DNA of 64,000 nucleotides from Oribacterium sp. NK2B42 (lineage in GTDB: Bacteria; Bacillota; Clostridia; Lachnospirales; Lachnospiraceae). The notes under the pieces were generated by a model. It made no database searches. It was given only the letters and a program-made list of their open reading frames with translations, and was not told where the DNA came from. A program made the translations under genes and the position numbers. Below, in pieces: positions 1 through 64,000 of the stretch. The stretch spans positions 1 to 64,000 of the forward strand of contig NZ_AUJX01000021.1 in NCBI RefSeq assembly GCF_000424445.1, read 5' to 3'. The stretch's first letter is position 1. Every line of letters begins with the position of its first letter.

Positions 1-2
1 CA

Positions 3-113
3 TTCGTCAAAATGACGGTGGATAAGGAGATTAAAATCCGTCCGAAAAAAGTAGACCATCCACAAAAACACCGGTTTATGATGCATAAAAAGAAAAAAAG
101 TACTGTGAAATAG
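3..113 (+). CDS. C-terminal end of an unidentified protein (cut by window edge)
   Basis: An open frame enters the window and ends at a TAG at 111-113. It gives 36 residues ending in a very basic tail (HKKKKSTVK). It is followed at 178-220 by a good intrinsic terminator on the same strand, which supports a real gene end. The fragment is too short to assign to a family. Another frame cannot be fully excluded because the start is missing. Confidence 0.5.
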   Translation, partial: FVKMTVDKEIKIRPKKVDHPQKHRFMMHKKKKSTVK

Positions 114-119
114 CGAGAA

Positions 120-177
120 TTATCCACAACTGTATTTTTATGACTGCATTCATAAAATGAGAATTCAGATATCCACA
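120..177. promoter_or_regulatory. Two DnaA-box-like sites
   Basis: TTATCCACA at 120-128 matches the DnaA box consensus exactly, and ATATCCACA at 169-177 differs by one base. They lie in a short non-coding gap before a terminator. Two boxes alone do not make an origin, and no dnaA, dnaN or AT-rich unwinding element is visible nearby, so the role is unknown. Confidence 0.3.
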
Positions 178-220
178 GATGCCGTATGAAAAGTCAGCTG
201 AAATTTCGGCATCTTTTTTT
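178..220 (+). terminator. Intrinsic terminator of the upstream gene
   Basis: GATGCCG (178-184) pairs with CGGCATC (207-213) and is followed by seven T residues. It lies 65 bases after the stop of the partial gene at the window edge. Confidence 0.75.
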
Positions 221-274
221 GCAGAGGGTGGGGGTCAAAGAATTAAGCCTAATGAAATCGTTGATGGGGTGGGC

Positions 275-315
275 AAAAAAAGTGCCGACCAAGGAATTTA
301 TAATCCAGGGTCGGC
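275..315 (-). terminator. Intrinsic terminator of cca
   Basis: On the minus strand GCCGACC pairs with GGTCGGC and runs into a seven-T tract (plus-strand A tract at 275-281). It lies 60 bases past the cca stop. Confidence 0.7.
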
Positions 316-374
316 TGAACTGTTACCCACACCAAGCGTCATCCAGGTCCACACCAAACGCCCTTCAGGTTTCA

Positions 375-1727
375 TTATCTTCTGGCCAGTGCCAGCAAAA
401 CTTCTTTTTCATTTCTCGACGGCACCTTCAGCACCTCGTCCAGGAGCATGTTGAGGATCATGCCAACCTCAGGTCCCTTGGGGATTCCCATTTCCATGAG
501 GTCTGTGCCTGTGACCTTCAGATCCGAGAGGCTAATGCAGTCGCCCGCATCTCTGACGGCTTCCACGTGGTTTCTCGTAACCCTGATCCTTTCGAGACGC
601 TTTGCCGACTCTTCTCCTGTTATCTGGAGGTTCAGACACTCGTCTGCATCCAAAAAGGCGAGATAAGTTTCAAAGCCTATAACCGACAAAGTCTTCCTCA
701 CTTCGTAAATGCTTTCCGGAAGATCCTCATCGAAAAGTCCTGCTATGATACGGGCTTTGTCAATGGTGTCATTGTCCATCTTCAGTTCCTTAAGGATGAT
801 CTTTGCCTCCTCCGGAACCGCTCTCAGGAAGGTGCCCCATCTCACATACTTTTCGGTAGGGATACCGTCGGGGATCCACTGGCGGATGTCGGGATAAGGC
901 GCACCCTGCTCATTGGTAACATCAAAAGCATCATCAAAATGATCGGAAATATATCCGGAAAGTCCGCTCTCCGACACAAGAGCTATATGGTTCGGATGAT
1001 CTGACATGAGAAGCTTTGTGAGCTCAACATTAATCCTCTCCTTTGACACGTTAATGAGGTTCGGGGCCAGCTCCTTTATGGCCTCGTAGGTCTCCGGATC
1101 TATCTCAAACCCGAGCTGGGCCGAAAATCTCAGGGCTCTCAGCATCCTGAGGGCATCCTCTGTGAATCTCTGCTTCGCATCACCAACGGCTCTTATAACG
1201 TGCGCCTCCATGTCCTTCATACCGCCGAAGTCATCAACCAGGCCGGAGTCAGCATTAACCGCCATGGCATTGATGGTGAAATCTCTTCTTGCGAGATCCT
1301 CGTGGAGTGAGGGTGTAAATGTCACTGTGCTGGGGTGGCGGCCATCCAGATACTCGCCGTCGATGCGGTAGGTGGTTACCTCATAGCCGATGAAGCCCTT
1401 GCCTGTACGAACGCTGGACTGCATATCGGCAGCGCCGGGAGCATAATCCACTCCCTCCTGAGCCTCCGCTTCCTTTGACTCATCCTCTCCTTTGTGAGCC
1501 TTCAGGAGAACCGTGACCGTACCGTGCTGAATGCCTGTGTCGATGGTTCTTTTGAAGACCTTCTTGATCTCCTCAGGCTTTGCGCTGGTGGTTATATCCC
1601 AGTCCTCCGGGAGACGCCCCAGAAGGCAGTCTCTCACGCAGCCCCCCACCGCATAGGCCTCGTACCCTGCGTCCTCAAGCTTCTTTATTATATGTTTTAC
1701 GTTTTCCGGTAATGTTATCTTTTCCAT
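375..1727 (-). CDS. cca: CCA tRNA nucleotidyltransferase
   Basis: This enzyme adds or repairs the CCA end of tRNAs. The 450-residue product has the polymerase-beta-type head: GGCVRD at residues 28-33 and the metal-binding DWD at 42-44. An RNA- and ATP-binding core follows (RDFTINAM near residue 150, then EDALRMLRALRF). The start is set at the ATG at 1725-1727, eight residues inside the longest frame, because GGAAGG lies seven bases upstream of it. It is monocistronic, with a terminator at 275-315. Whether it adds the whole CCA or only part (CC- or A-adding subtype) cannot be told from motifs alone. Confidence 0.93.
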   Translation of the reverse strand: MEKITLPENVKHIIKKLEDAGYEAYAVGGCVRDCLLGRLPEDWDITTSAKPEEIKKVFKRTIDTGIQHGTVTVLLKAHKGEDESKEAEAQEGVDYAPGAADMQSSVRTGKGFIGYEVTTYRIDGEYLDGRHPSTVTFTPSLHEDLARRDFTINAMAVNADSGLVDDFGGMKDMEAHVIRAVGDAKQRFTEDALRMLRALRFSAQLGFEIDPETYEAIKELAPNLINVSKERINVELTKLLMSDHPNHIALVSESGLSGYISDHFDDAFDVTNEQGAPYPDIRQWIPDGIPTEKYVRWGTFLRAVPEEAKIILKELKMDNDTIDKARIIAGLFDEDLPESIYEVRKTLSVIGFETYLAFLDADECLNLQITGEESAKRLERIRVTRNHVEAVRDAGDCISLSDLKVTGTDLMEMGIPKGPEVGMILNMLLDEVLKVPSRNEKEVLLALARR

Positions 1728-1833
1728 CTGTCGTCCTTCCGGTTCATACAAATCTCATGTTTAGCAATATACTAACTTATTATAACACAAATTCTAAGGG
1801 GTTCATTCCCCTTTGCGATAATCTTACAGAGGT

Positions 1834-1904
1834 GTGGACCAGGGGGACGGGGTTCGTGGGCCATTTTGAAAAAATGGCCCACGAACCCCGTCCCCCTGGT
1901 CCAC
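1834..1904. repeat. Perfect 34-bp palindrome of the GGGGACGG repeat family
   Basis: The arms at 1834-1867 and 1871-1904 are perfect reverse complements around a three-base loop. The arm begins GTGGACCAGGGGGACGG. Related palindromes occur at about eleven other intergenic places in the window. It lies between cca and the lactonase-family gene. It could also act as a bidirectional transcription barrier, but it has no long T tract. Confidence 0.9.
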
Positions 1905-1975
1905 ATGCCCCCCTTCAACACACAGGAGCTGTCTCTTCTGTTATGATAAAACCTGCTTTTATATGTCTGTTATTA

Positions 1976-2005
1976 TTGTAACAAACACTTGATATGTGTT
2001 AGAAT
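1976..2005 (+). promoter_or_regulatory. Probable sigma-A promoter of the lactonase-family gene
   Basis: TTGTAA (1976-1981), an 18-base spacer, then TAGAAT (2000-2005). It lies about 70 bases ahead of the coding start. Confidence 0.5.
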
Positions 2006-2076
2006 ATGGAGAAGTTTAAACATTATTCCAAAGGAGAGTCACGCCCGGAGAGTTCGGACGTTGTGAGAGGCAGATC

Positions 2077-3156
2077 ATGAAAGACAAATACATGGCGTAC
2101 ATCGGTTCATACAGCTATACCGGAAACGCAAAGGGAATCACCATATGCGACGTTGATGTGGAGAAAGGTGTCCTCATCAAGAGAACAGAGATCGAGGTCA
2201 ACAATTCTTCATATCTTGTAGCGTCAAGAAACCAGAAAACCTTATATTCCATTTCTGACGAGGGTATCGTTTCCTTCCGTATCATGGAGAACGGATCCCT
2301 CAGCAAGCTCAATACAAGAAACATCCGTGGTATGCGTGGATGCCACCTTGCCGTTGACCAGTATGATGAGTACATCATGGTTTCAGGCTATCATGACGGA
2401 AAGGCAACACTTCTTAAGCTTGAGAAGGACGGCTCTGTAGGACCTATCGTCGACGGTGTTTATGACAAAGGCATCGGCTCCGTTGCGGAAAGAACCTTCC
2501 GCCCGCATGTATCCTGCGCGAGAATGACAGACGACCAGAAGTACATCATGGTTGCCGATCTCGGAATCGATCAGGTGCGTGTTTTCAGATTTGACAAGGA
2601 AGACGGAAAGATGCGTCAGATCGATACCATTAGATGTGAGCTTAAGTCAGCCCCACGTCATTTCCGTTTCTCTCCTGACAGAAAATACCTTTATCTTATG
2701 TATGAGATCAAGAATGTTATCGGCGTTTACCGCATGGAAGAGGGCGCGGGCTATAACGACGTTAATTTCGAAAAGATCCAGGAAATTCCGACTCATACCG
2801 AAAAGGGCGACACCAATCTTATTGCGGCGGCACAGATGAGATTCTCTCCTGACAAGGAAGCAAAGCATGTTTTCTGTTCCAATGCAGGAAACGATACAGT
2901 TTCCATATACGATCGTGACGTGGAGACCGGTCTCCTTACCATGAAGGGAAGCCTTCCTATCGCAGGCGTTTATCCTAAGGATTTCTGCATCTTCCCTGAT
3001 GAGAAGCATATCGCAGTGGCTAACCACGAGTCAGGTACAGTGACATTCTTCAGCATTGACTATGACAACGGCCTGCTGGTAATGAGCGCAAGAGAAATCA
3101 GAGTGGATGAGCCGAACTGCATCTGCATGGTGAAGCTTCCGCAGAAGAATAAGTGA
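2077..3156 (+). CDS. Lactonase-family seven-bladed beta-propeller protein (6-phosphogluconolactonase-like)
   Basis: This 359-residue soluble protein has the repeated blade pattern of the YbhE/Pgl lactonase family, such as FSPDRKYLYL, RFSPDKEAKHVFCSN and FPDEKHIAVANHESG. Members hydrolyse 6-phosphogluconolactone in the oxidative pentose phosphate pathway or act on other lactones. The substrate cannot be fixed here, since no pentose phosphate genes are adjacent. There is no signal peptide, so it should be cytoplasmic. It has its own promoter and a terminator at 3264-3298, so it appears to be a single-gene unit. Confidence 0.8.
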   Translation: MKDKYMAYIGSYSYTGNAKGITICDVDVEKGVLIKRTEIEVNNSSYLVASRNQKTLYSISDEGIVSFRIMENGSLSKLNTRNIRGMRGCHLAVDQYDEYIMVSGYHDGKATLLKLEKDGSVGPIVDGVYDKGIGSVAERTFRPHVSCARMTDDQKYIMVADLGIDQVRVFRFDKEDGKMRQIDTIRCELKSAPRHFRFSPDRKYLYLMYEIKNVIGVYRMEEGAGYNDVNFEKIQEIPTHTEKGDTNLIAAAQMRFSPDKEAKHVFCSNAGNDTVSIYDRDVETGLLTMKGSLPIAGVYPKDFCIFPDEKHIAVANHESGTVTFFSIDYDNGLLVMSAREIRVDEPNCICMVKLPQKNK

Positions 3157-3263
3157 TTAATAAGCCAAGTTTTCAAGTTAATGTTCAAAGGAGAACTTAT
3201 CGTAAAATAACTGATGATATAAACTAAGTCTCAGTAATTATTTGGAATATCAGATATTACAGG

Positions 3264-3298
3264 TCGAGTAGAAGGGGATGCCTTTCTACTCGATTTTA
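3264..3298 (+). terminator. Terminator after the lactonase-family gene
   Basis: TCGAGTAGAA (3264-3273) pairs with TTCTACTCGA (3284-3293), followed by a short T-rich tail. It ends the gene ahead of aroC. Confidence 0.65.
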
Positions 3299-3414
3299 TG
3301 TTATTATCACAACGAAGAGGGGTAGGGATTTCAGGGCTAATGTCTAACCCCCGGGCAGAGAGGCATCTCTGCTGTATATTGAAAAAATGTTTGCTTGAAA
3401 GGATATAGATATAT

Positions 3415-4629
3415 ATGGCCGGTAATACTTTTGGAAAACTTTTCAGGATAACAACTTTCGGCGAGTCCCACGGACCTGCACTTGGTGTAGTCATTGACGG
3501 ATGTCCCGCGGGGCTGGAGCTATCGGAAGATGACATTCAGCCATACATGGACAGGAGGAAGCCGGGTCAGAACCTGAAGACCACTGCCAGAAAGGAAGAC
3601 GACAAGATCGAGATTCTGTCGGGAGTTTTTGAGGGTGTGACCACCGGAACTCCTATCGCGATCATTGTGAGAAATACCAATCAGCACAGTAAGGATTACT
3701 CGGATATCGCCCATGTTTTCCGCCCGGGACATGCGGATTACGGCTTCTTCCAGAAGTACGGGATCAGGGACTATCGCGGAGGCGGAAGGTCCAGCGGCCG
3801 TGAGACTCTGGCGCGGGTTGCCGGCGGCGCGGTGGCAGCCAAGGTCCTTGCTGATATCGGAATCACGGTGGATGCCGAGGTTACAGAGCTTGCGGGAATT
3901 GATGTGACAACACCTCAGGGCAGAGAAGCGGCGGACGCAAAAATCCTGGAGCTTAAGAGCGAGATGGATAGCGCCGGCGGAGTGGTAACCTGCTTTGTCA
4001 ACAACATGCCCACCGGAATCGGAGAGCCTGTTTTCGACAAGCTGGACGCAAACCTCGCCAAGGCCATCATGTCCATAGGCGCCGTCAAGGCCGTGGAGAT
4101 CGGCGACGGCACAAAGGTTGCCCGCATGCGGGGCTCTGAAAACAATGACGGTTTTGAGGCGGTTTCCGTCCCCATCGCCCCCCTAGAGGATATGGAGGAC
4201 AATGACGACATCGAGCACGAGCCTTCACTTGATGAGATAAACCACTTCCGTATGTCTCACGGTCAGGAGCCTCTTTCTTCTGAAGAATATGAGGAGATGG
4301 TGGAGAACGGCGAGTTCAGCGGGATGGAGGAGATCTTCCAGGTCACCAGCAACCACGCAGGAGGCATTCTCGGAGGCATGTCAGACGGTGCCGAGATCGT
4401 CATCAGGGCCTACTTCAAGCCCACCCCTTCCATCGGTCAGCCTCAGCACACCGCCAACGAAGATGGCGAGAACGTCACCATCGAGATCAAGGGCCGTCAT
4501 GACCCCACCGTTGTCGAGCGTGCCAATGTTGTCGTCGAGTGCATGGTGGCTGCCACCATACTTGACCTGCTCCTTGAAAACATGGGGTGCAAGATGGATA
4601 ACCTAAGAGATATTTACCCGGAAGATTGA
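3415..4629 (+). CDS. aroC: Chorismate synthase, with an acidic insertion
   Basis: This is the last step of the shikimate pathway: FMN-dependent conversion of EPSP to chorismate. Family landmarks are the N-terminal GESHGPALGVVIDGCPAG, the central RPGHADYGFFQKYGIRDYRGGGRSS (shown here in parts: RPGHADYG, RGGGRSSGRET), and the C-terminal FKPTPSIGQPQ with GRHDPTVVERA. At 404 residues it is longer than the usual 360-390. The excess is an acidic stretch at about residues 254-303 (starting PLEDMEDNDDIEHEP), placed just before the conserved HAGGILGGMSDG. No other aromatic pathway genes are adjacent. Confidence 0.95.
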   Translation: MAGNTFGKLFRITTFGESHGPALGVVIDGCPAGLELSEDDIQPYMDRRKPGQNLKTTARKEDDKIEILSGVFEGVTTGTPIAIIVRNTNQHSKDYSDIAHVFRPGHADYGFFQKYGIRDYRGGGRSSGRETLARVAGGAVAAKVLADIGITVDAEVTELAGIDVTTPQGREAADAKILELKSEMDSAGGVVTCFVNNMPTGIGEPVFDKLDANLAKAIMSIGAVKAVEIGDGTKVARMRGSENNDGFEAVSVPIAPLEDMEDNDDIEHEPSLDEINHFRMSHGQEPLSSEEYEEMVENGEFSGMEEIFQVTSNHAGGILGGMSDGAEIVIRAYFKPTPSIGQPQHTANEDGENVTIEIKGRHDPTVVERANVVVECMVAATILDLLLENMGCKMDNLRDIYPED

Positions 4630-4786
4630 GCCTCATATTCATATTCTTCATGATGAGTCAATAATCCATAAGTGCCTATATGACTCATATTGATTATTAT
4701 TCAGAATTGAGTCAATTATTGCAGGATGCTTCTATGACTTAAAATCTATTATCTTGAAATTGGGTCATGTATATAGATGTAATATA

Positions 4787-4996
4787 TTGACTTCAAATCC
4801 GTTATTGTTCCATTTGAGTCATTTCTCAAGCTCGGTATTGTTGACTTCAATTCCAGAAATACCTGATTTGAGTCATTTCCCAGGCTTGCTACTGTTGACT
4901 TCAATCCCAGTAATACATGATTTAAGTCACTCCACAGGCTTGCTACTGTTGACTTCATATCTAATTTAAGTCATTTCACGGGCTGTTATTGACTAT
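4787..4996. repeat. Tandem array of 54-bp hairpin repeats
   Basis: Units begin with TTGACTTCA at 4787, 4841, 4895 and 4949, so the period is exactly 54 bases. The last unit is shortened. Each unit starts TGACTTCAA and carries a partner TTGAGTCA or TTAAGTCA about 30 bases later, so each could fold as a hairpin. Looser GAGTCA/TGACTC motifs continue back to about 4649. It fills the aroC-proS gap. Because 54 is divisible by three, an open minus-strand frame runs through it, but that frame has no ribosome-binding site and is judged spurious. Confidence 0.85.
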
Positions 4997-5020
4997 CCAT
5001 CATGTAAAGGAGCAGAGCTC

Positions 5021-5049
5021 TTGCAAAAGCTCCCCCTCGTTGTTACAAT
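5021..5049 (+). promoter_or_regulatory. Probable proS promoter
   Basis: TTGCAA (5021-5026), 17 bases, TACAAT (5044-5049). Transcription would start near 5055, exactly where the structured leader begins. Confidence 0.6.
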
Positions 5050-5053
5050 TAAC

Positions 5054-5130
5054 GGGCAAACACCCTCGCGGCTTCAATCGTCGCGGGAAAACCTGCAGCG
5101 GCAAGGCACAACGGAAGTGCGCTGATGCCC
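5054..5130 (+). ncRNA. Structured 5' leader of proS, family not recognised
   Basis: GGGCA (5054-5058) pairs with TGCCC (5126-5130) to close a multibranched structure. Inside it are a hairpin closed by CGCGG and its partner around 5066-5086, and a second arm in which CAGC pairs with GCTG and GCAC pairs with GTGC (5095-5124). I do not see the T-box AGGGTGGnACCGCG element or another riboswitch class I can name. The coding start follows about 30 bases later, so control of translation or mRNA stability is more likely than attenuation. Confidence 0.45.
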
Positions 5131-5161
5131 CTGCAAATATATTTTAAGAAAGGCTATTATC

Positions 5162-6598
5162 ATGGCAGACAAGAAACTTGTTGAGCAGATAACTCCTATG
5201 GAGGAGGATTTTGCCCAGTGGTACACAGACGTTGTTAAGAAGGCAGAGCTTTGCGATTACAGCTCAGTAAAGGGCTTCATGGTCATCCGCCCGGCGGGCT
5301 ACGCTCTTTGGGAGAACTACATGAACGTTCTCGATAAGATGTTCAAGGACACAGGCGTTCAGAACGTGGCTATGCCGATGCTTATCCCGGAGTCACTTCT
5401 TCAGAAGGAAAAGGATCACGTCGAAGGATTTGCTCCCGAGGTTGCATGGGTTACAGAAGGCGGACAGAAGAAGCTTGAAGAAAGGATGTGTGTACGTCCT
5501 ACGTCAGAGACACTATTCTGCGACTACTTTGCAAAGGTAGTTAAGTCCTACAGAGACCTTCCACAGGTTCTTAACCAGTGGGTATCTGTTGTACGTTGGG
5601 AGAAGACCACCAGACCGTTCCTGAGAACCAGAGAGTTCTTATGGCAGGAGGGTCACACTGTTCACGCTACCGCTGAAGAGGCTGAGGAGCGTACAGTACA
5701 GATGCTTAACATTTACGCCGACTTCACCGAGCAGTATCTCGCTATCCCGGTTGTTAAGGGAAAGAAGACTGACAAGGAGAAGTTCGCAGGTGCCGTAGCT
5801 ACATATACAATCGAGGCTCTCATGCATGACGGCCAGGCACTTCAATGCGGAACTTCACACAATTTCGGCTCAGATTTTGCCAAGGCATATAATGTTCAGT
5901 TCCTCGACAAGGACAACCAGCTTAAGCCTGTTCACGAGACCTCATGGGGTTATACAACACGTATGATCGGAGCTCTCATCATGGTTCACGGTGATGACTC
6001 CGGACTTAAGATCCCGCCTCGTATCGCTCCTATCCAGATCTGCGTGGTTCCTATCCAGCAGAAAAAGGAAGGCGTTCTTGACAAGGCTTACGCTCTCAAG
6101 GATCAGCTTATCAATGCCGGCTTCAGAGTAAAGGTTGATGACAGTGACAAGTCTCCGGGATTCAAGTTCGCCGATTGCGAAGTAAGAGGAATTCCGTTAA
6201 GAGTTGAGATCGGACCTAAGGATATCGAGGCAGGACATGCTGTTCTCGTTCGCCGTGACACCCGTGAGAAAATCCAGGTGGCATTCGAGAATCTTGAGGA
6301 AGAGGTTGCAAAGGTTCTTGAGCAGATCCAGAAGGATATGTTCGAGGCTGCAAAGAAGTTCCTTGAGGATCACACCTCCAGTGCGACCAACATGGATGAG
6401 CTTGTTGAAATCGTTAACACAAAGAAGGGCTTTGTAAAGGCTATGTGGTGCGGATGCCGTGAGTGTGAGGACAAACTCAAGGATATGTCCGGTATCACTT
6501 CAAGATGTATTCCATTCGAGCAGGAGAAGATCAGCGACAACTGCGTTGTCTGTGGAAAGCCTGCAACAAAGATGCTTTACTGGGGCAGAGCATATTAA
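5162..6598 (+). CDS. proS: Prolyl-tRNA synthetase, archaeal/eukaryal-like type
   Basis: This class II synthetase charges tRNA-Pro. At 478 residues it is the short ProRS form without the inserted editing domain found in the long bacterial type. Motif 2 is visible at about residues 146-165 ([20 protein letters not shown]) and motif 3 near [10 protein letters not shown]. The C-terminal zinc-binding domain carries CGCRECEDK and CVVCGK and ends in the characteristic aromatic WGRAY. The gene has its own promoter and structured leader, and a strong terminator at 6616-6656. Confidence 0.96.
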
Positions 6599-6615
6599 TT
6601 AATAAGAAAAAAATC

Positions 6616-6656
6616 AGGAGCATCACCGTCCTTTCAGAGGTGATGCTCCTTTTTTC
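6616..6656 (+). terminator. Terminator of proS
   Basis: AGGAGCATCACC (6616-6627) pairs with GGTGATGCTCCT (6639-6650) and is followed by a T run. The decayed pilin frame from the opposite strand reads into this hairpin, so the pilin remnant was probably cut at this point. Confidence 0.9.
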
Positions 6657-7431
6657 CTTTCTTTCCTTTCTCTGTGGTTGATGATTGTGAGAGTTACAGA
6701 AGTTGCTTCTCCGTCTGCCTTGATGTTCTGAGTTGCCCCGGAAGCATCCTTAAGCTGGAATTCCTGATTAGCGTTTGCGCCTGTACCTGCCTTAGGTCTG
6801 ATAGAGATCTTGAATGTAAATTCCTTTGCAAGTTCTCCGGCATTTCCGGTAACTGACTTTGTGATTGTAAGATCGTGTGTTGAATCAATGTTTCTATCTG
6901 CGCCAAAGTCATTAGTAATGTCAGCTATCTTTGTGCCGTCGTCCTTTGCAAGAACTACATTGTCAACCTTTACTCCGCCTTCCTTGTTTATAACACTTAC
7001 ATACATGTAGTAGGTTGTGTCATCATAGGTGATTCCGCTGTAGCCGTCGTTCTTCTCGTTTACTGTGTAGGAGTAAACTCCGGGAACTGAATAAATGCTG
7101 TCGGGAACCGTGATTCTGAAGTTTGCCTGATATACTCCATCTGCCGGATATTCGGTGATGTCTGCGAATGCTGCACCGGTGATGGTCATCTGGGCGATCT
7201 GCGCTGCTGTACCGGGTGTAAGTTGGTAAGTATGAGTCTCATCATAACTTGCCGGAGCGGTTGTACCATCATCATTCACCTTATAAAGATACAATTCAAA
7301 TGCTGTTGTATGTGGTTCAGCCATGTTACCGGTATGATTGTGCCATATTCGTTGTAGGTTTCGTAATTATTATTCAGAATTACAGGATTTCCACTCTCAT
7401 CCACATAATGAACTCTGACATTTGCCTTTAA
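6623..7431 (-). pseudogene. Distal remnant of a pilin/adhesin gene lacking its sorting signal
   Basis: Residues encoded from 7324 down to 6623 look like an FctA/Spy0128-type pilin: a GNMAEPHTTAFELYLYK start, PGVYSYTVNEKNDGYSGITY in the middle, then THDLTITKSVTGNAGELAKE. The frame stops after INHRE, where related pilins would continue into an (I/V/A)PTG sorting signal and membrane anchor. Here it runs into the proS terminator instead. Bases 7325-7431 still encode, in the frame of the upstream adhesin remnant, KANVRVHYVDESGNPVIL, which matches AKVIVHYIDTTGKEIF of the intact adhesin at 18999-24716. A frame change near 7330-7345 joins the two parts. A deletion fusing an adhesin to a pilin module explains this best. 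Confidence 0.75.
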
Positions 7432-10239
7432 TTAGGTGTAATTACTTTTTGTCCAGGTTATTGCGAAAAGTGAAAAGCTCTCAACCTCAAACTCAGCAAC
7501 TGCGCTTGCGACTTCGACTTCAGCATCCATGCCTGATGCTATTGCTTCTGCATGAGCCTCAAGATCCGAATCACTGATCTGTACGTCGTTTCCGTCAAGT
7601 ATCTTTACCTCTTCCTTTTCTGCTACCTTTTCTGTTGTTAATGTGCTGTTTTTGTCTTTGATGTGATGAACCTCCAGTGAAGATGCATTTATCTTCTTCA
7701 TAAGCTCTTCGTCATTTAAGGTTATTCTTACATTTACGTTTCCGTTTGGTTCCACTTCCTCACCGATGTCATTCTTAAAGCTGATGTCAAGTAAGAGTGA
7801 GTTGTCGTAAATTCCGTTAGCCTTAAGCTCTGCGATCTGTGCGTCTGTAGGAGCTTCTCCATTTCCTTCAGCCTCTTCCGGCTTGTAAAGTCTCTTAACT
7901 TCAAGTGTCGGTTTGAAACCTCCGAATGCGTCCTGTGCTGCGAAAACTTCTACTGTATATCCATCTATCTCTGTTAAGTAATGTATCTTTCCGAGTGAAC
8001 CGATGGAGTGCTGTACTATCTTCGCTACTTTAATCTGTTCCTTTGCTGCATCCTTATCTTCCAGAACGGCCTGCTTAACTTCCTCTATGAGGCTCTTAGC
8101 AAATTCATCATACTCACCATTTGTCTCCTCGACCTCAGATGGTGAAGCAACCGGCATTTTAACTGTTGTTTCCGGTTTCTGAATCTCTGCCGCTGCTGTG
8201 GTTTCAGGTTCAGCCATCATTCCTGTAAGATCCTGTCCTTCAGGAATCGTTCCCTCGATGGCTGTTTCCGGTACATCCCCTGTGGATATTTCTGTTGAAG
8301 TAGTATCGTTCTGAACCCCTTCTTGCTGATCATCTTCCGTTGAAATATTTACTATGGATACTTCTGATGGAAGTCCGGTTCCGCCTTCATTCTGACCGGT
8401 TATTTCCGCTCCGGTTCCCGCTTCACCCTGTCCTGCTATCTCCGCTCCGGTTCCCGCTTCACCCTGTCCTGCTATCTCCGCTCCGGTTCCCGCTTCATCC
8501 TGTCCTGCTATCTCCGCTCCGGTTCCCGCTTCATCCTGTCCTGCTGATGTTGATTCAAATCCGTCTTCCTGCTGGCCTTCTTCCTGTCCGTATTCCTGTC
8601 CGCCCTGCTGTCCTCCTTCCGCTGCTCCATTGTTGTCGTCTAAGTCAGCCTGTATTTCCTGTTTGTCTGCTGCATCGTTGTCATTTCCTTCTGTGTTTCC
8701 CGCTTCTGCAGCTATATCTTCATTTTTTTCCTCTTCTTCTGTTTCGGGATCCTGCTTCTCATCTTCGAAAACGTAACCCTCGCCTGTGATCTCATCCGCG
8801 TAAGCAACCATTCTTCCGAGTATTGCATCGCCTGCATTTTCGATTGCTTCCTGAACTGCTTCTGCTATCTGGTCTCCGATGGAAGCATTATCTTCTGTGT
8901 CATCCTTCTCTGCCGGTGCTCCATCTTCATTTCCGATGTTGGCATTATCTTCTGTATCGTTGTTCCCTGCTGTATCGTTATCTGTCAGCTCTGCTGCGTT
9001 ATCGTTTGCTTGTTCACCTGCGTCTTTGTTTGTCTGCTCTGCTGTGCCGTTATCTGTCACCAATGCTGCGTCATCGTTTGTCTGCACTGTTGTATCGTTA
9101 TCTGTCAGCCCCTGCTGTGATGTGTTTGTGTCGCCTGCAATGTAACCCTGGTTGTTGTCTCCTGTATCAGCACCGCTCTCTATTTCTGCAGCTCCCTGTT
9201 CAGCTGTAACAGGATTTGCCACTTCAGTGCTGTCATTTTCATTATCTGCCGGTGCCATAGGTTCGGGCTCTGCAGCTTCCTGACCTTCCGGTACCATCGT
9301 TCCGATCATTTCTGAAGGATCATTAGCTGTGCCTTCAGGGATAATGTTTTCGCCGTTCTGTATTACTTCCTCTGTTCCTAATGCTGCTCCTATGTTTGTT
9401 AACTGCGCCGGTACTGTAGCTTCAACCGGTGCTGCTGTAGTTTCAACTGCCGCTGCTGTGGTCTCTTCTGTCTTCTTGATGCCTGCCTGTGAAAGTACAT
9501 GCTTGAGAGCTGCTGTCCTTCCGCAAACCTCTACAGAATCATACTTGACACCGTCAACCTTCAGTGTGTATCTGACCGCTCCGTCGCAAGCATTGACAAA
9601 CATGAAGGTGATCTTTTCTTTTCCGGTAAGCTGGTAATCGGAATTGTCTGCTGTGTCCTGTTCCGGATCCCTGTAGTAAGCATCCTCTCCGCCGTTTACC
9701 AGAGTGTCGATCTGAGATGAGGGCTCGTAAAGGATGATGTCATCTTCTGTTCCGTAACGGAAGGTTACGTTTCTTGAAAAAACCGATTCATCATTTACTG
9801 CTTCTTCCAGATCAACCTTGGCTTTCTTTTCGTCCTTCTGTACGAAAATCCTAAACTCTGAATCTGCTTCGCTTGAAAGGATATCTCTGATGGAATCTGG
9901 AACCTCTACTACGTACAGTCCCGGATTCCTGTTGAAGAATGCCTCATATTCTTTTATTGCCTTAGCGCTGTCTGAAGTCGCCCCCAGATAGTACTCTGCC
10001 TCAAACAGCCGGTTCTCACGGATTGCTGTGAGTGCTGCTTCCCTCAGATCGTCACTTAAAAGATCAAGTACAACCTTTTTATTAACGAGACCTGATACTG
10101 TTGCAGTGGACTCTGTCGGGATTGAGGCTTCTGCTGCATATACAGGTGTCTGTACTCCTGATACTATGAGACATACCGATAAGAGTGTTGATAACCCCTT
10201 TTTTATTAAATTCTTGATGGAATATTTAACTCGTTTCAT
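7432..10239 (-). pseudogene. Paralogue of the pilus tip adhesin, truncated by an in-frame stop
   Basis: The frame encodes 935 residues and parallels the N-terminal 790 or so residues of the intact adhesin at 18999-24716. It has a signal peptide (MKRVKYSIKNLIKKGLSTLL... ending at YAAEA), a shared N-terminal domain (FNRNPGLYVVEVPDSI; GGEDAYYRDPEQDTADNSDY), a long Glu/Thr/Ala/Asn-rich low-complexity stretch, and a second conserved domain ending FSLFAITWTKSNYT. The intact protein continues from this point into its VWA region. Here a TAA follows, although homologous codons carry on in the same frame for about 20 more residues. Start and RBS (GAGGATAGAGATT before ATG) are intact, so a secreted unanchored fragment could still be made. 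Confidence 0.75.
8374..8545. repeat. 36-bp tandem repeats inside the adhesin paralogue
   Basis: Four near-identical units encode the 12-residue motif AGQDEAGTGAEI (with AGQGEAGTGAEI variants), plus one diverged unit. DNA identity between units is very high, which suggests recent expansion or contraction of copy number. Confidence 0.9.
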
Positions 10240-10656
10240 AATCTCTATCCTCTGTAAAATCCAACCGCTAACCTAACTGCTTTGTAGCCTTAACATAGCA
10301 AGGTGAGTGTTACAAAAAAGATTAATTTTTAAGTATTTTTTGCACGATACTTCTTTTTTATCATATTTTTAGAAAGTAATTTCTTTTCTTTATAAAGTTA
10401 TACAGAAAATTTAGAAACCAAAGATGATTGATAAATTTAAGCCAATGGTTTGCTTTTTATTATAGAAGAAATAAGTTTTGGGAGGGGCTGTTGAGAAAGG
10501 GTGAGAGAGAGGGTATGAATAATTATTCATGCAGTGTAGAAAGATAAAATGAGGCTTTGTAAGACAAAAAACAGTTATGTTTGCATGTCCAAAAGTTGTG
10601 TGATAAACTCAAATTAAATAGAGTATATATTGTCGGAGGAAAGGAGTTGGATATTA
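10240..10656. other. AT-rich non-coding gap between divergent genes
   Basis: No convincing gene is seen. The region must hold the promoter of the minus-strand adhesin paralogue and that of the small plus-strand gene. Its A/T runs make any particular -10/-35 choice unsafe. The only clear signal is the RBS AGGAAAGGAG at 10636-10646. Confidence 0.5.
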
Positions 10657-10878
10657 ATGACTACACGAAATAAGGTATTAGTTGATTCTTTTGTTCAGTC
10701 AATGACAGAAAGTATTCGTTTATATTCCAACGGAAATCTTTCTGAATCAGAGATAAAATTTCTTGCAGAATATGAAGTTAATCGACTAGATTTTGAAAAC
10801 GAATGGCAAATGCATAAAGGTTTAGGGTATTTTGCTAAAAAAGCTGTTGAAAGCTATTTACAAAAACAAAGTGCTTGA
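10657..10878 (+). CDS. Small hypothetical protein (73 aa)
   Basis: I do not recognise this family. The product is small, charged and predicted helical (MTTRNKVLVDSFVQSMTES...), with no signal peptide, membrane segment or Cys motif. The start is the ATG at 10657, which has a good Shine-Dalgarno (GGAAAGGAG) eleven bases upstream. A longer frame opening at a TTG at 10630 would overlap this RBS. A bidirectional terminator follows at 10899-10930. It sits among decayed mobile and pilus sequences, so it may itself be accessory. Confidence 0.55.
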   Translation: MTTRNKVLVDSFVQSMTESIRLYSNGNLSESEIKFLAEYEVNRLDFENEWQMHKGLGYFAKKAVESYLQKQSA

Positions 10879-10898
10879 TATACATCATATCCAATATC

Positions 10899-10930
10899 AA
10901 AAAATCTCCGGAAGGTACCGGAGATTTTTT
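10899..10930. terminator. Bidirectional terminator, copy 1 of the sortase-associated terminator
   Basis: AAAAAATCTCCGG pairs with CCGGAGATTTTTT around a short loop. Nearly the same hairpin occurs at 12513-12543 and 14168-14198, each time just past a sortase 3' end on the minus strand. Confidence 0.85.
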
Positions 10931-10941
10931 ATATTTATGCA

Positions 10942-11016
10942 TCATTTTGTCAGTCGTCCGATGACCAGGGCGCGGCCGTTGGTGGCGGCGTCGACGCAGG
11001 TCGACAGAGCGATGAG
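10942..11016 (-). pseudogene. Sortase B 3'-end remnant (25 codons)
   Basis: Bases 10942-11016 are almost identical to the last 25 codons of the intact sortase at 14210-14956, including the stop, the TNGRALVIGRLTK end and the downstream terminator. The match breaks off abruptly at about 11016. This is one of three copies of the sortase tail in 3.3 kb. Confidence 0.85.
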
Positions 11017-11160
11017 GAAAAAGCGTATAAAGAAACAAATCCTTGAAGATATAATTCCATTTTCAATAGCAAAAGAGATTAAAGATTTCTAGAGTTTAAT
11101 TAACTTGTAGCAAACCACGGGGTGCCTTGCCGGCGATGAACAGCCCACCGTGGATATTAA

Positions 11161-11598
11161 TTACCACAACTCCTGCTCTTCCACATCGTTTTCATAATAT
11201 CCCGGATAATCATTGTTGCTGGTGATCAATGCTTCCATCTCCTTCCAAGCATCATACCAGGCATCCGGAACTGCATCATCAAGTCTGATCTCGCCTACAG
11301 ATTCACAGATTACCCCTTCATTCTTGAAATATTGTTTAAGCAAAATATTGGCTTTCTGCTTCTTGCCATCCTTAAGCAGATTCAATATCTCATCTGCCTC
11401 ATCTGCCGTCAGGGCAGACTTATACAAGGAATACCATTCATCATACTCTTCATCAGGATCGTCTTCCCATTCCCGAAGAAATACCAACGGATAACTTTCT
11501 GTACCTAACCTGGCAATAATAAATCGGCAATGCTTATTGTTTGTCACAATTATTCCATAGCGAACAGTATTTTTTTCTTTTTTGCGATTCTTCTTCAT
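11161..11598 (-). CDS. Hypothetical protein (145 aa)
   Basis: I do not recognise the family. The gene has a perfect Shine-Dalgarno (AAAGGAGGTGG) eleven bases before the ATG, so it is probably translated. The product starts with a lysine-rich segment, followed by a beta-rich portion (YGIIVTNNKHCRFIIARLG) and an acidic C-terminal half with WYSLYKSALTADEADEIL. It is predicted cytoplasmic. It lies alone between sortase and Rpn remnants and may be cargo of the unstable region. Confidence 0.6.
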   Translation of the reverse strand: MKKNRKKEKNTVRYGIIVTNNKHCRFIIARLGTESYPLVFLREWEDDPDEEYDEWYSLYKSALTADEADEILNLLKDGKKQKANILLKQYFKNEGVICESVGEIRLDDAVPDAWYDAWKEMEALITSNNDYPGYYENDVEEQELW

Positions 11599-11926
11599 TG
11601 ATTTTTCTCCACCTCCTTTGTGGCTAAATTATAATCCAAATACATACAAATGATAATATCTTTTATCATTCATTAATTTATTGTTGACTTTTGCTTTTTT
11701 GCCCAGTATTATAAGCAAGTCGATAAAGTACATGTATAATATTTCGATATTTCTATTCAGATAGAATCCTCCTTCTCCGGTTCCGGAGATATGAAATCCA
11801 ATATTTTATCAAATTCATTGTCGATCATTAGCAACGGGCAAGCTGTCTTTAATTTTCTCTTTTTTTAGTAATTCATTACCGGCTTCGATGTTATAATGAG
11901 ATTGACAGCAAAGGAAAGACTAATCT
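11599..11926. other. Non-coding stretch, nothing firm
   Basis: The stretch is AT-rich with no convincing gene. A 24-codon minus-strand frame near 11767-11840 has no ribosome-binding site. The right end supplies the upstream region of the Rpn remnant. Confidence 0.4.
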
Positions 11927-12446
11927 ATGAGTAAAGAATTTAAAAAGAAACCTTTTGACGAGTTATCCATAACAGACAAATCCATTTGAAACTTTATGCA
12001 GTTGGGATGGTAGCATCCGGATGAATGACTCAGCAAAAAGAATTGTTTTAAATACCAAGGGATTCCTTGATAAAAAAGGAAATGAAGTAAACGAAGATCT
12101 AAAAGAAATGCTGTCCTATATGGATGGCAAACCTCCTAAATCCGAGTATTCCAGGATGATAGATGAAGCAGTTAAAAAGGTAAAACAAAATGAGGAAAGG
12201 AGAACTGAGTACATGAGTATAAACACATTTGAAATGGATGCGCAAGAGATAGGCGAATATAAGAAAACTGTAAACTTGATTCGTATAAATGACGGAAAAT
12301 TTACAGATACTGACATTTTATCAATTTTTAACATCACACCTACTGTACTTTACTGTGTCCGCAAAGCCCTAAGCGAACATCCTGATTGGGACGATGAAGA
12401 CATCGCCGAGGAAGTTCTCGCCATGCCTGAGATGGATGATAACTGA
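11927..12446 (+). pseudogene. Rpn/PD-(D/E)XK nuclease family transposase, internally deleted
   Basis: An ATG at 11927 opens the typical N-terminus (MSKEFKKKPFDELSITDKS), which is stopped by a TGA after 20 codons. The nuclease core is missing. From about 12021 the frame encodes the family's central tail (DSAKRIVLNTKG, then YMDGKPPKSEYSRMIDEAVKKVK) and a C-terminal segment with HPDWDDEDIAEEV. Family members are recombination-promoting nucleases that are often duplicated and decayed in Lachnospiraceae genomes. An ATG at 12021 could give a 141-residue protein, but it would lack the catalytic domain. Confidence 0.75.
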
Positions 12447-12452
12447 CATCTA

Positions 12453-12498
12453 ATCCATCGGGGACGGTTCTCGCCGGCGAGAACCGTCCCCGGTGGAT
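12453..12498. repeat. GGGGACGG-family palindrome
   Basis: ATCCATCGGGGACGGTTCTC is followed by its reverse complement around CGCCGGCG, ending GGTGGAT. It lies just after the Rpn remnant. The same core is found at 25136, 25832, 50075 and 54024. Confidence 0.9.
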
Positions 12499-12512
12499 TT
12501 CTTTTGCGCATC

Positions 12513-12543
12513 AAAAAATCTCCGGAAGGTTCCGGAGATTTTT
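12513..12543. terminator. Bidirectional terminator, copy 2 of the sortase-associated terminator
   Basis: AAAAAATCTCCGG pairs with CCGGAGATTTTT. It is the duplicate of the hairpins at 10899-10930 and 14168-14198. Confidence 0.85.
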
Positions 12544-12555
12544 CATATTTATGCA

Positions 12556-12790
12556 TCATTTTGTCAGTCGTCCGATGATCAGAGCGCGGCCGTTGGTGGC
12601 GGCGTCGACGCAGGTCGACAAAGCGATGAGCTTGTCGGAGGGCTGGATGTTCAGGTCGTCACGGATGTTGGTGGCGTTCTTCTCGACGTAGCTTATGAAG
12701 TGAGCCATGTCGTCTTCTGTTTTCTTGGTGAGGACGTTGTAGACTTCGTCATCGTAGGCGTCAGTCTCGATGCAGGCCCATATCTCGATA
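12556..12790 (-). pseudogene. Sortase B 3'-end remnant (78 codons)
   Basis: This is a near-identical copy of the last 78 codons of the intact sortase at 14210-14956, in frame from IEIWACIETDAYD to the stop. It includes the catalytic Cys (LSTCVDA) and Arg (TNGRAL) but lacks the His and the whole N-terminal half. Homology ends sharply at about 12790, so it cannot encode an active sortase. It probably marks a lost copy of the pilus operon end. Confidence 0.88.
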
Positions 12791-12915
12791 CTACAAGTGA
12801 CATGGTCTGAAAACAGACAATATGAAACTCGATTGCTATATGATATGATGCTGATGTCTATTAGACATGTAACGATTATAATCTTTAAAATTCATTCAGA
12901 ATCGTGAAGGCGGTA

Positions 12916-12970
12916 ACAGTTCAACCGATGGACCACTAACCCCGTCCCCATGGTCCACCGGCTGAACTGT
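12916..12970. repeat. Second-type palindrome with ACAGTTCA ends
   Basis: ACAGTTCAACCGATGGACCA is answered by TGGTCCACCGGCTGAACTGT, with CCCCGTCCCC between the arms. Half copies of the same element lie at 26654, 31487 and 31884. Confidence 0.85.
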
Positions 12971-13041
12971 CACTGAAAGTGCTAAGCTCAAAACGATTCT
13001 ATATCGACTTTTACACCCACATCATAATACAAATTTCATTA

Positions 13042-13069
13042 TTGGTTTTGCGCAGAACTGATATATAAT
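13042..13069 (+). promoter_or_regulatory. Probable promoter of the Rpn gene
   Basis: TTGGTT (13042-13047), 16 bases, TATAAT (13064-13069). It lies 47 bases before the ATG. Confidence 0.5.
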
Positions 13070-13115
13070 CAAAGCGGGAGGTTCATATCTTTCTCGCTTT
13101 AATTTAGGAGCAGAT

Positions 13116-14144
13116 ATGGAACAATTAACTGGATTGGGGAAAGCCATAGTGGCCGCAGACCCCGATAAGATCCGGCTGGATATGACTGTGAAAAACATCC
13201 TTGCGTATAAGCCTTTGCTTGCAAGGATTTTCAAAGAGGTTGTATCAGAGTGCCGGGAAATGAATTATGACGAGATCGAAGCCTGTATAGAAGGTGATGT
13301 TCTTGTCAGTAAGGTTTACGTAGACAGCGGACTTACAAATGCAGGTGAACGGATTGACGGACTAAACACCGAATCTTATTTGAACGAAGAAGGTCTGGAC
13401 AGATACGATATTCGTACGTATCTCAGATTGCCTGGCAAAGGTGATTCGGAGTATATTAAACTTATCATAAATCTTGAGGCTCAAAATGAAGATAAGCCGG
13501 GTTATGATTTACCGCTGAGGGCATTATTCTATTGTTGCCGCATGATATCGGCACAACAGGGAGTTGAATTTACGACGGACAGTGTTGACCCTGTGAAGTA
13601 TGGAAACATCAAGAAGGTTTACTCTATCTGGCTTTGCACCGAAGCGGCGCAGACCAGAGCAAATTCAATCGAGATTTACGACATAGACAGAAAATTCCTA
13701 CACGGAAGTAATGCGGATGATCCGAGATATGACATCCTGAATGCTATCATCATCTATATCAGTGAAAAGCATGATACAGAGAATACCGAAAGCAAAATGA
13801 TCCGGATGCTTACAGATCTGTTTGATGAACGGATCAACGGAGCAGAAAAAATCAAAAAATTAAAATCCGAATATGAACTTAATATTACAAGAGAAGTTGA
13901 AATGGAGGTGACAAGTTTGTGTACATATGCAGATGCTATTGAGAATAAGGGGATAGCGAAAGGCATTGAGAAAGGCGTAACCACAGAAAAAGAACGTGGG
14001 CTTGAGGCACTGGTTAAGAGTTTAAAAATCTATATTCATGACTTTGAAGAGCTCTATAAAGCAGTTATTAAAAATGAAACTTATGAAAAGGTTTCAAAAG
14101 ACGATGTCATGAAGTATTTTCACGAGCCTCTACAATCAAATTAA
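13116..14144 (+). CDS. Rpn family PD-(D/E)XK nuclease / putative transposase
   Basis: This 342-residue protein resembles the Lachnospiraceae branch of the Rpn-like nuclease family: LDMTVKNILAYKPLLARIF at the N-terminus, then the nuclease core with YDIRTYLRLPG and the metal-ligand-like LIINLEAQNEDKPGYDL, then YSIWLCTEA. The C-terminal part has the usual repetitive Gly/Glu/Lys segment (GIAKGIEKGVTTEKERG). Family members are recombination-promoting DNases. The gene has a good RBS (AGGAGCAGAT) and a promoter, and seems intact. It sits between pilus remnants and the intact pilus operon, and could have contributed to the rearrangements there. Confidence 0.8.
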   Translation: MEQLTGLGKAIVAADPDKIRLDMTVKNILAYKPLLARIFKEVVSECREMNYDEIEACIEGDVLVSKVYVDSGLTNAGERIDGLNTESYLNEEGLDRYDIRTYLRLPGKGDSEYIKLIINLEAQNEDKPGYDLPLRALFYCCRMISAQQGVEFTTDSVDPVKYGNIKKVYSIWLCTEAAQTRANSIEIYDIDRKFLHGSNADDPRYDILNAIIIYISEKHDTENTESKMIRMLTDLFDERINGAEKIKKLKSEYELNITREVEMEVTSLCTYADAIENKGIAKGIEKGVTTEKERGLEALVKSLKIYIHDFEELYKAVIKNETYEKVSKDDVMKYFHEPLQSN

Positions 14145-14167
14145 CAAACGGCCAATCATCATTCTCC

Positions 14168-14198
14168 AAAAAAATCTCCGGTAAATCCGGAGATTTTT
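14168..14198. terminator. Bidirectional terminator at the end of the pilus operon
   Basis: AAATCTCCGG pairs with CCGGAGATTT, with A and T tracts on either side. It ends the minus-strand pilus operon and can also end the plus-strand Rpn gene. Confidence 0.85.
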
Positions 14199-14209
14199 AT
14201 ATTTATGCA

Positions 14210-14956
14210 TCATTTTGTCAGTCGTCCGATGACCAGGGCGCGACCGTTGGTGGCGGCGTCGACGCAGGTCGACAAAGCGATGAGCTTGTCGGAGGGCTGG
14301 ATGTTCAGGTCGTCACGGATGTTGGTGGCGTTCTTCTCGACGTAGCTTATGAAGTGAGCCATGTCGTCTTCTGTTTTCTTGGTGAGGACGTTGTAGACTT
14401 CGTCATCATAGGCGTCAGTCTCGATGCAGGCCCAGATCTCGATGTTGTAGGTGGTGTCCGGAGTATAAAGTATTCCGGTCTTTCGTTTATCGAAGTATTT
14501 CTTGTCGATAAACTCCATAACATCACCGAACATACCGCCGTTGTCCATGTGATGACCGTACATCAGGTTGTATCTGTCGCTCAGATCGTGGGCATTGGCC
14601 ATGGTGAGGAAGATGGCACCGGACAGGGAGAAGTTCCCGTAGATGTCCTTGTTGACATACTCCATATCATCCTTACCCACCACGAACGGATAGTCAATGT
14701 GGGTGTCATCCACCTGGATCCACCCAAGCACATCCTTATTGATGAGCATCAGCTCTTCCAATGTCGGGTTACTTTCTCCTACTCCTCCCGAGGGCTTGTA
14801 CTTCAGAAGGTCGTCATTCAGGAACGCGCCCCTGTATACATTATAGGTGTCCCACAGTGCATAGCTGCTGTAGCTGATGGCCACCACAACAAACATCGAC
14901 ACGAGTAAGTTCAATATTCTGTTTCCTATTCTCGCTGCAAATGAAATTGTATCCAA
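14210..14956 (-). CDS. Class B sortase (second of the pilus cluster)
   Basis: This membrane transpeptidase cleaves sorting signals and joins pilin subunits or attaches pili to peptidoglycan. An N-terminal membrane segment lies at about residues 10-35. The catalytic His is in YGHHMDNGGMFGD (about 135), the Cys in LSTCVDA (about 231) and the Arg in TNGRAL. The class B signature VDDTHIDYPFVVGKDDMEYVN is present. The start is a TTG with GGGGAGAGAGATA upstream. It follows the minor pilin by 85 bases. Its paralogue at 16345-17094 sits at the usual pilin-polymerase position, so this copy may handle the minor pilin or wall anchoring. Confidence 0.92.
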   Translation of the reverse strand: MDTISFAARIGNRILNLLVSMFVVVAISYSSYALWDTYNVYRGAFLNDDLLKYKPSGGVGESNPTLEELMLINKDVLGWIQVDDTHIDYPFVVGKDDMEYVNKDIYGNFSLSGAIFLTMANAHDLSDRYNLMYGHHMDNGGMFGDVMEFIDKKYFDKRKTGILYTPDTTYNIEIWACIETDAYDDEVYNVLTKKTEDDMAHFISYVEKNATNIRDDLNIQPSDKLIALSTCVDAATNGRALVIGRLTK

Positions 14957-15041
14957 ATATCTCTCTCCCCGTGTTTTGTAAAAAGGGGCATCGACATTCT
15001 ACCCGAATGACAACGCCCCCTATTTAATCTGATTTAATATT

Positions 15042-16328
15042 TTATCTTGATCTCTTGATGAATGTTGTGATCCATCCTACGAGAACTGCCATTGCTGCAA
15101 GGAAGCAAAGACCTGAAATCATCATGAAACTGTTGTCTCCGGTTCTGGTAGCTCCTCTTACTGCGCCGAGAACCTGACCTACAGGGCTGTCCTCAACAAG
15201 ATCACGGGCTGCTCCAAGTACCTGACCTACAGGACCATCCTCAATAGCATCTCTTACTGCACCGAGTACACTGCCTGCCGGATCATTGTACTCTTCACTG
15301 TCATTCCAGTCTGATCTGTGTACACCATCGCTGCTTGTTGAGCTGCTTGAACTGCTTGAATTACTTGCGCTGCTGCCACTGTTATAGTGGTTTGTAAATG
15401 TAGCTATATCAGCAACTAAATCACCATAAGTAATGGTTCTGTTAGCAACAAGCTTTCCATCTGCGTTCTTCTCAACTACTACCTTTACGGAATACATTGT
15501 TCCATCATAGGTAAAGTGGGGAGTTCCATCATTTTCCTCGACAACCTTGTATGTATATGTACCTTCCTTCTTATAGTACATATTGCCGAACTCATATTCA
15601 CCAACACCTGTTGTGATGGTCTTAACTCCATCTACACTTCCTTCCGGCATCGGATATGACTTATCATCTGCTTTCATTGAAAAACGAAACTTCACATCAT
15701 CAGGTGCTTTTCCGTTATCATTAACTACAACCTTCTTTACAGGAGGGTCTGAATAACAGGTGTAATTAACAAATTCAATTTTGTCCTGCTTAGGTGCATT
15801 TTCTGCATAAAAATCTTCAACATCTGTAATATCTTCCTCTTTACAAGCAACAACTGAAGATACAAGGTCATTATACTGATTATAACGTACAGATACTAAA
15901 ACACGATATACCGTCTCATCAATTAAATATTCATCTAATCCATCACCGGTTACTTTAGTCTGTATGATTTCATATTCATAATCTCCGACATCTGTAAATC
16001 CGCTTACATACCCTGATGCTTGTGACGGATCAATTGAAGAATCACTTTTTTTAGTAAACGTAACCGTTTCTGTTTTGCCTTCCTCGACTTCTTTTGTGAG
16101 TTCATCCTGATAAAATGCAGGTGCTCCGTCAAGTGGATTTATTCTTACGGTGGCAGTCATCTTTTTAACAGAATCCTTTTCACCGTCTTCTTCCATTTTT
16201 ATACTTACAGGAATCTTTGCGTCTACCTCATATTTTCCTGTTTCTGCAAACGCACTAATGTTAAGGAGCAACGCAAACAGCATTACCATGAATGCTCCTA
16301 TATAGTTTTTTCTTAATACTCTACTCAT
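15042..16328 (-). CDS. Minor pilin, FctB/FctA-like, with C-terminal anchor
   Basis: This 428-residue secreted protein has a signal peptide (LRKNYIGAFMVMLFALLLN to AFAE). It contains two Spy0128/FctA-type pilin modules, ending IEFVNYT and IATFTNHYN. A Ser-rich linker follows, then three 16-residue repeats (VLGAVRDAIEDGPVGQ type), TRTGDNS, a hydrophobic segment and an IKRSR tail. The anchor motif is RTGDN rather than LPXTG. It lies between the two sortases, the place of fctB in FCT-3 loci, so it is probably the base or minor subunit. A strong RBS (GGAGG) precedes the start. Confidence 0.82.
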   Translation of the reverse strand: MSRVLRKNYIGAFMVMLFALLLNISAFAETGKYEVDAKIPVSIKMEEDGEKDSVKKMTATVRINPLDGAPAFYQDELTKEVEEGKTETVTFTKKSDSSIDPSQASGYVSGFTDVGDYEYEIIQTKVTGDGLDEYLIDETVYRVLVSVRYNQYNDLVSSVVACKEEDITDVEDFYAENAPKQDKIEFVNYTCYSDPPVKKVVVNDNGKAPDDVKFRFSMKADDKSYPMPEGSVDGVKTITTGVGEYEFGNMYYKKEGTYTYKVVEENDGTPHFTYDGTMYSVKVVVEKNADGKLVANRTITYGDLVADIATFTNHYNSGSSASNSSSSSSSTSSDGVHRSDWNDSEEYNDPAGSVLGAVRDAIEDGPVGQVLGAARDLVEDSPVGQVLGAVRGATRTGDNSFMMISGLCFLAAMAVLVGWITTFIKRSR

Positions 16329-16344
16329 CCTTTGCGAGCCTCCT

Positions 16345-17094
16345 CTAACCAGTTTGCTCAGTCGGTACCATTCGTCCCAATACTACTGCTCTTCCATTAG
16401 TCTGAGCATCAACACATGTCGACAAGCTGATGATCTGATCATCAGCCGTGACATTTATATCCCTATAATGTGTAGCTGTTTCCTTTACATAAGCCTGGAA
16501 CCCTTCCATATCTTCTATCGCATTTTCTACATGATAGATGTACTTATCATATGCATCACATTCTATCAATGCATATAACTCTAAATCATAAGTCCTGTCA
16601 GGCAGGAAAAGCTTACCTGTTCGGTGTCTGTTGAAGTAACCTTCATCTATGAACTCCATGACGTCACCAAACATACCGCCATTGTCCATGTGATGTCCGT
16701 ACAAAAGATTGTAGGGATCACTGAAATCTTCTTTGTTTCGAACTGATATAAATATCGCCCCGGAAAGTGAAAACTCCCCGTATACATCTTTGTTTACATA
16801 CTCCATATCATCGATACCCTGAAGTACAGGATAGTCGATATGGGTATCATCAACGGTTAACCAGGCTTTAACGTCCTTATTGATTCTTCTTAACTCTTCA
16901 AATGTAGGAGCATTACTGCCCTGAGTACCCGGCTTTAACTTCATAAGGTCACTGGACATGAATGCACCGCTGTAGGTTACGTACACATCCCAAAGAGAAT
17001 AACCACCGTAGGCAAGCATCGTGATGATCATGACCGTAGCCATAAATCCAAGTATCTGATTACCGATTCTTGCAAGACTTGCCACTCTCTCCAT
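16345..17094 (-). CDS. Class B sortase (pilin polymerase position)
   Basis: This paralogue of the sortase at 14210-14956 has an N-terminal membrane segment, VDDTHIDYPVLQGIDDMEYVN, His in YGHHMDNGGMFGD (about residue 135), Cys in LSTCVDA (about 225) and the following TNGRAVVLGR. It sits directly after the major pilin, as SrtC (class B) does in streptococcal FCT-3 islands. It is therefore the best candidate for joining the shaft pilin through its IPTG motif. The start at 17094 is chosen because GGAGG lies just before it. An ATG 24 bases upstream has no RBS. Confidence 0.92.
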   Translation of the reverse strand: MERVASLARIGNQILGFMATVMIITMLAYGGYSLWDVYVTYSGAFMSSDLMKLKPGTQGSNAPTFEELRRINKDVKAWLTVDDTHIDYPVLQGIDDMEYVNKDVYGEFSLSGAIFISVRNKEDFSDPYNLLYGHHMDNGGMFGDVMEFIDEGYFNRHRTGKLFLPDRTYDLELYALIECDAYDKYIYHVENAIEDMEGFQAYVKETATHYRDINVTADDQIISLSTCVDAQTNGRAVVLGRMVPTEQTG

Positions 17095-17135
17095 CGGACC
17101 TCCATTTAAACTTACCATTCAGAAATTTTTATATC

Positions 17136-17172
17136 GGTGAAGCACCAAATATGTATTATAAGGTGCTTCACC
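17136..17172 (-). other. Intercistronic hairpin between major pilin and sortase
   Basis: GGTGAAGCACC (17136-17146) pairs exactly with GGTGCTTCACC (17162-17172). There is no strong T tract. It may let part of the transcripts end or protect the pilin mRNA 3' end, so that pilin is made in excess of sortase. Confidence 0.65.
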
Positions 17173-17214
17173 AAATTTATCTAATTAAATTTCTGTAAAA
17201 GGGTTAATTACAGA

Positions 17215-18552
17215 TTAGTCCTCGAAAGACTCTTTCTTGCGAAGGAATGTAGCAGCTGCGCCACCTGCAAGAGCTACCATAAGAGCGTAAGGAGCAACAT
17301 CCATAGCTACGCCTGTAGGAATTGTGTTCTCACGTGTATTAGTGATTCCAAGTGTTGCTTCATCAGCAGAAACTGTTACTACTACATTATCATCAGTAGT
17401 TGCTTCATTTGTCTTATCAAGACTTCCTGTTACAGAGGTAGCATTTTTACCATTTTTATAATCATAGTCTGTTTTATATCCGTCTTTACCTGCCTCTACC
17501 TCATATACTGTAACTTCATAAGCATCTGTAAGACCATTGATCTTGGCAAACTCACCATTCTTAATAGTGATCTCATGAGTTCCTCCATTTGCCTTAATTT
17601 TTTCTGATGTTACAGTTGTTTCATCAACAGTTTTTGGCTCAGCATATGTAAGAGTAAATTCCTGATTTTCACTAGCTACAGTTTTATCTACATCCGTACC
17701 ATCTACTGTAATACCAGTCTTAGGCTTTACAGAAACAACGAATGTGAACTTGTCACTTAAGTTAGCTGTATTACCAGCAACTTTCTTACCGATAGTAATA
17801 TCATGTGTTGTATCACCATCTGGAATAGGATCCTCTTCAGTTCCTTCATAACCAAAGTTATTTTTGATTCCTGTTGCTGTATCATTTGTTAATTTTCCAC
17901 CACCTATTTTAACTCCATCAGAATTTGCTACTATTACACTTGCAATCTGAAGGTGATCCAGTGTGCCATCCTGTTTGAACACATTTTCAACAAATACAAA
18001 CATGTCATAGGTTGATTCATCATAAATCACACCAGAATAGCTACCTTTAACTTCCTTCAATGTAAATGCATATACACCGGCATTCTTAAACTCTGTTATA
18101 GGAACTGATACGGTGAAATGATCTTTATAAATACCATTTGCAAAAGAATCATATCCATTTCTAAAATCAGCAGCACTAACTCTAATTGTGGCAAGCTGCT
18201 CATCTGTTCCAGCATATACCTCAAAAGCATCTCCATCTTTTGTTACTTTATCAGTCTTCAAAATCTGCTTAGCCTTAGCGACTGATCCTTTACCAACTGT
18301 AAGGTTAAATGCTGTATATGGAGCTGAAGTTGGATTATTTATATCTGTTGTAACAGATTTCGGAATCTGAATCTCTTTTCCATATTCACCTACTGAATAA
18401 TCCTGTGTAGTCTCCTGTGCTGGCTGACCTTCAGTTGATTCACCAGTAGCACCAGTAGCGGGTACTTCCACAGCGAAAGCTCCGAAGCTCATTGATGCAG
18501 CAAGTGCGCTTGTCATTACGAGTGTTGCAAGTTTGTTAATGTTCTTTCTCAT
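17215..18552 (-). CDS. Major pilin, FctA/Spy0128-like, with IPTG sorting signal
   Basis: This 445-residue shaft subunit has a signal peptide (MRKNINKLATLVMTSALAA to AFAVE). Two pilin modules follow. The first has FTVSVPITEFKNAGVYAFTL and YSGVIYDESTYDMFVFVEN; the second begins THDITIGKKVAGNTANLSDK. Such modules normally carry internal Lys-Asn isopeptide bonds. The C-terminus has NTIPTGV, a hydrophobic stretch and RKKESFED. IPTG resembles the VPTG/PPTG signals of streptococcal FCT pilins. The start at 18552 has GAGAGGG upstream. Confidence 0.9.
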   Translation of the reverse strand: MRKNINKLATLVMTSALAASMSFGAFAVEVPATGATGESTEGQPAQETTQDYSVGEYGKEIQIPKSVTTDINNPTSAPYTAFNLTVGKGSVAKAKQILKTDKVTKDGDAFEVYAGTDEQLATIRVSAADFRNGYDSFANGIYKDHFTVSVPITEFKNAGVYAFTLKEVKGSYSGVIYDESTYDMFVFVENVFKQDGTLDHLQIASVIVANSDGVKIGGGKLTNDTATGIKNNFGYEGTEEDPIPDGDTTHDITIGKKVAGNTANLSDKFTFVVSVKPKTGITVDGTDVDKTVASENQEFTLTYAEPKTVDETTVTSEKIKANGGTHEITIKNGEFAKINGLTDAYEVTVYEVEAGKDGYKTDYDYKNGKNATSVTGSLDKTNEATTDDNVVVTVSADEATLGITNTRENTIPTGVAMDVAPYALMVALAGGAAATFLRKKESFED

Positions 18553-18651
18553 GATAATTAACCCTCTCTTAAATAAAATTATAATCCTACGTTTTTTATT
18601 CAAATAAGTACCGCCGTACTTGTTTGATCGTTTAATATTTTGGGTAAGCCG

Positions 18652-18729
18652 TTACAGGTTGGATCTTCTTTTAACTTTGATCACCTTACCCAAGATTTTG
18701 TTTTTCTTCACAGCTACGAGGTAACGGCT
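18652..18729 (-). pseudogene. Remnant of a sipA (signal-peptidase-like) gene
   Basis: Translation of 18729 down to 18652 gives SRYLVAVKKNKILGKVIKVK followed by RRSNL and a stop. The intact SipA at 25899-26480 ends SRYFGAVKKNEIMGKVITII plus RRSNL, so 18 of 25 residues match, including the stop position. Nothing upstream belongs to it, because the small coiled-coil gene ends at 18748. The remnant lies between adhesin and major pilin, which is where sipA sits in FCT-3 pilus loci. Confidence 0.85.
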
Positions 18730-18747
18730 ATTTTAAGCTGCGATTTT

Positions 18748-18972
18748 TTATACCATATTCAGTTTTTCTTTTAATTTCTTTATCTCGAGATCCCGTTCCT
18801 CGAGGAGTGTCCGGTATTTTGTTTCCTGTTCATCGAATACTGATTTGTATTCATTGTTCAGGTCCTCAATTTTTTTCCAGACACTCTGCTCATCCACCCC
18901 TCCGATGAGGGATTTCCGGAACTTCATCTTATCGATAAACTCTGCAATATCTTCAAGTGATCTTGATGCCAT
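18748..18972 (-). CDS. Small coiled-coil protein of the pilus cluster (74 aa)
   Basis: The product is 74 residues with no signal peptide or membrane segment. It has an N-terminal MKFRKSLIGGVDEQSVWKKI segment and a C-terminal heptad-like coiled coil (RTLLEERDLEIKKLKEKL). The FxKSxxGGVDExxV pattern recalls the N-terminal fold of DivIVA/GpsB proteins, but this is only a resemblance. It lies 26 bases after the adhesin stop in the same direction, so it is co-transcribed. A weak RBS (AAGG) precedes it. It might be a cytoplasmic placement factor for the pilus machinery, which is speculation. Confidence 0.65.
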   Translation of the reverse strand: MASRSLEDIAEFIDKMKFRKSLIGGVDEQSVWKKIEDLNNEYKSVFDEQETKYRTLLEERDLEIKKLKEKLNMV

Positions 18973-18998
18973 TTGCTTTTGCCTTATTAACTGTGTGA

Positions 18999-21900
18999 TC
19001 AGTCTTCAAACAGACGACGTTTCTGGAAGTCGTATGCAAGGAATACCATTGATGCTAAACCTGTAAGTGCAAGTGCTACAAACGGGATAGTATTATCGCC
19101 GATACCGGTTGGTGCTACATAATTCTTTGTATTTACAAAATCAACCTTATTGACTTCGCTGAGCTTAAGTGGATCTTCACCGGTTGTATCTGTACCCTCT
19201 CCACTAAAAGGTGTCACTACTTCAGCACCATTCTCTCCGGAATTTGTAGTTCTCTTACCGGTCCAAGATGATGTTGGTATATAGTCTGCATAACTTGTGC
19301 CAGTCCTTACTTCATTAATGATGTAAGACACATCACCAGGTAACATGATATCTACCGGCTGTTCAGAGCCTAAGGCTGATGGAGTAATTGTAAATCTGTA
19401 AGCTCCATCATTCTGCTTTTCCATAAGAAGACCTGTCTTGTTTTTTGAATCATAGTTCAGATCTTCAATATACTTCTCTTCTTCATAGGTAGCAGGAGTT
19501 CCGTCAGCCTTGTAAAGATACAAGTCAAATGTCGTTGGCTGACATTTAGCCATGGTTCCAACATATTTCTTTGTGACTGTAAGTTTTGCAAGGTTGATAA
19601 TGTTTACAGCTGTGATTGTTTCAAGTCTAACATCAGGTATATCAGTATCTGTGGTTGTGGTTGTGGTTGAATTTGTATCATCACCTTCAGTTGTGTCTGC
19701 ATCAGCTGTTGTAGTAGCTTCAGTAACAATTTCAAATTCTGTCATGTCACTATTGAACTCAACATCCTGAAGATGTCCATCTACAACCATCGGATGATAT
19801 ACTTTGTTTTCAAGCTCGAATCCAACTACACCTTTTGTCTCTTTGAACGTGTAATTATGTCCTTTTTCAACCAGGTAAAACTCCTCATTGGTTCCCTTTT
19901 TCTTGATCAGTGGACGTTCATTAGTAGGTTTGAATCCACGAGCATCACCTTTAGCTTTTGAAACAAGTATTCCCGGTGCAATGTGTTTCTGCTGATTTGC
20001 ACCAGCTCTCCAAATAACCTCTATCTTGCCATCACCGGTTGGTATATAATCGTCATCTCCTTCAGGAGAAGTGAGAGACAAACCTTCTATGTATTTATCG
20101 TCTCCTTTATATAGGTCAAGTGTGATAGTTTTATCTTCGATAAACTTTCTCTGATCTTCGCTATCCATGATCCACTTCTTTTGGTATGAAAGCTTGGTAT
20201 CATTCATCTCCATATAAGGGTAAACATCGATCGAACCTCCATCTTTAAAATCATCATCATATACAGGTTCATTATCAACGAAGTCGACATTCTTATATTT
20301 TACCGTTGCACCATCATTTGTCTGATATACATACTTACCTGTTCCATCACCATTGGCATCTAATAACTCAACAAATCCTTTAGGAATTTCATCCTCTCTA
20401 CCTTCATACTTTCCGTTTTCTATATCAGCAAGTATGTCATAGGCTTCCTGTTTCGGCCATACTACAAAACTTACTTTATATGTTTTTCCGCTTTCAAGTA
20501 TAAAAGCACCATTCTCTTGAGTACAATCACCTAACTGCCAGGTTACTTTTCCATTATTGAAACTTGCCGTCCTGATTTTACTCAGATTATCATCTTTTAA
20601 TATGTCCTCATCAGTGTAAACAGTTTCTTCTACTGTTACGTCTTTCTCTTCTCCGTCTACAATTTCCTTTCTCGATACCATCTGGGTAACTTCATATGTA
20701 TACTTATCTGTATCTACTGCACCCAATACATCCATTGTTGCTGTGTAATGAGAAATAGTATCCACGATGTTTACATCTGTATACCTAAGATCATGCTGGA
20801 TTTCTTTTAAGATTGTACTAAGTGCTGAATTCAGTTCTTTTTGACTTATTGCATTAAAAGTGTATTTATCCGCAAGTGCAGTATCTGTTCCATACAAAGC
20901 TCTCATGTTTGCCTGTGCACTATTTGCTGTACTTCCACTAAATGCATTTACTGCATAAAGCTTTTTATTTGAATTTAAAATAGCACCAGAAACTAATTTT
21001 GCTGCCTCTAAACATCTTGAAATATTTCCAGGAGTTTCTTCATATCCATCACCATAAAGGCGGTCTCCTTCTTTATGATCATTATAACTATTTTGACTTA
21101 CTCTGTAAGTGGGATTTCCATCTGAAACAAATATGATATATACTGGGTCTTCATCATCGAATCCAAATGAATATCCATTCGCATCAGCTAATCCACCTTC
21201 CCAGTTTGTACCTCCCTCAGCACTTAATCCGTCAATAATAGAATTGAATTCATCCGCATTTGTTTTAGCTTTATATACTTTTGTTCGATCAGCGAACGTG
21301 ACTAATCCCAACTCAACTACGTCCGAATCAGCCGCTGTATTATTTGCAAGTAATGTACTTGAAAGAGACTGAATTGCGGATTTTGCTATCTCCAAACGAG
21401 TACCGGCTTTAAAATATGCATACCTTGTACCATCGTACGGTTGTCCATCCGGCAAATATACTGTGTCATAAGTATTTACATCAGGAACATCTACAAGTTC
21501 AGAGTGGTATATCTTACGATAGTCAAGTTTAACGTAACGACGCCCCCACCTATCATACTCATAATGCCATCCGATAACTTCGTCGGAATATGTGTACCAC
21601 TCACGTTTATACTTCAACTTTGCATTAGCATTTTGCTCATAATAGCTTCCATATTCATCAGGTTCATATGAACCTTCTGCGCTAGCCACTTCCAACATAC
21701 TTCCGGATAAATCAAGTACAACAACAACATTAGCATGAGTCTTTGATGTCTGGGCCTGTGAGGCTCCTGTAACACTTAGCGTCAATGTATATGTTCCATC
21801 TTTATTATCACTAACGCTCTTACTTGTTGTCGGTGCACCCAAATCTTTAACCTGTGTTTTGGGCGGAACTACGGTTCCATTAGGTGTATAGTCATATATT

Positions 21901-24716
21901 AAATATATGTCATGCTCTAAAGAATCAGTTTCAGAAGTGTATTCATATCTTGTACCGGTGTACAGAATATAATCATCATCTAATTCACCATTTCCCTTAT
22001 CATATATAACTCTAGAGTATACTGATCCATAATAATATGAAGATGTTATTACATTCTTACGCCAATCGTATAACCTATTTCCATAACTATCATAACGACC
22101 ATATGTACTGGGTTCTAATTTATTCTTAATAGTATTGCTTGCAACAAGTATTTTTTTATTTTGAGCATTGGTATAGAAATAATCAATGTTATAGTCTATA
22201 TCGTTTGTTCTATCAACGTTGGTTCTTTCCGCTTTCTTTAAAGATGTAATTATCTGACCATCCTTACTTCCTAATCTTGCCTCCTTAAATGTATGTTGAC
22301 TTACTGTTCCTGCAAATTGAGCATCAAGTTTAATTTCTGTTGTAGTCTCTAGTTCCTTATTTGACTCATGTCTATTGTCAAATATCTCTTTTCCTGTTGT
22401 ATCAATATAATGAACTATTACTTTAGCTATTTTTTTACTGTAATTATTTTGAGTCCAAACAATTGCATAAACCGAGAAGTCGTCAACCTCAAACTCTGCA
22501 ACTGCACTTGCAACTTCTACCTCAACTTCTTCGCCTGCTGCAGCTGCTTCTGCATTAGCCTCAAAATCGGAATCCTTAATCTCCTCGTCGTTCTTGTCGA
22601 GAAGCTTTACATCCTCTGTTGCAGCAACCTTTTCAGTTTTGAAAGTATCATCTGTTTCTTTTATGTGGTGCACTTCAAGTGAAGATGCATCGATAGAGTT
22701 AAGCAGGTTTTCATCACTTATTGTGATCTTTACCTTAACTGCCTTTGTTGGCTCTACTTCTTTATCTCCATCAAGGAAATGGATATCTAAAGGAAGTGAA
22801 TTGTCATAGATTCCGTTATCCTTAAGCTCTTCAACCTGATCGTCTGAAAGTGTATCTTCGGATGCTTCAGCTTCTTCAGGCTTAGCAAGCTTCTTAGCTT
22901 CAAGTGTCGGTGTGATGTCTCCGAAAGCATCCTTTGCTGCGAAGACTTCTACATTAAATCCATCGACCTCTGTCTCGTAGTGGATCTTTCCGAGCTCATT
23001 GATGGTGTACTGAGCGATTCTTGCAACCTTGATGTTTTCCTTGGCTGCTGCCTTGTCCTGAAGAACTTCTTCCTTAACCTCTGCGATGAGCTCAAGTGCG
23101 ACGTCGTCATACTCAGCTATCTCAGATGCAGTTGCTACCTTAGCGGCCTTGGTCTCATCATCCTTTGCGATGGTTTCCTTTACAGCCTGTGTTTCTGCAA
23201 CTGTCTCAGGCTCAGTTTCTACCACTGTAACTTCCTGAGCCACAGTCTCTTCAACCTGGTTCTCAGCTTTGTCCTCTGAAAGACCTTCTGAAACTTCAAT
23301 CTGAAGTGCTGTTGTGTCAGCTGCTAATGCTGCGTTATCGTCTGCTGCTGCCTCAACTGCTGCGGTTGTTTCTTCATTAACCTCATCAGCTTCAGTAGCT
23401 GTATCTTCTCCGGCTGCTGCTTCAACTGCCTGAGCAGCAACTTCGTTTGTATCCTTATCTTCTTCCTCTTCGGAATCTTCTGCTGCAGGAGCGTTCTCTT
23501 CAACTTCGAACTGAGCTCCCTCGCCTACGATTGTGTCAGCGTATACTGTCATTCTTCCGAGAACCGCATCGCTTGCTCCGCCGAATACTTCGCTTATTGC
23601 TTCAGCGATCTTCTCAGGAATGGTTGCCTCTGTTTCAGGCTCTTCGGTAACCTCTGTAGGTGCTTCTTCCTTTACTTCAGCATCTGTATCAGCTGCGGGA
23701 GCTTCTGTCTCAGCGGCTGTCTCTTCAACAGCGGCTGTAGTTTCCTCAGTTTCAGCAGAAACGTTATCGTCGTCTGCATTGGCAATCTCTGTACCTTCAG
23801 CAGTTGTCTCTTCTGCAGGAGCTTCTGTCTCAACCTCCTGAACCTCTGCTGCGGTTGTCTCATCAGCTACTGTTGTTTCTTCTGTAACTGCTGTAACGGC
23901 TGCTGTGGTTTCTGCTGCGGTTGTTTCTTCTGTAGACTTCTTGGTGCCTGCCTCAGCAATGATCTTCTTGAGAGCGGCTTCTCTTCCGCCAACCTCTACC
24001 TTGTCGTAGGTTACGCCGTCAACCTTCAGGGTGAACCTTACGGTACCTTCGGAAGAATTCACAAACATGAATGTGATCTTCTCGTTTCCTGTAAGCTCGT
24101 AATCTGAGTTGTCGCCGATTTCCTGCTCAGGCTCGATGTAGTAAGCATCCTCGCCACCGTTTACAAGTGTGTCAACATTGGATGCCGGCTCGTAAAGGAT
24201 GATGTCCTTATCTGTACCATAGCGGAACTCTACATTCTTTGACTCTGTGGAATCTTCTCTTGTGATCTCACTTGGAGATGCTGTAAGGTCTACCTTTGCC
24301 ATCTTGGCATCTTTCTGAACGAAGATGCGGAGCTCGGCGTCCTCACCGGAAAGTGTGTCCACAACTGACTCAGGAACGTCTACTACGTAAAGGCCCGGAT
24401 TCTCGTTGAAGAATGCCTCATATTCTCTTAATGCTTTCTGATTGTCTCCGGTTGCTGCCAGATAATCCTCAGCGTCGAAAAGACGGTTCTCGCGGATCGC
24501 TGTAAGAGCAGCTTCCTTCAGCTCATCACTCACAAGCTCAAGAGTGATCTTTTTATGTACAAGTCCGGTAACGGAAGCACTTGATTCTGTAACTTCCTCA
24601 TCGACATTGTCAGCAAAGGCCGGAGCCTGTACTGCTGTGACTACCATGCTGGCAGTAAGCAATGTCGCGATTCCCCTCTTGAATAATTTTTTTATTGAGT
24701 AATTGGTTTTCTTCAT
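18999..24716 (-). CDS. Giant VWA-domain pilus tip adhesin with APTG sorting signal
   Basis: This 1905-residue surface protein has a signal peptide at residues 1-36 (ending APAFAD), a conserved N-terminal domain, a Thr/Ala/Glu-rich stalk at about 260-560, and a second conserved domain ending VYAIVWTQNNYS. A MucBP-like AKVIVHYIDTTGKEIF segment comes next. A von Willebrand A domain starts at about residue 995 with the MIDAS motif VVVLDLSGSM, plus EGGTNWEGG and FVSDGNPTY. Pilin-like domains follow (TVTKKYVGTMAK). The C-terminus is VAPTGIGDN, a hydrophobic segment and KRRLFED. It should be the adhesive tip, like Cpa or RrgA. It is first in the cluster after sipA, with an RBS AGAGGGTG. Confidence 0.92.
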   Translation of the reverse strand: MKKTNYSIKKLFKRGIATLLTASMVVTAVQAPAFADNVDEEVTESSASVTGLVHKKITLELVSDELKEAALTAIRENRLFDAEDYLAATGDNQKALREYEAFFNENPGLYVVDVPESVVDTLSGEDAELRIFVQKDAKMAKVDLTASPSEITREDSTESKNVEFRYGTDKDIILYEPASNVDTLVNGGEDAYYIEPEQEIGDNSDYELTGNEKITFMFVNSSEGTVRFTLKVDGVTYDKVEVGGREAALKKIIAEAGTKKSTEETTAAETTAAVTAVTEETTVADETTAAEVQEVETEAPAEETTAEGTEIANADDDNVSAETEETTAAVEETAAETEAPAADTDAEVKEEAPTEVTEEPETEATIPEKIAEAISEVFGGASDAVLGRMTVYADTIVGEGAQFEVEENAPAAEDSEEEEDKDTNEVAAQAVEAAAGEDTATEADEVNEETTAAVEAAADDNAALAADTTALQIEVSEGLSEDKAENQVEETVAQEVTVVETEPETVAETQAVKETIAKDDETKAAKVATASEIAEYDDVALELIAEVKEEVLQDKAAAKENIKVARIAQYTINELGKIHYETEVDGFNVEVFAAKDAFGDITPTLEAKKLAKPEEAEASEDTLSDDQVEELKDNGIYDNSLPLDIHFLDGDKEVEPTKAVKVKITISDENLLNSIDASSLEVHHIKETDDTFKTEKVAATEDVKLLDKNDEEIKDSDFEANAEAAAAGEEVEVEVASAVAEFEVDDFSVYAIVWTQNNYSKKIAKVIVHYIDTTGKEIFDNRHESNKELETTTEIKLDAQFAGTVSQHTFKEARLGSKDGQIITSLKKAERTNVDRTNDIDYNIDYFYTNAQNKKILVASNTIKNKLEPSTYGRYDSYGNRLYDWRKNVITSSYYYGSVYSRVIYDKGNGELDDDYILYTGTRYEYTSETDSLEHDIYLIYDYTPNGTVVPPKTQVKDLGAPTTSKSVSDNKDGTYTLTLSVTGASQAQTSKTHANVVVVLDLSGSMLEVASAEGSYEPDEYGSYYEQNANAKLKYKREWYTYSDEVIGWHYEYDRWGRRYVKLDYRKIYHSELVDVPDVNTYDTVYLPDGQPYDGTRYAYFKAGTRLEIAKSAIQSLSSTLLANNTAADSDVVELGLVTFADRTKVYKAKTNADEFNSIIDGLSAEGGTNWEGGLADANGYSFGFDDEDPVYIIFVSDGNPTYRVSQNSYNDHKEGDRLYGDGYEETPGNISRCLEAAKLVSGAILNSNKKLYAVNAFSGSTANSAQANMRALYGTDTALADKYTFNAISQKELNSALSTILKEIQHDLRYTDVNIVDTISHYTATMDVLGAVDTDKYTYEVTQMVSRKEIVDGEEKDVTVEETVYTDEDILKDDNLSKIRTASFNNGKVTWQLGDCTQENGAFILESGKTYKVSFVVWPKQEAYDILADIENGKYEGREDEIPKGFVELLDANGDGTGKYVYQTNDGATVKYKNVDFVDNEPVYDDDFKDGGSIDVYPYMEMNDTKLSYQKKWIMDSEDQRKFIEDKTITLDLYKGDDKYIEGLSLTSPEGDDDYIPTGDGKIEVIWRAGANQQKHIAPGILVSKAKGDARGFKPTNERPLIKKKGTNEEFYLVEKGHNYTFKETKGVVGFELENKVYHPMVVDGHLQDVEFNSDMTEFEIVTEATTTADADTTEGDDTNSTTTTTTDTDIPDVRLETITAVNIINLAKLTVTKKYVGTMAKCQPTTFDLYLYKADGTPATYEEEKYIEDLNYDSKNKTGLLMEKQNDGAYRFTITPSALGSEQPVDIMLPGDVSYIINEVRTGTSYADYIPTSSWTGKRTTNSGENGAEVVTPFSGEGTDTTGEDPLKLSEVNKVDFVNTKNYVAPTGIGDNTIPFVALALTGLASMVFLAYDFQKRRLFED

Positions 24717-25135
24717 AAATACACCCTCTATGTTTAAGCCAAACTTGGTTTAATCATTTCATGGTGTGAGTTTAGCAAATCGCATATTAACATTTCACTT
24801 AAAAATGAAGCGATTTTTTCGTAAAAAGTTATTTTTTATTAATAATTGGTGGCTAGGATTTAATTTTTAATAGCTTAAAAACGTGTATTTTTTGCTGATT
24901 TTTAATAAATTCTGATAAATAGTGAAGTAATTGAGGGATAAAACTGGTTTACTTTTGGTTTACTATGTAAGGAAAGTGTAGATTAGGATGATAAAAAGAA
25001 TATAAATTTTATGAATTTGGATTTTATGAAAATTATATTTAATATTTGGATTTGGGGGTGGATTTAAGAATCTGGAAGGGATGGACTGGAACGAAACTTA
25101 AAAATTGATGGTTTTCTTCTTATAATAATAAAGTG
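24717..25135. other. AT-rich upstream region of the adhesin
   Basis: No gene is seen. AAATCGC and GCGATTT near 24776 and 24811 form a widely spaced inverted repeat that could be a regulatory site for the adhesin. A/T runs make promoter assignment unreliable. Confidence 0.4.
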
Positions 25136-25177
25136 CCACCGGGGACGGTTCTCGCCGGCGAGAACCGTCCCCGATGG
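25136..25177. repeat. GGGGACGG-family palindrome, left of the TA pair
   Basis: CCACCGGGGACGGTTCTC and its complement flank CGCCGGCG. It is almost identical to the element at 25832-25875 on the other side of the dinJ-yoeB pair. Confidence 0.9.
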
Positions 25178-25197
25178 TTATATTCCGTATACGTTTG

Positions 25198-25222
25198 ATT
25201 GCTATTGTAATACGATAGTGAT
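25198..25222 (+). promoter_or_regulatory. Probable autoregulatory operator of the TA pair
   Basis: ATTGCTAT and ATAGTGAT form an imperfect inverted repeat (six of eight pairs) next to TATAAT at 25222-25227. RelB/DinJ-type antitoxins usually bind such sites in their own promoter. Confidence 0.45.
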
Positions 25223-25253
25223 ATAATCGAAAATGATTAAAGGAGGTATAATT

Positions 25254-25520
25254 ATGGCACTGTCTACTCTGACCGCTCGTGTCGATGAACGCGATAAAGC
25301 TGATTTTGATTCCTTTTGTTCTTCTGTTGGTCTTACTTCGTCAGCAGCTATTAATATCTATGTAAAAGCCGTTTTAAGGGAAAAGCGTATTCCCTTTGAC
25401 ATTAAACAAGGTGACCCCTTCTATGACCCGGTTAATCAGGCATACATTTTAAAGTCTGTAAAGGAGTTACGTGAAGGCAAAGGTACTGTACATGAACTGA
25501 TTGAGGATGACAATGAGTGA
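25254..25520 (+). CDS. RelB/DinJ-family antitoxin
   Basis: This 88-residue antitoxin has an N-terminal ribbon-helix-helix (STLTARVDERDKADFDSFC, then GLTSSAAINIYVKAVLREK) and a C-terminal toxin-binding tail. It neutralises the downstream toxin and represses the pair's own promoter. The start at 25254 follows AGGAGGTATAATT. It overlaps the toxin gene by eight bases, as is usual for such pairs. It is encoded opposite to the surrounding pilus genes. Confidence 0.92.
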   Translation: MALSTLTARVDERDKADFDSFCSSVGLTSSAAINIYVKAVLREKRIPFDIKQGDPFYDPVNQAYILKSVKELREGKGTVHELIEDDNE

Positions 25521-25782
25521 AAAGATATGGTCTGATGATGCGTGGAATGACTACCTTTATTGGCAGACACAAGATAAGAAGACCTTAAAACGTATCAATC
25601 AACTTATTAAAGATATAGAACGAAACGGAGCTATGCATGGCATAGGAGATCCGGAACCGTTAAAGGGCGATTTACAGGGTGAGTTTAGCAGACGAATAAA
25701 CGAAAAAGATCGTCTGGTTTATCATCTCGAGGATGGACGCATATATATTTCCCATTGTAAGGGGCATTACGGAGATAAATAA
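25513..25782 (+). CDS. yoeB: YoeB/Txe-family mRNA interferase toxin
   Basis: This 89-residue ribosome-dependent endoribonuclease cleaves mRNA in the ribosomal A site. Family features are WSDDAWNDYLYWQTQDKKTL at the N-terminus, PEPLKGDLQGEFSRRI in the middle and the C-terminal catalytic HCKGHYGDK (His and Tyr conserved). The start at 25513 has GAGG six bases upstream and overlaps the antitoxin stop. A small hairpin with a T run after the stop (about 25796-25825) may terminate the pair. The pair separates sipA from the adhesin. Confidence 0.93.
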   Translation: MSEKIWSDDAWNDYLYWQTQDKKTLKRINQLIKDIERNGAMHGIGDPEPLKGDLQGEFSRRINEKDRLVYHLEDGRIYISHCKGHYGDK

Positions 25783-25831
25783 GGTATTTTCGACTTCCTG
25801 CCAAATTGACAGGAAGTTTTTTTGACACCAT

Positions 25832-25875
25832 ATCCACTGGGGACGGTTCTCGCCGGCGATAACCGTCCCCGATGG
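25832..25875. repeat. GGGGACGG-family palindrome, right of the TA pair
   Basis: ATCCACTGGGGACGGTTCTC, a CGCCGGCG centre and the complementary arm with one mismatch, ending GATGG. Confidence 0.9.
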
Positions 25876-25898
25876 TCATGTTAGATAGCGACCATATC

Positions 25899-26480
25899 TT
25901 ATAGATTTGATCTTCTTATGATCGTGATAACCTTACCCATTATTTCATTTTTCTTCACTGCGCCAAAATACCGGCTGTCCTTTGCTCCGTTTCTGTAGTC
26001 GCATAAGATGAAGTACTCATCCTCCGCAAGTTGGAGTGGATACTGAACGTATTCCTCATACTTTGGTGTGCTGTAGAATATATCGCTTTCGATCATCGTA
26101 CTGTCGTTGATCTTAAGTGTTGAATCGTCAGTAACTTCAACCTTATCTCCGCCCTTTGCCACGATCCTTCCCGTGTAGGTCTTTCCGTCTTTATGGATAA
26201 CCACCACATCATCGGAATTGATTCGTGTCTCAAGCCGGTAGAAAAGCATCAGGTCTCCGGCACTTATTCTTGGTTTCATATCATCATTTGCCATAGGCTG
26301 CAATCCGAAGATGATCCAGAACATGATATATATCATGATGATCATCACGAGAAGTCTTGAGAAAAATGACTTTATATCACTTATCTGGCTAAGCCTTCTC
26401 CGCCTCTTTCTTATCGCCTGATCCACTGGACCTCCTTTGGCTTGTGAACTTTTTCCCGGAGAACCTTTTTTCTGGCTCAT
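25899..26480 (-). CDS. sipA: SipA-like non-catalytic signal peptidase homologue (pilus chaperone)
   Basis: This 193-residue protein has a basic N-terminus, one membrane segment (residues 41-60) and the type I signal peptidase fold outside the cell. The usual catalytic Ser before Met-x-Pro is Asp67 (NDDMKP, 65-70). The usual Lys before Arg in the YxKR...GD box is Gly104 (YTGRIVAKGGD, 102-112). Streptococcus pyogenes SipA has the same two changes and is needed for pilus polymerisation without peptidase activity. The conserved end DSRYFGAVKKNEIMGKV is present. The gene is upstream of the adhesin, separated from it by the inserted TA pair. Confidence 0.85.
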   Translation of the reverse strand: MSQKKGSPGKSSQAKGGPVDQAIRKRRRRLSQISDIKSFFSRLLVMIIMIYIMFWIIFGLQPMANDDMKPRISAGDLMLFYRLETRINSDDVVVIHKDGKTYTGRIVAKGGDKVEVTDDSTLKINDSTMIESDIFYSTPKYEEYVQYPLQLAEDEYFILCDYRNGAKDSRYFGAVKKNEIMGKVITIIRRSNL

Positions 26481-26481
26481 A

Positions 26482-26550
26482 TTGTTCCTCCTCTATAAAC
26501 GTATATTTTTGCCGTTAATCTCTGACATACAGATGCAGATCTGATCGGCT
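26482..26550 (-). promoter_or_regulatory. Recurrent upstream motif before sipA
   Basis: On the minus strand CAGATCTGCATCTGTATG is followed by AACGGCAAAAATATACGTTT and AGAGGAGGAA just before the start. Closely similar strings precede potA (30822-30890) and the HMA protein at 32558, with a weaker version before 40858. CAGAT and ATCTG can pair as a small hairpin. Confidence 0.5.
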
Positions 26551-26653
26551 TCCTCTTAGATTTGTATTTAATATATATGATAACAATTAATGCTCAGATT
26601 GTATATCATCTAAAAACGCAGTGTCAATGACACTATCTTAGCACAAACTGTGT

Positions 26654-26696
26654 AACAGTTCAGCCGGTGGACCAAGGGGACGGAGTTAGTGGTCCA
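26654..26696. repeat. Partial copy of the ACAGTTCA/GGGGACGG element
   Basis: ACAGTTCAGCCGGTGGACCA, AGGGGACGG and GGTCCA are in the same order as in the fuller palindrome at 12916-12970, but the right outer arm is missing. Confidence 0.8.
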
Positions 26697-26700
26697 TTAT

Positions 26701-26745
26701 AAAATCCCCCGGAGGAGCATCACTGATGCCCCGTCGGGGGATTTT
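26701..26745 (-). terminator. Terminator of the pot operon
   Basis: AAAATCCCCCG pairs with CGGGGGATTTT around a GC-rich loop that itself has GCATCACTGATGC pairing. It lies about 80 bases past the potD stop. Confidence 0.85.
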
Positions 26746-26823
26746 ACTTTTTTAGTTCGATCTTTACTGATTATCTTATCTTCTCGATCTTGCTGTTTTT
26801 CTTCTTAGCTGAATTATATTTTC

Positions 26824-27960
26824 TCAGCTTGATTTTACGATTTTCCAACGGTTGTTATAAAGTGAATCGCCTGCAGGTCCCAGGTAGTGGTAGAACTCGG
26901 AGGTTTTCAGGAGTTCTGAGGTGTCGGGGAAGACTGCTTCGTTTTCCAGGTACTCTTCGTCAAGGAGGTCCATGGCGCCGACATTGGGAGTTGAGTAGGT
27001 GATGTACTCAAAGTTCTGAGCTGCCACGTCAGGTCTGCAGAGGAAGTCTATCCACTTTTCGGCATACTCTTTGTTGCGGGCATTCTTTGGGATAACCCAG
27101 GCGTCGATCCAGAGGTTGGTTCCCTCCTCAGGGATACAGTACTCAACATCGATTCCGGAGCCGTCAAGCTCGTCCTGAATGTAGAGAATCTCTCCGGAGT
27201 AGATAACTCCGACGGCCGCTTCTTCGCCGATCATCTTGTCTCTGACCTGATCGATTACATAGGCCTGCACGATGGGCTTCTGCTCAATGAGGTCCTGCAT
27301 TGCCTTGTCAAGCTCCTCGGAATTCTCGGTATTGCAGCTGTAGCCGTTCTTCTTGAGGGCTACCATAAAAGCATCCCGGACTGAATCCTGCATGAGAATC
27401 TCGTTCTTAAGGGCCGGGTTCCAGAGATCCGACCACTTTGTGGGGTAAGGAACTCCAAGCTCGTCAAGCATTCTTGTGTTATAAAGGATTCCGACGGTTC
27501 CCCAGGTGTAGGGCACCGCATATTTGTTTCCCGGGTCGAACTGGGAAGCCATCTTCATGTAGTCTTCGCCGATGTACTGAAGGTTCGGTATCTTTTCAGG
27601 ATCAAACTCCTGAAGAAGGTTGTTCTCGATCATCTTCTCGATCATGTAATCCGAAGGGCAGACACAATCGTAGATAACTCCGCCTGCCTCGATGACCGGA
27701 TACATTTCCTCCAGGGTCTCGAACACATCGTAGACAACATTGATACCGGTCTCTGCCTCGAACTGATCGATGAGCTCGGGATCGATATACTCTCCGGCAT
27801 TATAAACATATAAGGTTTTTGATGCCGGTGTCGGTATCTCTTCTATATCTTTTTCGGTGCTGCCGCAGCCTGCAGTAACAGCGGAAATCCCCGCAGACAT
27901 AAGAAGAACTGCTGCACCTGCGGCAAAACGCCGCCTGTACTGTTTTAAAACTTTTTTCAT
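26824..27960 (-). CDS. potD: Spermidine/putrescine ABC transporter substrate-binding lipoprotein
   Basis: This 378-residue extracytoplasmic protein has a lipoprotein signal peptide with lipobox TAGC (Cys32). The PotD family core follows: LYVYNAGEYIDPELIDQFEA, then YDCVCPSDYMIEKMI, YAVPYTWGTVGILYN and the late NLWIDAWVIPKNARN. It captures polyamines and delivers them to PotBC. It is the last gene of the operon potA-potB-potC-potD, 160 bases after potC, with a strong terminator behind it. Binding preference between putrescine and spermidine cannot be told by eye. Confidence 0.93.
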   Translation of the reverse strand: MKKVLKQYRRRFAAGAAVLLMSAGISAVTAGCGSTEKDIEEIPTPASKTLYVYNAGEYIDPELIDQFEAETGINVVYDVFETLEEMYPVIEAGGVIYDCVCPSDYMIEKMIENNLLQEFDPEKIPNLQYIGEDYMKMASQFDPGNKYAVPYTWGTVGILYNTRMLDELGVPYPTKWSDLWNPALKNEILMQDSVRDAFMVALKKNGYSCNTENSEELDKAMQDLIEQKPIVQAYVIDQVRDKMIGEEAAVGVIYSGEILYIQDELDGSGIDVEYCIPEEGTNLWIDAWVIPKNARNKEYAEKWIDFLCRPDVAAQNFEYITYSTPNVGAMDLLDEEYLENEAVFPDTSELLKTSEFYHYLGPAGDSLYNNRWKIVKSS

Positions 27961-28121
27961 TTAGCTTTTCTCCCTGAATTCCCGGAAGTCACTCTCCTGT
28001 GTTTCGATTTTCAAAATGCAGCACTGCATCTCTTTATGAAGCGCTCTGAAAGCTTTTTTCTTATTTAAACCGGTCACGTGACTTAAATTCATCCGGGATC
28101 CCCTTAAATCCATCAAGGATC

Positions 28122-28919
28122 TCAATTTTCCTTGCTCTTTTTCTTCTCCAGCCACTCCGGCGCATAATTTCCCATGATGAGGATGATGAACACCGTCACA
28201 AAGATGACCGTGGACAGCGCATACATGGTGGGGCTGATGCCCTTTCGTACCTGGCTGTAAACCAGCGTCGAGATGGTGTCGATTCCCGCACCTCTCGTGA
28301 AGTGGGTAATGATAAAGTCATCAAGACTCATGGTGAAGGCCAGCATAAATCCGGAGGTGACACCCGGCATAAGCTCCGGCAGCACCACCTTGAAAAAGGC
28401 CTGCGTGGGTGTTGCACCGAGGTCAAGCGCCGCCTCATAGGTATCCTTGCTGGACTGTCTGACCTTAGGCATTACACTGAGAATTACGTAAGGCAGGTTG
28501 AAGGTAATGTGGGCGATCAGTATGGTGTGGAAGCCCAGGGATATCCTGAAGGCTATGAAGCACAGCATCAGAGAGATACCCGTAACGATGTCGGCATTGA
28601 GCATAGGGATATTGGTAATGCTCATGATTGTGTTCCTGGACCAGGACTTCATGTTGTTAATGCCTATGGCCGCGATGGTGCCAAGCACTGTTGCGATAAG
28701 TGCCGACAGGAACGCAATGATGATAGTGTTTCTGAGGGCAGCCATAATGGTCTCGTCCGACCACATTTCCATGTACCAGTCGGTGGTGAAGCCGGACCAC
28801 TTGGCGCGTGAACGACCGCTGTTAAAGGAAAGAACAATCAGGGTCGCGATGGGGGCGTACATAAAAAGCACGATGATTGCGAGGTAGCAGTCAGAGGCAA
28901 ATTTCTTTAACTTGTCCAT
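28122..28919 (-). CDS. potC: Polyamine ABC transporter permease PotC
   Basis: This 265-residue inner permease has six hydrophobic segments. Its EAA loop is EAALDLGATPTQAFFKVVLP, which contacts the ATPase. The N-terminus (YLAIIVLFMYAPIATLIVLSFNSG) is typical of PotC. The start ATG at 28917-28919 overlaps the potB stop by one base and has GAGGAGG upstream, so the two are translationally coupled. Confidence 0.93.
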   Translation of the reverse strand: MDKLKKFASDCYLAIIVLFMYAPIATLIVLSFNSGRSRAKWSGFTTDWYMEMWSDETIMAALRNTIIIAFLSALIATVLGTIAAIGINNMKSWSRNTIMSITNIPMLNADIVTGISLMLCFIAFRISLGFHTILIAHITFNLPYVILSVMPKVRQSSKDTYEAALDLGATPTQAFFKVVLPELMPGVTSGFMLAFTMSLDDFIITHFTRGAGIDTISTLVYSQVRKGISPTMYALSTVIFVTVFIILIMGNYAPEWLEKKKSKEN

Positions 28920-29749
28920 CACATGATACCTCCTCTTTCCGAATCTTTATGGTCATCGAAGTGGTTAACGATAAGCATTGACACGATGACGAATATCATG
29001 AGCACGAGACTCAGTCCCGAGCCCTGATGCCAGTCGGAGTCCTGCATGAACTCCTGCTCGATGACATTACCGATGAGGTAAATCTTGCCGCCGCCAAGCA
29101 TGTTGGAGATGGCGAAGGTTGTGAGAGCCGGTACAAATACCATGGTGACTCCGGAAACAATGCCCGGGACAGACAGCGGAAGTATGATTTTCGTGAGGGT
29201 CTGCCAGAAGCTTGCTCCAAGGTCATAGGCCGCGTTGATGGTATTGTCATCGATTTTCATGAGTGCGTTGTAAAGCGGCAATATCATGAAAGGAAGGAAG
29301 TCGTAAACCATTCCGATCATGACTGCTGCTGTTGTGTTGATGAGGTGCTGCTCCGGGAGGTGAAGGGTTGTCAGTATTCCGTTGATAACGCCTTTTCTCT
29401 CGAGGAGCGTCTGCCATGCCAGGATTCTGAGAAGTGAGTTCATCCACATGGGGAGGATGAATATGAACACAATGAAGGAGCCCCGGCTGAACTTGTTTTC
29501 ACGAAGGATCATGGCCAGGGGGAATGCTATCAGGAAGCAAACTATCGTGCTGGCTGCAGAAAGCATCAGCGCCCTGTACAGTGGCCTGTAGTTTTCCCAG
29601 CGGCAGATCTCCATGAGATTGCTCAGGGTGAAAACATTAACATCATTTGTAAAACCGTAATACAGGATGGTGAGCAGCGGGATCACGATGAATCCGACGA
29701 TCCACACTACATAGGGTCCCGCAAGATATCTGGAGGCTTTGTTATTCAA
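28919..29749 (-). CDS. potB: Polyamine ABC transporter permease PotB
   Basis: This 276-residue permease pairs with PotC. Features are YLAGPYVVWIVGFIVIPLLT, the conserved MWMNSLLRILAW and the EAA-type loop NAAYDLGASFWQTLTKIILP. I place the start at the TTG at 29747-29749: GGAGG lies eight bases upstream, and it overlaps the end of potA by eight bases. A longer upstream reading would start inside potA without an RBS. Confidence 0.92.
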   Translation of the reverse strand: MNNKASRYLAGPYVVWIVGFIVIPLLTILYYGFTNDVNVFTLSNLMEICRWENYRPLYRALMLSAASTIVCFLIAFPLAMILRENKFSRGSFIVFIFILPMWMNSLLRILAWQTLLERKGVINGILTTLHLPEQHLINTTAAVMIGMVYDFLPFMILPLYNALMKIDDNTINAAYDLGASFWQTLTKIILPLSVPGIVSGVTMVFVPALTTFAISNMLGGGKIYLIGNVIEQEFMQDSDWHQGSGLSLVLMIFVIVSMLIVNHFDDHKDSERGGIM

Positions 29750-30821
29750 TGTCCATCGCCTCCTCATCCTCAGATTCCGGCTTGTTCATGATCTGAATGT
29801 TTGAGGGCTTCACGTAGAGGCCGACTTTGGTGCCGGGCTCGCGAAGCTCGGTGGAGTGGATGAGCCACTCGTAGCCGTCAGGTGTGGTGCACTCCATCTC
29901 GTACATTTCGCCCTTGAAGATGACGTGGGTCATTTCGCCGTGAAGGATCGCCTTAGGATCATCATCGTCCAGAAGCTCCACATCCTCAGGTCGGATAACA
30001 ACGTCGACCGGCTTGTTGGTTCCGAAGCCGGCGTCGATACATTTGAAAACTGCCCCGAGGATACGAACGGAATAATCTTCGATCATTATTCCGGGAAGGA
30101 TGTTGGAATCACCGATGAAGTCGGCAACAAAGGCATTCTCAGGCTCATTGTAGATCTGCTCCGGGCTGCCGGCCTGCTGGATGTAGCCCTGGTTCATGAC
30201 TACCACGTAGTCTGACATGGTAAGGGCTTCTTCCTGGTCGTGAGTTACATATATGAAGGTGATTCCCAGCTCGTTCTTGAGTCTTATGAGCTCGTACTGC
30301 ATTTCCTGGCGGAGCTTTAAGTCAAGGGCGCCCAGGGGCTCGTCCAGAAGGAGGAGTCGCGGCTCATTTACGATGGCGCGGGCGATGGCGATTCGCTGCT
30401 GCTGTCCGCCGGAAAGGGAGTCGATGCGGCGCTTCTCGAAGCCGTCAAGGTTTACGAGCTTCAGGGCATATTTGATCTTGTCTTTTATATAGGAATCGGA
30501 TTTTTTCTTTATACGGAGTCCGAAGGCAATGTTTTCTTCGATGCTCATGTGCGGGAAGAGGGCATACTTCTGGAAAACCGTGTTGAGCTGACGCTGGTTG
30601 GCGGGAAGGTTTGTGATGTCCTGACCATCGAAAAGGACGCTGCCCTTGTCGGGCTTCTCGAATCCTCCGATGATACGGAGTGTTGTGGTCTTTCCGCAGC
30701 CTGAGGGGCCCAGCAGCGTTACGAAGCTGTTCTCATGTATGTCCAAGGACAGGTCATCCAGGATGATCGTTCCGTCGTAGGCTTTAGTAATGTTTTTTAA
30801 TTCCAAAAGATTTCTGCTCAA
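29742..30821 (-). CDS. potA: Polyamine ABC transporter ATPase PotA
   Basis: This 359-residue ATPase has Walker A GPSGCGKTT, signature LSGGQQQR, Walker B LLLLDEPLGALD and a C-terminal TOBE-like regulatory domain (VVIRPEDVELL). It energises import through PotBC. The start is the TTG at 30819-30821, placed after AAGGAGGGGAAAA. An upstream in-frame ATG lies within the recurrent leader motif and lacks an RBS. It is the first gene of the operon. A terminator at 30918-30949 and a long structured RNA lie upstream, which suggests transcriptional attenuation or a separate RNA gene. Confidence 0.93.
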   Translation of the reverse strand: MSRNLLELKNITKAYDGTIILDDLSLDIHENSFVTLLGPSGCGKTTTLRIIGGFEKPDKGSVLFDGQDITNLPANQRQLNTVFQKYALFPHMSIEENIAFGLRIKKKSDSYIKDKIKYALKLVNLDGFEKRRIDSLSGGQQQRIAIARAIVNEPRLLLLDEPLGALDLKLRQEMQYELIRLKNELGITFIYVTHDQEEALTMSDYVVVMNQGYIQQAGSPEQIYNEPENAFVADFIGDSNILPGIMIEDYSVRILGAVFKCIDAGFGTNKPVDVVIRPEDVELLDDDDPKAILHGEMTHVIFKGEMYEMECTTPDGYEWLIHSTELREPGTKVGLYVKPSNIQIMNKPESEDEEAMDIE

Positions 30822-30917
30822 TTTTCCCCTCCTTATCAATAAGCGCATGTTTTTTCCGTTTATATCTGCCATACAGATGCAGACTATCTGGCTCCGCTGA
30901 CACCGAACCTGTGCATC

Positions 30918-30949
30918 AAAAAAGGCCGGAGTCCGAAAAGACTCCAGCC
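30918..30949 (-). terminator. Intrinsic terminator just upstream of potA
   Basis: On the minus strand GGCTGGAGTC pairs with GACTCCGGCC and is followed by six T residues. No protein gene precedes it, so it ends the structured RNA from 31404 or attenuates the pot operon. AGACTC at about 31009-31014 (read on the minus strand) could pair with GAGTCT of its left arm and act as an antiterminator. Confidence 0.85.
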
Positions 30950-31404
30950 TGTATTACGATCGATTCCGAAAATGATCACCTGCACCCCACAGGTTCTTTT
31001 GTGTAGAAGAGTCTCATCAAACCACTATTCTTATAGGTTTAATATCGTTTCAAATGCAAAAATGTATAATATGCATTTTCACTTCTCTTCAGTATTTTGT
31101 TTCCGTTTCGTCTACTCAGAGTGCTTACAAAGGCAACCCTATTGATCGTTTCACAAGATGGAGCATTTACTCCGTTCAGCAGTTAATCTCAACACCCGCA
31201 CTCTCGTCATATTAAGTGCCGGGCATCCTGATTATCGGCAACGCCTTATAAGATACCGCTAAATACTTATAAAATTTGAGTCCTCCTGACCTTTCTAATC
31301 AGGGCCCATCTTTCATGTATCCAGTCCCCCCGGGAACCTTTGCATGCCACAGGCTACTCAATCAATAAAATCATTTGTAAAACATCTCTGTTTCACGCAT
31401 TTTC
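30918..31404 (-). ncRNA. Large structured RNA of about 490 nt upstream of potA, family unknown
   Basis: There is no open frame of note, but many conserved-looking hairpins on one transcript. Paired arms are at 31285-31303 (CCTGA/TCAGG), 31195-31223 (CCCGCACT/AGTGCCGGG), 31160-31173 (GGAG/CTCC), 31052-31078 (AAATGCA/TGCATTT), 31019-31040 (AAACC/GGTTT) and 30978-30994 (ACCTG/CAGGT), ending in the terminator at 30924-30949. A good promoter at 31411-31439 reads into it. I see no tmRNA, RNase P, SRP, 6S or group I/II intron signatures. It may be a stand-alone large ncRNA (ROOL- or OLE-like size class) or a polyamine-responsive leader. Confidence 0.6.
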
Positions 31405-31410
31405 AATCAG

Positions 31411-31439
31411 ATACTATCAGCAAAAAGATATATCGTCAA
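31411..31439 (-). promoter_or_regulatory. Promoter of the structured RNA / pot leader
   Basis: On the minus strand TTGACG (31439-31434), exactly 17 bases, then TAGTAT (31416-31411). Initiation is expected near 31404. Confidence 0.65.
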
Positions 31440-31486
31440 CGGGATTTTTAATCATCCCGGAATATAGTATATCTTACTTGTAAAAG

Positions 31487-31513
31487 TCCCCTTGGTCCAC
31501 CGGCTGAACTGTT
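31487..31513. repeat. Half copy of the ACAGTTCA/GGGGACGG element
   Basis: GTCCCCTTGGTCCACCGGCT followed by GAACTGTTA equals the right half of the palindrome at 12916-12970. It lies just left of the first type I TA module. Confidence 0.75.
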
Positions 31514-31665
31514 ACTCTTACTTCACGACTTATAGTCGAAATTCAGACTATAGGATAATTCTGCATCCTATGCTACAATCCCAATCAGTGCTTGCCAAAG
31601 CGGTAGGCGGTTAGCCCTTTCATCACGAAGGGCATTTTGTAAGTCCCTTCAGAAAGGAGGGCTCC

Positions 31666-31749
31666 ATGATAAGTTATTCTGATTTATTCCAATTTGGAAT
31701 TTTGATCGTTGCTATCATCGGTCTCGTATATGAGATAACAAAAAAATAA
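31666..31749 (+). CDS. Holin-like type I toxin, copy 1 (27 aa)
   Basis: The 27-residue peptide is MISYSDLFQFGILIVAIIGL followed by VYEITKK: a short polar start, one membrane-spanning segment and a basic end. This matches the small holin-like toxins of Firmicutes type I systems. The RBS AGAAAGGAGGG lies seven bases before the ATG and can pair with CCCTTC just upstream (31645-31660), so it is probably hidden in the full-length mRNA. The stop merges into a bidirectional terminator. A copy with four substitutions lies at 50690-50773. Confidence 0.8.
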   Translation: MISYSDLFQFGILIVAIIGLVYEITKK

Positions 31750-31832
31750 CCGCCCACAAGCCTAGAAAACTTGGGCGGTTATTTTTTAACAACCTAGTAA
31801 AGGGCTAACCGTCTATCGGCAAGCACTTTTTA
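31742..31832 (-). ncRNA. Antitoxin antisense RNA, copy 1
   Basis: A minus-strand promoter at 31840-31868 would start a transcript near 31832, running toward the toxin gene and ending in the shared palindromic terminator (AATAACCGCCC/GGGCGGTTATT, 31742-31789). It overlaps the 3' end of the toxin mRNA. Its 5' end repeats the 5' end of the toxin mRNA (AGTGCTTGCC, then GGTTAGCCCTTT). Convergent transcripts with a common terminator are typical of type I systems such as par/Fst. Confidence 0.6.
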
Positions 31833-31839
31833 CATCTTT

Positions 31840-31868
31840 ATAGTAAATCAATATTCAGTATATTTCAA
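31840..31868 (-). promoter_or_regulatory. Promoter of antitoxin RNA, copy 1
   Basis: On the minus strand TTGAAA (31868-31863), 17 bases, TACTAT (31845-31840). It is preserved at the same offset in copy 2. Confidence 0.7.
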
Positions 31869-31883
31869 CAGGCATTTTCAGCA

Positions 31884-31906
31884 ACAGTTCACCGTCTGAA
31901 CTATTA
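31884..31906. repeat. Short remnant of the ACAGTTCA element
   Basis: AACAGTTCACCGTCTGAACT is a compact inverted repeat of the same end motif. It lies just right of type I TA copy 1. Confidence 0.6.
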
Positions 31907-31912
31907 CCATTT

Positions 31913-32152
31913 TCATTTCTTATTATTCCTTGCATGCTTCGCCAATATGGCTTTCTGGACTTCATTGAGCTTCAATTTATCAAGCTCTGCCCGTCTTTCG
32001 TCAAGCTCCTTATGTCCTACGTGATCGCAGTGACCAAGCTGGGCTTCGGCACAGCCGGCACAGGTTCCGAATTTCCTGTAGTCTTTATAGAGCTTCCGGA
32101 CAACAAAGAATGTTATGAGAACTAATATTGATATTACGACTAAATCTGCCAT
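31913..32152 (-). CDS. FeoB-associated Cys-rich membrane protein
   Basis: The product has 79 residues: an N-terminal membrane helix (LVVISILVLITFFVVRKLY), then KFGTCAGCAEAQLGHCDH with three Cys, and a charged helical tail. This is the layout of the small Cys-rich protein often encoded next to feoB in Clostridia; its biochemical role is not settled. The start at 32152 follows AGAAAGG. An upstream in-frame ATG is within the preceding gene and lacks an RBS. Confidence 0.8.
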   Translation of the reverse strand: MADLVVISILVLITFFVVRKLYKDYRKFGTCAGCAEAQLGHCDHVGHKELDERRAELDKLKLNEVQKAILAKHARNNKK

Positions 32153-32168
32153 ATATGACCTTTCTGTT

Positions 32169-32558
32169 TCAATTCTTTGTTGTAAGTCCAAGTATGCGGT
32201 ATCCCTCAGGGTCTATGGTTTCATGCAGAACCCTCATGAGCTCACCCATACTTTCTGATCTGCTCAATGTGAAGTTTGCATTGCCGGATTCGTGAAATGC
32301 AGTCACATTCTTTGCATCCGGAATGGCTTTTCTGATGGCATCCTTTATGTGTATCTCACACATTCCGCACATCATGCCATCTATCGTAATGGTGATCCTG
32401 TCACCGGACTGACATATGCTGTCCATGTCCAGAACATCCTTCGGAGCTTCCTGCTTTTTGAAAAAGCTGATCAGTATCCTTACTCCTATTATAAACAAAA
32501 TCCCCAATATTAAAAGGACGATCATATCTGTTTGATTCACAGGAACGTCTGCTGACAT
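32169..32558 (-). CDS. Membrane-anchored HMA-like (heavy-metal-associated) protein
   Basis: The product has 129 residues. One membrane helix (MIVLLILGILFIIGVRILI) is followed by a linker and an HMA-like fold with the metal-binding motif GMMCGMCEIHIKDAIRKA. It resembles CopZ/MerP-type chaperones, but it is tethered and uses the spacing CGMC in place of CxxC preceded by GMxC. It lies in the feo cluster 17 bases upstream of the Cys-rich gene, so a role in iron handling at the FeoB transporter is likely but unproven. The recurrent AAACGG...AGGAGGAA motif precedes its start. Confidence 0.75.
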   Translation of the reverse strand: MSADVPVNQTDMIVLLILGILFIIGVRILISFFKKQEAPKDVLDMDSICQSGDRITITIDGMMCGMCEIHIKDAIRKAIPDAKNVTAFHESGNANFTLSRSESMGELMRVLHETIDPEGYRILGLTTKN

Positions 32559-32628
32559 CTGTTTTCCTCCTCTATAAACACATGTTTTTATCCGTTTACC
32601 TCACATGTATATCCTGTTCCCATCTGTC

Positions 32629-32662
32629 AAAAGCAGGCCGAAGCCTACGCTCCGACCTGTTT
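32629..32662 (-). terminator. Terminator or attenuator after feoB
   Basis: On the minus strand a ten-pair stem (CAGGTCGGAG with CTTCGGCCTG) is followed by CTTTTG. It lies 55 bases past the feoB stop and just before the HMA gene, so the accessory genes may be expressed separately or by read-through. Confidence 0.6.
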
Positions 32663-32716
32663 TAATGTAGAAAAATCGCTTTTTACTGGACTAACTTAAT
32701 ACCGGGCATCTCCGAC

Positions 32717-34885
32717 CTACGCTGCTGCTGCCGGTGATACACCTAAAGGCACCTTTCTGGCATTTGGATCCGGTCTGAAGAGCAGATACAGATAACCTGC
32801 AAGAACTACAACTGCTGCAATTGTGAATACGCTGAAAGGAACCTGTCCAACCACGAATCCGATGAGCTGGTAGATCATGAGTGATATAAGGTAAGCATTA
32901 ACATTCTGGAAGGCGATGGCGAACCAGAACCACTTTTTGCTGTTCATTTCCTTTGCCATGGAAGCGATGGCTGCAAGGCAGGGTGAATCAAACAGGTTGA
33001 AGATAAGGAATGAAACTGCTGCCATGCTTGTTGGGAAGAATGCCTGGAATGCAGTGTTCATTGCCGCATCATACTCCTCAAGCTCCTCACCGAGACTTGA
33101 TACAACTGAAAGTGTTGTTACCAGACCTTCCTTTGCAACGAAGCCTGAAAGTGATGCCGCAACTGCCTGCCAGCTGCCGAAACCTACAGGAACAAACAGC
33201 CATGCGAAGACATTACCGATGGAAGCAAGGAATGAACTCTCAACATCCTCTACAAGCATAAATGTGCCATCTACGATACCGAAGGCTCCGAGGAACCACA
33301 TAACTGCACAGCAGAGGAAAAGGATGGTTCCGGCCTTCTTTAAGAATGCCCATACTCTCTCCCAGACATGAAGGAATACATTCTTTGCGGAAGGGATATG
33401 GTAAGCGGGAAGTTCCATTACAAATGGTGCCGGGTCGCCTGCGAACATGCTGGTCTTCTTCATGATGATGCACATGATGATGACCATTGCGATGCCGCCG
33501 AAGTAAACTGCAGGAGCGAACCACCATGCGCCGCCCATAAGGTAACCTGCGATTACTGCGATTACCGGAAGCTTGGCTCCGCAGGGGATGGAGGTTGTTG
33601 TGATCATAGTCATCCGGCGATCCTTCTCTTCCTCAATAGTACGGGTTGCCATGATTCCCGGAACGCCGCAGCCTGAAGAGATAAGGAACGGGATGAAGGA
33701 CTTGCCTGAAAGACCGAATCTTCTGAAAAGTCTGTCCATGATGAATGCCACTCTCGCCATGTATCCGCAATCCTCAAGGATGGTGAGGAAGAAGAATACT
33801 ATAGCCATCTGAGGCGCAAATCCGAGAGGAGCACCAAGTCCGCCGATGATTCCGTCAACCACAAGTGAGATAACCCAGTCAGAGGCACCGGCATTGGTAA
33901 GGATATTCTCAAAGAAGGGCTGAATCCATTCTCCCACCAGCACATCATTGGTCCAGTCAGTAACGATGGTTCCCAATGTTGTTACGGAAACATAGTAAAC
34001 CAGGAACATAACAACCACGAAGATGGGAAGTGCCAGAATCCGGTTTGTAACGATCTGGTCAATCTTGTCTGAAACCGAAAGCTCTCCCGGCTTTCTCTTC
34101 TTGACCACTGCGTTGTCAACCAGCTTCTTGATGTAGGTATATCTCTGGTTTGTGATGATGGACTCAGCATCGTCATCAAGCTCCTTCTCGCAGTCTGCAA
34201 TGTGTGCCTCGATGTCCTTCTTTGTATTATCATCAAGACTGAGCTGCTCAAGTGCCACAGAATCGCGCTCAAATACCTTTACCGCGAACCAGCGCAGGTT
34301 CTTCTCGTCAACCTTTCCCTCAAGGTGCTCCTCAATGTGAGCAAGAGTATGCTCAATGGAACCCTCAAATACCGAAGGAAGCGGCATCTTCTTTCCTTCC
34401 TTTGCCGCCTCAATGCAGAGCTTTGCGGCTTCATCTATGCCTTCGCCTCTCAGGGCAGAAATCTCGATGAACTTGCAGCCAAGCTCCTTGGAAAGCTTCT
34501 CGATATCTACCCTGTCACCGTTCTTACGGACAACATCCATCATATTTACAGCGATGACCATGGGAAGTCCGATTTCTGCAAGCTGAGTTGTGAGATAAAG
34601 ATTTCTCTCGATATTTGTTCCATCAATGATATTGAGGATCACGTCCGGCTTGTCCTTGACCAGATAGTTACGTGATACAACCTCCTCGAGTGTATATGGT
34701 GAAAGGGAATAGATTCCCGGAAGGTCCTGGATGATGACCTCACGATTTCCCTTCAATCTTCCTTCCTTCTTTTCTACAGTAACTCCCGGCCAGTTTCCTA
34801 CGTACTGATTGCTTCCTGTTAAAGCATTGAACAGTGTGGTCTTGCCGCAGTTAGGGTTACCGGCTAATGCAACCTTGATTTCCAT
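32717..34885 (-). CDS. feoB: Ferrous iron transporter FeoB
   Basis: This 722-residue protein has a cytosolic GTPase domain (G1 GNPNCGKTT at 9-17, G3 DLPGIYSL, G4 NMMD), a helical regulatory domain, and a membrane part with two Gate motifs (FIPFLISSGCGVPG and the later FVAKEGLVTTLSVV). It imports Fe2+. The helper genes feoA (two copies) lie upstream and the Cys-rich and HMA proteins downstream. No operator is obvious in the short gap to feoA, so it is probably co-transcribed with feoA and controlled by the site at 35282-35297. Confidence 0.96.
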   Translation of the reverse strand: MEIKVALAGNPNCGKTTLFNALTGSNQYVGNWPGVTVEKKEGRLKGNREVIIQDLPGIYSLSPYTLEEVVSRNYLVKDKPDVILNIIDGTNIERNLYLTTQLAEIGLPMVIAVNMMDVVRKNGDRVDIEKLSKELGCKFIEISALRGEGIDEAAKLCIEAAKEGKKMPLPSVFEGSIEHTLAHIEEHLEGKVDEKNLRWFAVKVFERDSVALEQLSLDDNTKKDIEAHIADCEKELDDDAESIITNQRYTYIKKLVDNAVVKKRKPGELSVSDKIDQIVTNRILALPIFVVVMFLVYYVSVTTLGTIVTDWTNDVLVGEWIQPFFENILTNAGASDWVISLVVDGIIGGLGAPLGFAPQMAIVFFFLTILEDCGYMARVAFIMDRLFRRFGLSGKSFIPFLISSGCGVPGIMATRTIEEEKDRRMTMITTTSIPCGAKLPVIAVIAGYLMGGAWWFAPAVYFGGIAMVIIMCIIMKKTSMFAGDPAPFVMELPAYHIPSAKNVFLHVWERVWAFLKKAGTILFLCCAVMWFLGAFGIVDGTFMLVEDVESSFLASIGNVFAWLFVPVGFGSWQAVAASLSGFVAKEGLVTTLSVVSSLGEELEEYDAAMNTAFQAFFPTSMAAVSFLIFNLFDSPCLAAIASMAKEMNSKKWFWFAIAFQNVNAYLISLMIYQLIGFVVGQVPFSVFTIAAVVVLAGYLYLLFRPDPNARKVPLGVSPAAAA

Positions 34886-35009
34886 ATTTTTTCTCCTTTA
34901 TGTCTGTCTCTTTCCGATGCTAATGTCTCGGTCCGACTTACGCCATCAGCGATACATAAAACATGATTAGCTGTGTCATCACCTACCGATTCCAATATCT
35001 CTATCCGAA

Positions 35010-35231
35010 TCAAGCCATTTCGAGAATATCGGCGTCGTCCTTTCTGATCGAGAGCTCGTAGCCCCTCACAGTAATCTCGATAGGATCACCCAGCGGTGCA
35101 ACCTTACGAACCTGGATCTCGGTCCCCTTTGTGATGCCCATGTCCATGATCCTTCTCTTGAGAGCTCCCTCTCCGTGGATCTTCAGGACTGTTGATGACT
35201 GTCCAACAGGAATGTCTCTTAGTGTTTTCAT
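35010..35231 (-). CDS. feoA: FeoA, SH3-like partner of FeoB (copy next to feoB)
   Basis: This 73-residue FeoA core protein (LRDIPVGQSSTVLKI, MDMGITKGTEIQVRKVAPLG, PIEITVRGYELSIRKDDA) binds and supports FeoB at the membrane. It has its own upstream region, with a DtxR-type inverted repeat at 35282-35297 and a terminator isolating it from the second feoA. The RBS GGGGGAAG is well placed. Confidence 0.92.
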   Translation of the reverse strand: MKTLRDIPVGQSSTVLKIHGEGALKRRIMDMGITKGTEIQVRKVAPLGDPIEITVRGYELSIRKDDADILEMA

Positions 35232-35281
35232 TAAACTTCCCCCTTTTGATTCTATGATAAAGTTAGTCGTGATTACCTTTT

Positions 35282-35297
35282 GTTAGTATCCGCTAAC
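35282..35297. promoter_or_regulatory. Putative DtxR-family operator upstream of feoA-feoB
   Basis: GTTAG and CTAAC form an inverted repeat (GTTAGTATCCGCTAAC). The half site GTTAG recurs at 35269 and in the operators at 35654-35702 near the DtxR-family regulator gene. Confidence 0.55.
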
Positions 35298-35308
35298 CTA
35301 TATCGCTT

Positions 35309-35330
35309 AAAAAAAACGGTTGTCCAACCG
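35309..35330 (-). terminator. Terminator after the second feoA
   Basis: On the minus strand CGGTTGGACAACCG is a compact hairpin followed by eight T residues. It separates feoA copy 2 from feoA-feoB. Confidence 0.75.
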
Positions 35331-35390
35331 CTTGATAAACCAAAGTCCTTGCTCATGACATCCTCACCGTGAGGACATCAGCTCTGCAGA

Positions 35391-35609
35391 TCAATCAACC
35401 ATGATTTTTGATGCCATCTGGCTTGTTATGCCGAGCCTGGTCTCTTTGATGTTGACGATAATGTTGCCGTCCCCGGTGTCCGAAATGACCTGAACCTCTT
35501 CCCCCGGTACAAATCCTAGATCCGCAAGATGCTGTTTCATGTCTTCCTTCCCCGTTACGCGTGAAATCAAATGTTTACCGCCTGCTCCGACCATAGATAA
35601 TGGCAACAT
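35391..35609 (-). CDS. feoA: Second FeoA-domain protein
   Basis: This 72-residue FeoA-like protein (KHLISRVTGKEDMKQHLADL, LGFVPGEEVQVISDTGDGNI, KETRLGITSQMASKIMV) differs clearly from the copy at 35010-35231. The start at 35609 is chosen because ATGGAGGTTTAT precedes it; an ATG twelve bases upstream is part of that RBS. It is divergent from the DtxR-family gene and shares the operator region with it. Two FeoA proteins may form different FeoB complexes. Confidence 0.88.
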   Translation of the reverse strand: MLPLSMVGAGGKHLISRVTGKEDMKQHLADLGFVPGEEVQVISDTGDGNIIVNIKETRLGITSQMASKIMVD

Positions 35610-35653
35610 ATAAACCTCCATTACACTTTACTTTGATAAAATACATGTTAAAA

Positions 35654-35702
35654 TTAGCATTAACTAACTTCAAAGTCAATAGTTATGACTAACTAAAGTT
35701 AG
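35654..35702. promoter_or_regulatory. DtxR-family operator cluster in the divergent feoA/regulator promoter
   Basis: CTAACTAAAGTTAG (35689-35702) is a perfect six-two-six palindrome, and TTAGCATTAACTAA (35654-35667) is a second, weaker one. Iron- or manganese-sensing DtxR-family repressors bind TTAGGTTAG-like half sites, so these fit autoregulation plus control of feoA. Confidence 0.65.
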
Positions 35703-35764
35703 TAAATACTAATTGTGAAATTTATGTATTTTATAAAATTTTTATAAATTGAAAGGTGGTAACT

Positions 35765-36208
35765 ATGAAAGCTTATGAAACCCACGAATCTTCTGAGAAT
35801 TATCTGGAGAGTATCCTGATGCTTTCCATGGATCATCAGGTGGTTCGTTCCATCGATATTGCTAACATGCTGAGCTTTTCAAAGCCTTCTGTATCTGTAG
35901 CTATGAAGCGTCTTCGCGAAGAGGGGATGATTGTTGTTGATGATAACGGCTACATTACCCTTACAGATGCCGGCATGACCATCGCCAAGGGAACCTACGA
36001 GAAGCATGTTGTCATTACAAATCTTCTTGTGGACATTGGTGTGAATGCCTACACCGCAGGTCAGGATGCCTGCCGGATAGAGCATGTCCTTAGCCCTGAG
36101 ACCTTTGCCCGTGTCAAGGAATTTTATCTCAAATCTCACCCGGAAGGGGTTCCTGAGCTTGACACCATCATGGAGTATCAGCAGAGAAAACCGTTATTCA
36201 ATAAATAA
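35765..36208 (+). CDS. DtxR/MntR-family metal-dependent transcriptional regulator
   Basis: This 147-residue protein has an N-terminal winged helix (ESSENYLESILML, IDIANMLSFSKPSVSVAMKR) and a dimerisation/metal-binding part with AYTAGQDACRIEHVLSPETF. There is no SH3-like third domain, as in MntR and short IdeR forms. Placement beside feo genes and iron-box-like operators suggests Fe2+ sensing, but Mn2+ cannot be ruled out. The start at 35765 follows GAAAGGTGG; an earlier GTG lies inside the RBS. Confidence 0.9.
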   Translation: MKAYETHESSENYLESILMLSMDHQVVRSIDIANMLSFSKPSVSVAMKRLREEGMIVVDDNGYITLTDAGMTIAKGTYEKHVVITNLLVDIGVNAYTAGQDACRIEHVLSPETFARVKEFYLKSHPEGVPELDTIMEYQQRKPLFNK

Positions 36209-36213
36209 ATAAA

Positions 36214-36294
36214 AGAGCCGGTGGCCATCCATTTATAACCGGGACGCTTCGAATGCCTCCGCTTAACGGTTATAAATGGATGCCCACCGGCTCT
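36214..36294. terminator. Long inverted repeat, probably a bidirectional terminator
   Basis: Arms of 28 bases (36214-36241 and 36267-36294) match at 27 positions around a 25-base loop. The arm starts AGAGCCGGTGGCCATCC. It lies exactly between the convergent regulator and zinc/cadmium ATPase genes. It is unusually long for a terminator and has little T tract, so it may be a palindromic element used as one. Confidence 0.65.
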
Positions 36295-36299
36295 ATGAT

Positions 36300-38228
36300 T
36301 TATGTTTTCTGTCTTTTAAGTAATCTCATGGAGTTCAAAATGCAAATCACGGAAACTCCCACGTCTCCGAAGACAGCGGCCCACATGTTGGCGATGCCGA
36401 GGGCGCCGAGGATCAGAACCACCAGCTTTACGATGAGGGCAAAGGTGATATTCTGCATTGCGATGCTTACTGTGCGGCGTGCGATGCGGATGGTAACAGG
36501 TATCTTTCTCAGGTCATCATCCATGATGACAACGTCTGCAGCATCTATGGCTGCGTCGGAACCGATGGAACCCATGGCGATTCCGATGTCGGCTCTTGCA
36601 AGAACAGGAGCGTCATTGATCCCATCTCCTATAAAGGCAAGTTCCGCCTTTCCGTCCTTGTGTCCCTTCATGTCCAAAGCTCCGATGAGTTCTTCAACTT
36701 TCGAAACCTTATCCTGGGGAAGCAGCTCCGCAAAGATCCTGTCAACGCCCAGCTCTTTTCCGACGGCTTCTCCCACTTCTTTTCTGTCGCCGGTGAGCAT
36801 GACAATGCTCTCAACTCCGGCATTTTTCATTTCGCGGATAGCTTCTTTTGCCTCCGGTTTTATTTCGTCTTTGATCAGAATGGCACCGAGATATCTGACT
36901 CCTTCGCCTTCCGATACAGCAACATAGGAAACGGTAGCTGACGGGTCGTTGACCCCGGCATAAGTGACCCCAATGGAGTCCATGAGCTTATCGTTTCCGA
37001 TGTAGATCTTTTTCCCCTCGGCGGTGGTCACCAGACCCCGGCCGGTGACATTATCAACATCTGTCACGAGATTGGTGTTTAATGTTAACTCCGGCAATTC
37101 CTCGCTGAGCTCTTCACGAATGGACTTCGCGATGGGATGGTTGCTCATGCCTTCGGCAAGGGCTGCTGCCTTCAGAACCTCGGCGCGGTCAACACCTGCT
37201 GCCGTCTCGACGCCGGTAACCTTGAAGTTTCCTTTTGTGAGGGTTCCGGTTTTGTCGGAAACCACGGTGTTGAGCTTTGCGAGAAGCTCAAGGTAGTTGG
37301 AGCCCTTTATGAGGACTCCGCTTGCACTGGCGGCTCCGATTCCCCCGAAGAAGGAAAGCGGAATGGAGATCACGAGAGCGCAGGGACAGGACACAACCAG
37401 GAAGGTGCAGGCGCGGTAGAACCAGGTTGCGGGATCATGGGTAATCAGCGACGGCACTAGCGCAAGGGCGATGGCGGAATACACAACGATAGGGGTGTAA
37501 ACCCGCGCGAATCTGGTGATGAAATTCTCGGTTTTTGACTTCTTTTCGGAAGCATTCTCAACCAGCTCCAGAATCTTCGTAACCGTAGAATCCTCGAAGG
37601 CTTTTGTCGCCTTTACCTTCAAAAGACCGTCACCGTTGATGCATCCGGAAATGATCTGGTCGCCCTTTCTGACGCTTCGTGGCACGGACTCTCCCGTCAA
37701 AGCCGCGGTATTCACAAGTGACTCTCCGCTCAGCACTTCGCCGTCCACCGGTATCTTGTCGCCGGCCCGGATGATGAGAACATCCCCGACTTCCACCTCG
37801 TCCGGGTCGATGGTCTCAACGGTTCCGTCCTCCCGTTCCACGTGAGCCTCCTCCGGAACTATCTCCATAAGATGGGAAATGCTTCTTCTGGACTTTCCGA
37901 CTGCATACTTCTGGAACCACTCACCCACCTGATAGAAAACCATTACTGCTACGGCTTCGGAATTTTCCCCTGTGACAAATGCTCCCGCCGTGGCGATAGT
38001 CATAAGCAGGGACTCATCCATTGGCTGCCGGTTTTTGATTCCGAGGAGCGCTTTCTTCACAACCGGATATCCGCTCATGAGATATGGGATGAGGTAAAGA
38101 ATAAAGCTGTACAGCTTATTCTCAAAAATAACCGGGCAAATGCCGGTCTTATCAACTATCAGCATCAGGAAAAACACCGCGATGCCCGCGAGGATTTTAT
38201 TCAGTTCCTTTTTCAGTTTCTTTTCCAT
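36300..38228 (-). CDS. Zinc/cadmium/lead-transporting P-type ATPase
   Basis: This 642-residue P1B-type ATPase exports Zn2+, Cd2+ or Pb2+. The membrane CPC motif is VVSCPCALVIS (about 279), the phosphorylation site SDKTGTLTKG (about 324), the actuator loop LTGESVP and the hinge GDGINDAPVLARADIG. It lacks the N-terminal HMA domain found in many relatives. That function is supplied by the separate 71-residue protein directly upstream. The operon order arsR-HMA-ATPase implies induction by toxic metal. Confidence 0.93.
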   Translation of the reverse strand: MEKKLKKELNKILAGIAVFFLMLIVDKTGICPVIFENKLYSFILYLIPYLMSGYPVVKKALLGIKNRQPMDESLLMTIATAGAFVTGENSEAVAVMVFYQVGEWFQKYAVGKSRRSISHLMEIVPEEAHVEREDGTVETIDPDEVEVGDVLIIRAGDKIPVDGEVLSGESLVNTAALTGESVPRSVRKGDQIISGCINGDGLLKVKATKAFEDSTVTKILELVENASEKKSKTENFITRFARVYTPIVVYSAIALALVPSLITHDPATWFYRACTFLVVSCPCALVISIPLSFFGGIGAASASGVLIKGSNYLELLAKLNTVVSDKTGTLTKGNFKVTGVETAAGVDRAEVLKAAALAEGMSNHPIAKSIREELSEELPELTLNTNLVTDVDNVTGRGLVTTAEGKKIYIGNDKLMDSIGVTYAGVNDPSATVSYVAVSEGEGVRYLGAILIKDEIKPEAKEAIREMKNAGVESIVMLTGDRKEVGEAVGKELGVDRIFAELLPQDKVSKVEELIGALDMKGHKDGKAELAFIGDGINDAPVLARADIGIAMGSIGSDAAIDAADVVIMDDDLRKIPVTIRIARRTVSIAMQNITFALIVKLVVLILGALGIANMWAAVFGDVGVSVICILNSMRLLKRQKT

Positions 38229-38254
38229 AGGTCAGTAATTCCTCTATACAACTA

Positions 38255-38285
38255 CCGGAGACGGTTCTGAAAGAATCGTCTCCGG
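38255..38285. terminator. Hairpin between HMA gene and ATPase, related to the palindrome family
   Basis: CCGGAGACGGTTCT pairs with AGAATCGTCTCCGG with few mismatches. The GACGGTTCT core links it to the GGGGACGGTTCTC repeats. It may reduce ATPase expression relative to the chaperone. Confidence 0.55.
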
Positions 38286-38303
38286 TGCTTTAGTAGTATT
38301 TTC

Positions 38304-38519
38304 TCAAATCTCAACAGAAAAATCCGGCTCGATCTTCTTTCCTGTCTCGATGGCAAGCTTCAGAATATCATCGAACTTCTCATCATCGGCATCGAGAGTG
38401 AACTTCTGCATGACGAAGTTAACCTTTGCATCATTAACACCCTCAAGCTTCTTTACAGCTTCCTCAACCTTTGCTGCACAGTTTGCACAATCGATTTCAC
38501 ACTTGAATTTCTTCTTCAT
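38304..38519 (-). CDS. Stand-alone HMA-domain metallochaperone
   Basis: The product has 71 residues and a single ferredoxin-like HMA fold: KKKFKCEIDCANCAAKVEEA with the CxxC metal site (CANC), then LEGVNDAKVNFVMQKFTLDA. It most likely delivers metal to, or regulates, the adjacent ATPase, which has no HMA domain of its own. It lies four bases from the arsR stop, so it is in the same operon. Confidence 0.9.
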   Translation of the reverse strand: MKKKFKCEIDCANCAAKVEEAVKKLEGVNDAKVNFVMQKFTLDADDEKFDDILKLAIETGKKIEPDFSVEI

Positions 38520-38523
38520 ATCT

Positions 38524-38856
38524 TTACTCCTCTTCTATATGCTCTTTACCCATGGCTATGATCACCTTCACGTGGTCATCCGCCAGGCTGTAATACATCG
38601 CTTTTCCGTCTCGTCTCGACTTTATAAGCTTACTGGTCTTCAGAATCTTCAGCTGATGAGATATGGCAGACTGATTCATTTCCAGATCATCGCAGATTTC
38701 CGTAACATTCTTCTCTCCCTGAAAAAGTTCGTAAAGAATCTTGATGCGGGTGGAATCCCCGAAGATCTTGAAAAGCTCCGCAAGGTCACTAAGCTCGTCT
38801 TCCGAAACATTCTGTATAAAATGATTTATATTGTCACAACTGTAATCCCCGGACAT
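38524..38856 (-). CDS. ArsR/SmtB-family metal-sensing repressor
   Basis: This 110-residue winged-helix repressor (LFKIFGDSTRIKILYEL, CDDLEMNQSAISHQLKIL, LIKSRRDGKAMYYSL) has a C-terminal helix with DDHVKVIIAMGKEHIEEE. The Asp/His...His/Glu spacing is that of the alpha-5 zinc site in CzrA/SmtB, so Zn2+ or a similar ion is the likely inducer. It heads the operon and its operator (38922-38943) overlaps the promoter. RBS AGAGGTGTAA. Confidence 0.92.
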   Translation of the reverse strand: MSGDYSCDNINHFIQNVSEDELSDLAELFKIFGDSTRIKILYELFQGEKNVTEICDDLEMNQSAISHQLKILKTSKLIKSRRDGKAMYYSLADDHVKVIIAMGKEHIEEE

Positions 38857-38921
38857 TTACACCTCTTTCTTTTACACGCTGCCTCAGTTACAAATGAGCA
38901 ATCCTCAAATGAATTGTTATT

Positions 38922-38958
38922 CATATGAATATATTATCATATGTTTTGCTTTTGTCAA
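38922..38958 (-). promoter_or_regulatory. arsR operon promoter with SmtB-type operator
   Basis: On the minus strand TTGACA (38958-38953) is followed 16 bases later by TAATAT. The inverted repeat CATATGAATAT/ATTATCATATG (38922-38943) covers the -10 region and resembles the ATATGAA half sites bound by ArsR/SmtB proteins. Confidence 0.7.
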
Positions 38959-38974
38959 TATATCTTTCGGCAAC

Positions 38975-39012
38975 AAAAAAACTGCCACCGGATTTAATGA
39001 TCTGATGGCAGT
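38975..39012 (-). terminator. Terminator of the 592-residue protein gene
   Basis: On the minus strand ACTGCCA pairs with TGGCAGT, followed by seven T residues. It lies about 70 bases past the gene end at 39080. Confidence 0.75.
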
Positions 39013-39079
39013 GACGTATTATTTATTTGTCTACTTAACGGGAAATAACTCCTAATTAACGAGGCACCTTCTGGCCGGA

Positions 39080-40858
39080 TTAATTTGCTATCCAGCAATC
39101 CTCCTCCGCGTCATACCGGAGACTGCCGTATGAGACATTTTCACACGTGGTGCCGTCGGTGCCAATGCTGTATTCCGCGTGCTCATACTCTATACGGTTC
39201 TTGTTCGGAACCGAGAAGTTGTACCCCTCCTCCTCGAACAACATAACCTCGCCATCATCCTTTGAGAACCTGAAAATGATACCCGTGCTTTCGGTGCCGG
39301 TGGTGCGGCCTGTGGTGCCGAAGGCATCTATCATATACGGCGTGCGGCCATTGTTGACAACGGAACCCATCTGGTAGTCCGGCATAATGGTATCCCGCCA
39401 GTACATTGTGGCAGCCAGCTGGATGCCCCTGTCCGTTTCGATACGATAGAGCCTGAGCCCCGTCATGACCGGTGCCGAAAAATCATAAAACTTATAAGTC
39501 TCGTAGCCATCCGTGAACCACCACTCCGCGTGATAGTTGTAACCGTTATCAAAGAAAGCATCTGCTCCCTCCTCCTTATAGTCGGGAGCACTGGTCTTCC
39601 CTTCTTCCGCCTCAAAATGATCATATGACACGGTCATGACTACCATATCCTTGGAACCATCGCCATTGAAATCATCGTAAATGTAATCCATGACCGGATC
39701 AGAAGTGAATTCCTGTACGGCCTCCATCAGATCCCGGGGTGTGTACTCCTTCGCCTTATCGGGATAGTCCTGGGGATTCCTCTCAATGACATCATTCCGC
39801 TTGCCCGAATTGTTAGCCTCAAGCCTCATAGACTTTCTGGTCTCGTAAATCTCCCCGATCCTTCCATAGTAGTCCGTAAGCACCGTCATGGGATAGACGG
39901 TCTCGCCGTAGGAAATCCAGGCATCCGTGACTCTGGCAACCTCGGAATCATTGGCCGTCTTTCCGTCAATCTCCCGAAGTCCGATGTCCTTTAGCTTTCT
40001 GAATTCTCCATCGGCATCAAACCCGTAAACCCGGTGTTTGCTAATGCCATCGTGCACTACAACATACTCTTCGCCCCCATTCAGACTCTCCGTGGAAACT
40101 GAATAAATCATGGGGTTTCCGTTGCCGCCCATAAGGTCGTCAACATACTTGACTAATTTCTCGTTCCTGTAGCCGTACACCCTGAAGTGGTACTTGTCAT
40201 CCTTAGTATCAAGATATCCCAACAGCATTTCATCCAGTCCGTCACGGTTAAAATCAATGAGCCTGATCAGTCCTATTCCCGTTATGTCATGATACTTGTC
40301 AGCGTCCTGAGCATTGACATCGGAACTCTTCACTCCGATCTTTCCCACTTTTTTCTCCAGCTTCAGGATCTCGTTGTAGTATGCGCCGTAGGCCTGACCG
40401 GTCATGCTGATGACTTCGCCGTTTTTGTCTACCCGTCTGCCGTCGGGAGTGACCGTATCCCTAAGCATTTTTCCGTTTTCGTCTACGTAGTAAATGTCAT
40501 CGATCCACTGTTCTGTCAGCGGTTCATGATCCTCGTCAAGATAATACCATTCGCCTTCTCTCTGTACCCACCCGGTATCCTTTTCGGGATCGGTAGTTTC
40601 CTCCTGCTGCTCCGTTTCTTCTTCGATAAGCTGCTCAATGGAAGCCGGCAGCTTCAGCTCTTCCAATGGTTCTACGTCCTTCTGCTTTCGAAGATATTTT
40701 GTCAGCAACCGGGAATCATTCAGGTAGAAACCGGCGCCCACGATGATCAAAAGAAAAAAGACAATACCTGCAAGGACCTTGCCGCTCTTTCTCTTCTTCC
40801 GTGGATTTCCTTCTTTTGATTGTCTGTCGGTTTTTTTCCCGTACAGGTTTTGCTGCAT
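39080..40858 (-). CDS. Membrane-anchored extracellular protein with cell-wall-binding-like repeats
   Basis: The product has 592 residues. A Lys/Arg-rich N-terminus precedes one membrane helix (about 25-46), then a Glu-rich linker. Two choline-binding-like repeats follow at about 96-150 (GWVQREGEWYYLDEDHEPLT, IYYVDENGKML). The remaining 430 residues contain VCBS/FG-GAP-like Asp-rich segments (LIDFNRDGLDEMLLGYLD, YDDFNGDGSKDMVVM), which suggest calcium-binding propeller blades. I cannot name a function. The protein should face the wall from an N-terminal anchor. It forms its own transcription unit. Confidence 0.6.
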   Translation of the reverse strand: MQQNLYGKKTDRQSKEGNPRKKRKSGKVLAGIVFFLLIIVGAGFYLNDSRLLTKYLRKQKDVEPLEELKLPASIEQLIEEETEQQEETTDPEKDTGWVQREGEWYYLDEDHEPLTEQWIDDIYYVDENGKMLRDTVTPDGRRVDKNGEVISMTGQAYGAYYNEILKLEKKVGKIGVKSSDVNAQDADKYHDITGIGLIRLIDFNRDGLDEMLLGYLDTKDDKYHFRVYGYRNEKLVKYVDDLMGGNGNPMIYSVSTESLNGGEEYVVVHDGISKHRVYGFDADGEFRKLKDIGLREIDGKTANDSEVARVTDAWISYGETVYPMTVLTDYYGRIGEIYETRKSMRLEANNSGKRNDVIERNPQDYPDKAKEYTPRDLMEAVQEFTSDPVMDYIYDDFNGDGSKDMVVMTVSYDHFEAEEGKTSAPDYKEEGADAFFDNGYNYHAEWWFTDGYETYKFYDFSAPVMTGLRLYRIETDRGIQLAATMYWRDTIMPDYQMGSVVNNGRTPYMIDAFGTTGRTTGTESTGIIFRFSKDDGEVMLFEEEGYNFSVPNKNRIEYEHAEYSIGTDGTTCENVSYGSLRYDAEEDCWIAN

Positions 40859-41110
40859 CCCCTCATACTCCTCGTCTGTTAACGCTGAATTTTAAGCCTC
40901 AATATCTTACATACAGATCCTTATCTGATAGGCTCATAATACAGTCTGAAATCATTCTGCCGTTCCTTAAAATCAAACGGATTTATTCTGTCCCCAAAAC
41001 AAGAAAAAAATGTTTCAGACTCTTATAACTGATTATCTCACAGCTTGCGGCTTTTTCCTAGAAAAACACTCGTCTTATATATGTTTCTGAAAAAATGAAC
41101 TAAACAGTTT

Positions 41111-41192
41111 ATCCGGTGGACCGGGGGGGACGGGGTTCATGGCCCATTTTGATAAAATGGGTCATGACCCCCGTCCCCCCGGTCCACCGGAT
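41111..41192. repeat. Long palindrome of the GGGGACGG family
   Basis: ATCCGGTGGACCGGGGGGGA and its complement ending GGTCCACCGGAT flank a GTTCATGGCCCATTTT core. It resembles the palindrome at 1834-1904 with two changed positions in the arms. The rest of the gap 40859-41204 holds only the upstream region of the 592-residue protein gene and no further gene. Confidence 0.9.
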
Positions 41193-41204
41193 AATGCGAC
41201 TTAT

Positions 41205-41852
41205 TTACCAGTGCAGGTGGTGGAGCTCCCCTTCTCTCTTCAGGTCCATGAAATTATTCTGCCTGTAGGCTTCATATAGTAGTATCGCCACAGAATTGCT
41301 GAGGTTCAGTGACCTCATCTCTCCCCACATGGGGATGCGAATGCAGGCCTTAGGATGCTTCACCAGAATCTCCTCCGGAATCCCCGCAGACTCCTTTCCG
41401 AACATAATGTAGTCATTGGGCCCGATCTTCGCATCGCTGTAGACAGTTCTGCCTTTGGTTGTTGCAAACCAAAGCTTCGGGGTTTCGATGACCTCTCTGC
41501 TCCAGCTGCTGTACTCGCAGGAGGCATTATCCTTTTCACAGCTGATGCACTCGCCGGAAGCATTACCCTCTTCACAGCTGATGCGCCAGCCGGAAGCATT
41601 ACCCTTTTCACGGCAAAAATCATCGGCAAAACGAATCTCCGGATGCTTCTCCAGAAAATCTTCATAATCCAGATACTCCGAAAGCTTCAGCTTCTCCCAG
41701 TAGTCCATCCCGGCTCTCTTGATGTACTTGTCATTAAGTACAAATCCATAGGGTCTGATGAGATGGAGAGGCGTATTCGTCGCAACGCAAGTTCTCCCGA
41801 TTGCTCCGGTATTAAACGGTATTTCGGGTTCATGTAAAACTATATTCAGCAT
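41205..41852 (-). CDS. trmL: tRNA 2'-O-methyltransferase TrmL with an inserted repeat segment
   Basis: This SPOUT-fold enzyme methylates the wobble nucleotide of tRNA-Leu isoacceptors. Conserved parts are LNIVLHEPEIPFNTGAIGRT, YIMFGKESAGIPEEIL and the knotted SAM site IRIPMWGEMRSLNLSNSVAI. At 215 residues it exceeds the usual 150-165. The extra part is at about residues 79-116, made of three 12-residue repeats (EKGNASGWRISC, EEGNASGECISC, EKDNASCEYSSW). The insertion sits between the first half of the fold and the WFATTKG strand and must loop out. Confidence 0.9.
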   Translation of the reverse strand: MLNIVLHEPEIPFNTGAIGRTCVATNTPLHLIRPYGFVLNDKYIKRAGMDYWEKLKLSEYLDYEDFLEKHPEIRFADDFCREKGNASGWRISCEEGNASGECISCEKDNASCEYSSWSREVIETPKLWFATTKGRTVYSDAKIGPNDYIMFGKESAGIPEEILVKHPKACIRIPMWGEMRSLNLSNSVAILLYEAYRQNNFMDLKREGELHHLHW

Positions 41853-41930
41853 ATATTATTCCTTATCTAATATTTTATACTTATTTCTCAATAAGAGTTC
41901 AGTTACGTGAAGAAAGCCTGAGCCGGTGGC

Positions 41931-42182
41931 TCAGGCTTCGCCGTCTGAAAGTTCATCGTGAAGGTCATCTACGAAACGCCCGTCATCACTGTAACCGGGC
42001 AGATGACCGATGGACTGATGTTTAACAGTTCTGTACTCGTCATTGGTATGCCAGTAAGGACAATGCCTGTTCCTGCTGCCCCAGATGCGAGCCATGTCAT
42101 CCTCATCCATATCCACATCGCAGACCCACTCATCATATTCATCATCATAAGTGTAGTTTGAACACATCTCACATTCTGACAT
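41931..42182 (-). CDS. Small Cys-rich protein (DUF6472-like)
   Basis: This 83-residue acidic protein has MSECEMCSNYTYDDEYDEWV, then C...C in WVCDVDMDED and RNRHCPYWHTNDEY. The four Cys pattern suggests a small zinc or redox site. Similar proteins are common next to nth in Clostridia, and the DUF number is from memory. It overlaps nothing, follows nth by six bases, and is surely co-transcribed. Function unknown. Confidence 0.75.
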   Translation of the reverse strand: MSECEMCSNYTYDDEYDEWVCDVDMDEDDMARIWGSRNRHCPYWHTNDEYRTVKHQSIGHLPGYSDDGRFVDDLHDELSDGEA

Positions 42183-42188
42183 AATAAC

Positions 42189-42905
42189 TCAATCCTTCTT
42201 CTTTTTCTTTCCGCTTGTGACTCCCGCTCTGGTGGCCTCAAGGATATCCTTGTTTCCACAGCTGGGGCAAAGCTCTCTCGCGATGCAACCCTCACAGTCG
42301 GGGGATGCGGACCTACAGTAGTTTCTTCCAAGAGAGATGATGTGGGTGTTCCACCTTATCCAGTACTCCTCCGGAACGATTTCATTAAGCTGGTACTCCG
42401 TCTGTTCCGGATCCTTTGAATCCGCAAATCCCAGCCTGTTGGAAACTCTCTTCACATGAGTGTCCACAACGATGGCGGGCTTGTTATAAATGTGTCCGAG
42501 AATCAGATTCCCGGTCTTTCTTCCAACCCCCGGAAGGGTGATAAGGTCGTCAATGTTATCGGGCACCACTCCTCCGAAACGGCTCAGGAGTTCTCCCGCA
42601 CAGGCCTTTATATTCTTTGCCTTGTTCTTGTAGAACCCCGTGGACTTTACATCCTGCTCCAGTTCCGAAAGGTCTGCTGCCGCAAATGCTTCCAGGTTCC
42701 GGTACTTCTTAAAAAGCTGCTCCGTCACCATATTGACTCTTTCATCGGTGCATTGGGCGCTGAGGATCGTGGCAAACAAAAGCTGCCAGGCATTATCACT
42801 CTTCAGAAATGCCGGCGGGTCGGAACCATAGGTGCTGTCCAGAATCTCCATCAGCTTCCGGACTCTCAAAACCCTCTCTTCGCTTTTTTCTCCCTTAACG
42901 AACAT
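42189..42905 (-). CDS. nth: Endonuclease III
   Basis: This base-excision-repair DNA glycosylase/AP lyase acts on oxidised pyrimidines. Its 238 residues include LLFATILSAQCTDERVN, the helix-hairpin-helix LPGVGRKTGNLILG (the catalytic Lys follows the hairpin start in this family), the catalytic Asp in VDTHVKRVSNRLG and a C-terminal 4Fe-4S loop CRSASPDCEGCIARELC. A Lys-rich tail extends beyond the usual end. RBS GTGAGGTAAT precedes the start. Confidence 0.95.
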   Translation of the reverse strand: MFVKGEKSEERVLRVRKLMEILDSTYGSDPPAFLKSDNAWQLLFATILSAQCTDERVNMVTEQLFKKYRNLEAFAAADLSELEQDVKSTGFYKNKAKNIKACAGELLSRFGGVVPDNIDDLITLPGVGRKTGNLILGHIYNKPAIVVDTHVKRVSNRLGFADSKDPEQTEYQLNEIVPEEYWIRWNTHIISLGRNYCRSASPDCEGCIARELCPSCGNKDILEATRAGVTSGKKKKKD

Positions 42906-42983
42906 ATTACCTCACTTAGCTCTAGACCACAGAATTGCATTAACTAATCGCATTTTTTCAGATTCTTCTGAACCGGCGCAAAA

Positions 42984-43484
42984 TCACAGATCCAATGTCA
43001 CCTTTCTTCCGGTTGGCTGATACTGATAATATCTCACTCCTGCTGCATCAAGCATTCTCTTGCTTGCTCTTGTGGCGTCAGTATCCGCATATTTGTCTGA
43101 ATAGTAAATAAGAGTCCTTATGCCGGCCTGGATAAGAGCCTTGGCACACTCATTACAGGGGAATAATGTAACGTACATCTTAGTTCCATCCAGTGAGCCG
43201 CCGCGGTAGTTGAGGATAGCATTGAGCTCTGCATGTGTTGAGTAGAAATATTTTGCATTGTACGGATCATCCACCGCATGGATCTTGGTCCAGGGGAAAT
43301 CGTCATCTGAACATCCCTTTGGGAAACCGTTGTAACCCATGGAAAGAATCTTGTTATCCTGACTTACTATGCAGGCTCCAACCTGGGTGTTGGGATCCTT
43401 TGAACGGCGGGCAGACATCTCTGCCACTCCCATAAAATATTCGTCCCAGGTGATGTAGTCTCTTCTCTTGCCGCTGTCTTCCAT
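42984..43484 (-). CDS. dCMP deaminase family protein (ComEB-like)
   Basis: This 166-residue zinc deaminase has HAELNAILNY with the catalytic HAE (about residue 86) and PCNECAKALIQAG with the two zinc Cys (about 111). It probably turns dCMP into dUMP for dTMP synthesis. Residues for allosteric dCTP/dTTP control cannot be judged here. It lies five bases after the Sua5/TsaC gene in the same direction. Confidence 0.92.
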   Translation of the reverse strand: MEDSGKRRDYITWDEYFMGVAEMSARRSKDPNTQVGACIVSQDNKILSMGYNGFPKGCSDDDFPWTKIHAVDDPYNAKYFYSTHAELNAILNYRGGSLDGTKMYVTLFPCNECAKALIQAGIRTLIYYSDKYADTDATRASKRMLDAAGVRYYQYQPTGRKVTLDL

Positions 43485-43488
43485 TTCT

Positions 43489-44601
43489 TTATTTCTCCTC
43501 CGCTAAAATCTCTGTCATCCCCGCCGCCTTCCGCATGCGGTTCATAAGTGCAAAGCCAACGCCTCTGTCGCTGTAGCTTTCCGCATAGATCCTTTCTGCC
43601 TTGTCGTCGTCAAACTCCCTCAGCACTCTGAAAAGCTCATGTGTCATGGTCAAAGGCTCGCTCCGGTGTCCCAGCACCTTGATATCAGCATTATCCCCGG
43701 AAACCTTCTCGTAGTATGCCAATGTCTCCTCACAGCATATTATCCCGACCTTAAGTCCCGCTTCCACGTCCTTTTTCACAAGCTCATTGATACAGCCCGA
43801 CACCTGCCGGTCAGCGAGAGTTCGCTCCTCCTCTCTTACCTCATAGTCCTTTTCCTTCAAAAGACCTGTGGTAACCAGCGCCATCTTTGCATTGGGAGCA
43901 TAATGTCTGTACTTCATGCCCGGAGCCTTCGGGTGAATGCCCTCCTGCACTCCGCCGGCCACAATTGCGGGATCCACCTCAACGGTTTTTCCCAGAACCT
44001 CGCTGAGATCCTCCACCGTAATTGCACCGGGTCTCAGAAGTGTGGGAACCTCTCCCGTGAGATCCACTATGGTTGACTCAACTCCGATACCCACCGGTCC
44101 GTCATCAAGGATCATATCTATGCGCCCATTCAGATCGTGGAGAACGTGCTCCGCTTCAGTAGGACTTGGTTTTCCGGAAGTATTGGCACTGGGTCCCGCT
44201 ATGGGAAGTCCCGCAGCCTTTATAAAGGAAAGGGTCAGCTTGTTTTCGGGGCACCTGATAGCCACAGTGTTAAGCCCACCGGTTGTCTCCAGGGGCACGA
44301 TGTCCGCCTTCGGCATGATGATGGTGAGGGGTCCCGGCCAGAAGCTGTCCATAAGCTTTCTTGCATCCTCCGGAAATGCCGACACCAGGGGCTCCACCTC
44401 TTCTATGCATGACACATGCACGATGAGGGGGTTGTCAGAAGGCCGCCCCTTCGCTTCATATATCTTACGGCTTGCCTCCGGATCCAGAGCATTACCCCCG
44501 AGTCCATATACGGTTTCCGTTGGGAATGCCACAAGCCCGCCTCGTTTTATGATGTCCGCGGCCTGCTGAACACCCTCCATTCCTTTGACTATTGTTTCCA
44601 T
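43489..44601 (-). CDS. Threonylcarbamoyl-AMP synthase (Sua5 type)
   Basis: This enzyme makes threonylcarbamoyl-AMP from threonine, bicarbonate and ATP for the t6A37 tRNA modification. The catalytic domain has AFPTETVYGLGGNA, KGRPSDNPLIVHV, WPGPLTIIM and GPSANTSGKPSPT. The 370-residue length and a C-terminal part (KIGIICCEE-like, ALMNRMRKAAG) mark the longer Sua5 form rather than TsaC. It sits in a tRNA/DNA maintenance run with the dCMP deaminase and GH18 genes. Confidence 0.93.
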   Translation of the reverse strand: METIVKGMEGVQQAADIIKRGGLVAFPTETVYGLGGNALDPEASRKIYEAKGRPSDNPLIVHVSCIEEVEPLVSAFPEDARKLMDSFWPGPLTIIMPKADIVPLETTGGLNTVAIRCPENKLTLSFIKAAGLPIAGPSANTSGKPSPTEAEHVLHDLNGRIDMILDDGPVGIGVESTIVDLTGEVPTLLRPGAITVEDLSEVLGKTVEVDPAIVAGGVQEGIHPKAPGMKYRHYAPNAKMALVTTGLLKEKDYEVREEERTLADRQVSGCINELVKKDVEAGLKVGIICCEETLAYYEKVSGDNADIKVLGHRSEPLTMTHELFRVLREFDDDKAERIYAESYSDRGVGFALMNRMRKAAGMTEILAEEK

Positions 44602-44610
44602 TGTTTTCCT

Positions 44611-46365
44611 CTATTGATTTATATTTACGATCTCCCAGATATCGTTCGGCTCCTGGCCAAGCTTCCAGGCACCGACTCCGCCGCAGCCGGCTTCCTTTAT
44701 GGCATCGATCTTCAGCTGCATTGACTGCCGATCCTCAAGCCATACCTTCTTGGTGATACCGTCCTCAACCACTTCTCCGTAATTCTGACCGATGTCATCC
44801 CCTATCCAGCTAAGCTGTACGCCATGGTTCTGAACCCAGTCGAGAGCATCCGACATTCCGAGAGCATCGGAACTTGTCTCGCCTGCTTCATTGGTCATCC
44901 ATATTCTCGTATAGAACGGAACAGCAATGATCACTCTGTCAGCCGGAACCATCTTTGTAGTCTCGGAAATACCATGATTAAGGTAGCCTATGGAGGAAAC
45001 ACTTCCCTCCTCGCTTCCGGCATAGTGCTCATCATAGCACATGATGAGCACGTAATCGATATGTTTTCCCAGCTCCTCAAGGTCATAGTAGCTGTTGTAG
45101 TCATAAGGAACATAGCAGTCGGCAGAGAGAATGATTCCTGCCTTCCTGCATTCAACCGCAAGCTCCCTCATGAACTGAACATAATCCCTGCCCAGTCTCT
45201 CCGGGATAAGCTCGAAGTCAATGTTTAGTCCGTCAATGCCTCCGGCCACCGCAGCATTCACAAGGTTTGATATAAGCTTTGCCCTTAACTCTGTGCTCTT
45301 CAGGAATACGGATTCATCGATGTCGCCGCCGTCGAAGTTATTGACGGTAGCCCAGACCTGATAGCCACGGGCGTGAGCATTATCAACATATTCCTGAGTC
45401 CAGTAGTTATTGAAGTCACCCTCATCGGAAGTAAGGATAAACCAGGTGGGGGCAATGACATTCATGCCTGTGACACCCTTAACCATGTCGTCGATGTAGG
45501 CATTGGCCGCAGTGGAAGTGATCTGATGGAAACCAAGCACTACCTTTGAGCCGTCAATTCTTGTGATATGGGTGTAATCCGGAGCCTTGAACTCGGATTC
45601 CGGTGTCACCTCGGTTTTGTCTGAAAGATGTTTGTTCCTGAGCCAGCCGATGTAACCGTCTCCCGTCTGGACCTTGCTCCAGTTCTCCATAGCTTCAAGG
45701 AGCTTAACATTATCCCCTGACTTAAGGGTGGTGAGAACCTCGGACTTGATTCCGCCGAGAAGTCTCACGGATTCCTTGCCCTTTACCTTACAGGTTTCGT
45801 AGGGGCTCCAGTCATTGAAAATGAAGGCTCTCTTCGACTCGTCCTCGAGATGGGTACTGTAGCGGATATCCGTGTATTTCTGAACAAATTTAATGTTCAG
45901 GAACAGATCTTCGGTGGTGTCCCCTATACGGACAAAGGCCGTTGAGCCATCCTCCAGGGTGTCCCCGAGACCGTATCTCTCAGTCGTTTTGGGTAATGTA
46001 TAAAGGATTTCATTAACATCCTTTGCCCAGTAGAAGCCTCTGTTGAGTTCAGACATGACCCACTCATAGGGCAGGAAAAGTCCGCCGTTAATGACTCTGC
46101 CGGTTACAGGCTTGTCCTCCTCCGTAAATAGCTGTTCGTCATTCAGGAACAATGCCACCTCATCGCCGCTGACCCCGAAGTACTCCGCCTTATCCGCAAG
46201 AACCTTTGTGGGCGCGAACTTTTTCTCGTAAAAATAGTAGCCAACCAGTCCGACGGCCAAAAGGATCAGTATAAGCACAACCATAAAGGGAGTGCCCTTT
46301 TTACTGCCCGTTTTTCTCTTTCTGGTCTCACGACGTTCCCTGAAACTTTTTAATTCTCTAGCCAA
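44611..46365 (-). CDS. Membrane-anchored GH18 family protein with SH3 domain
   Basis: The product has 584 residues: basic N-terminus, one membrane helix (FMVVLILILLAVGLVGYYF), a copper-amine-oxidase-like N-terminal region, an SH3b segment (WSKVQTGDGYIGWLRNKHL, about 215-250) and a GH18 barrel with the full catalytic motif DGLNIDFE (about 380). Relatives include YaaH/SleL-type N-acetylglucosaminidases acting on peptidoglycan. The protein probably remodels cell wall from a membrane tether. Spore germination cannot be claimed from this alone. Confidence 0.85.
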   Translation of the reverse strand: MARELKSFRERRETRKRKTGSKKGTPFMVVLILILLAVGLVGYYFYEKKFAPTKVLADKAEYFGVSGDEVALFLNDEQLFTEEDKPVTGRVINGGLFLPYEWVMSELNRGFYWAKDVNEILYTLPKTTERYGLGDTLEDGSTAFVRIGDTTEDLFLNIKFVQKYTDIRYSTHLEDESKRAFIFNDWSPYETCKVKGKESVRLLGGIKSEVLTTLKSGDNVKLLEAMENWSKVQTGDGYIGWLRNKHLSDKTEVTPESEFKAPDYTHITRIDGSKVVLGFHQITSTAANAYIDDMVKGVTGMNVIAPTWFILTSDEGDFNNYWTQEYVDNAHARGYQVWATVNNFDGGDIDESVFLKSTELRAKLISNLVNAAVAGGIDGLNIDFELIPERLGRDYVQFMRELAVECRKAGIILSADCYVPYDYNSYYDLEELGKHIDYVLIMCYDEHYAGSEEGSVSSIGYLNHGISETTKMVPADRVIIAVPFYTRIWMTNEAGETSSDALGMSDALDWVQNHGVQLSWIGDDIGQNYGEVVEDGITKKVWLEDRQSMQLKIDAIKEAGCGGVGAWKLGQEPNDIWEIVNINQ

Positions 46366-46478
46366 AATGCTGTTCTCCCATGTAAAAGATCATTTCTCCG
46401 ATCCCCTGTCCGGAGTCATCCCCAAAAGTAAATTTACACTCGAAAATCCGTTTTCTGCTTTTATACCGGTCTCCGGCT

Positions 46479-47564
46479 TCAGATAACCTCATTATTCAGT
46501 TCCTGAAGCTTCGCTGCCTGATCCGCGGAAATGATAGGATCCAGAAGCTCATCCAGGTCTCCGTTAAGCACCTTATCAATTGAATAGAGTGTGAGACCTA
46601 TACGATGATCCGTAACTCTTCCCTGAGGGAAATTGTAGGTTCTGATCTTCTCGGAGCGGTCTCCGGTACCGACCTGTGACCTCTTGGCCTCAGCCGCTTC
46701 GCTCTGCTTCTTATTATACTCTATTTCATATAATCTGGCTCTCAGAAGGCGCATTGCCTTTTCACGGTTCTGAACCTGTGAACGCTCCTCCTGACACTCT
46801 GCCACTATACCTGTGGGTTCATGAATGAGACGTACTGCGGATGAAGTTTTGTTGATGTGCTGTCCGCCCGCACCGGAGGATCTGAATACCTCCATCCTTA
46901 CATCAGCAGGATTGATCTCAACATCCACATCCTCTGCCTCAGGCATAACGGAAACTGTGGCGGTGGAGGTGTGGATACGTCCGCCGGACTCAGTCACGGG
47001 AACACGCTGCACTCTGTGAACCCCGGCCTCATACTTGAGTCTTGAGTAAGCACCCTTTCCGGTGACGATAAATACAACCTCCTTCATACCGCCGATGCCG
47101 GTTTCATTGGCAGAAACAAGCTCTGTGCGGTAGCCTCTCCGCTCCGAGTAATTAAGGTACATGCGGTAAAGCTCATAGGCAAAAAGAGCAGCCTCATCGC
47201 CGCCGGCACCGCCGCGTATTTCCATAATTATATTTTTATCATCATTTTCATCCTTCGGAAGGAGCAGTATCTGTAGCTCCTTGATAAGCTCCGGCTGGTC
47301 TGCCTTGGCCTGGGCAAGCTCCTCCTTCGCCATATCCAGAAGATCCGGATCCTTCTCTGAAGAAAGCATCTCAAGAGCATCCTTCTCCGACTGCACCGCA
47401 TCGCAGTACTTATGATAGGTTTTTACCAATGTCTCAAGATCTGAGCTCTCCTTCATAAGCTTTAAGTATTTCTCAGTATCATTTACTATGTCAGGCTCTG
47501 TCATAAAGCGCTGAATCTCTTCATAATGTCTCGATATGGACTCGAGACGGTCAAACATATCCAT
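46479..47564 (-). CDS. prfA: Peptide chain release factor 1
   Basis: This 361-residue RF1 reads UAA and UAG stops. The anticodon-like tripeptide is PVT within [14 protein letters not shown], and the peptidyl-hydrolysis motif is [10 protein letters not shown] (about residues 231-240). The end matches the family ([20 protein letters not shown]). The adjacent prmC product methylates the Gln of GGQ, a standard gene pairing. Confidence 0.97.
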
Positions 47565-47685
47565 ATTTTTTCCTCTTCTATTTCTAAGCTGCTGCCGGGG
47601 TTTTTAACCCTCATATATTCATCACCGCTGTCAAACTGCTTTGTACAGCTGTTAATCTGAGTTTCCGGGGATAGTCTCCGGATTT

Positions 47686-48741
47686 TCAGAGGTGACCTGT
47701 CACCACTCTGTCGTTTCCGCCGTAATCCTTTATGACTATAACATCGCGGAATCCGGCGTTTTTCAGAAGCTCTGCCACAGCTTCCCCCTGGTCATAGCCG
47801 ATTTCAAATGCCACATGCCCGCCCGGGTTCAGGTACTTCGGCGATTCCTCTGTCAGTATCCGGTAGAACCTGAGTCCGTCCTCTGTACCGTCCAGGGCAA
47901 TACGCGGCTCATATTCCTTTACCTCAGGTTCCAGAGTATCCACTACCTTCGACGGAATGTAAGGCGGATTTGAAACGATCACATCAAACCTGCCATATAC
48001 CTCGCTGAACATATCCGACCTGTACAGTCTGAACCTGTTTTTTTCCTCTTCAGTCAGAAGGCTTTCTTTGTTATATGTTGCGATTTTTAATGCTTCTTCC
48101 GAGATATCCACAGCCTCGACCCTGCTGAAATGCCCCGTTTTACTTAGGGTTATGGCAATGCATCCCGTTCCGGTGCAGAGATCCAGCAGCGCAGCGTCCT
48201 CTTTTTCCACAATCTGACGCCCCGTTGTCAACCTGTCCACAAGGTCTTTTTTTCCCCGGAGTTCATGCCCGGTTGTCACTCCGTCCTCAAGATCTTTTTC
48301 ATCCCGGAGTCCAACTCTGTCCACAAGATCTTTTCTTTTCCGGAGTTCTTCCGGAAGGTTGTCATATAATAGGTTTCCAAGCACCGTGTCTATCAGGGTT
48401 TCCGTATCGGCTCTCGGACAAAGCACATCCTTCGTGACCTTAAACTCAAAACCATAAAACCAGGCGAATCCAAGTATCTGCTGAAGCGGTTCCCTTCCCT
48501 CTCTTCTCGAGAGATTTTTCTCAAAGGTCTCTGCCGCCTTCCGAAGAGTTTCTTCATCCTCAAAATACCTTGGAATGAGATCCGAAGGCTTATCCTCAGA
48601 AACTGTCAGATAGTGTGATCCTTCCAGCTTAAAGGCATCCATAACAAGAGCCCGCGCATCAAAACGCGGGTCCGGAACATTTGCAGCCTTAAGTCTCTTT
48701 TCTGCCTCTGACAATATTTCTTTGAAAGTTTTATCAATCAT
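47686..48741 (-). CDS. prmC: Release factor glutamine methyltransferase, with inserted repeats
   Basis: This SAM-dependent enzyme methylates the GGQ glutamine of release factors. The SAM-binding motif is LLDLCTGTGCIAITL and the catalytic NPPY is in VIVSNPPYIPSKV (about 256-262). At 351 residues it is about 65 longer than usual. The excess lies at about residues 120-177, between the N-terminal domain and the SAM motif, and is made of three imperfect 16-residue units (LRKRKDLVDRVG, LRDEKDLEDGVTTGHE, LRGKKDLVDRLTTGRQ). The DNA of these units is visibly repetitive at 48225-48350. Confidence 0.93.
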   Translation of the reverse strand: MIDKTFKEILSEAEKRLKAANVPDPRFDARALVMDAFKLEGSHYLTVSEDKPSDLIPRYFEDEETLRKAAETFEKNLSRREGREPLQQILGFAWFYGFEFKVTKDVLCPRADTETLIDTVLGNLLYDNLPEELRKRKDLVDRVGLRDEKDLEDGVTTGHELRGKKDLVDRLTTGRQIVEKEDAALLDLCTGTGCIAITLSKTGHFSRVEAVDISEEALKIATYNKESLLTEEEKNRFRLYRSDMFSEVYGRFDVIVSNPPYIPSKVVDTLEPEVKEYEPRIALDGTEDGLRFYRILTEESPKYLNPGGHVAFEIGYDQGEAVAELLKNAGFRDVIVIKDYGGNDRVVTGHL

Positions 48742-48788
48742 ATTTTTCTTCCTTATAACCTTGTATCCAACAGTTACAGGAAGAACTG

Positions 48789-50006
48789 CTAATTTTCAGT
48801 ACCGGTAGCCGGAAGAGGCTCTGAGATCATCAGGTCGTCTGCATTTGCATTAACATTATCCGGCTCATCCGCCTTGATTTCCCTTGCACTCGTCACATTG
48901 TCATCTGAATTTACAGCATTCTCTGCATTATCCTCGGAAATTTCCGGTTCGAGGGTATCATTTGCAGAATCAGCTGCTTTATTTTCAGGAAATTCCAGTC
49001 CGAAGGTTTTCTTCTCGAATTCACGCCAGTCAAAAACCTTTTCAACTGCCGCAATGGCAACCTCGATCTCGCTGTTATCCGGCTCGAAGGTTGTGAGGCC
49101 CTGCATCCACATGCCGGGAATGAAAAGAATCCGGGTCAAAGCATTATCATGAGTTCCCACTATGCGAAGTACCTCATAGCTGATGCCGGCGATCACCGGG
49201 ATAAGCACGAGACGGCTCGCAAGCTTTAACATGATATTGTCAAATCTTATGACCATGAAAAGCATGATGGAAATGAGCATTACATAAACAATAAAGCTGG
49301 TGCCGCATCTTTTATGCTCCTTGCTGGAGGCCGCAACATTTTCCACAGTCAGCGGAAGCCCGTGCTCCACACAGTTGATGCACTTGTGCTCTGCTCCATG
49401 ATACTGGAAGGTTCTTCTGATATCCGGCATACGGGAAACCAGCTTAATGTATATAACGAACAATCCTACCCTTATGATACCTTCAATAAGCCCGAGAAGT
49501 GCTTCGCTGGGAAGCATTGGCTTAAGAAAGCTTGCTATAAAAGCAGGAAAAACCACGAAGAGACCTATGGCTACTACAAAAGAAAATACCATAACTATTC
49601 CGGAAAGCACCGGTTCCAGCTTCTCGCCGAAGGTGTCATCCAGCCACTTCTCAAATTTAGTTGGCTCCTGCTCTGCGTCTTCCGGATCATCCTCTATAAA
49701 TGTAGCGCTGTAATTAAGGCACTTGGTTCCCAGCACCATTGAGTCGATAAAGGAAAAGATTCCTCTTATAAAAGGGGCTTTGCAGATTGCAAACCTGTCA
49801 GTCATGGAGATATATGTATCTTCCATAACCTCGATGCTTCCATCCGGCTTGCGCACTCCCACCGAGTACCTCTTTCCGTTTCTCATCATCATGCCTTCAA
49901 GAACAGCCTGACCGCCTATTCCGCTGTAAACCTGTCCCCGGGCTTTAGTCACAGCCTCGCAAGGTGTAGCTTCTGCAGTTTCTGTATGTGTAGAAAAAAA
50001 TGTCAT
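48789..50006 (-). CDS. yqhQ: DUF1385 membrane protein YqhQ
   Basis: This 405-residue multi-pass protein of the YqhQ/DUF1385 family has GIGGQAVLEGMMMRNGKRYS, FQYHGAEHKCINCVEHGLPL and the RCGTSFIVYVML segment. The family has conserved Cys/His but no established biochemical role. An acidic, Asn/Asp-rich tail of about 80 residues follows the core. It is found between rpmE and prmC in many Clostridia, as here. Confidence 0.9.
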   Translation of the reverse strand: MTFFSTHTETAEATPCEAVTKARGQVYSGIGGQAVLEGMMMRNGKRYSVGVRKPDGSIEVMEDTYISMTDRFAICKAPFIRGIFSFIDSMVLGTKCLNYSATFIEDDPEDAEQEPTKFEKWLDDTFGEKLEPVLSGIVMVFSFVVAIGLFVVFPAFIASFLKPMLPSEALLGLIEGIIRVGLFVIYIKLVSRMPDIRRTFQYHGAEHKCINCVEHGLPLTVENVAASSKEHKRCGTSFIVYVMLISIMLFMVIRFDNIMLKLASRLVLIPVIAGISYEVLRIVGTHDNALTRILFIPGMWMQGLTTFEPDNSEIEVAIAAVEKVFDWREFEKKTFGLEFPENKAADSANDTLEPEISEDNAENAVNSDDNVTSAREIKADEPDNVNANADDLMISEPLPATGTEN

Positions 50007-50074
50007 AATAGTAACCTTTATAAAAATATGTGTATCTTTAAGTGTATACGAAGTGAGCTATTTATTCAATGGTA

Positions 50075-50137
50075 TCCACCAGGGACGATTCTCTCCGGTA
50101 GGGACGGTTCTCTCCGGAGAGAACCGTCCCCGGTGGA
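50075..50137. repeat. Palindrome of the GGGGACGG family with a duplicated half
   Basis: TCCACCAGGGACGATTCTCT is followed by GTAGGGACGGTTCTCTCC and a full complementary arm ending CCCCGGTGGA. The left half occurs twice, so the element has been partly duplicated. It lies between rpmE and yqhQ. Confidence 0.85.
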
Positions 50138-50156
50138 AAACTTCTTGAAAAAAAGA

Positions 50157-50189
50157 AAAGAGAACGCATGCCGTAGCAAGCGTCCTCTT
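50157..50189 (-). terminator. Terminator after rpmE
   Basis: On the minus strand AAGAGGACGCTTGC pairs with GCATGCGTTCTCTT (with mismatches) and runs into T-rich sequence. It lies just past the rpmE stop. Confidence 0.65.
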
Positions 50190-50211
50190 GAATCCCGTTT
50201 CTGTCGACTTA

Positions 50212-50412
50212 TTAAGAAAGACCGAACTTCTTGTTGAACTTATCGATCTGACCAGCAGCCATAGCTGACTTCTCCTTGCCTGTATAGAATGAATGGCAAG
50301 CAGAGCAAACTTCTACGTGGATTTCAGGCTTTGTTGAACCTGTTACGAATGTGTTACCGCAGTTGCAGGTAACTGTAGCCTGATAATACTTAGGATGAAT
50401 TCCTTCTCTCAT
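50212..50412 (-). CDS. rpmE: 50S ribosomal protein L31 (zinc-binding form)
   Basis: This 66-residue L31 has [20 protein letters not shown], then [16 protein letters not shown]. The Cys set marks the zinc-containing C+ paralogue. It sits between rho and yqhQ, the usual place in Firmicutes, but is separated from rho by a type I TA module. RBS AGAAAGAGG. Confidence 0.97.
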
Positions 50413-50689
50413 TTTGTACCTCTTTCTACATGGTTTCCAACCATATAAATTCGCACATGATGTAGAATCACGCGCTTAGTTAATTGTAAAGCTTTACCAA
50501 GATAACACAAATCATTTTTTATTGCAATAGATTTTCAATAATCCGCATCCTGAAATATGGTCGAAATTCAGACTATATGATAATTCTGCTCCTTATGCTA
50601 CAATCCAGCCAGTGCTTGCCAATGCGGTAGGCGGTTAGCCCTTTCAATACGAAGGGCATTTTGTAAGTCCCTTCAGAAAGGAGGGCTCC

Positions 50690-50773
50690 ATGGTTAGTTA
50701 TTCTGATTTATTCCAGTTTGGAATTTTGATAGTTGCTATCATTGGTCTTGTTTATAAGATAACAAAAAAATAA
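50690..50773 (+). CDS. Holin-like type I toxin, copy 2 (27 aa)
   Basis: The peptide is MVSYSDLFQFGILIVAIIGL followed by VYKITKK, differing from copy 1 at few positions (Ile2Val and Glu23Lys); most DNA differences are silent. Silent changes dominating suggest selection on the peptide. The same RBS-hiding CCCTTC/GGAGGG pairing is present. A convergent antisense promoter and bidirectional terminator follow. It is inserted between rho and rpmE on the opposite strand. Confidence 0.8.
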   Translation: MVSYSDLFQFGILIVAIIGLVYKITKK

Positions 50774-50852
50774 CCGCCCTCAGCCTGACAACTTGGACGA
50801 TTATTTTAATCAAACCATAAAGGGCTAACCGTCTATCGGCAAGCACTTTTCA
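50764..50852 (-). ncRNA. Antitoxin antisense RNA, copy 2
   Basis: The transcript is expected from the promoter at 50860-50888 to the shared terminator at 50764-50806. The terminator stem is weaker than in copy 1, with several mismatches (CCGCCCTCAG against CTTGGACGAT). The 5' end AGTGCTTGCCGATAGACGG is identical to copy 1. Confidence 0.55.
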
Positions 50853-50859
50853 CATCTTT

Positions 50860-50888
50860 ATAGTAAATCAATCTTTAGTATATTTCAA
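50860..50888 (-). promoter_or_regulatory. Promoter of antitoxin RNA, copy 2
   Basis: TTGAAA (50888-50883), 17 bases, TACTAT (50865-50860), the same sequence and spacing as in copy 1. Confidence 0.7.
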
Positions 50889-50918
50889 CATACATTTTCA
50901 TCAGGAAATCACTTTATA

Positions 50919-52961
50919 TCACTGTTGTCTGTTGATCTTTATTGCCAGTCTCGAATTCGGATTTGCTGCCGAGTTGGCAGTTGCATTGGAATTACGCATC
51001 ACAGGCTTACCGTTCACGATAAACTGACATACCTCATCATTGTTAAAGGTCTTGTCGAAAAGACTGATAACCTCTTCAGCGGCACCGGCCTTCTCGTCAT
51101 AGGTTCTCTTATGGATGATATCCACAGTCTTTCGCTCAAGCTCCGAAAGCAGAAGATCATCACGGCGTGTACCCGACTTAACGATATCGATAGCCGGGAA
51201 TATTCTCCTCTCCTGAAGCTCTCTGTTAAGCACCAGCTCCATGTTACCGGTACCCTTGAACTCCTCGTAGATAACGTCATCCATACGTGAGCCGGTATCC
51301 ACAAGCGCTGTTGCAAGAATGGTAAGGGAACCTCCCTCACGCATATTTCTTGCGGCACCGAAAAATCTCTTTGGCATATGAAGAGCCGCAGGATCAAGAC
51401 CACCGGAAAGAGTTCTTCCCGAAGCGGGAACCACCAAATTGTAGGCTCTCGCAAGTCTTGTGATGGAGTCAAGAAGTATTGTAACATCCTCTCCCTGCTC
51501 AACAAGACGCTTTGCTCTCTCTATAGTCATTTCCGCAACCCTCTTATGGTGCTCCGGAAGCTCATCGAAAGTTGAGTAAATAACTGTAACCAGTCCGCCC
51601 TCTACCTCTTCCTTCATATCCGTAACTTCCTCGGGACGCTCATCGATAAGAAGGATAAGCAGATGCATCTTAGGCTCATTCTTAACTATAGCCTTGGCTA
51701 CCTGCTTAAGAAGTGTGGTCTTACCTGCCTTAGGCGGTGATACGATCATTCCTCTCTGTCCCTTACCTATAGGAGCAAGGAGGTCAAGAATACGTAATGA
51801 TGTAGGAGCCTTCTCCCCATCAACCTCAAGCTTTATACGCTGATTCGGAAATACCGGTGTTAGCTGGTCAAAGCTCTTTCTCTGGGAAATAGCACTGAGT
51901 GGCTTACCGTTAACTGTCTCTATATAGGAAAGAGCACCGAAACGCTCATTAGGATTCTTACTTCTGTAAAGACCCTTGATGACATCACCGGTCTTAAGTC
52001 TGTATCTCTTAATGATAGCCGGATTTACATAAACATCACTTTCACCCGGAAGGAAATTCTCGGATCTTGTAAATCCAAAGCCATCCGGCATTACCTCAAG
52101 GATTCCGCCGCAGGGATTACCTGTAGGAGTCTTCTGAGTCTCGTTATCAAGCTCATCGGTCTTTTCATTCTCGGCAGCTTTAGCGATAGCGGCATCTCGT
52201 GTTGCCATATCTTCTTCTGTACGATCGGCAGCATCCTTCTCGTTAAATTCAGATTCCTTGTAAGGATTTTCCTGCTTTGGAACACTTCCCGCATCTCTCA
52301 CAGGCTCCGGCCTGTTAACATTATCGGTTCTCTGGGTATAATGTTCATTCCTCGAGTCCCGTCCCTGACTTCTGACAGGTTTGACACCGTGAATGCCCTT
52401 TCTGTTGACAACTATGGTCTTGTGATGAGCATTTGTCCTGTTCTCCTGAACCTTTGCGTCAGCATCATCGGAAGCCTCTGCTGCCAATGCTTTCGCCGGA
52501 GCTTCGTCATTACTGCTTTCTGCCGGAGCTGCGGATATATCGGACTGATTCTCCGTTACGCTGCCGCTGTCTGCAGAAACAGACTCAGAACTCTCAGCCT
52601 GAGCCTTTTCCTCATCACTCTTTTTAGACGCAGTTTTTCTGGTTGTGGTTCTCTTACGGACTGTCTTCTTCTCCTCTGCTGCAGCATCAGTAGCGCCTTC
52701 CGGCTCCTCAGCTTTTTTCGCAGTACGTCTGGTCACGCGCTTTTTCGGCTTTTCTTCACCTGAATCAGCCGCAGCTTCCCCTGCTGCCGTAACTTCCTTC
52801 TCAACAGCTTCCTGAGGTTCTGCCTTAGCCCTTGTCTTACGGACTGTTCGGGGTTTTTTCTCAGCAGTATCCTCGTTTTCTTCCTTAACAGCCTTGGTTC
52901 TGGTTCTTCTTGTAACCGGCTTGGACTCCGATGTCTTCTTCTCATCTTTTTCGTCTGCCAT
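50919..52961 (-). CDS. rho: Transcription termination factor Rho with a long disordered N-terminal region
   Basis: This hexameric RNA-dependent ATPase ends transcription. The conserved core starts near residue 285 with the RNA-binding cold-shock fold ([20 protein letters not shown]), then Walker [28 protein letters not shown] and the [21 protein letters not shown] segments. The first 280 or so residues are low complexity: Lys/Arg/Glu/Ala-rich, then Asn/Asp/Gln-rich. Total 680 residues against about 420 in E. coli. Such inserted regions in other bacteria influence termination and condensate formation. RBS AAGGAGG. Confidence 0.95.
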
Positions 52962-53236
52962 GTATCCTCCTTGATCGGTTGGCGCAAGATTTATATCACT
53001 GATTGATGGTTCTTGAGCATATATAGATTAAAAATTAATTCTGAAAAATTAAATGACTGTACTTAGACATTCACACTTATGATAAAAGTATCTTTTAACG
53101 AATAATTCCTGTCGATATATTAAATATCTTTAATTTGTTTTAGTTTTATAAGTTATTAAGGGAAAAATTATCGATATAAAGATTTAATTTTCTGAAAATT
53201 ACAATTAAGTGTTGATTTAGTATAACAATAACTGTC

Positions 53237-53265
53237 TTGTAACGCAAGATTGATTTTGCTATACT
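53237..53265 (+). promoter_or_regulatory. Promoter of the membrane protein at 53308
   Basis: TTGTAA (53237-53242), 17 bases, TATACT (53260-53265). The remainder of the 346-base gap to rho is AT-rich and presumably holds the divergent rho promoter, which I cannot place. Confidence 0.6.
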
Positions 53266-53307
53266 AGACGCGACTTATTCACAGTTATCAATGTAAGAAA
53301 GGTTACT

Positions 53308-53967
53308 ATGACAAGAACAAATACAGACAGACGCCCTTCCCGCTATGAGGCTCAGGGACGTCGTATAAAAGACGATTCTGCCAAGTCCGGAATCCTGAGA
53401 TTTTTCCTCGGATTCCTTCTGCCGTATCTGGTTATAAACGGTCTCATCCTGTTTTTCGTTATACAGACACCGACCATAACCACAAATGAACCAGATACCA
53501 AGGACTATAAAAGTGCTGATGTTTCTTTCAAGGTTTCATCACTGATTCCGCTTAAATCAGTTACGGCTTCCATTGAGGGACAGGAAGTTCCTCTTGAGAA
53601 GGATGGCTCAACCTACAAGTGTACACTCACAAACAACGGTAATATGACAGTAAAGGCCGTAGCCATTAACCAGATGACAAAATCAACCTATATACAGGTA
53701 AATCTCCTGGATGAGGCCAATCCTGTCATAGATGAGGATTCCATCGTACTTGGTGCGGGTTACCTCGAGTTCGATGTTTCCGATACTCAGTCAGGAGTTA
53801 ACTGGGATTCCATCTACGGTATCGACAATCTGGGCAACAATGTTAAGCCCACAGACGTCAACCAGACCACCGGAAGAGTTACCTTCTCCATGGCAGGCGA
53901 TGCCATCACAGTCTACGTAAAGGATCTCGCCGGAAACGAAGCCCAGGCAAGCTTCTCAGTCAACTAA
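53308..53967 (+). CDS. Single-pass membrane protein with Ig-like extracellular domain
   Basis: The product has 219 residues: a cytoplasmic basic start, one membrane helix (FFLGFLLPYLVINGLILFFV), then an all-beta extracellular part with bacterial Ig-like features (VKAVAINQMTKSTYIQVNL; FDVSDTQSGVNWDSIYGIDN; ITVYVKDLAGNEAQASFSV). The last segment resembles Big-type domains. Function unknown. It forms a single-gene unit with a clear promoter, RBS AGAAAGG and terminator. Confidence 0.7.
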   Translation: MTRTNTDRRPSRYEAQGRRIKDDSAKSGILRFFLGFLLPYLVINGLILFFVIQTPTITTNEPDTKDYKSADVSFKVSSLIPLKSVTASIEGQEVPLEKDGSTYKCTLTNNGNMTVKAVAINQMTKSTYIQVNLLDEANPVIDEDSIVLGAGYLEFDVSDTQSGVNWDSIYGIDNLGNNVKPTDVNQTTGRVTFSMAGDAITVYVKDLAGNEAQASFSVN

Positions 53968-53982
53968 ATAAAGACATCTGCG

Positions 53983-54018
53983 AAAAGCCCCGGTTCACAA
54001 CAAACCGGGGCTTTTTTT
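53983..54018 (+). terminator. Strong terminator after the Ig-like protein
   Basis: AAAAGCCCCGGTT pairs with AACCGGGGCTTTT and is followed by T residues. It can act in both directions and may also serve malQ. Confidence 0.9.
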
Positions 54019-54023
54019 CGTGA

Positions 54024-54069
54024 ATCCATCGGGGACGGTTCTCTCCGGCGAGAACCGTCCCCGATGGAT
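54024..54069. repeat. GGGGACGG-family palindrome at the malQ 3' end
   Basis: ATCCATCGGGGACGGTTCTC pairs with its complement (GAGAACCGTCCCCGATGGAT) around a short centre. Confidence 0.9.
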
Positions 54070-54078
54070 TATTTTTGA

Positions 54079-55773
54079 TTAAAAACTTTCTTCTTCCAAA
54101 AGGCTTTCATCCTCCGGAGCAGTTTCTTCTTCCGGAGCTGCCTCTTCCTTTGCCTGATAATACCGTCCGTAAACTCCGACGATCTCAGACATCTTACGCT
54201 TTATCTCATCGGTAAAGGCACCCTTACTCATTCTCCACTGCCAGTTACCTCCGCTGGTTCCGGGGGTGTTTATCCTTCCCTCAGCTCCCAGACCGAGATA
54301 ATCCGCCGCAGGTACTATGACCGTATCCGCCACGGTACCCATGGAAAGCCTGATAAGAAGCTCCGGCATGGCATTCCAGTCATTGTGGGACCTGCTCATG
54401 TACACATACATATAGTTCCTTATCCAATCCGGTAAAGCCTCGAACCAGTTTTTAAGGGTATCATTGTCATGTGTGCCGGTGTAGTAAATACAGTTAGGCG
54501 TTGTGAGACTGTGGGGCAGGTAAGCATTATCCGGACCGGAATCCCAGGCAAACTGAAGAATCTTCATACCCGGGAAGCCTGTTTTCTCCATAAGCTCCTT
54601 CACCTCATCTGTTATGATACCGAGATCCTCTGCGATGATGGGAAGATCCTTCCTGCCGTAATGCCCGGTCATGGCATCGAAAAGGTCCATTCCAGGTCCC
54701 GGCACCCACTCTCCGTTTTCAGCGGTTTCGTCGCCGTAAGGTATAGCGTAATATGCTTCAAAACCTCTGAAGTGGTCAACTCTCAGAGTGTCATACATAT
54801 CCAGGCAGTAATCCATACGTGAAAGCCACCACTTATATCCTGCCTTTTTATGTACATCCCAGCTGTAAAGAGGATTTCCCCAAAGCTGCCCCGTTGCCGA
54901 AAATGCATCAGGGGGAACTCCCGCCACCTTCTTGGGTTCGCCCTCTACCGTGTACTGGAAAAGCTCGCGATGAGCCCAGACATCTGCGGAATCGGGAGCA
55001 CAGTAGATAGGTATGTCGCCGATTATCTCGATACCCTTCTGCTTTGCATACTCATGAAGCTTATCCCATTGCTTATTGAAAAGATACTGTACAAAGGCGT
55101 AGAAATCTACCTCATCCTTATGACCGGCTTTAAATTCTTCAACTGCTGCTTTTTCGTAATCTCTCAGCTCTTCGGGCCATACATCCCAGCTTGCACCGAA
55201 GTAGCTGTTCTTTATCGCCATGAAAACGCAGTACTCTACGGTCTCCGGTCTCAGCTCCTTATAGATCTTATCGATCTTTCCTCCCTGCTTCCTGTAGTTA
55301 TCAAAAGCAAGCTTCAGAGCTTTGAATTTACTTACATAGATTTTGCCGTAATTCACCTTGAAGGGGCTGTCTTCTTCCTCGTACTTATCATCACCCTGGT
55401 TCAGGGTGGACAGCAGATTCCTTGCCTTCTCGTCGCCCTCCCAGGCTTTTTTCTGCCAGAGAGTTTTAAGAAGCGCCATGGCTTCGCCGTCACCGAAGTC
55501 GAACTCCTCCGGATCCTCCAGATCTTCTTCAGTGAGAAGACCTTCCTCTATAAGAGCCTCCAGATCCACAAAGTAAGGATTTCCTGCGAATGCTGAGAAC
55601 GACTGGTAGGGTGAATCCCCGAAACCGGTTGGTCCCATGGGAAGCACCTGCCAGATCTTATTTCCGGTATCCCTCAAAACATCGATAAAACTGTACGCTT
55701 CTTTCCCCAATGTTCCTATGCCGTATTTTCCGGGAAAGGAAAATACCGGCATCAACACGCCTGCTTTTTTCAT
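54079..55773 (-). CDS. malQ: 4-alpha-glucanotransferase (amylomaltase) with acidic tail
   Basis: This GH77 enzyme moves glucan chains during maltodextrin and glycogen use. Catalytic regions are intact: nucleophile in LRVDHFRGFEAYYAIP, acid/base in IIAEDLGIITDEV and the third Asp in YYTGTHDNDTL. The N-terminus FSFPGKYGIGTLGKEAY-like and GFGDSPYQSFSAFAGNPYF are typical. It has 564 residues against about 500; the extra is a Glu-rich tail from about residue 540 (EEAAPEEETAPEDESLLEEE). It is the last of three minus-strand glycogen genes. Confidence 0.95.
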   Translation of the reverse strand: MKKAGVLMPVFSFPGKYGIGTLGKEAYSFIDVLRDTGNKIWQVLPMGPTGFGDSPYQSFSAFAGNPYFVDLEALIEEGLLTEEDLEDPEEFDFGDGEAMALLKTLWQKKAWEGDEKARNLLSTLNQGDDKYEEEDSPFKVNYGKIYVSKFKALKLAFDNYRKQGGKIDKIYKELRPETVEYCVFMAIKNSYFGASWDVWPEELRDYEKAAVEEFKAGHKDEVDFYAFVQYLFNKQWDKLHEYAKQKGIEIIGDIPIYCAPDSADVWAHRELFQYTVEGEPKKVAGVPPDAFSATGQLWGNPLYSWDVHKKAGYKWWLSRMDYCLDMYDTLRVDHFRGFEAYYAIPYGDETAENGEWVPGPGMDLFDAMTGHYGRKDLPIIAEDLGIITDEVKELMEKTGFPGMKILQFAWDSGPDNAYLPHSLTTPNCIYYTGTHDNDTLKNWFEALPDWIRNYMYVYMSRSHNDWNAMPELLIRLSMGTVADTVIVPAADYLGLGAEGRINTPGTSGGNWQWRMSKGAFTDEIKRKMSEIVGVYGRYYQAKEEAAPEEETAPEDESLLEEESF

Positions 55774-55876
55774 TGACCATTCTCCTATTATCGAGTAAGT
55801 GCTTCTCTCCTGCCGTTATGACAGACCTTAGCCCGGTGAAACCGGGATATCTCCATACACAGGTATATTCTTCAAA

Positions 55877-55912
55877 GGCCCATAGGCTCCGGCTTTCCGG
55901 TGCCCATGGGTC
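55877..55912. other. Stable hairpin between glgB and malQ
   Basis: CCCATAGGC...CCGG pairs with CCGG...GCCCATGGG (inner CCGG/CCGG stem). The T tract is on the plus-strand side only, so it is not a clear glgB terminator. It may be a processing or leader structure in the glgB-malQ mRNA. Confidence 0.5.
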
Positions 55913-56007
55913 TTTTATTCACAAGCTGTAAAACTTAGCTCACGCTTCCATACCCTTAAAGTATATTTCGGCACAAGTCCAAATCTTTATAAAGTGTTAA
56001 TTATTAC

Positions 56008-58575
56008 TTATCCCTTACGGCGTCTTGCTGCACCTGAGGCCTGCTTTGAAGCTTTGCTGGCCTCCGGCTTTTTTGCTGTCAGCTTGCTGTCAGTTTTTGC
56101 TTTGCCTGCTGTGGTTTTTGTCGTGCTTTTACTTTTTCCGGCAGTAGTTCTTTTTGCAGCCGGCTTCTTTGCGTCCGTAAGATTTACAACCTCAACATCG
56201 GCAGCTGCTGTCTTCTTTGCAGCCATCTTTTCTTCGGTATCCTCTTTCTTTGAAGACTTCTTTGAGGTGCTCTTCTTTTCTGCAGCCTTCTTTGCAGGAG
56301 CCTTTTCAGCTGCTTCCGCACAAGGAGTGAGCTGATAAATGGTTGTAGACATGGACGGGATGTCAATGTCTATGGCAAAGTCTCTGTCATCCCAGAGAAT
56401 TCTCTTTGCCTTTATCTGTGTATGCTTAACCATACCGAAGCCGCCGTACTTCTCATCATCTGTTGAGATCAGGGCCTTGGCATTACACATAAAGGGCACA
56501 CCCACTCTGAACTTCGGATGGGCAACATTATCAAAGTTGGTAACTACAAGGATGGTCTCCTCCGGCTTGTCAGTCTTTCTGATGAACATCACCATTGAAA
56601 GATCGCTGTAGCTGCAGTTGATCCACTCAAAACCATCCGGATAGTAGTCAAGCTGCCATAATGCAGGCTGTGTCTTGTAGATGGCATTGAGGTCCTTAAC
56701 AAAGTCCTGGGTCTCCTTATGAACCGGATACTCAAGAAGGTTCCACTCCAGCTCCTGATTCTCGGACCACTCATCATACTGGCCGAAATCCTGTCCCATG
56801 AAGAGAAGCTTCTTTCCGGGATGTGTCCAGAAGTAGCCGTAAGCGGTACGGAGGTTTCTTGCCTTCTCTTCAAAGGTCTGTCCCGGCATCTTTCCGAGAA
56901 GTGAACGCTTTCCGTGAACAACCTCATCATGTGAGAACACAAGCATGAAGTCCTCTGAGTAGTTATAAAGCATTGAGAAGGTAAGCTGATTGTAGCTTCC
57001 CTTACGGAAGAACGGGTCTGTCTCCATGTATCCAAGGAAGTCATTCATCCAGCCCATATTCCACTTGAGGTCGAAGCCCAAACCTTCATCCTTAACAGAG
57101 CTTGTGATGTTAGGCCATGCAGTTGACTCCTCGGCGATGAGAAGTGTTCCCGGGAATCTCTTATGGAACTGAGAGTTCAGGTGCTTAAGGAACTCTACGG
57201 AATCAAGGTTCTCGTTTCCGCCGTAGATATTTCTCGGAGCTCCCTGTCCCTGACGTCCGTAATCAAGATAAAGCATTGACGCAACGGCATCCATACGAAG
57301 TCCGTCCACGTGATACTTGTCAGCCCAGTACATGGCACTTCCGATAAGGAAGTTTGAAACCTCATTCTTACGATAGTTAAATGTCAAAGTTCCCCAGTGA
57401 GGGTGGCTTGCAAGTACAGGATCCGGATTCTCATAGAGTCCTGTTCCGTCAAACTGGGCAAGTCCCCAGGTGTCTCTCAGGAAGTGAGCCGGAACCCAGT
57501 CCAGGATGACACCGATTCCCTCATTGTGAAGGTGGTTCACGAAGAACATGAAGTCTTCAGGTGTTCCGTAACGGCTTGTAGGTGCATAGTAGCCTGATAC
57601 CTGATAGCCCCAGCTTGCATCCAGAGGATGCTCCATGATAGGCATCAGCTCCACATGTGTGTAGCCCTGCTTCTTTACATAAGAAGCAAGCTTCTTTGCA
57701 AGCTCTCTGTAGTTATAGAATTCTGAACCGGTAACCTCGGTTCCGTCTTCATTTATCATTATCTGCTTACGGGCGAAGGATCCGAGGTGAACCTCGTAAA
57801 CGCTCATAGGCTGCTCTTTGATTCCGGAAGTCTTGAGCGAAAGCTTTCTATCCTCCCAGGCCTTATCTGTCCAGGTGAACTTTTCAAGATCGGCAACGAC
57901 AGAAGCATTGTTGGGACGCATCTCCATTGCGTTAGCATAAGGGTCAGTCTTCAGGAAAGGCTCCTTATGGCGGCACTTGATCTCATACTTATAAACCGTT
58001 CCGGGTGTCAGCTGAGGGATAAAGGTCTCAAATACGCCTGAATTTCCCAGTCTCTGCATCATGTTGCGTCTTCCGTCCCAAAGGTTGAAGTCTCCGACAA
58101 CCGATACGCGCTCTGCATTAGGCGCCCAAACTGAAAATACTACACCCTTTACTCCGTCGATGGTGATGGGGTGTGCTCCCATTTTGTTATAAATATCGTA
58201 CCAGATTCCGGCCTGATACTTCTTGATATCCTCTTCGGTATAGATGGAAGCAAAGGAATAGGGATCCTCAGACTCGGTGGTGGTGTCATTATCATAGGTA
58301 ATGATATAGGAGTACTTGGGAAGCTCCTTCTCCCACTTCTTTTTCATGGGAACCAGCAATGCGTAGAAGCCTTCCTCATCCGCAAGCTCCATCTGATAAA
58401 CCCTGTCTCCCTGGATCTTTACTTCGATGTCTTTTGCCGTAGGAATAAAGGCCTGGATCAAAAGACCCTCAGGAACAACGTGCGCTCCAAGAATGTGTTT
58501 GGGATCTGATGTTTCCGCATAAGTTACATCTTCTACATCTGCCCAATTCATTACGTCATATAATTTTTCGGTCAT
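56008..58575 (-). CDS. glgB: Glycogen branching enzyme with a Lys/Ala-rich tail
   Basis: This GH13 enzyme forms alpha-1,6 branches in glycogen. It has an N-terminal CBM48 (VFSVWAPNAERVSVVGDFN) and all GH13 regions: DWVPAHF, DGLRMDAVASMLYLDYGR, IAEESTAWP and VFSHDEVVHGKRSLLGKMPG. The enzyme proper ends near residue 750. About 100 further residues are Lys/Ala/Thr/Ser-rich (AEKAPAKKAAEKKSTSKKSS, ending GAARRRKG), like histone H1 tails. It is preceded by the GlgX-like gene and followed by malQ, all on the same strand. Confidence 0.95.
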   Translation of the reverse strand: MTEKLYDVMNWADVEDVTYAETSDPKHILGAHVVPEGLLIQAFIPTAKDIEVKIQGDRVYQMELADEEGFYALLVPMKKKWEKELPKYSYIITYDNDTTTESEDPYSFASIYTEEDIKKYQAGIWYDIYNKMGAHPITIDGVKGVVFSVWAPNAERVSVVGDFNLWDGRRNMMQRLGNSGVFETFIPQLTPGTVYKYEIKCRHKEPFLKTDPYANAMEMRPNNASVVADLEKFTWTDKAWEDRKLSLKTSGIKEQPMSVYEVHLGSFARKQIMINEDGTEVTGSEFYNYRELAKKLASYVKKQGYTHVELMPIMEHPLDASWGYQVSGYYAPTSRYGTPEDFMFFVNHLHNEGIGVILDWVPAHFLRDTWGLAQFDGTGLYENPDPVLASHPHWGTLTFNYRKNEVSNFLIGSAMYWADKYHVDGLRMDAVASMLYLDYGRQGQGAPRNIYGGNENLDSVEFLKHLNSQFHKRFPGTLLIAEESTAWPNITSSVKDEGLGFDLKWNMGWMNDFLGYMETDPFFRKGSYNQLTFSMLYNYSEDFMLVFSHDEVVHGKRSLLGKMPGQTFEEKARNLRTAYGYFWTHPGKKLLFMGQDFGQYDEWSENQELEWNLLEYPVHKETQDFVKDLNAIYKTQPALWQLDYYPDGFEWINCSYSDLSMVMFIRKTDKPEETILVVTNFDNVAHPKFRVGVPFMCNAKALISTDDEKYGGFGMVKHTQIKAKRILWDDRDFAIDIDIPSMSTTIYQLTPCAEAAEKAPAKKAAEKKSTSKKSSKKEDTEEKMAAKKTAAADVEVVNLTDAKKPAAKRTTAGKSKSTTKTTAGKAKTDSKLTAKKPEASKASKQASGAARRRKG

Positions 58576-58611
58576 GAGTTCCTCCTTAGCGTTCCTTCTC
58601 AGGAGCGCCTT

Positions 58612-60615
58612 CTATTGCTTCATTCTTTTTTCTTTATTGATTGTATCTTCTGAAGATGCTATGGCATCTTTATCAGCTTTTGATTTCTTCACCGGATTTT
58701 CGAGCATGCCCTCATTGCCTCCCGGCTTTTCAACCGTGTCCCTTTTCCTTCGGGCAGCTCTCTTCCTCTTTGGCTTATAGCTCTTATCCTTGACAGCTTT
58801 AAGGACAACTATGGCTCTGGGTTCCACGATGATATCCGAGGTATCCAGCTCCGGCTCCTCCCCCTCAGGGTAAATGCCATTAATGTCATCCTTTGAAGTA
58901 TCTATGGCCACCGCCCACTTTTTACCTACCGGAGCATGTGGCGGCATGAAGTCATGTTTCTCCCAATGGAAATTGTAAAGCACCAGAAAGGTGTCATCCG
59001 AAGCATACTCTCCGGCATACATGGCGCCAAGCTGTCGCCTGAAGTTTTCCATCTCCGGCCTCCAAGCATTCTCGCCGTGGAAGCTGAGATCCGGAATGCC
59101 TACTGAACGGTAATCCAGCATCCTGAGGGCCTGGCTCTGATGGAACACCTTGTGCTTTTTCCTGAAACCGATCATATACTTCGCGAATTCGTAAAGCTCT
59201 TTGTTCTTCTCAAGGAGCCGCCAGTCAAACCAGTTAATGTTGTTGTCCTGGCAGTAGGCATTGTTATTGCCGAGTCTTGTCTGGCCGCACTCATCACCTG
59301 AGTTTATAAGGGGAGTTCCCTGGCTGAGCATGAGAAGGAGGTAAGCATTCCTCCACATCTTCCTTCGAAGCTGCTTTATGGATTTCTTCCGGGTCTGGCC
59401 TTCCTCTCCGCAGTTCCATGAGAAATTCATGTTGGTTCCGTCCCGGTTGTCCTCATGATTTCCTTCGTTATGCTTTCTGTCGTAGCTCAGGACATCATAG
59501 AGACTCATGCCGGAAACATTGGCCATATACTGGATGTTCGCCCGCTCCTCAGGATTGTACCTGATCCTGCCCATGAGGACCTGCAGCATGCTTTCGTCAC
59601 CCTTAAGGATGCGGCGCATATCGTTCTGGAAGCCGTCATTGTAATCCGCAAGATACTTCGTTGACCCATGCCTGTACACTCCGTACCTATCGTTTCCCCG
59701 GCTCGGATCCTCCCAGCTGTCAGCCCAGATCTTGAACCTGCTGAGATAGGGATCCCGGGCGATGACACCGTAGGGGGCGGAGCCTATCATATGGATACCG
59801 TCCACATGATAGTTGATCCGCCAGTACCTCATGACAGTTGTTATATAGTCCGGTAATGTCTCGTAGGTGAAGTACAGGTCAACGATTACTTCTATATTGT
59901 TACGGTGCAGTTCATACACCATTTTTCGAAATTCGTTTCTTGGGTTTTTGTGATCGGAGGTAAAGCTCGATTTCGGCGCAAGCTGCATGGCATCTTTTGT
60001 GAAGCCCCAGTAATTAATGCGCCCTGTGGGCTTAACCTCTGTCTGATAGGGATTCTTGTTTCCGTAATCCGGAAGCATAACTTCATTAAACTCATAGGCA
60101 GGCATGAGCTCCACCGCGGTTATCCCCAGTGACTTAAGGTAGGGTATCTTTTCTATGATGCCCTGGAAGGTGCCCCGGACATCATTTTTTAGCCCCGAAG
60201 AGCTGTGCTCCGTAAAGCCTCTTACGTGAAGGCGGTAAACGATAGTTTCGTCATAGGGGTTTTCCAAAGGCCTGTCCTTTATCCACTCCTCGCTGAGCTC
60301 CGGCATGGCAACAGCCTCCCCCACAGGGGTTTTCAGAATCCTGGTGCCATCCTTCAGATAACCAAATTTCTTCCTTCCTTCAAATACAGTTCCGTTGGGA
60401 TCGGTAAAAACATTTCCGTCCGCCTCATAGCAATAGCTGTAGCCTGAGATATCTTCCGAAATCTCAAGCTTCCACACATCACCTATACGCTGGTACGGAT
60501 CAAAGGGTATCTGACGAACCTTTCTGTTACCGTCATATAGATTGAGATACAGCTGATCGGTATGAACAACTGCCTCAAATATATACAGATTATTTTCTTT
60601 TTTTAGTCCAAACAT
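58612..60615 (-). CDS. GlgX/isoamylase-like GH13 protein lacking the catalytic residues
   Basis: The product has 667 residues: CBM48-like N-terminus, YRLHVRGFTEHSSSG, GITAVELMPAYEFNE and a C-terminal GLGNNNAYCQDN-type segment as in GlgX debranching enzymes (HNEGNHEDNRDGTN). The four catalytic regions are changed. Region I is VDLYFTYET (His lost, about 245), region II VDGIHMIGS (Arg and nucleophile Asp lost, about 271), region III KIWADSWED (Glu to Asp, about 297) and region IV ANVSGMSL (His-Asp lost, about 367). About 45 residues between regions I and II are missing. It should be non-hydrolytic, perhaps a glycogen-binding or scaffold protein. The tail is very basic. Confidence 0.82.
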   Translation of the reverse strand: MFGLKKENNLYIFEAVVHTDQLYLNLYDGNRKVRQIPFDPYQRIGDVWKLEISEDISGYSYCYEADGNVFTDPNGTVFEGRKKFGYLKDGTRILKTPVGEAVAMPELSEEWIKDRPLENPYDETIVYRLHVRGFTEHSSSGLKNDVRGTFQGIIEKIPYLKSLGITAVELMPAYEFNEVMLPDYGNKNPYQTEVKPTGRINYWGFTKDAMQLAPKSSFTSDHKNPRNEFRKMVYELHRNNIEVIVDLYFTYETLPDYITTVMRYWRINYHVDGIHMIGSAPYGVIARDPYLSRFKIWADSWEDPSRGNDRYGVYRHGSTKYLADYNDGFQNDMRRILKGDESMLQVLMGRIRYNPEERANIQYMANVSGMSLYDVLSYDRKHNEGNHEDNRDGTNMNFSWNCGEEGQTRKKSIKQLRRKMWRNAYLLLMLSQGTPLINSGDECGQTRLGNNNAYCQDNNINWFDWRLLEKNKELYEFAKYMIGFRKKHKVFHQSQALRMLDYRSVGIPDLSFHGENAWRPEMENFRRQLGAMYAGEYASDDTFLVLYNFHWEKHDFMPPHAPVGKKWAVAIDTSKDDINGIYPEGEEPELDTSDIIVEPRAIVVLKAVKDKSYKPKRKRAARRKRDTVEKPGGNEGMLENPVKKSKADKDAIASSEDTINKEKRMKQ

Positions 60616-60750
60616 TTTTCCTTACTTTTGTTTCCCGGTGGTGCACATAATGGATAGGATAAATACTTTTATGTACAGTTGGAATAAGTATATCACAGAA
60701 TTGTGTTGAATGGAATATTTTTCCTTTGGTACAACACATTGCATTCTATC

Positions 60751-62121
60751 CTATAGCCTCGCCTCTTCTCCATCCTGCTTCGGCAGCCTGAAGTACACTG
60801 TCACAAGCATGGTGGTGAAGGCTGCGGTGCCTCCGATTATGTTTGAGATGGGCTCAGCGGCAAAGACACCGTCAACACCCATGTAGAGAGGAAGGATCAG
60901 AGTCAATGGCAGGATAATGATGATCTTCCTGAGAGTTGAGAAGAAAATAGCCTTTTTTGACTGACCAAGTGCCGAGAATACCGACTGTCCGCAAAACTGC
61001 CCCATCTGAAAAATGAATGCCATAAGGTATAGCCGGAGGCAATGGGTTCCCACTGTGATGGTCTCCATGTCCGGAGTGAAGATACGGATAAAGAAATTAG
61101 GGAAGATCAGTATGAGTATCCAGATGATGCCAGCATAGCTGCTTGCGGCAGCAGATGCAAAAATGATGCCCTGTTTTAAACGCGTGTATTTCCTTGCTCC
61201 GTAATTATATCCAAGTACAGGCTGTGAAGCGTGGGTAATGGCAGTTCCCGGAAGGGAGATAAAGTCCCTTATGGAATTGATGATGGCAAAGATGCCAATG
61301 TATAAATCTCCTCCATAGTCGCGAAGCATGATGTTGCAGGCTGCCTGAGTCACGGTATTGGTGGATTTCATAAGGAAGTTTGCAAATCCAAGGGTGATGA
61401 TCTCCCGGGCTATGCCCTTGTTAAAGCGTATCTCGGAGATCTTCAGCCTGAACAAGGCTTTATTTGAAAGCAGGAACCGAATGACCCATACAGCACTTAC
61501 TGCCTGAGAAACAACAGTGGCGATGGCTGCTCCCACCACACCCCAGTTTAAAACAAACATTAAAATCGGATCCAGAATGATGTTCAATATGGCACCTATG
61601 GCGGTGGTTATCATGCCGATCCTTGGGAACCCTTGGGCACTTATGTAGTAATTAAGCCCGGAGCCGGTCATAAAAAATACTGTCCCCAGAATGTAGACAG
61701 TGAAGTAGCTTTTGGCGTAGGGATAGGTGGCATCACTGGCACCGAGGGCATAAAGCATTGGCTTCATAAAGATAAGAGTCAGTATAGTCATGACTATGGA
61801 GGTCACAATGAGGAGAAATGCGCTTTCACTCATTATGCTGTGAGCTCTGTTTTCATTGCCGCTGCCTCTTGCTATGGAAAAAAGAGGTGTTCCGCCGATG
61901 CCAAACCAGTCGGTGAAAGCGGTTATAAGTGTTATTATGGGAAAGCAGACACCGACCCCGGTCAGGGCGACGCCGTTTGAGCCCGGAAGGTGGCCGATGT
62001 ATATACGATCCACTATGTTATATAGGAGCTGTATGATCTGAGCCACCAGAAGCGGGATGGACTGAGCCATGATGGCTTTCACAACAGACCCCTTTGAAAA
62101 ATCCGTAGCGGTTGATGACAA
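60751..62121 (-). CDS. MATE family efflux transporter
   Basis: This 456-residue membrane protein has the twelve-helix MATE pattern in two halves. The N-terminal half has SIPLLVAQIIQLLYNIVDRI and GIGGTPLFSIARGSGN; the C-terminal half has TAITHASQPVLGYNYGARKY and AFIFQMGQFCGQSVFSALGQ. It exports cationic drugs or metabolites with Na+ or H+; the substrate is unknown. The start is a TTG with CAGGAGG eight bases upstream. It is a single gene divergent from exoA. Confidence 0.93.
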   Translation of the reverse strand: MSSTATDFSKGSVVKAIMAQSIPLLVAQIIQLLYNIVDRIYIGHLPGSNGVALTGVGVCFPIITLITAFTDWFGIGGTPLFSIARGSGNENRAHSIMSESAFLLIVTSIVMTILTLIFMKPMLYALGASDATYPYAKSYFTVYILGTVFFMTGSGLNYYISAQGFPRIGMITTAIGAILNIILDPILMFVLNWGVVGAAIATVVSQAVSAVWVIRFLLSNKALFRLKISEIRFNKGIAREIITLGFANFLMKSTNTVTQAACNIMLRDYGGDLYIGIFAIINSIRDFISLPGTAITHASQPVLGYNYGARKYTRLKQGIIFASAAASSYAGIIWILILIFPNFFIRIFTPDMETITVGTHCLRLYLMAFIFQMGQFCGQSVFSALGQSKKAIFFSTLRKIIIILPLTLILPLYMGVDGVFAAEPISNIIGGTAAFTTMLVTVYFRLPKQDGEEARL

Positions 62122-62366
62122 GATGAAACCTCCTGAAACTTATTATAATTTTTCTAATGCCTTTAATAGCTCAGGAAGATTTTATGTCACTTGTTCATCG
62201 TATTTGTTGTTTATTCTTCCCATTGATTTGATTATAACATCCTTAAATAAAATGTGATATAAATACAATATGTGGTTCACGAAATGTGAATATATTGTTG
62301 ATGGATTTAATGCTTAAGAAAAAATGTGAAGCAGTGCGGGTATGTCCCGCACGGATTGGAGTTTAA

Positions 62367-63122
62367 ATGAAAAAAATGATTTCCTGGAATGTTAACGGTC
62401 TTCGTGCTGTTATGGGCAAGAACTTTATGGAGGATTTCCGGAAGCTGGATGCCGATATCTTTTGTCTTCAGGAAACGAAGCTTCAGGCAGGACAGATAGA
62501 ACTGGAGCTTCCGGGGTATCATCAGTACTGGAACTATGCCGAGAAGAAGGGGTATTCCGGCACCGCGCTTTTCACTAAGGAAGAACCTCTGAATGTGACC
62601 TATGGTATGGGGATTCCGGAGCACGATACAGAAGGTCGTGTCATAACAGCTGAATTTCCGGACTACTATGTTCTTACAGTTTACGTGCCCAATTCTCAGG
62701 GTGAGCTTAAAAGGCTTCCCTACAGAATGGAGTGGGAGGATGCCTGGAGAAACTATATAAGTGAGCTTGATAAAAAGAAGCCGGTAATTTATTGCGGTGA
62801 TCTCAATGTTGCCCATGAGGAGATAGATATAAAAAATCCGGCTACAAATCATCATAATGCAGGCTTCACGGATGAAGAACGTGCCAAGTTTTCAAGGCTT
62901 CTTGCTGCAGGCTTTGTTGACAGTTTCAGAATGCTCCATCCTGATGCGGCAGACGAATACAGCTGGTGGTCATACCGTATGAAAGCGAGAGAAAGAAATG
63001 TGGGTTGGCGTATAGACTACTTTGTGGTATCCGAAAAGTTGAAGGACAGGATTAAAGAAGCAAGCATTCATCAAGAAATTATGGGCTCCGATCATTGCCC
63101 GATTGAACTCTGTGTTGAGTGA
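62367..63122 (+). CDS. exoA: Exodeoxyribonuclease III / AP endonuclease
   Basis: This 251-residue Mg2+-dependent AP endonuclease and 3' exonuclease acts in base excision repair. Family motifs are SWNVNGLRAVM, CLQETKLQ, YVPNSQGELKRLPYR, CGDLNVAHEEIDI and the C-terminal SDHCPIELCV. RBS GGAG is placed five bases before the ATG. A strong bidirectional terminator follows at 63159-63197. Confidence 0.96.
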   Translation: MKKMISWNVNGLRAVMGKNFMEDFRKLDADIFCLQETKLQAGQIELELPGYHQYWNYAEKKGYSGTALFTKEEPLNVTYGMGIPEHDTEGRVITAEFPDYYVLTVYVPNSQGELKRLPYRMEWEDAWRNYISELDKKKPVIYCGDLNVAHEEIDIKNPATNHHNAGFTDEERAKFSRLLAAGFVDSFRMLHPDAADEYSWWSYRMKARERNVGWRIDYFVVSEKLKDRIKEASIHQEIMGSDHCPIELCVE

Positions 63123-63158
63123 TGTATGATTGCATGGATAGTCAAAAGCCATAATATT

Positions 63159-63197
63159 AAAGCTCGCGTAGGAGATGATGAACCTACGCGAGCTTTT
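63159..63197. terminator. Bidirectional terminator between exoA and the chain-length gene
   Basis: AAAGCTCGCGTAGG pairs with CCTACGCGAGCTTT. A run on the left and T run on the right fit convergent genes. Confidence 0.9.
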
Positions 63198-63201
63198 AAT
63201 C

Positions 63202-64000
63202 TTATGAATTGATGATCACAACATCGCCAAAAATCGGGATGCTTACTTCTCCGCACATTTCCTTAAGTTCTTTCAGTGCAATCTTACGTGCCTTATCTAA
63301 TGTGATAATCCTCACAACCATCTTGGATGAATGTAATTTCTTTAGATCTTCAGATGATTTTAATGGGTCACCTGCTTCAACAACTGAAATCTGAGATTTT
63401 AAGTCATTAACCATCTGATCAGTTATAGTTCTAGCATAATCGGATGAATCATCCCGGGCTATAAAAATGCGATCAATATTCTTTTGCTTACAGTACTCTG
63501 TTATCCTTGTTACGGTTACCGCCGCAGCCTCTTCATCCTGCTGCTCAGTAAGACCTCTTAATTTGATACTTTTTGCAATTCCCAGAAACAACTTATCTAA
63601 TCCTTTAAAAGGTTTTTCTTTCCGGTAAATGCATCCGATCATCTTTATTCCGGTAAATCTTGAAATATCATCAACTGTCTTAAATTCGCCTGCAAACAAA
63701 TACATGAGACATAAAATAACTGCTACAGCAAATGCTCCGGCAAATCCACCAACAGCAACATATTTCTTCCAGCTAAGTCTCTGTGTAACGAAATCATCAT
63801 GATGGATCATGTATTCCAACAGCTTCTGCTCCTGACTGTTGAGTGAAGACTTATTATCCTGTTCAAATGCGTTATAGCTGGCAACAAGATCACTTCCCAT
63901 AGCTATCCTTGATTGCTGCAGCTCCACAAGACCTGTGTCTACACTCTCTGTATAGTTCTCTCCTGACCTGATCAGCTTTACGGTCACTCCTATATCTGTT
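63202..64000 (-). CDS. Polysaccharide chain-length/Wzz-type membrane protein (partial, start beyond window)
   Basis: The frame is open to the window edge, so the start is outside. The visible 265 residues hold a helical stretch (TGLVELQQSRIAMGSDLVAS), one membrane helix (YVAVGGFAGAFAVAVILCLM), and a cytoplasmic domain with alternating hydrophobic strands (IDRIFIARDDSSDYARTITD; ISVVEAGDPLKSSEDLKKL). This resembles the C-terminal part of Wzz/CapA-type co-polymerases with a degenerate kinase-like domain, as in exopolysaccharide clusters. No Walker A motif is seen. The assignment is tentative. Confidence 0.5.
   Translation of the reverse strand, partial: TDIGVTVKLIRSGENYTESVDTGLVELQQSRIAMGSDLVASYNAFEQDNKSSLNSQEQKLLEYMIHHDDFVTQRLSWKKYVAVGGFAGAFAVAVILCLMYLFAGEFKTVDDISRFTGIKMIGCIYRKEKPFKGLDKLFLGIAKSIKLRGLTEQQDEEAAAVTVTRITEYCKQKNIDRIFIARDDSSDYARTITDQMVNDLKSQISVVEAGDPLKSSEDLKKLHSSKMVVRIITLDKARKIALKELKEMCGEVSIPIFGDVVIINS

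Follow-up and report, generated by a model that had tools for sequence, protein, structure and literature searches.

The 64,000-nucleotide stretch of Oribacterium sp. NK2B42 DNA analysed here (the window) carries on its minus strand a real, structured and conserved leader RNA in front of the polyamine transport genes potABCD. Our data make it likely that the region is the potABCD 5' leader and attenuates transcription according to the supply of polyamines. The attenuator is probably an OFF riboswitch, with spermidine or putrescine as its most likely signal. Comparison with other genomes indicates that the window RNA is an expanded, genus-specific variant of a broad family of polyamine-gene leaders.

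The order along the minus strand is a promoter (31439-31411), a structured RNA of about 490 nt, a terminator (30950-30918) and potABCD. The promoter reads TTGACG-N17-TAGTAT, with TTGACG at 31439-31434 and TAGTAT at 31416-31411. Hexamers and spacing are kept as TTGACG-17-TA(G/A)TAT in all nine loci examined (the window, seven relatives from the genus and L042), hence the 17-spaced promoter of the original prediction is not a chance match. The intrinsic terminator predicted near 30918-30949 was also found, as AGGCTGGAGTC-TTTTCG-GACTCCGGCCT with a U tract; its stem of 12 pairs spans 30950-30923 and the U tract runs to 30918. No open reading frame of at least 60 amino acids overlaps 30873-31912 on either strand, in agreement with the claim of some 490 nt without an open frame. 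Folding of the 492-nt RNA gave -149.2 kcal/mol compared with -121.5 (sd 5.6) for 100 shuffles, a z-score of -4.9 that bears out the strong structure noted earlier; the core alone, folded against shuffles, gave a z-score of -3.8. A box, TCGTWATAYA(A)GG, lies directly 5' of the terminator (30959-30948 in the window, minus strand) in all seven potA copies of the genus and not in L016; its GRTCGT could pair with ACGATC of helix P1, and the box may belong to the switch.

The transporter genes follow on the same strand. PotA, the polyamine ABC transporter ATPase (29742-30821), matches TIGR01187 with 368.8 bits (cut-off 355.6) and PF00005. Its frame stays open further upstream, to an ATG at 30872, and the likely start codon is the TTG at 30821-30819, preceded by the Shine-Dalgarno sequence AAGGAGGGG at 30834-30826, which agrees with the predicted start 97 nt past the terminator. 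In the relatives L014 and L015 the potA frame likewise begins LSRNLLEL. Next come a potB-like permease (28919-29767; best NCBIfam match PotB, PF00528), a potC-like permease (28122-28922; second-best NCBIfam match PotC, PF00528) and a potD-like binding protein (26824-27960; best NCBIfam match PotD, PF13343/PF13416), the three NCBIfam matches being below the curated cut-offs.

The ATG at 30872 sits within a dispersed element (like GGAGCCAATTAGATCTGCATCTGTATGTCAGAGATAAACGGCGAAAAACATGCGTTTATAGAGGAGG) that is missing 3' of the core from the seven other expanded copies. For this reason we rejected the 46-nt 3' piece as a part of the RNA. The element occurs in the window at 30895-30835 and 26539-26506 (both minus strand) and in L002-L008, with 16 further genome matches, and was read at nine places (seven loci and the two in the window), L007 being two tandem copies. 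By eye, its 3' end is a Shine-Dalgarno-like stretch mostly placed directly 5' of an apparent start codon (L004 is ambiguous), and a mini-frame like MSEINGEKHAFIEE is embedded in it. Upstream of the polyamine RNA, a 27-residue peptide encoded at 31666-31749 on the plus strand matches Pfam Hol_Tox above the cut-off and NCBIfam ComI and PepG1 below it; the peptide is flanked by inverted repeats (31587-31620 and 31799-31827), and together they likely represent a type I toxin-antitoxin locus.

We then compared the window with the 4227 covariance models of Rfam 15. The whole 64-kb window had no match at the gathering threshold, and at E<=10 nothing relevant was found in 30800-31900. Rfam families exist for ROOL, OLE, tmRNA, RNase P, 6S, group I and II introns and the speF motif. 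The models of ROOL, OLE, tmRNA, RNase P, 6S and the group I and II introns had no match in the window, in line with the earlier view that no common RNA class fits.

A single match to R1, a covariance model described below, was found in the 64-kb window at E<=10, and it places a P1-P2-P3 three-way-junction core at 31369-31135 (minus strand; 37.4 bits, E=1.9e-5). Relative to R1, the window core has extra sequence in P2 (73 nt) and in P3 (89 nt). The match pairs TTATTGATT (31368-31360) with GATCAATAG (31147-31139) as P1, and TTTTATAAG (31274-31266) with CTTGTGAAA (31157-31149) as P3. P2 (GAGT/ACTC, 31359-31278) holds the genus-specific 73-nt insert with three sub-helices, namely P2a (GCCTGT/ATGGGC), an inner hairpin (GTTCCC/GGGGAC) and P2b (CCTGA/TCAGG), and the 89-nt P3 insert contains a variable hairpin, P5 (31223-31195). 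Folding gives a further hairpin, P4 (GGAG-TAAATG-CTCC, 31173-31160), which would sequester a candidate antiterminator strand. The 5' strand of this candidate is the J segment TGCTCCATC (31165-31157), whose predicted partner is TGGAGT of the terminator left arm. An outer stem, P0, is formed by CAGAGATGTTT (31390-31380) and CACTCTG (31123-31117), as judged by folding and by a family-wide swap test (-19.5 vs -14.0; none of 5,000 swaps as strong, n=71). An alternative hairpin, GTGAAAC-AGAGAT-GTTTTAC (31396-31377), is possible at the 5' side of P0.

A 10-codon frame can be read by eye in the P2 insert, which would suit attenuation by ribosomes reading a short leader ORF. However, this insert is replaced in L016 and missing from the compact copies, and we regard a leader peptide as very improbable.

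A DNA search of 61 genomes gave matches in 11. Eight of these genomes, that of the window being one, belong to the 17 available for its genus; the remaining three gave short matches close to the cut-off. The original prediction had proposed a search for homologues upstream of potA, and potA does follow the RNA in seven genus genomes, the window counted. The eighth homologue, L016, lies before an Orn/Lys/Arg decarboxylase gene (PF01276) and differs in its variable parts, and the copy in L010 is 97% identical to that of the window. An exact scan of one genome per species (84,980 species; close neighbours of the window's genome may be missing from the set) with the most conserved 39-nt stretch returned seven contigs, titled Oribacterium (5), Lachnospiraceae bacterium JC7 and uncultured Clostridiales bacterium. 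These are the contigs of the seven genus relatives and add no further loci. In five genomes of the genus (G010, G013, G014, G015 and G016) the expanded copy is accompanied by a second place with CTTGTGAAACGTTCAATA; four of these five second copies were read (L058, L107, L121 and L122), and they are compact leaders before decarboxylase genes. In the window's own genome R1 gave no further copy and also missed the window copy, so this search is uninformative. A pattern search of the same genome found the window and two places within long reading frames. Only one gene with an Orn/Lys/Arg decarboxylase domain was found in this genome, C16 (L130); its overlap with the reading frame upstream of it leaves no room for a leader.

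Starting from the divergent copy L016, we came upon a compact form of the leader that is widespread across Lachnospiraceae and in other Bacillota. A search with the core of L016 gave matches in 85 of the 397 genomes of the family at E<=0.01, mostly via the 3' motif CTTGTGAAACGGTCAATAAG, with a few of the weakest matches falling on other parts and perhaps due to chance. An exact two-part pattern was found in 18 of 391 Clostridia genomes and its reversed control in none. In the compact leader P1 is UUAUUGAUU/GGUCAAUAA, P2 is GAG..CUC and P3 is UUUUAUAAG/CUUGUGAAA, and there is also an inner hairpin, P3a, and a variable hairpin. R1 describes a 94-position core and was built from 28 compact copies with no sequence from the genus, these being 28 of the 29 loci L022-L050, L042 having been left out as divergent. 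It also detects L010-L015 and L042. At E<1e-6 it finds all 36 class and phylum loci first brought in by the pattern or by RF02440, and three further genus loci in this set had been found with R1 itself. These 39 were taken from the 46 later loci L058-L103, of which the other seven are duplicates of the same places. R1 misplaces L016 (13.7 bits). L042 belongs to a different genus of the family; its P2 is enlarged and, as in the genus type, ends in AGGAGGACTCAAATTTTATAAG, which makes this copy look intermediate.

The other reading in the original prediction was a new large ncRNA of ROOL/OLE size, and the length near 490 nt and the strong folding would suit an ornate RNA of this type. It found no support, because the RNA proved to be an enlarged form of a compact leader, with a core of 94 positions, that immediately precedes polyamine genes and shares their strand. 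With no Rfam match and a polyamine gene after every readable copy, we give this reading hardly any weight.

At all 75 loci with a readable downstream gene, the next gene is a polyamine gene on the same strand. These are Orn/Lys/Arg decarboxylase (37), S-adenosylmethionine decarboxylase (speD, 17), potA (15) and carboxy(nor)spermidine synthase (6, of which three loci are nearly identical). The window shares this arrangement, with potA downstream on the same strand. The census took the nearest gene with a polyamine protein motif within 650 nt of P1 at 76 true core loci; of the 72 rows first collected, L026 (unreadable, at a contig end) and a spurious plus-strand row of L097 are excluded, and L048, L084, L097, L098 and L100, true copies missed by the text filter, were read separately and are counted in the 75. 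Eleven downstream genes were checked by NCBIfam and/or Pfam and all agree, with carboxynorspermidine synthase scores below the NCBIfam equivalog cut-off. At L039 a Clostridiales-1 RNA (RF01699, 104.6 bits; 1397-1240, minus strand) lies downstream of the core and, by position, before the decarboxylase gene.

One part of the family is already filed in Rfam. RF02440 (SpF59_sRNA, 'ldcC RNA') is a 54-nt module 5' of P1 with a CGGACAG..GGGUC hairpin, and was detected in 14 of the 20 family loci scanned with Rfam (drawn from 30 fetched). For the core, none of the loci scanned gave a match to any Rfam 15 family. RF02440 matches were found in 16 of 148 Clostridia genomes and 10 of 299 Bacillota genomes, one being common to both, and among 14 named control genomes only in Lactococcus lactis; the window has no match to it at the gathering threshold, nor at E<=10 in 30800-31900. 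The P1-P2-P3 core lies directly 3' of the module at all 25 distinct RF02440 loci from class and phylum (at L084 the core was seen by eye with one base missing, and L097, L098 and L100 are nearly identical). A tolerant text pattern found the module in 51 of 71 loci, and the 20 without it include all eight expanded-type genus loci, some of the 20 (e.g. L058 and L059) showing a degenerate module by eye. Hence the core is universal and the module optional. RF02440 and the window RNA are alike in that the module is an optional 5' part of the same leader family with a polyamine gene downstream, whereas the window lacks the module and carries two large inserts in its core. This suggests that RF02440, entered in Rfam as an sRNA of streptococci, represents just one piece of a larger regulatory RNA. 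The module-less L022, L044 and L070 and the window (31396-31377) have in common, by eye, a short 5' hairpin like GTGAAAC-AGAGAT-GTTTTAC, with a purine loop, AGAG or GGAG, that complements the CTCT box on the 3' side; loop and box could possibly form a pseudoknot that replaces the RF02440 module in module-less copies.

We take SP0916 to be the lysine decarboxylase gene. The pneumococcal F59, an 82-nt RNA between SP0915 and SP0916, is tabulated as an sRNA (PMC3395615), and the window RNA has its own conserved promoter and terminator, as would a stand-alone, trans-acting small RNA that merely adjoins potA. Yet each of the 75 readable copies precedes a polyamine gene on its own strand, the terminator arm changes along with the core, and attenuators also produce short terminated leaders. 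We therefore consider a stand-alone small RNA quite unlikely.

Evidence of a switch comes from J, the strand leading into and including CUUGUGAAA, which is complementary to the terminator left arm across 59 loci. The mean duplex energy was -11.9 kcal/mol compared with -8.3 (sd 0.32) for permuted partners, with 0 of 10,000 permutations as low (n=59 of 71 loci), although permutation does not fully remove shared ancestry. With 25 dissimilar J representatives the values were -12.2 and -8.3 kcal/mol (0 of 20,000 permutations), and J against the terminator right arm gave a mean of -4.6 kcal/mol. The test left out L016, L044, L067, L078, L090, L091, L096 and L103, where the script found no terminator (that of L016 is visible by eye), and L040, L045, L075 and L095, with arms shorter than 8 nt. 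J was a better partner than all sampled non-overlapping windows of its own leader in 37 of the 59 loci, and complementarity was poor in L042, L038, L099, L070 and L046. In 46 of the 59 the 3' strand of P3 takes part in the pairing, which makes pairing and P3 mutually exclusive. This family-wide complementarity indicates a terminator/antiterminator switch.

Within the genus, J and arm change together, as in L011 (GCUCCA/UGGAGC), L013 (ACUCCA/UGGAGU) and the window (GCUCCA/UGGAGU), and L016, with its terminator taken by eye, has CACAUC/GAUGUG. The pairing is strong in L011, L012, L014 and L015 (-15.3 to -16.2 kcal/mol). In the window it is -10.0 kcal/mol and one among several candidates of comparable strength; J ranks 20th there of 123 windows as a left-arm partner and is outscored by four other segments, AGACTC included. 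The free fold of the window transcript up to the left arm prefers AGCCUGU with ACAGGCU, a pairing fully kept in L010 and not in L011-L015. AGACTC (31014-31009) had been proposed as the antiterminator. It is indeed complementary to the terminator left arm, but of the eight expanded copies just the window and L010 have it 3' of the core, the other six lacking it there, and we rejected it.

A covariation test had also been suggested. P1, P2 and P3 together showed one compensatory cell, no better than shuffles; since these helices hardly vary, covariation neither supports nor refutes them, and we rejected it as proof of P1 and P3. In the expanded type, with the structure drawn from the window sequence, nine pairs changed on both sides compared with 4.3 in shuffles (0 of 500), and further pair types were not above shuffles (322/500). 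The both-side changes come mostly from the genus-type P2a (2 of 6 pairs), inner hairpin (2 of 6) and P5 (4 of 5 counted pairs); P2 and P2b are invariant and no P4 pair changed on both sides. In the compact type helix P3a raises these measures: a first run, of which the helices other than P2 count, gave 13 cells changed on both sides (0/500 shuffles) and six pairs (1/500), with further types at 10/500; a second run gave six cells (0/500) and three pairs (23/500), with further types at 113/500.

Collectively, our computations establish the parts, their conservation, the family homology, the association with polyamine genes and the family-wide core-terminator complementarity. The region combines a conserved aptamer-like domain with an expression platform before related genes, the arrangement looked for in a riboswitch, and riboswitch function is predicted as likely. 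Of the readings first put forward, that of an unusually long, putatively polyamine-sensing leader has gained from the copies before potA in seven genus genomes, the homologue before a decarboxylase gene and the polyamine genes at 75 of 75 loci. It is backed as well by the conserved terminator/antiterminator arrangement.

We propose a model where transcription would start just past 31411 and yield a three-way-junction RNA whose P1, P2 and P3 are closed by P0. With the core folded, and most likely polyamine-bound, P3 and P4 would hold the strand UGCUCCAUCUUGUG; with this strand held, the terminator at 30950-30918 would form and potABCD would be OFF. If the core is not stabilised, UGCUCCAUCUUGUG would pair with the left arm (UGGAGU), the terminator would be blocked and potABCD would be read. 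The polyamine is thus envisaged to bind the RNA directly, and its binding to turn the genes off. Spermidine or putrescine is the most likely signal because the uptake, decarboxylase, SpeD and carboxyspermidine genes share the polyamine pool.

The same attenuator might instead be read by a polyamine-responsive RNA-binding protein or another trans factor that stabilises or melts the core. Such a factor would conserve the same architecture, and the AU-rich, nearly invariant P1 and P3 could be a protein site, but the large complex junction, the conserved unpaired bases and the optional modules argue against it and we think this alternative unlikely.

The attenuator that we favour can be set beside RNAs already described at polyamine genes. 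The spermidine riboswitch is a variant of SAM-I, described as rare, with a consensus drawn from 13 representatives (PMC10853860). Like the switch proposed here it is a terminator-based OFF switch, placed before ldcC, speB, speD and speE, but it is built on the SAM-I fold (PMC10853860), and the window has no SAM-type Rfam match. The SAM-I core, as represented in Rfam, had no match in the window among the 4227 models. The potE and odc1 motifs are likewise candidate motifs before polyamine genes; they differ in that potE is reported for Veillonella and for environmental samples and is separated from its gene by about 200 nt, and odc1 is an alphaproteobacterial hairpin/pseudoknot with a uORF (PMC8632094). 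A premature terminator also precedes potABCD in the ABC-leader of Pasteurellaceae, named for Haemophilus somnus and Pasteurella multocida (PMC2965389), which is gammaproteobacterial and is set beside the window RNA by description only. The speF motif is a putative cis element before ornithine decarboxylase, but it is described from alphaproteobacteria (PMC11477304), and the window has no Rfam match to it. We found no description of 'ldcC RNA' or of the P1-P2-P3 core in the open-licence papers searched, and an earlier description elsewhere is possible. Literature matches for 'SpF59' were unrelated by title, and a term search for 'ldcC' found nothing in two ncRNA surveys (PMC8632094, PMC11109978).

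Natural polyamine riboswitches have been long sought, and the only validated class that we found in the open-licence papers searched is described as rare variants of SAM-I (PMC10853860). The window family would be a much wider candidate, with polyamine genes at every readable locus and members in Lachnospiraceae, in other Clostridia and beyond them in Bacillota. We hold it an evenly balanced question whether the family is a new, widespread class of polyamine riboswitch, with P1-P2-P3 as its universal sensor, accessory parts that can be swapped (RF02440 in the majority of copies, the large P2 and P3 inserts in Oribacterium), and uptake and synthesis as one regulon. If true, the new class would control pot uptake together with ldcC/speA, speD and carboxyspermidine synthesis.
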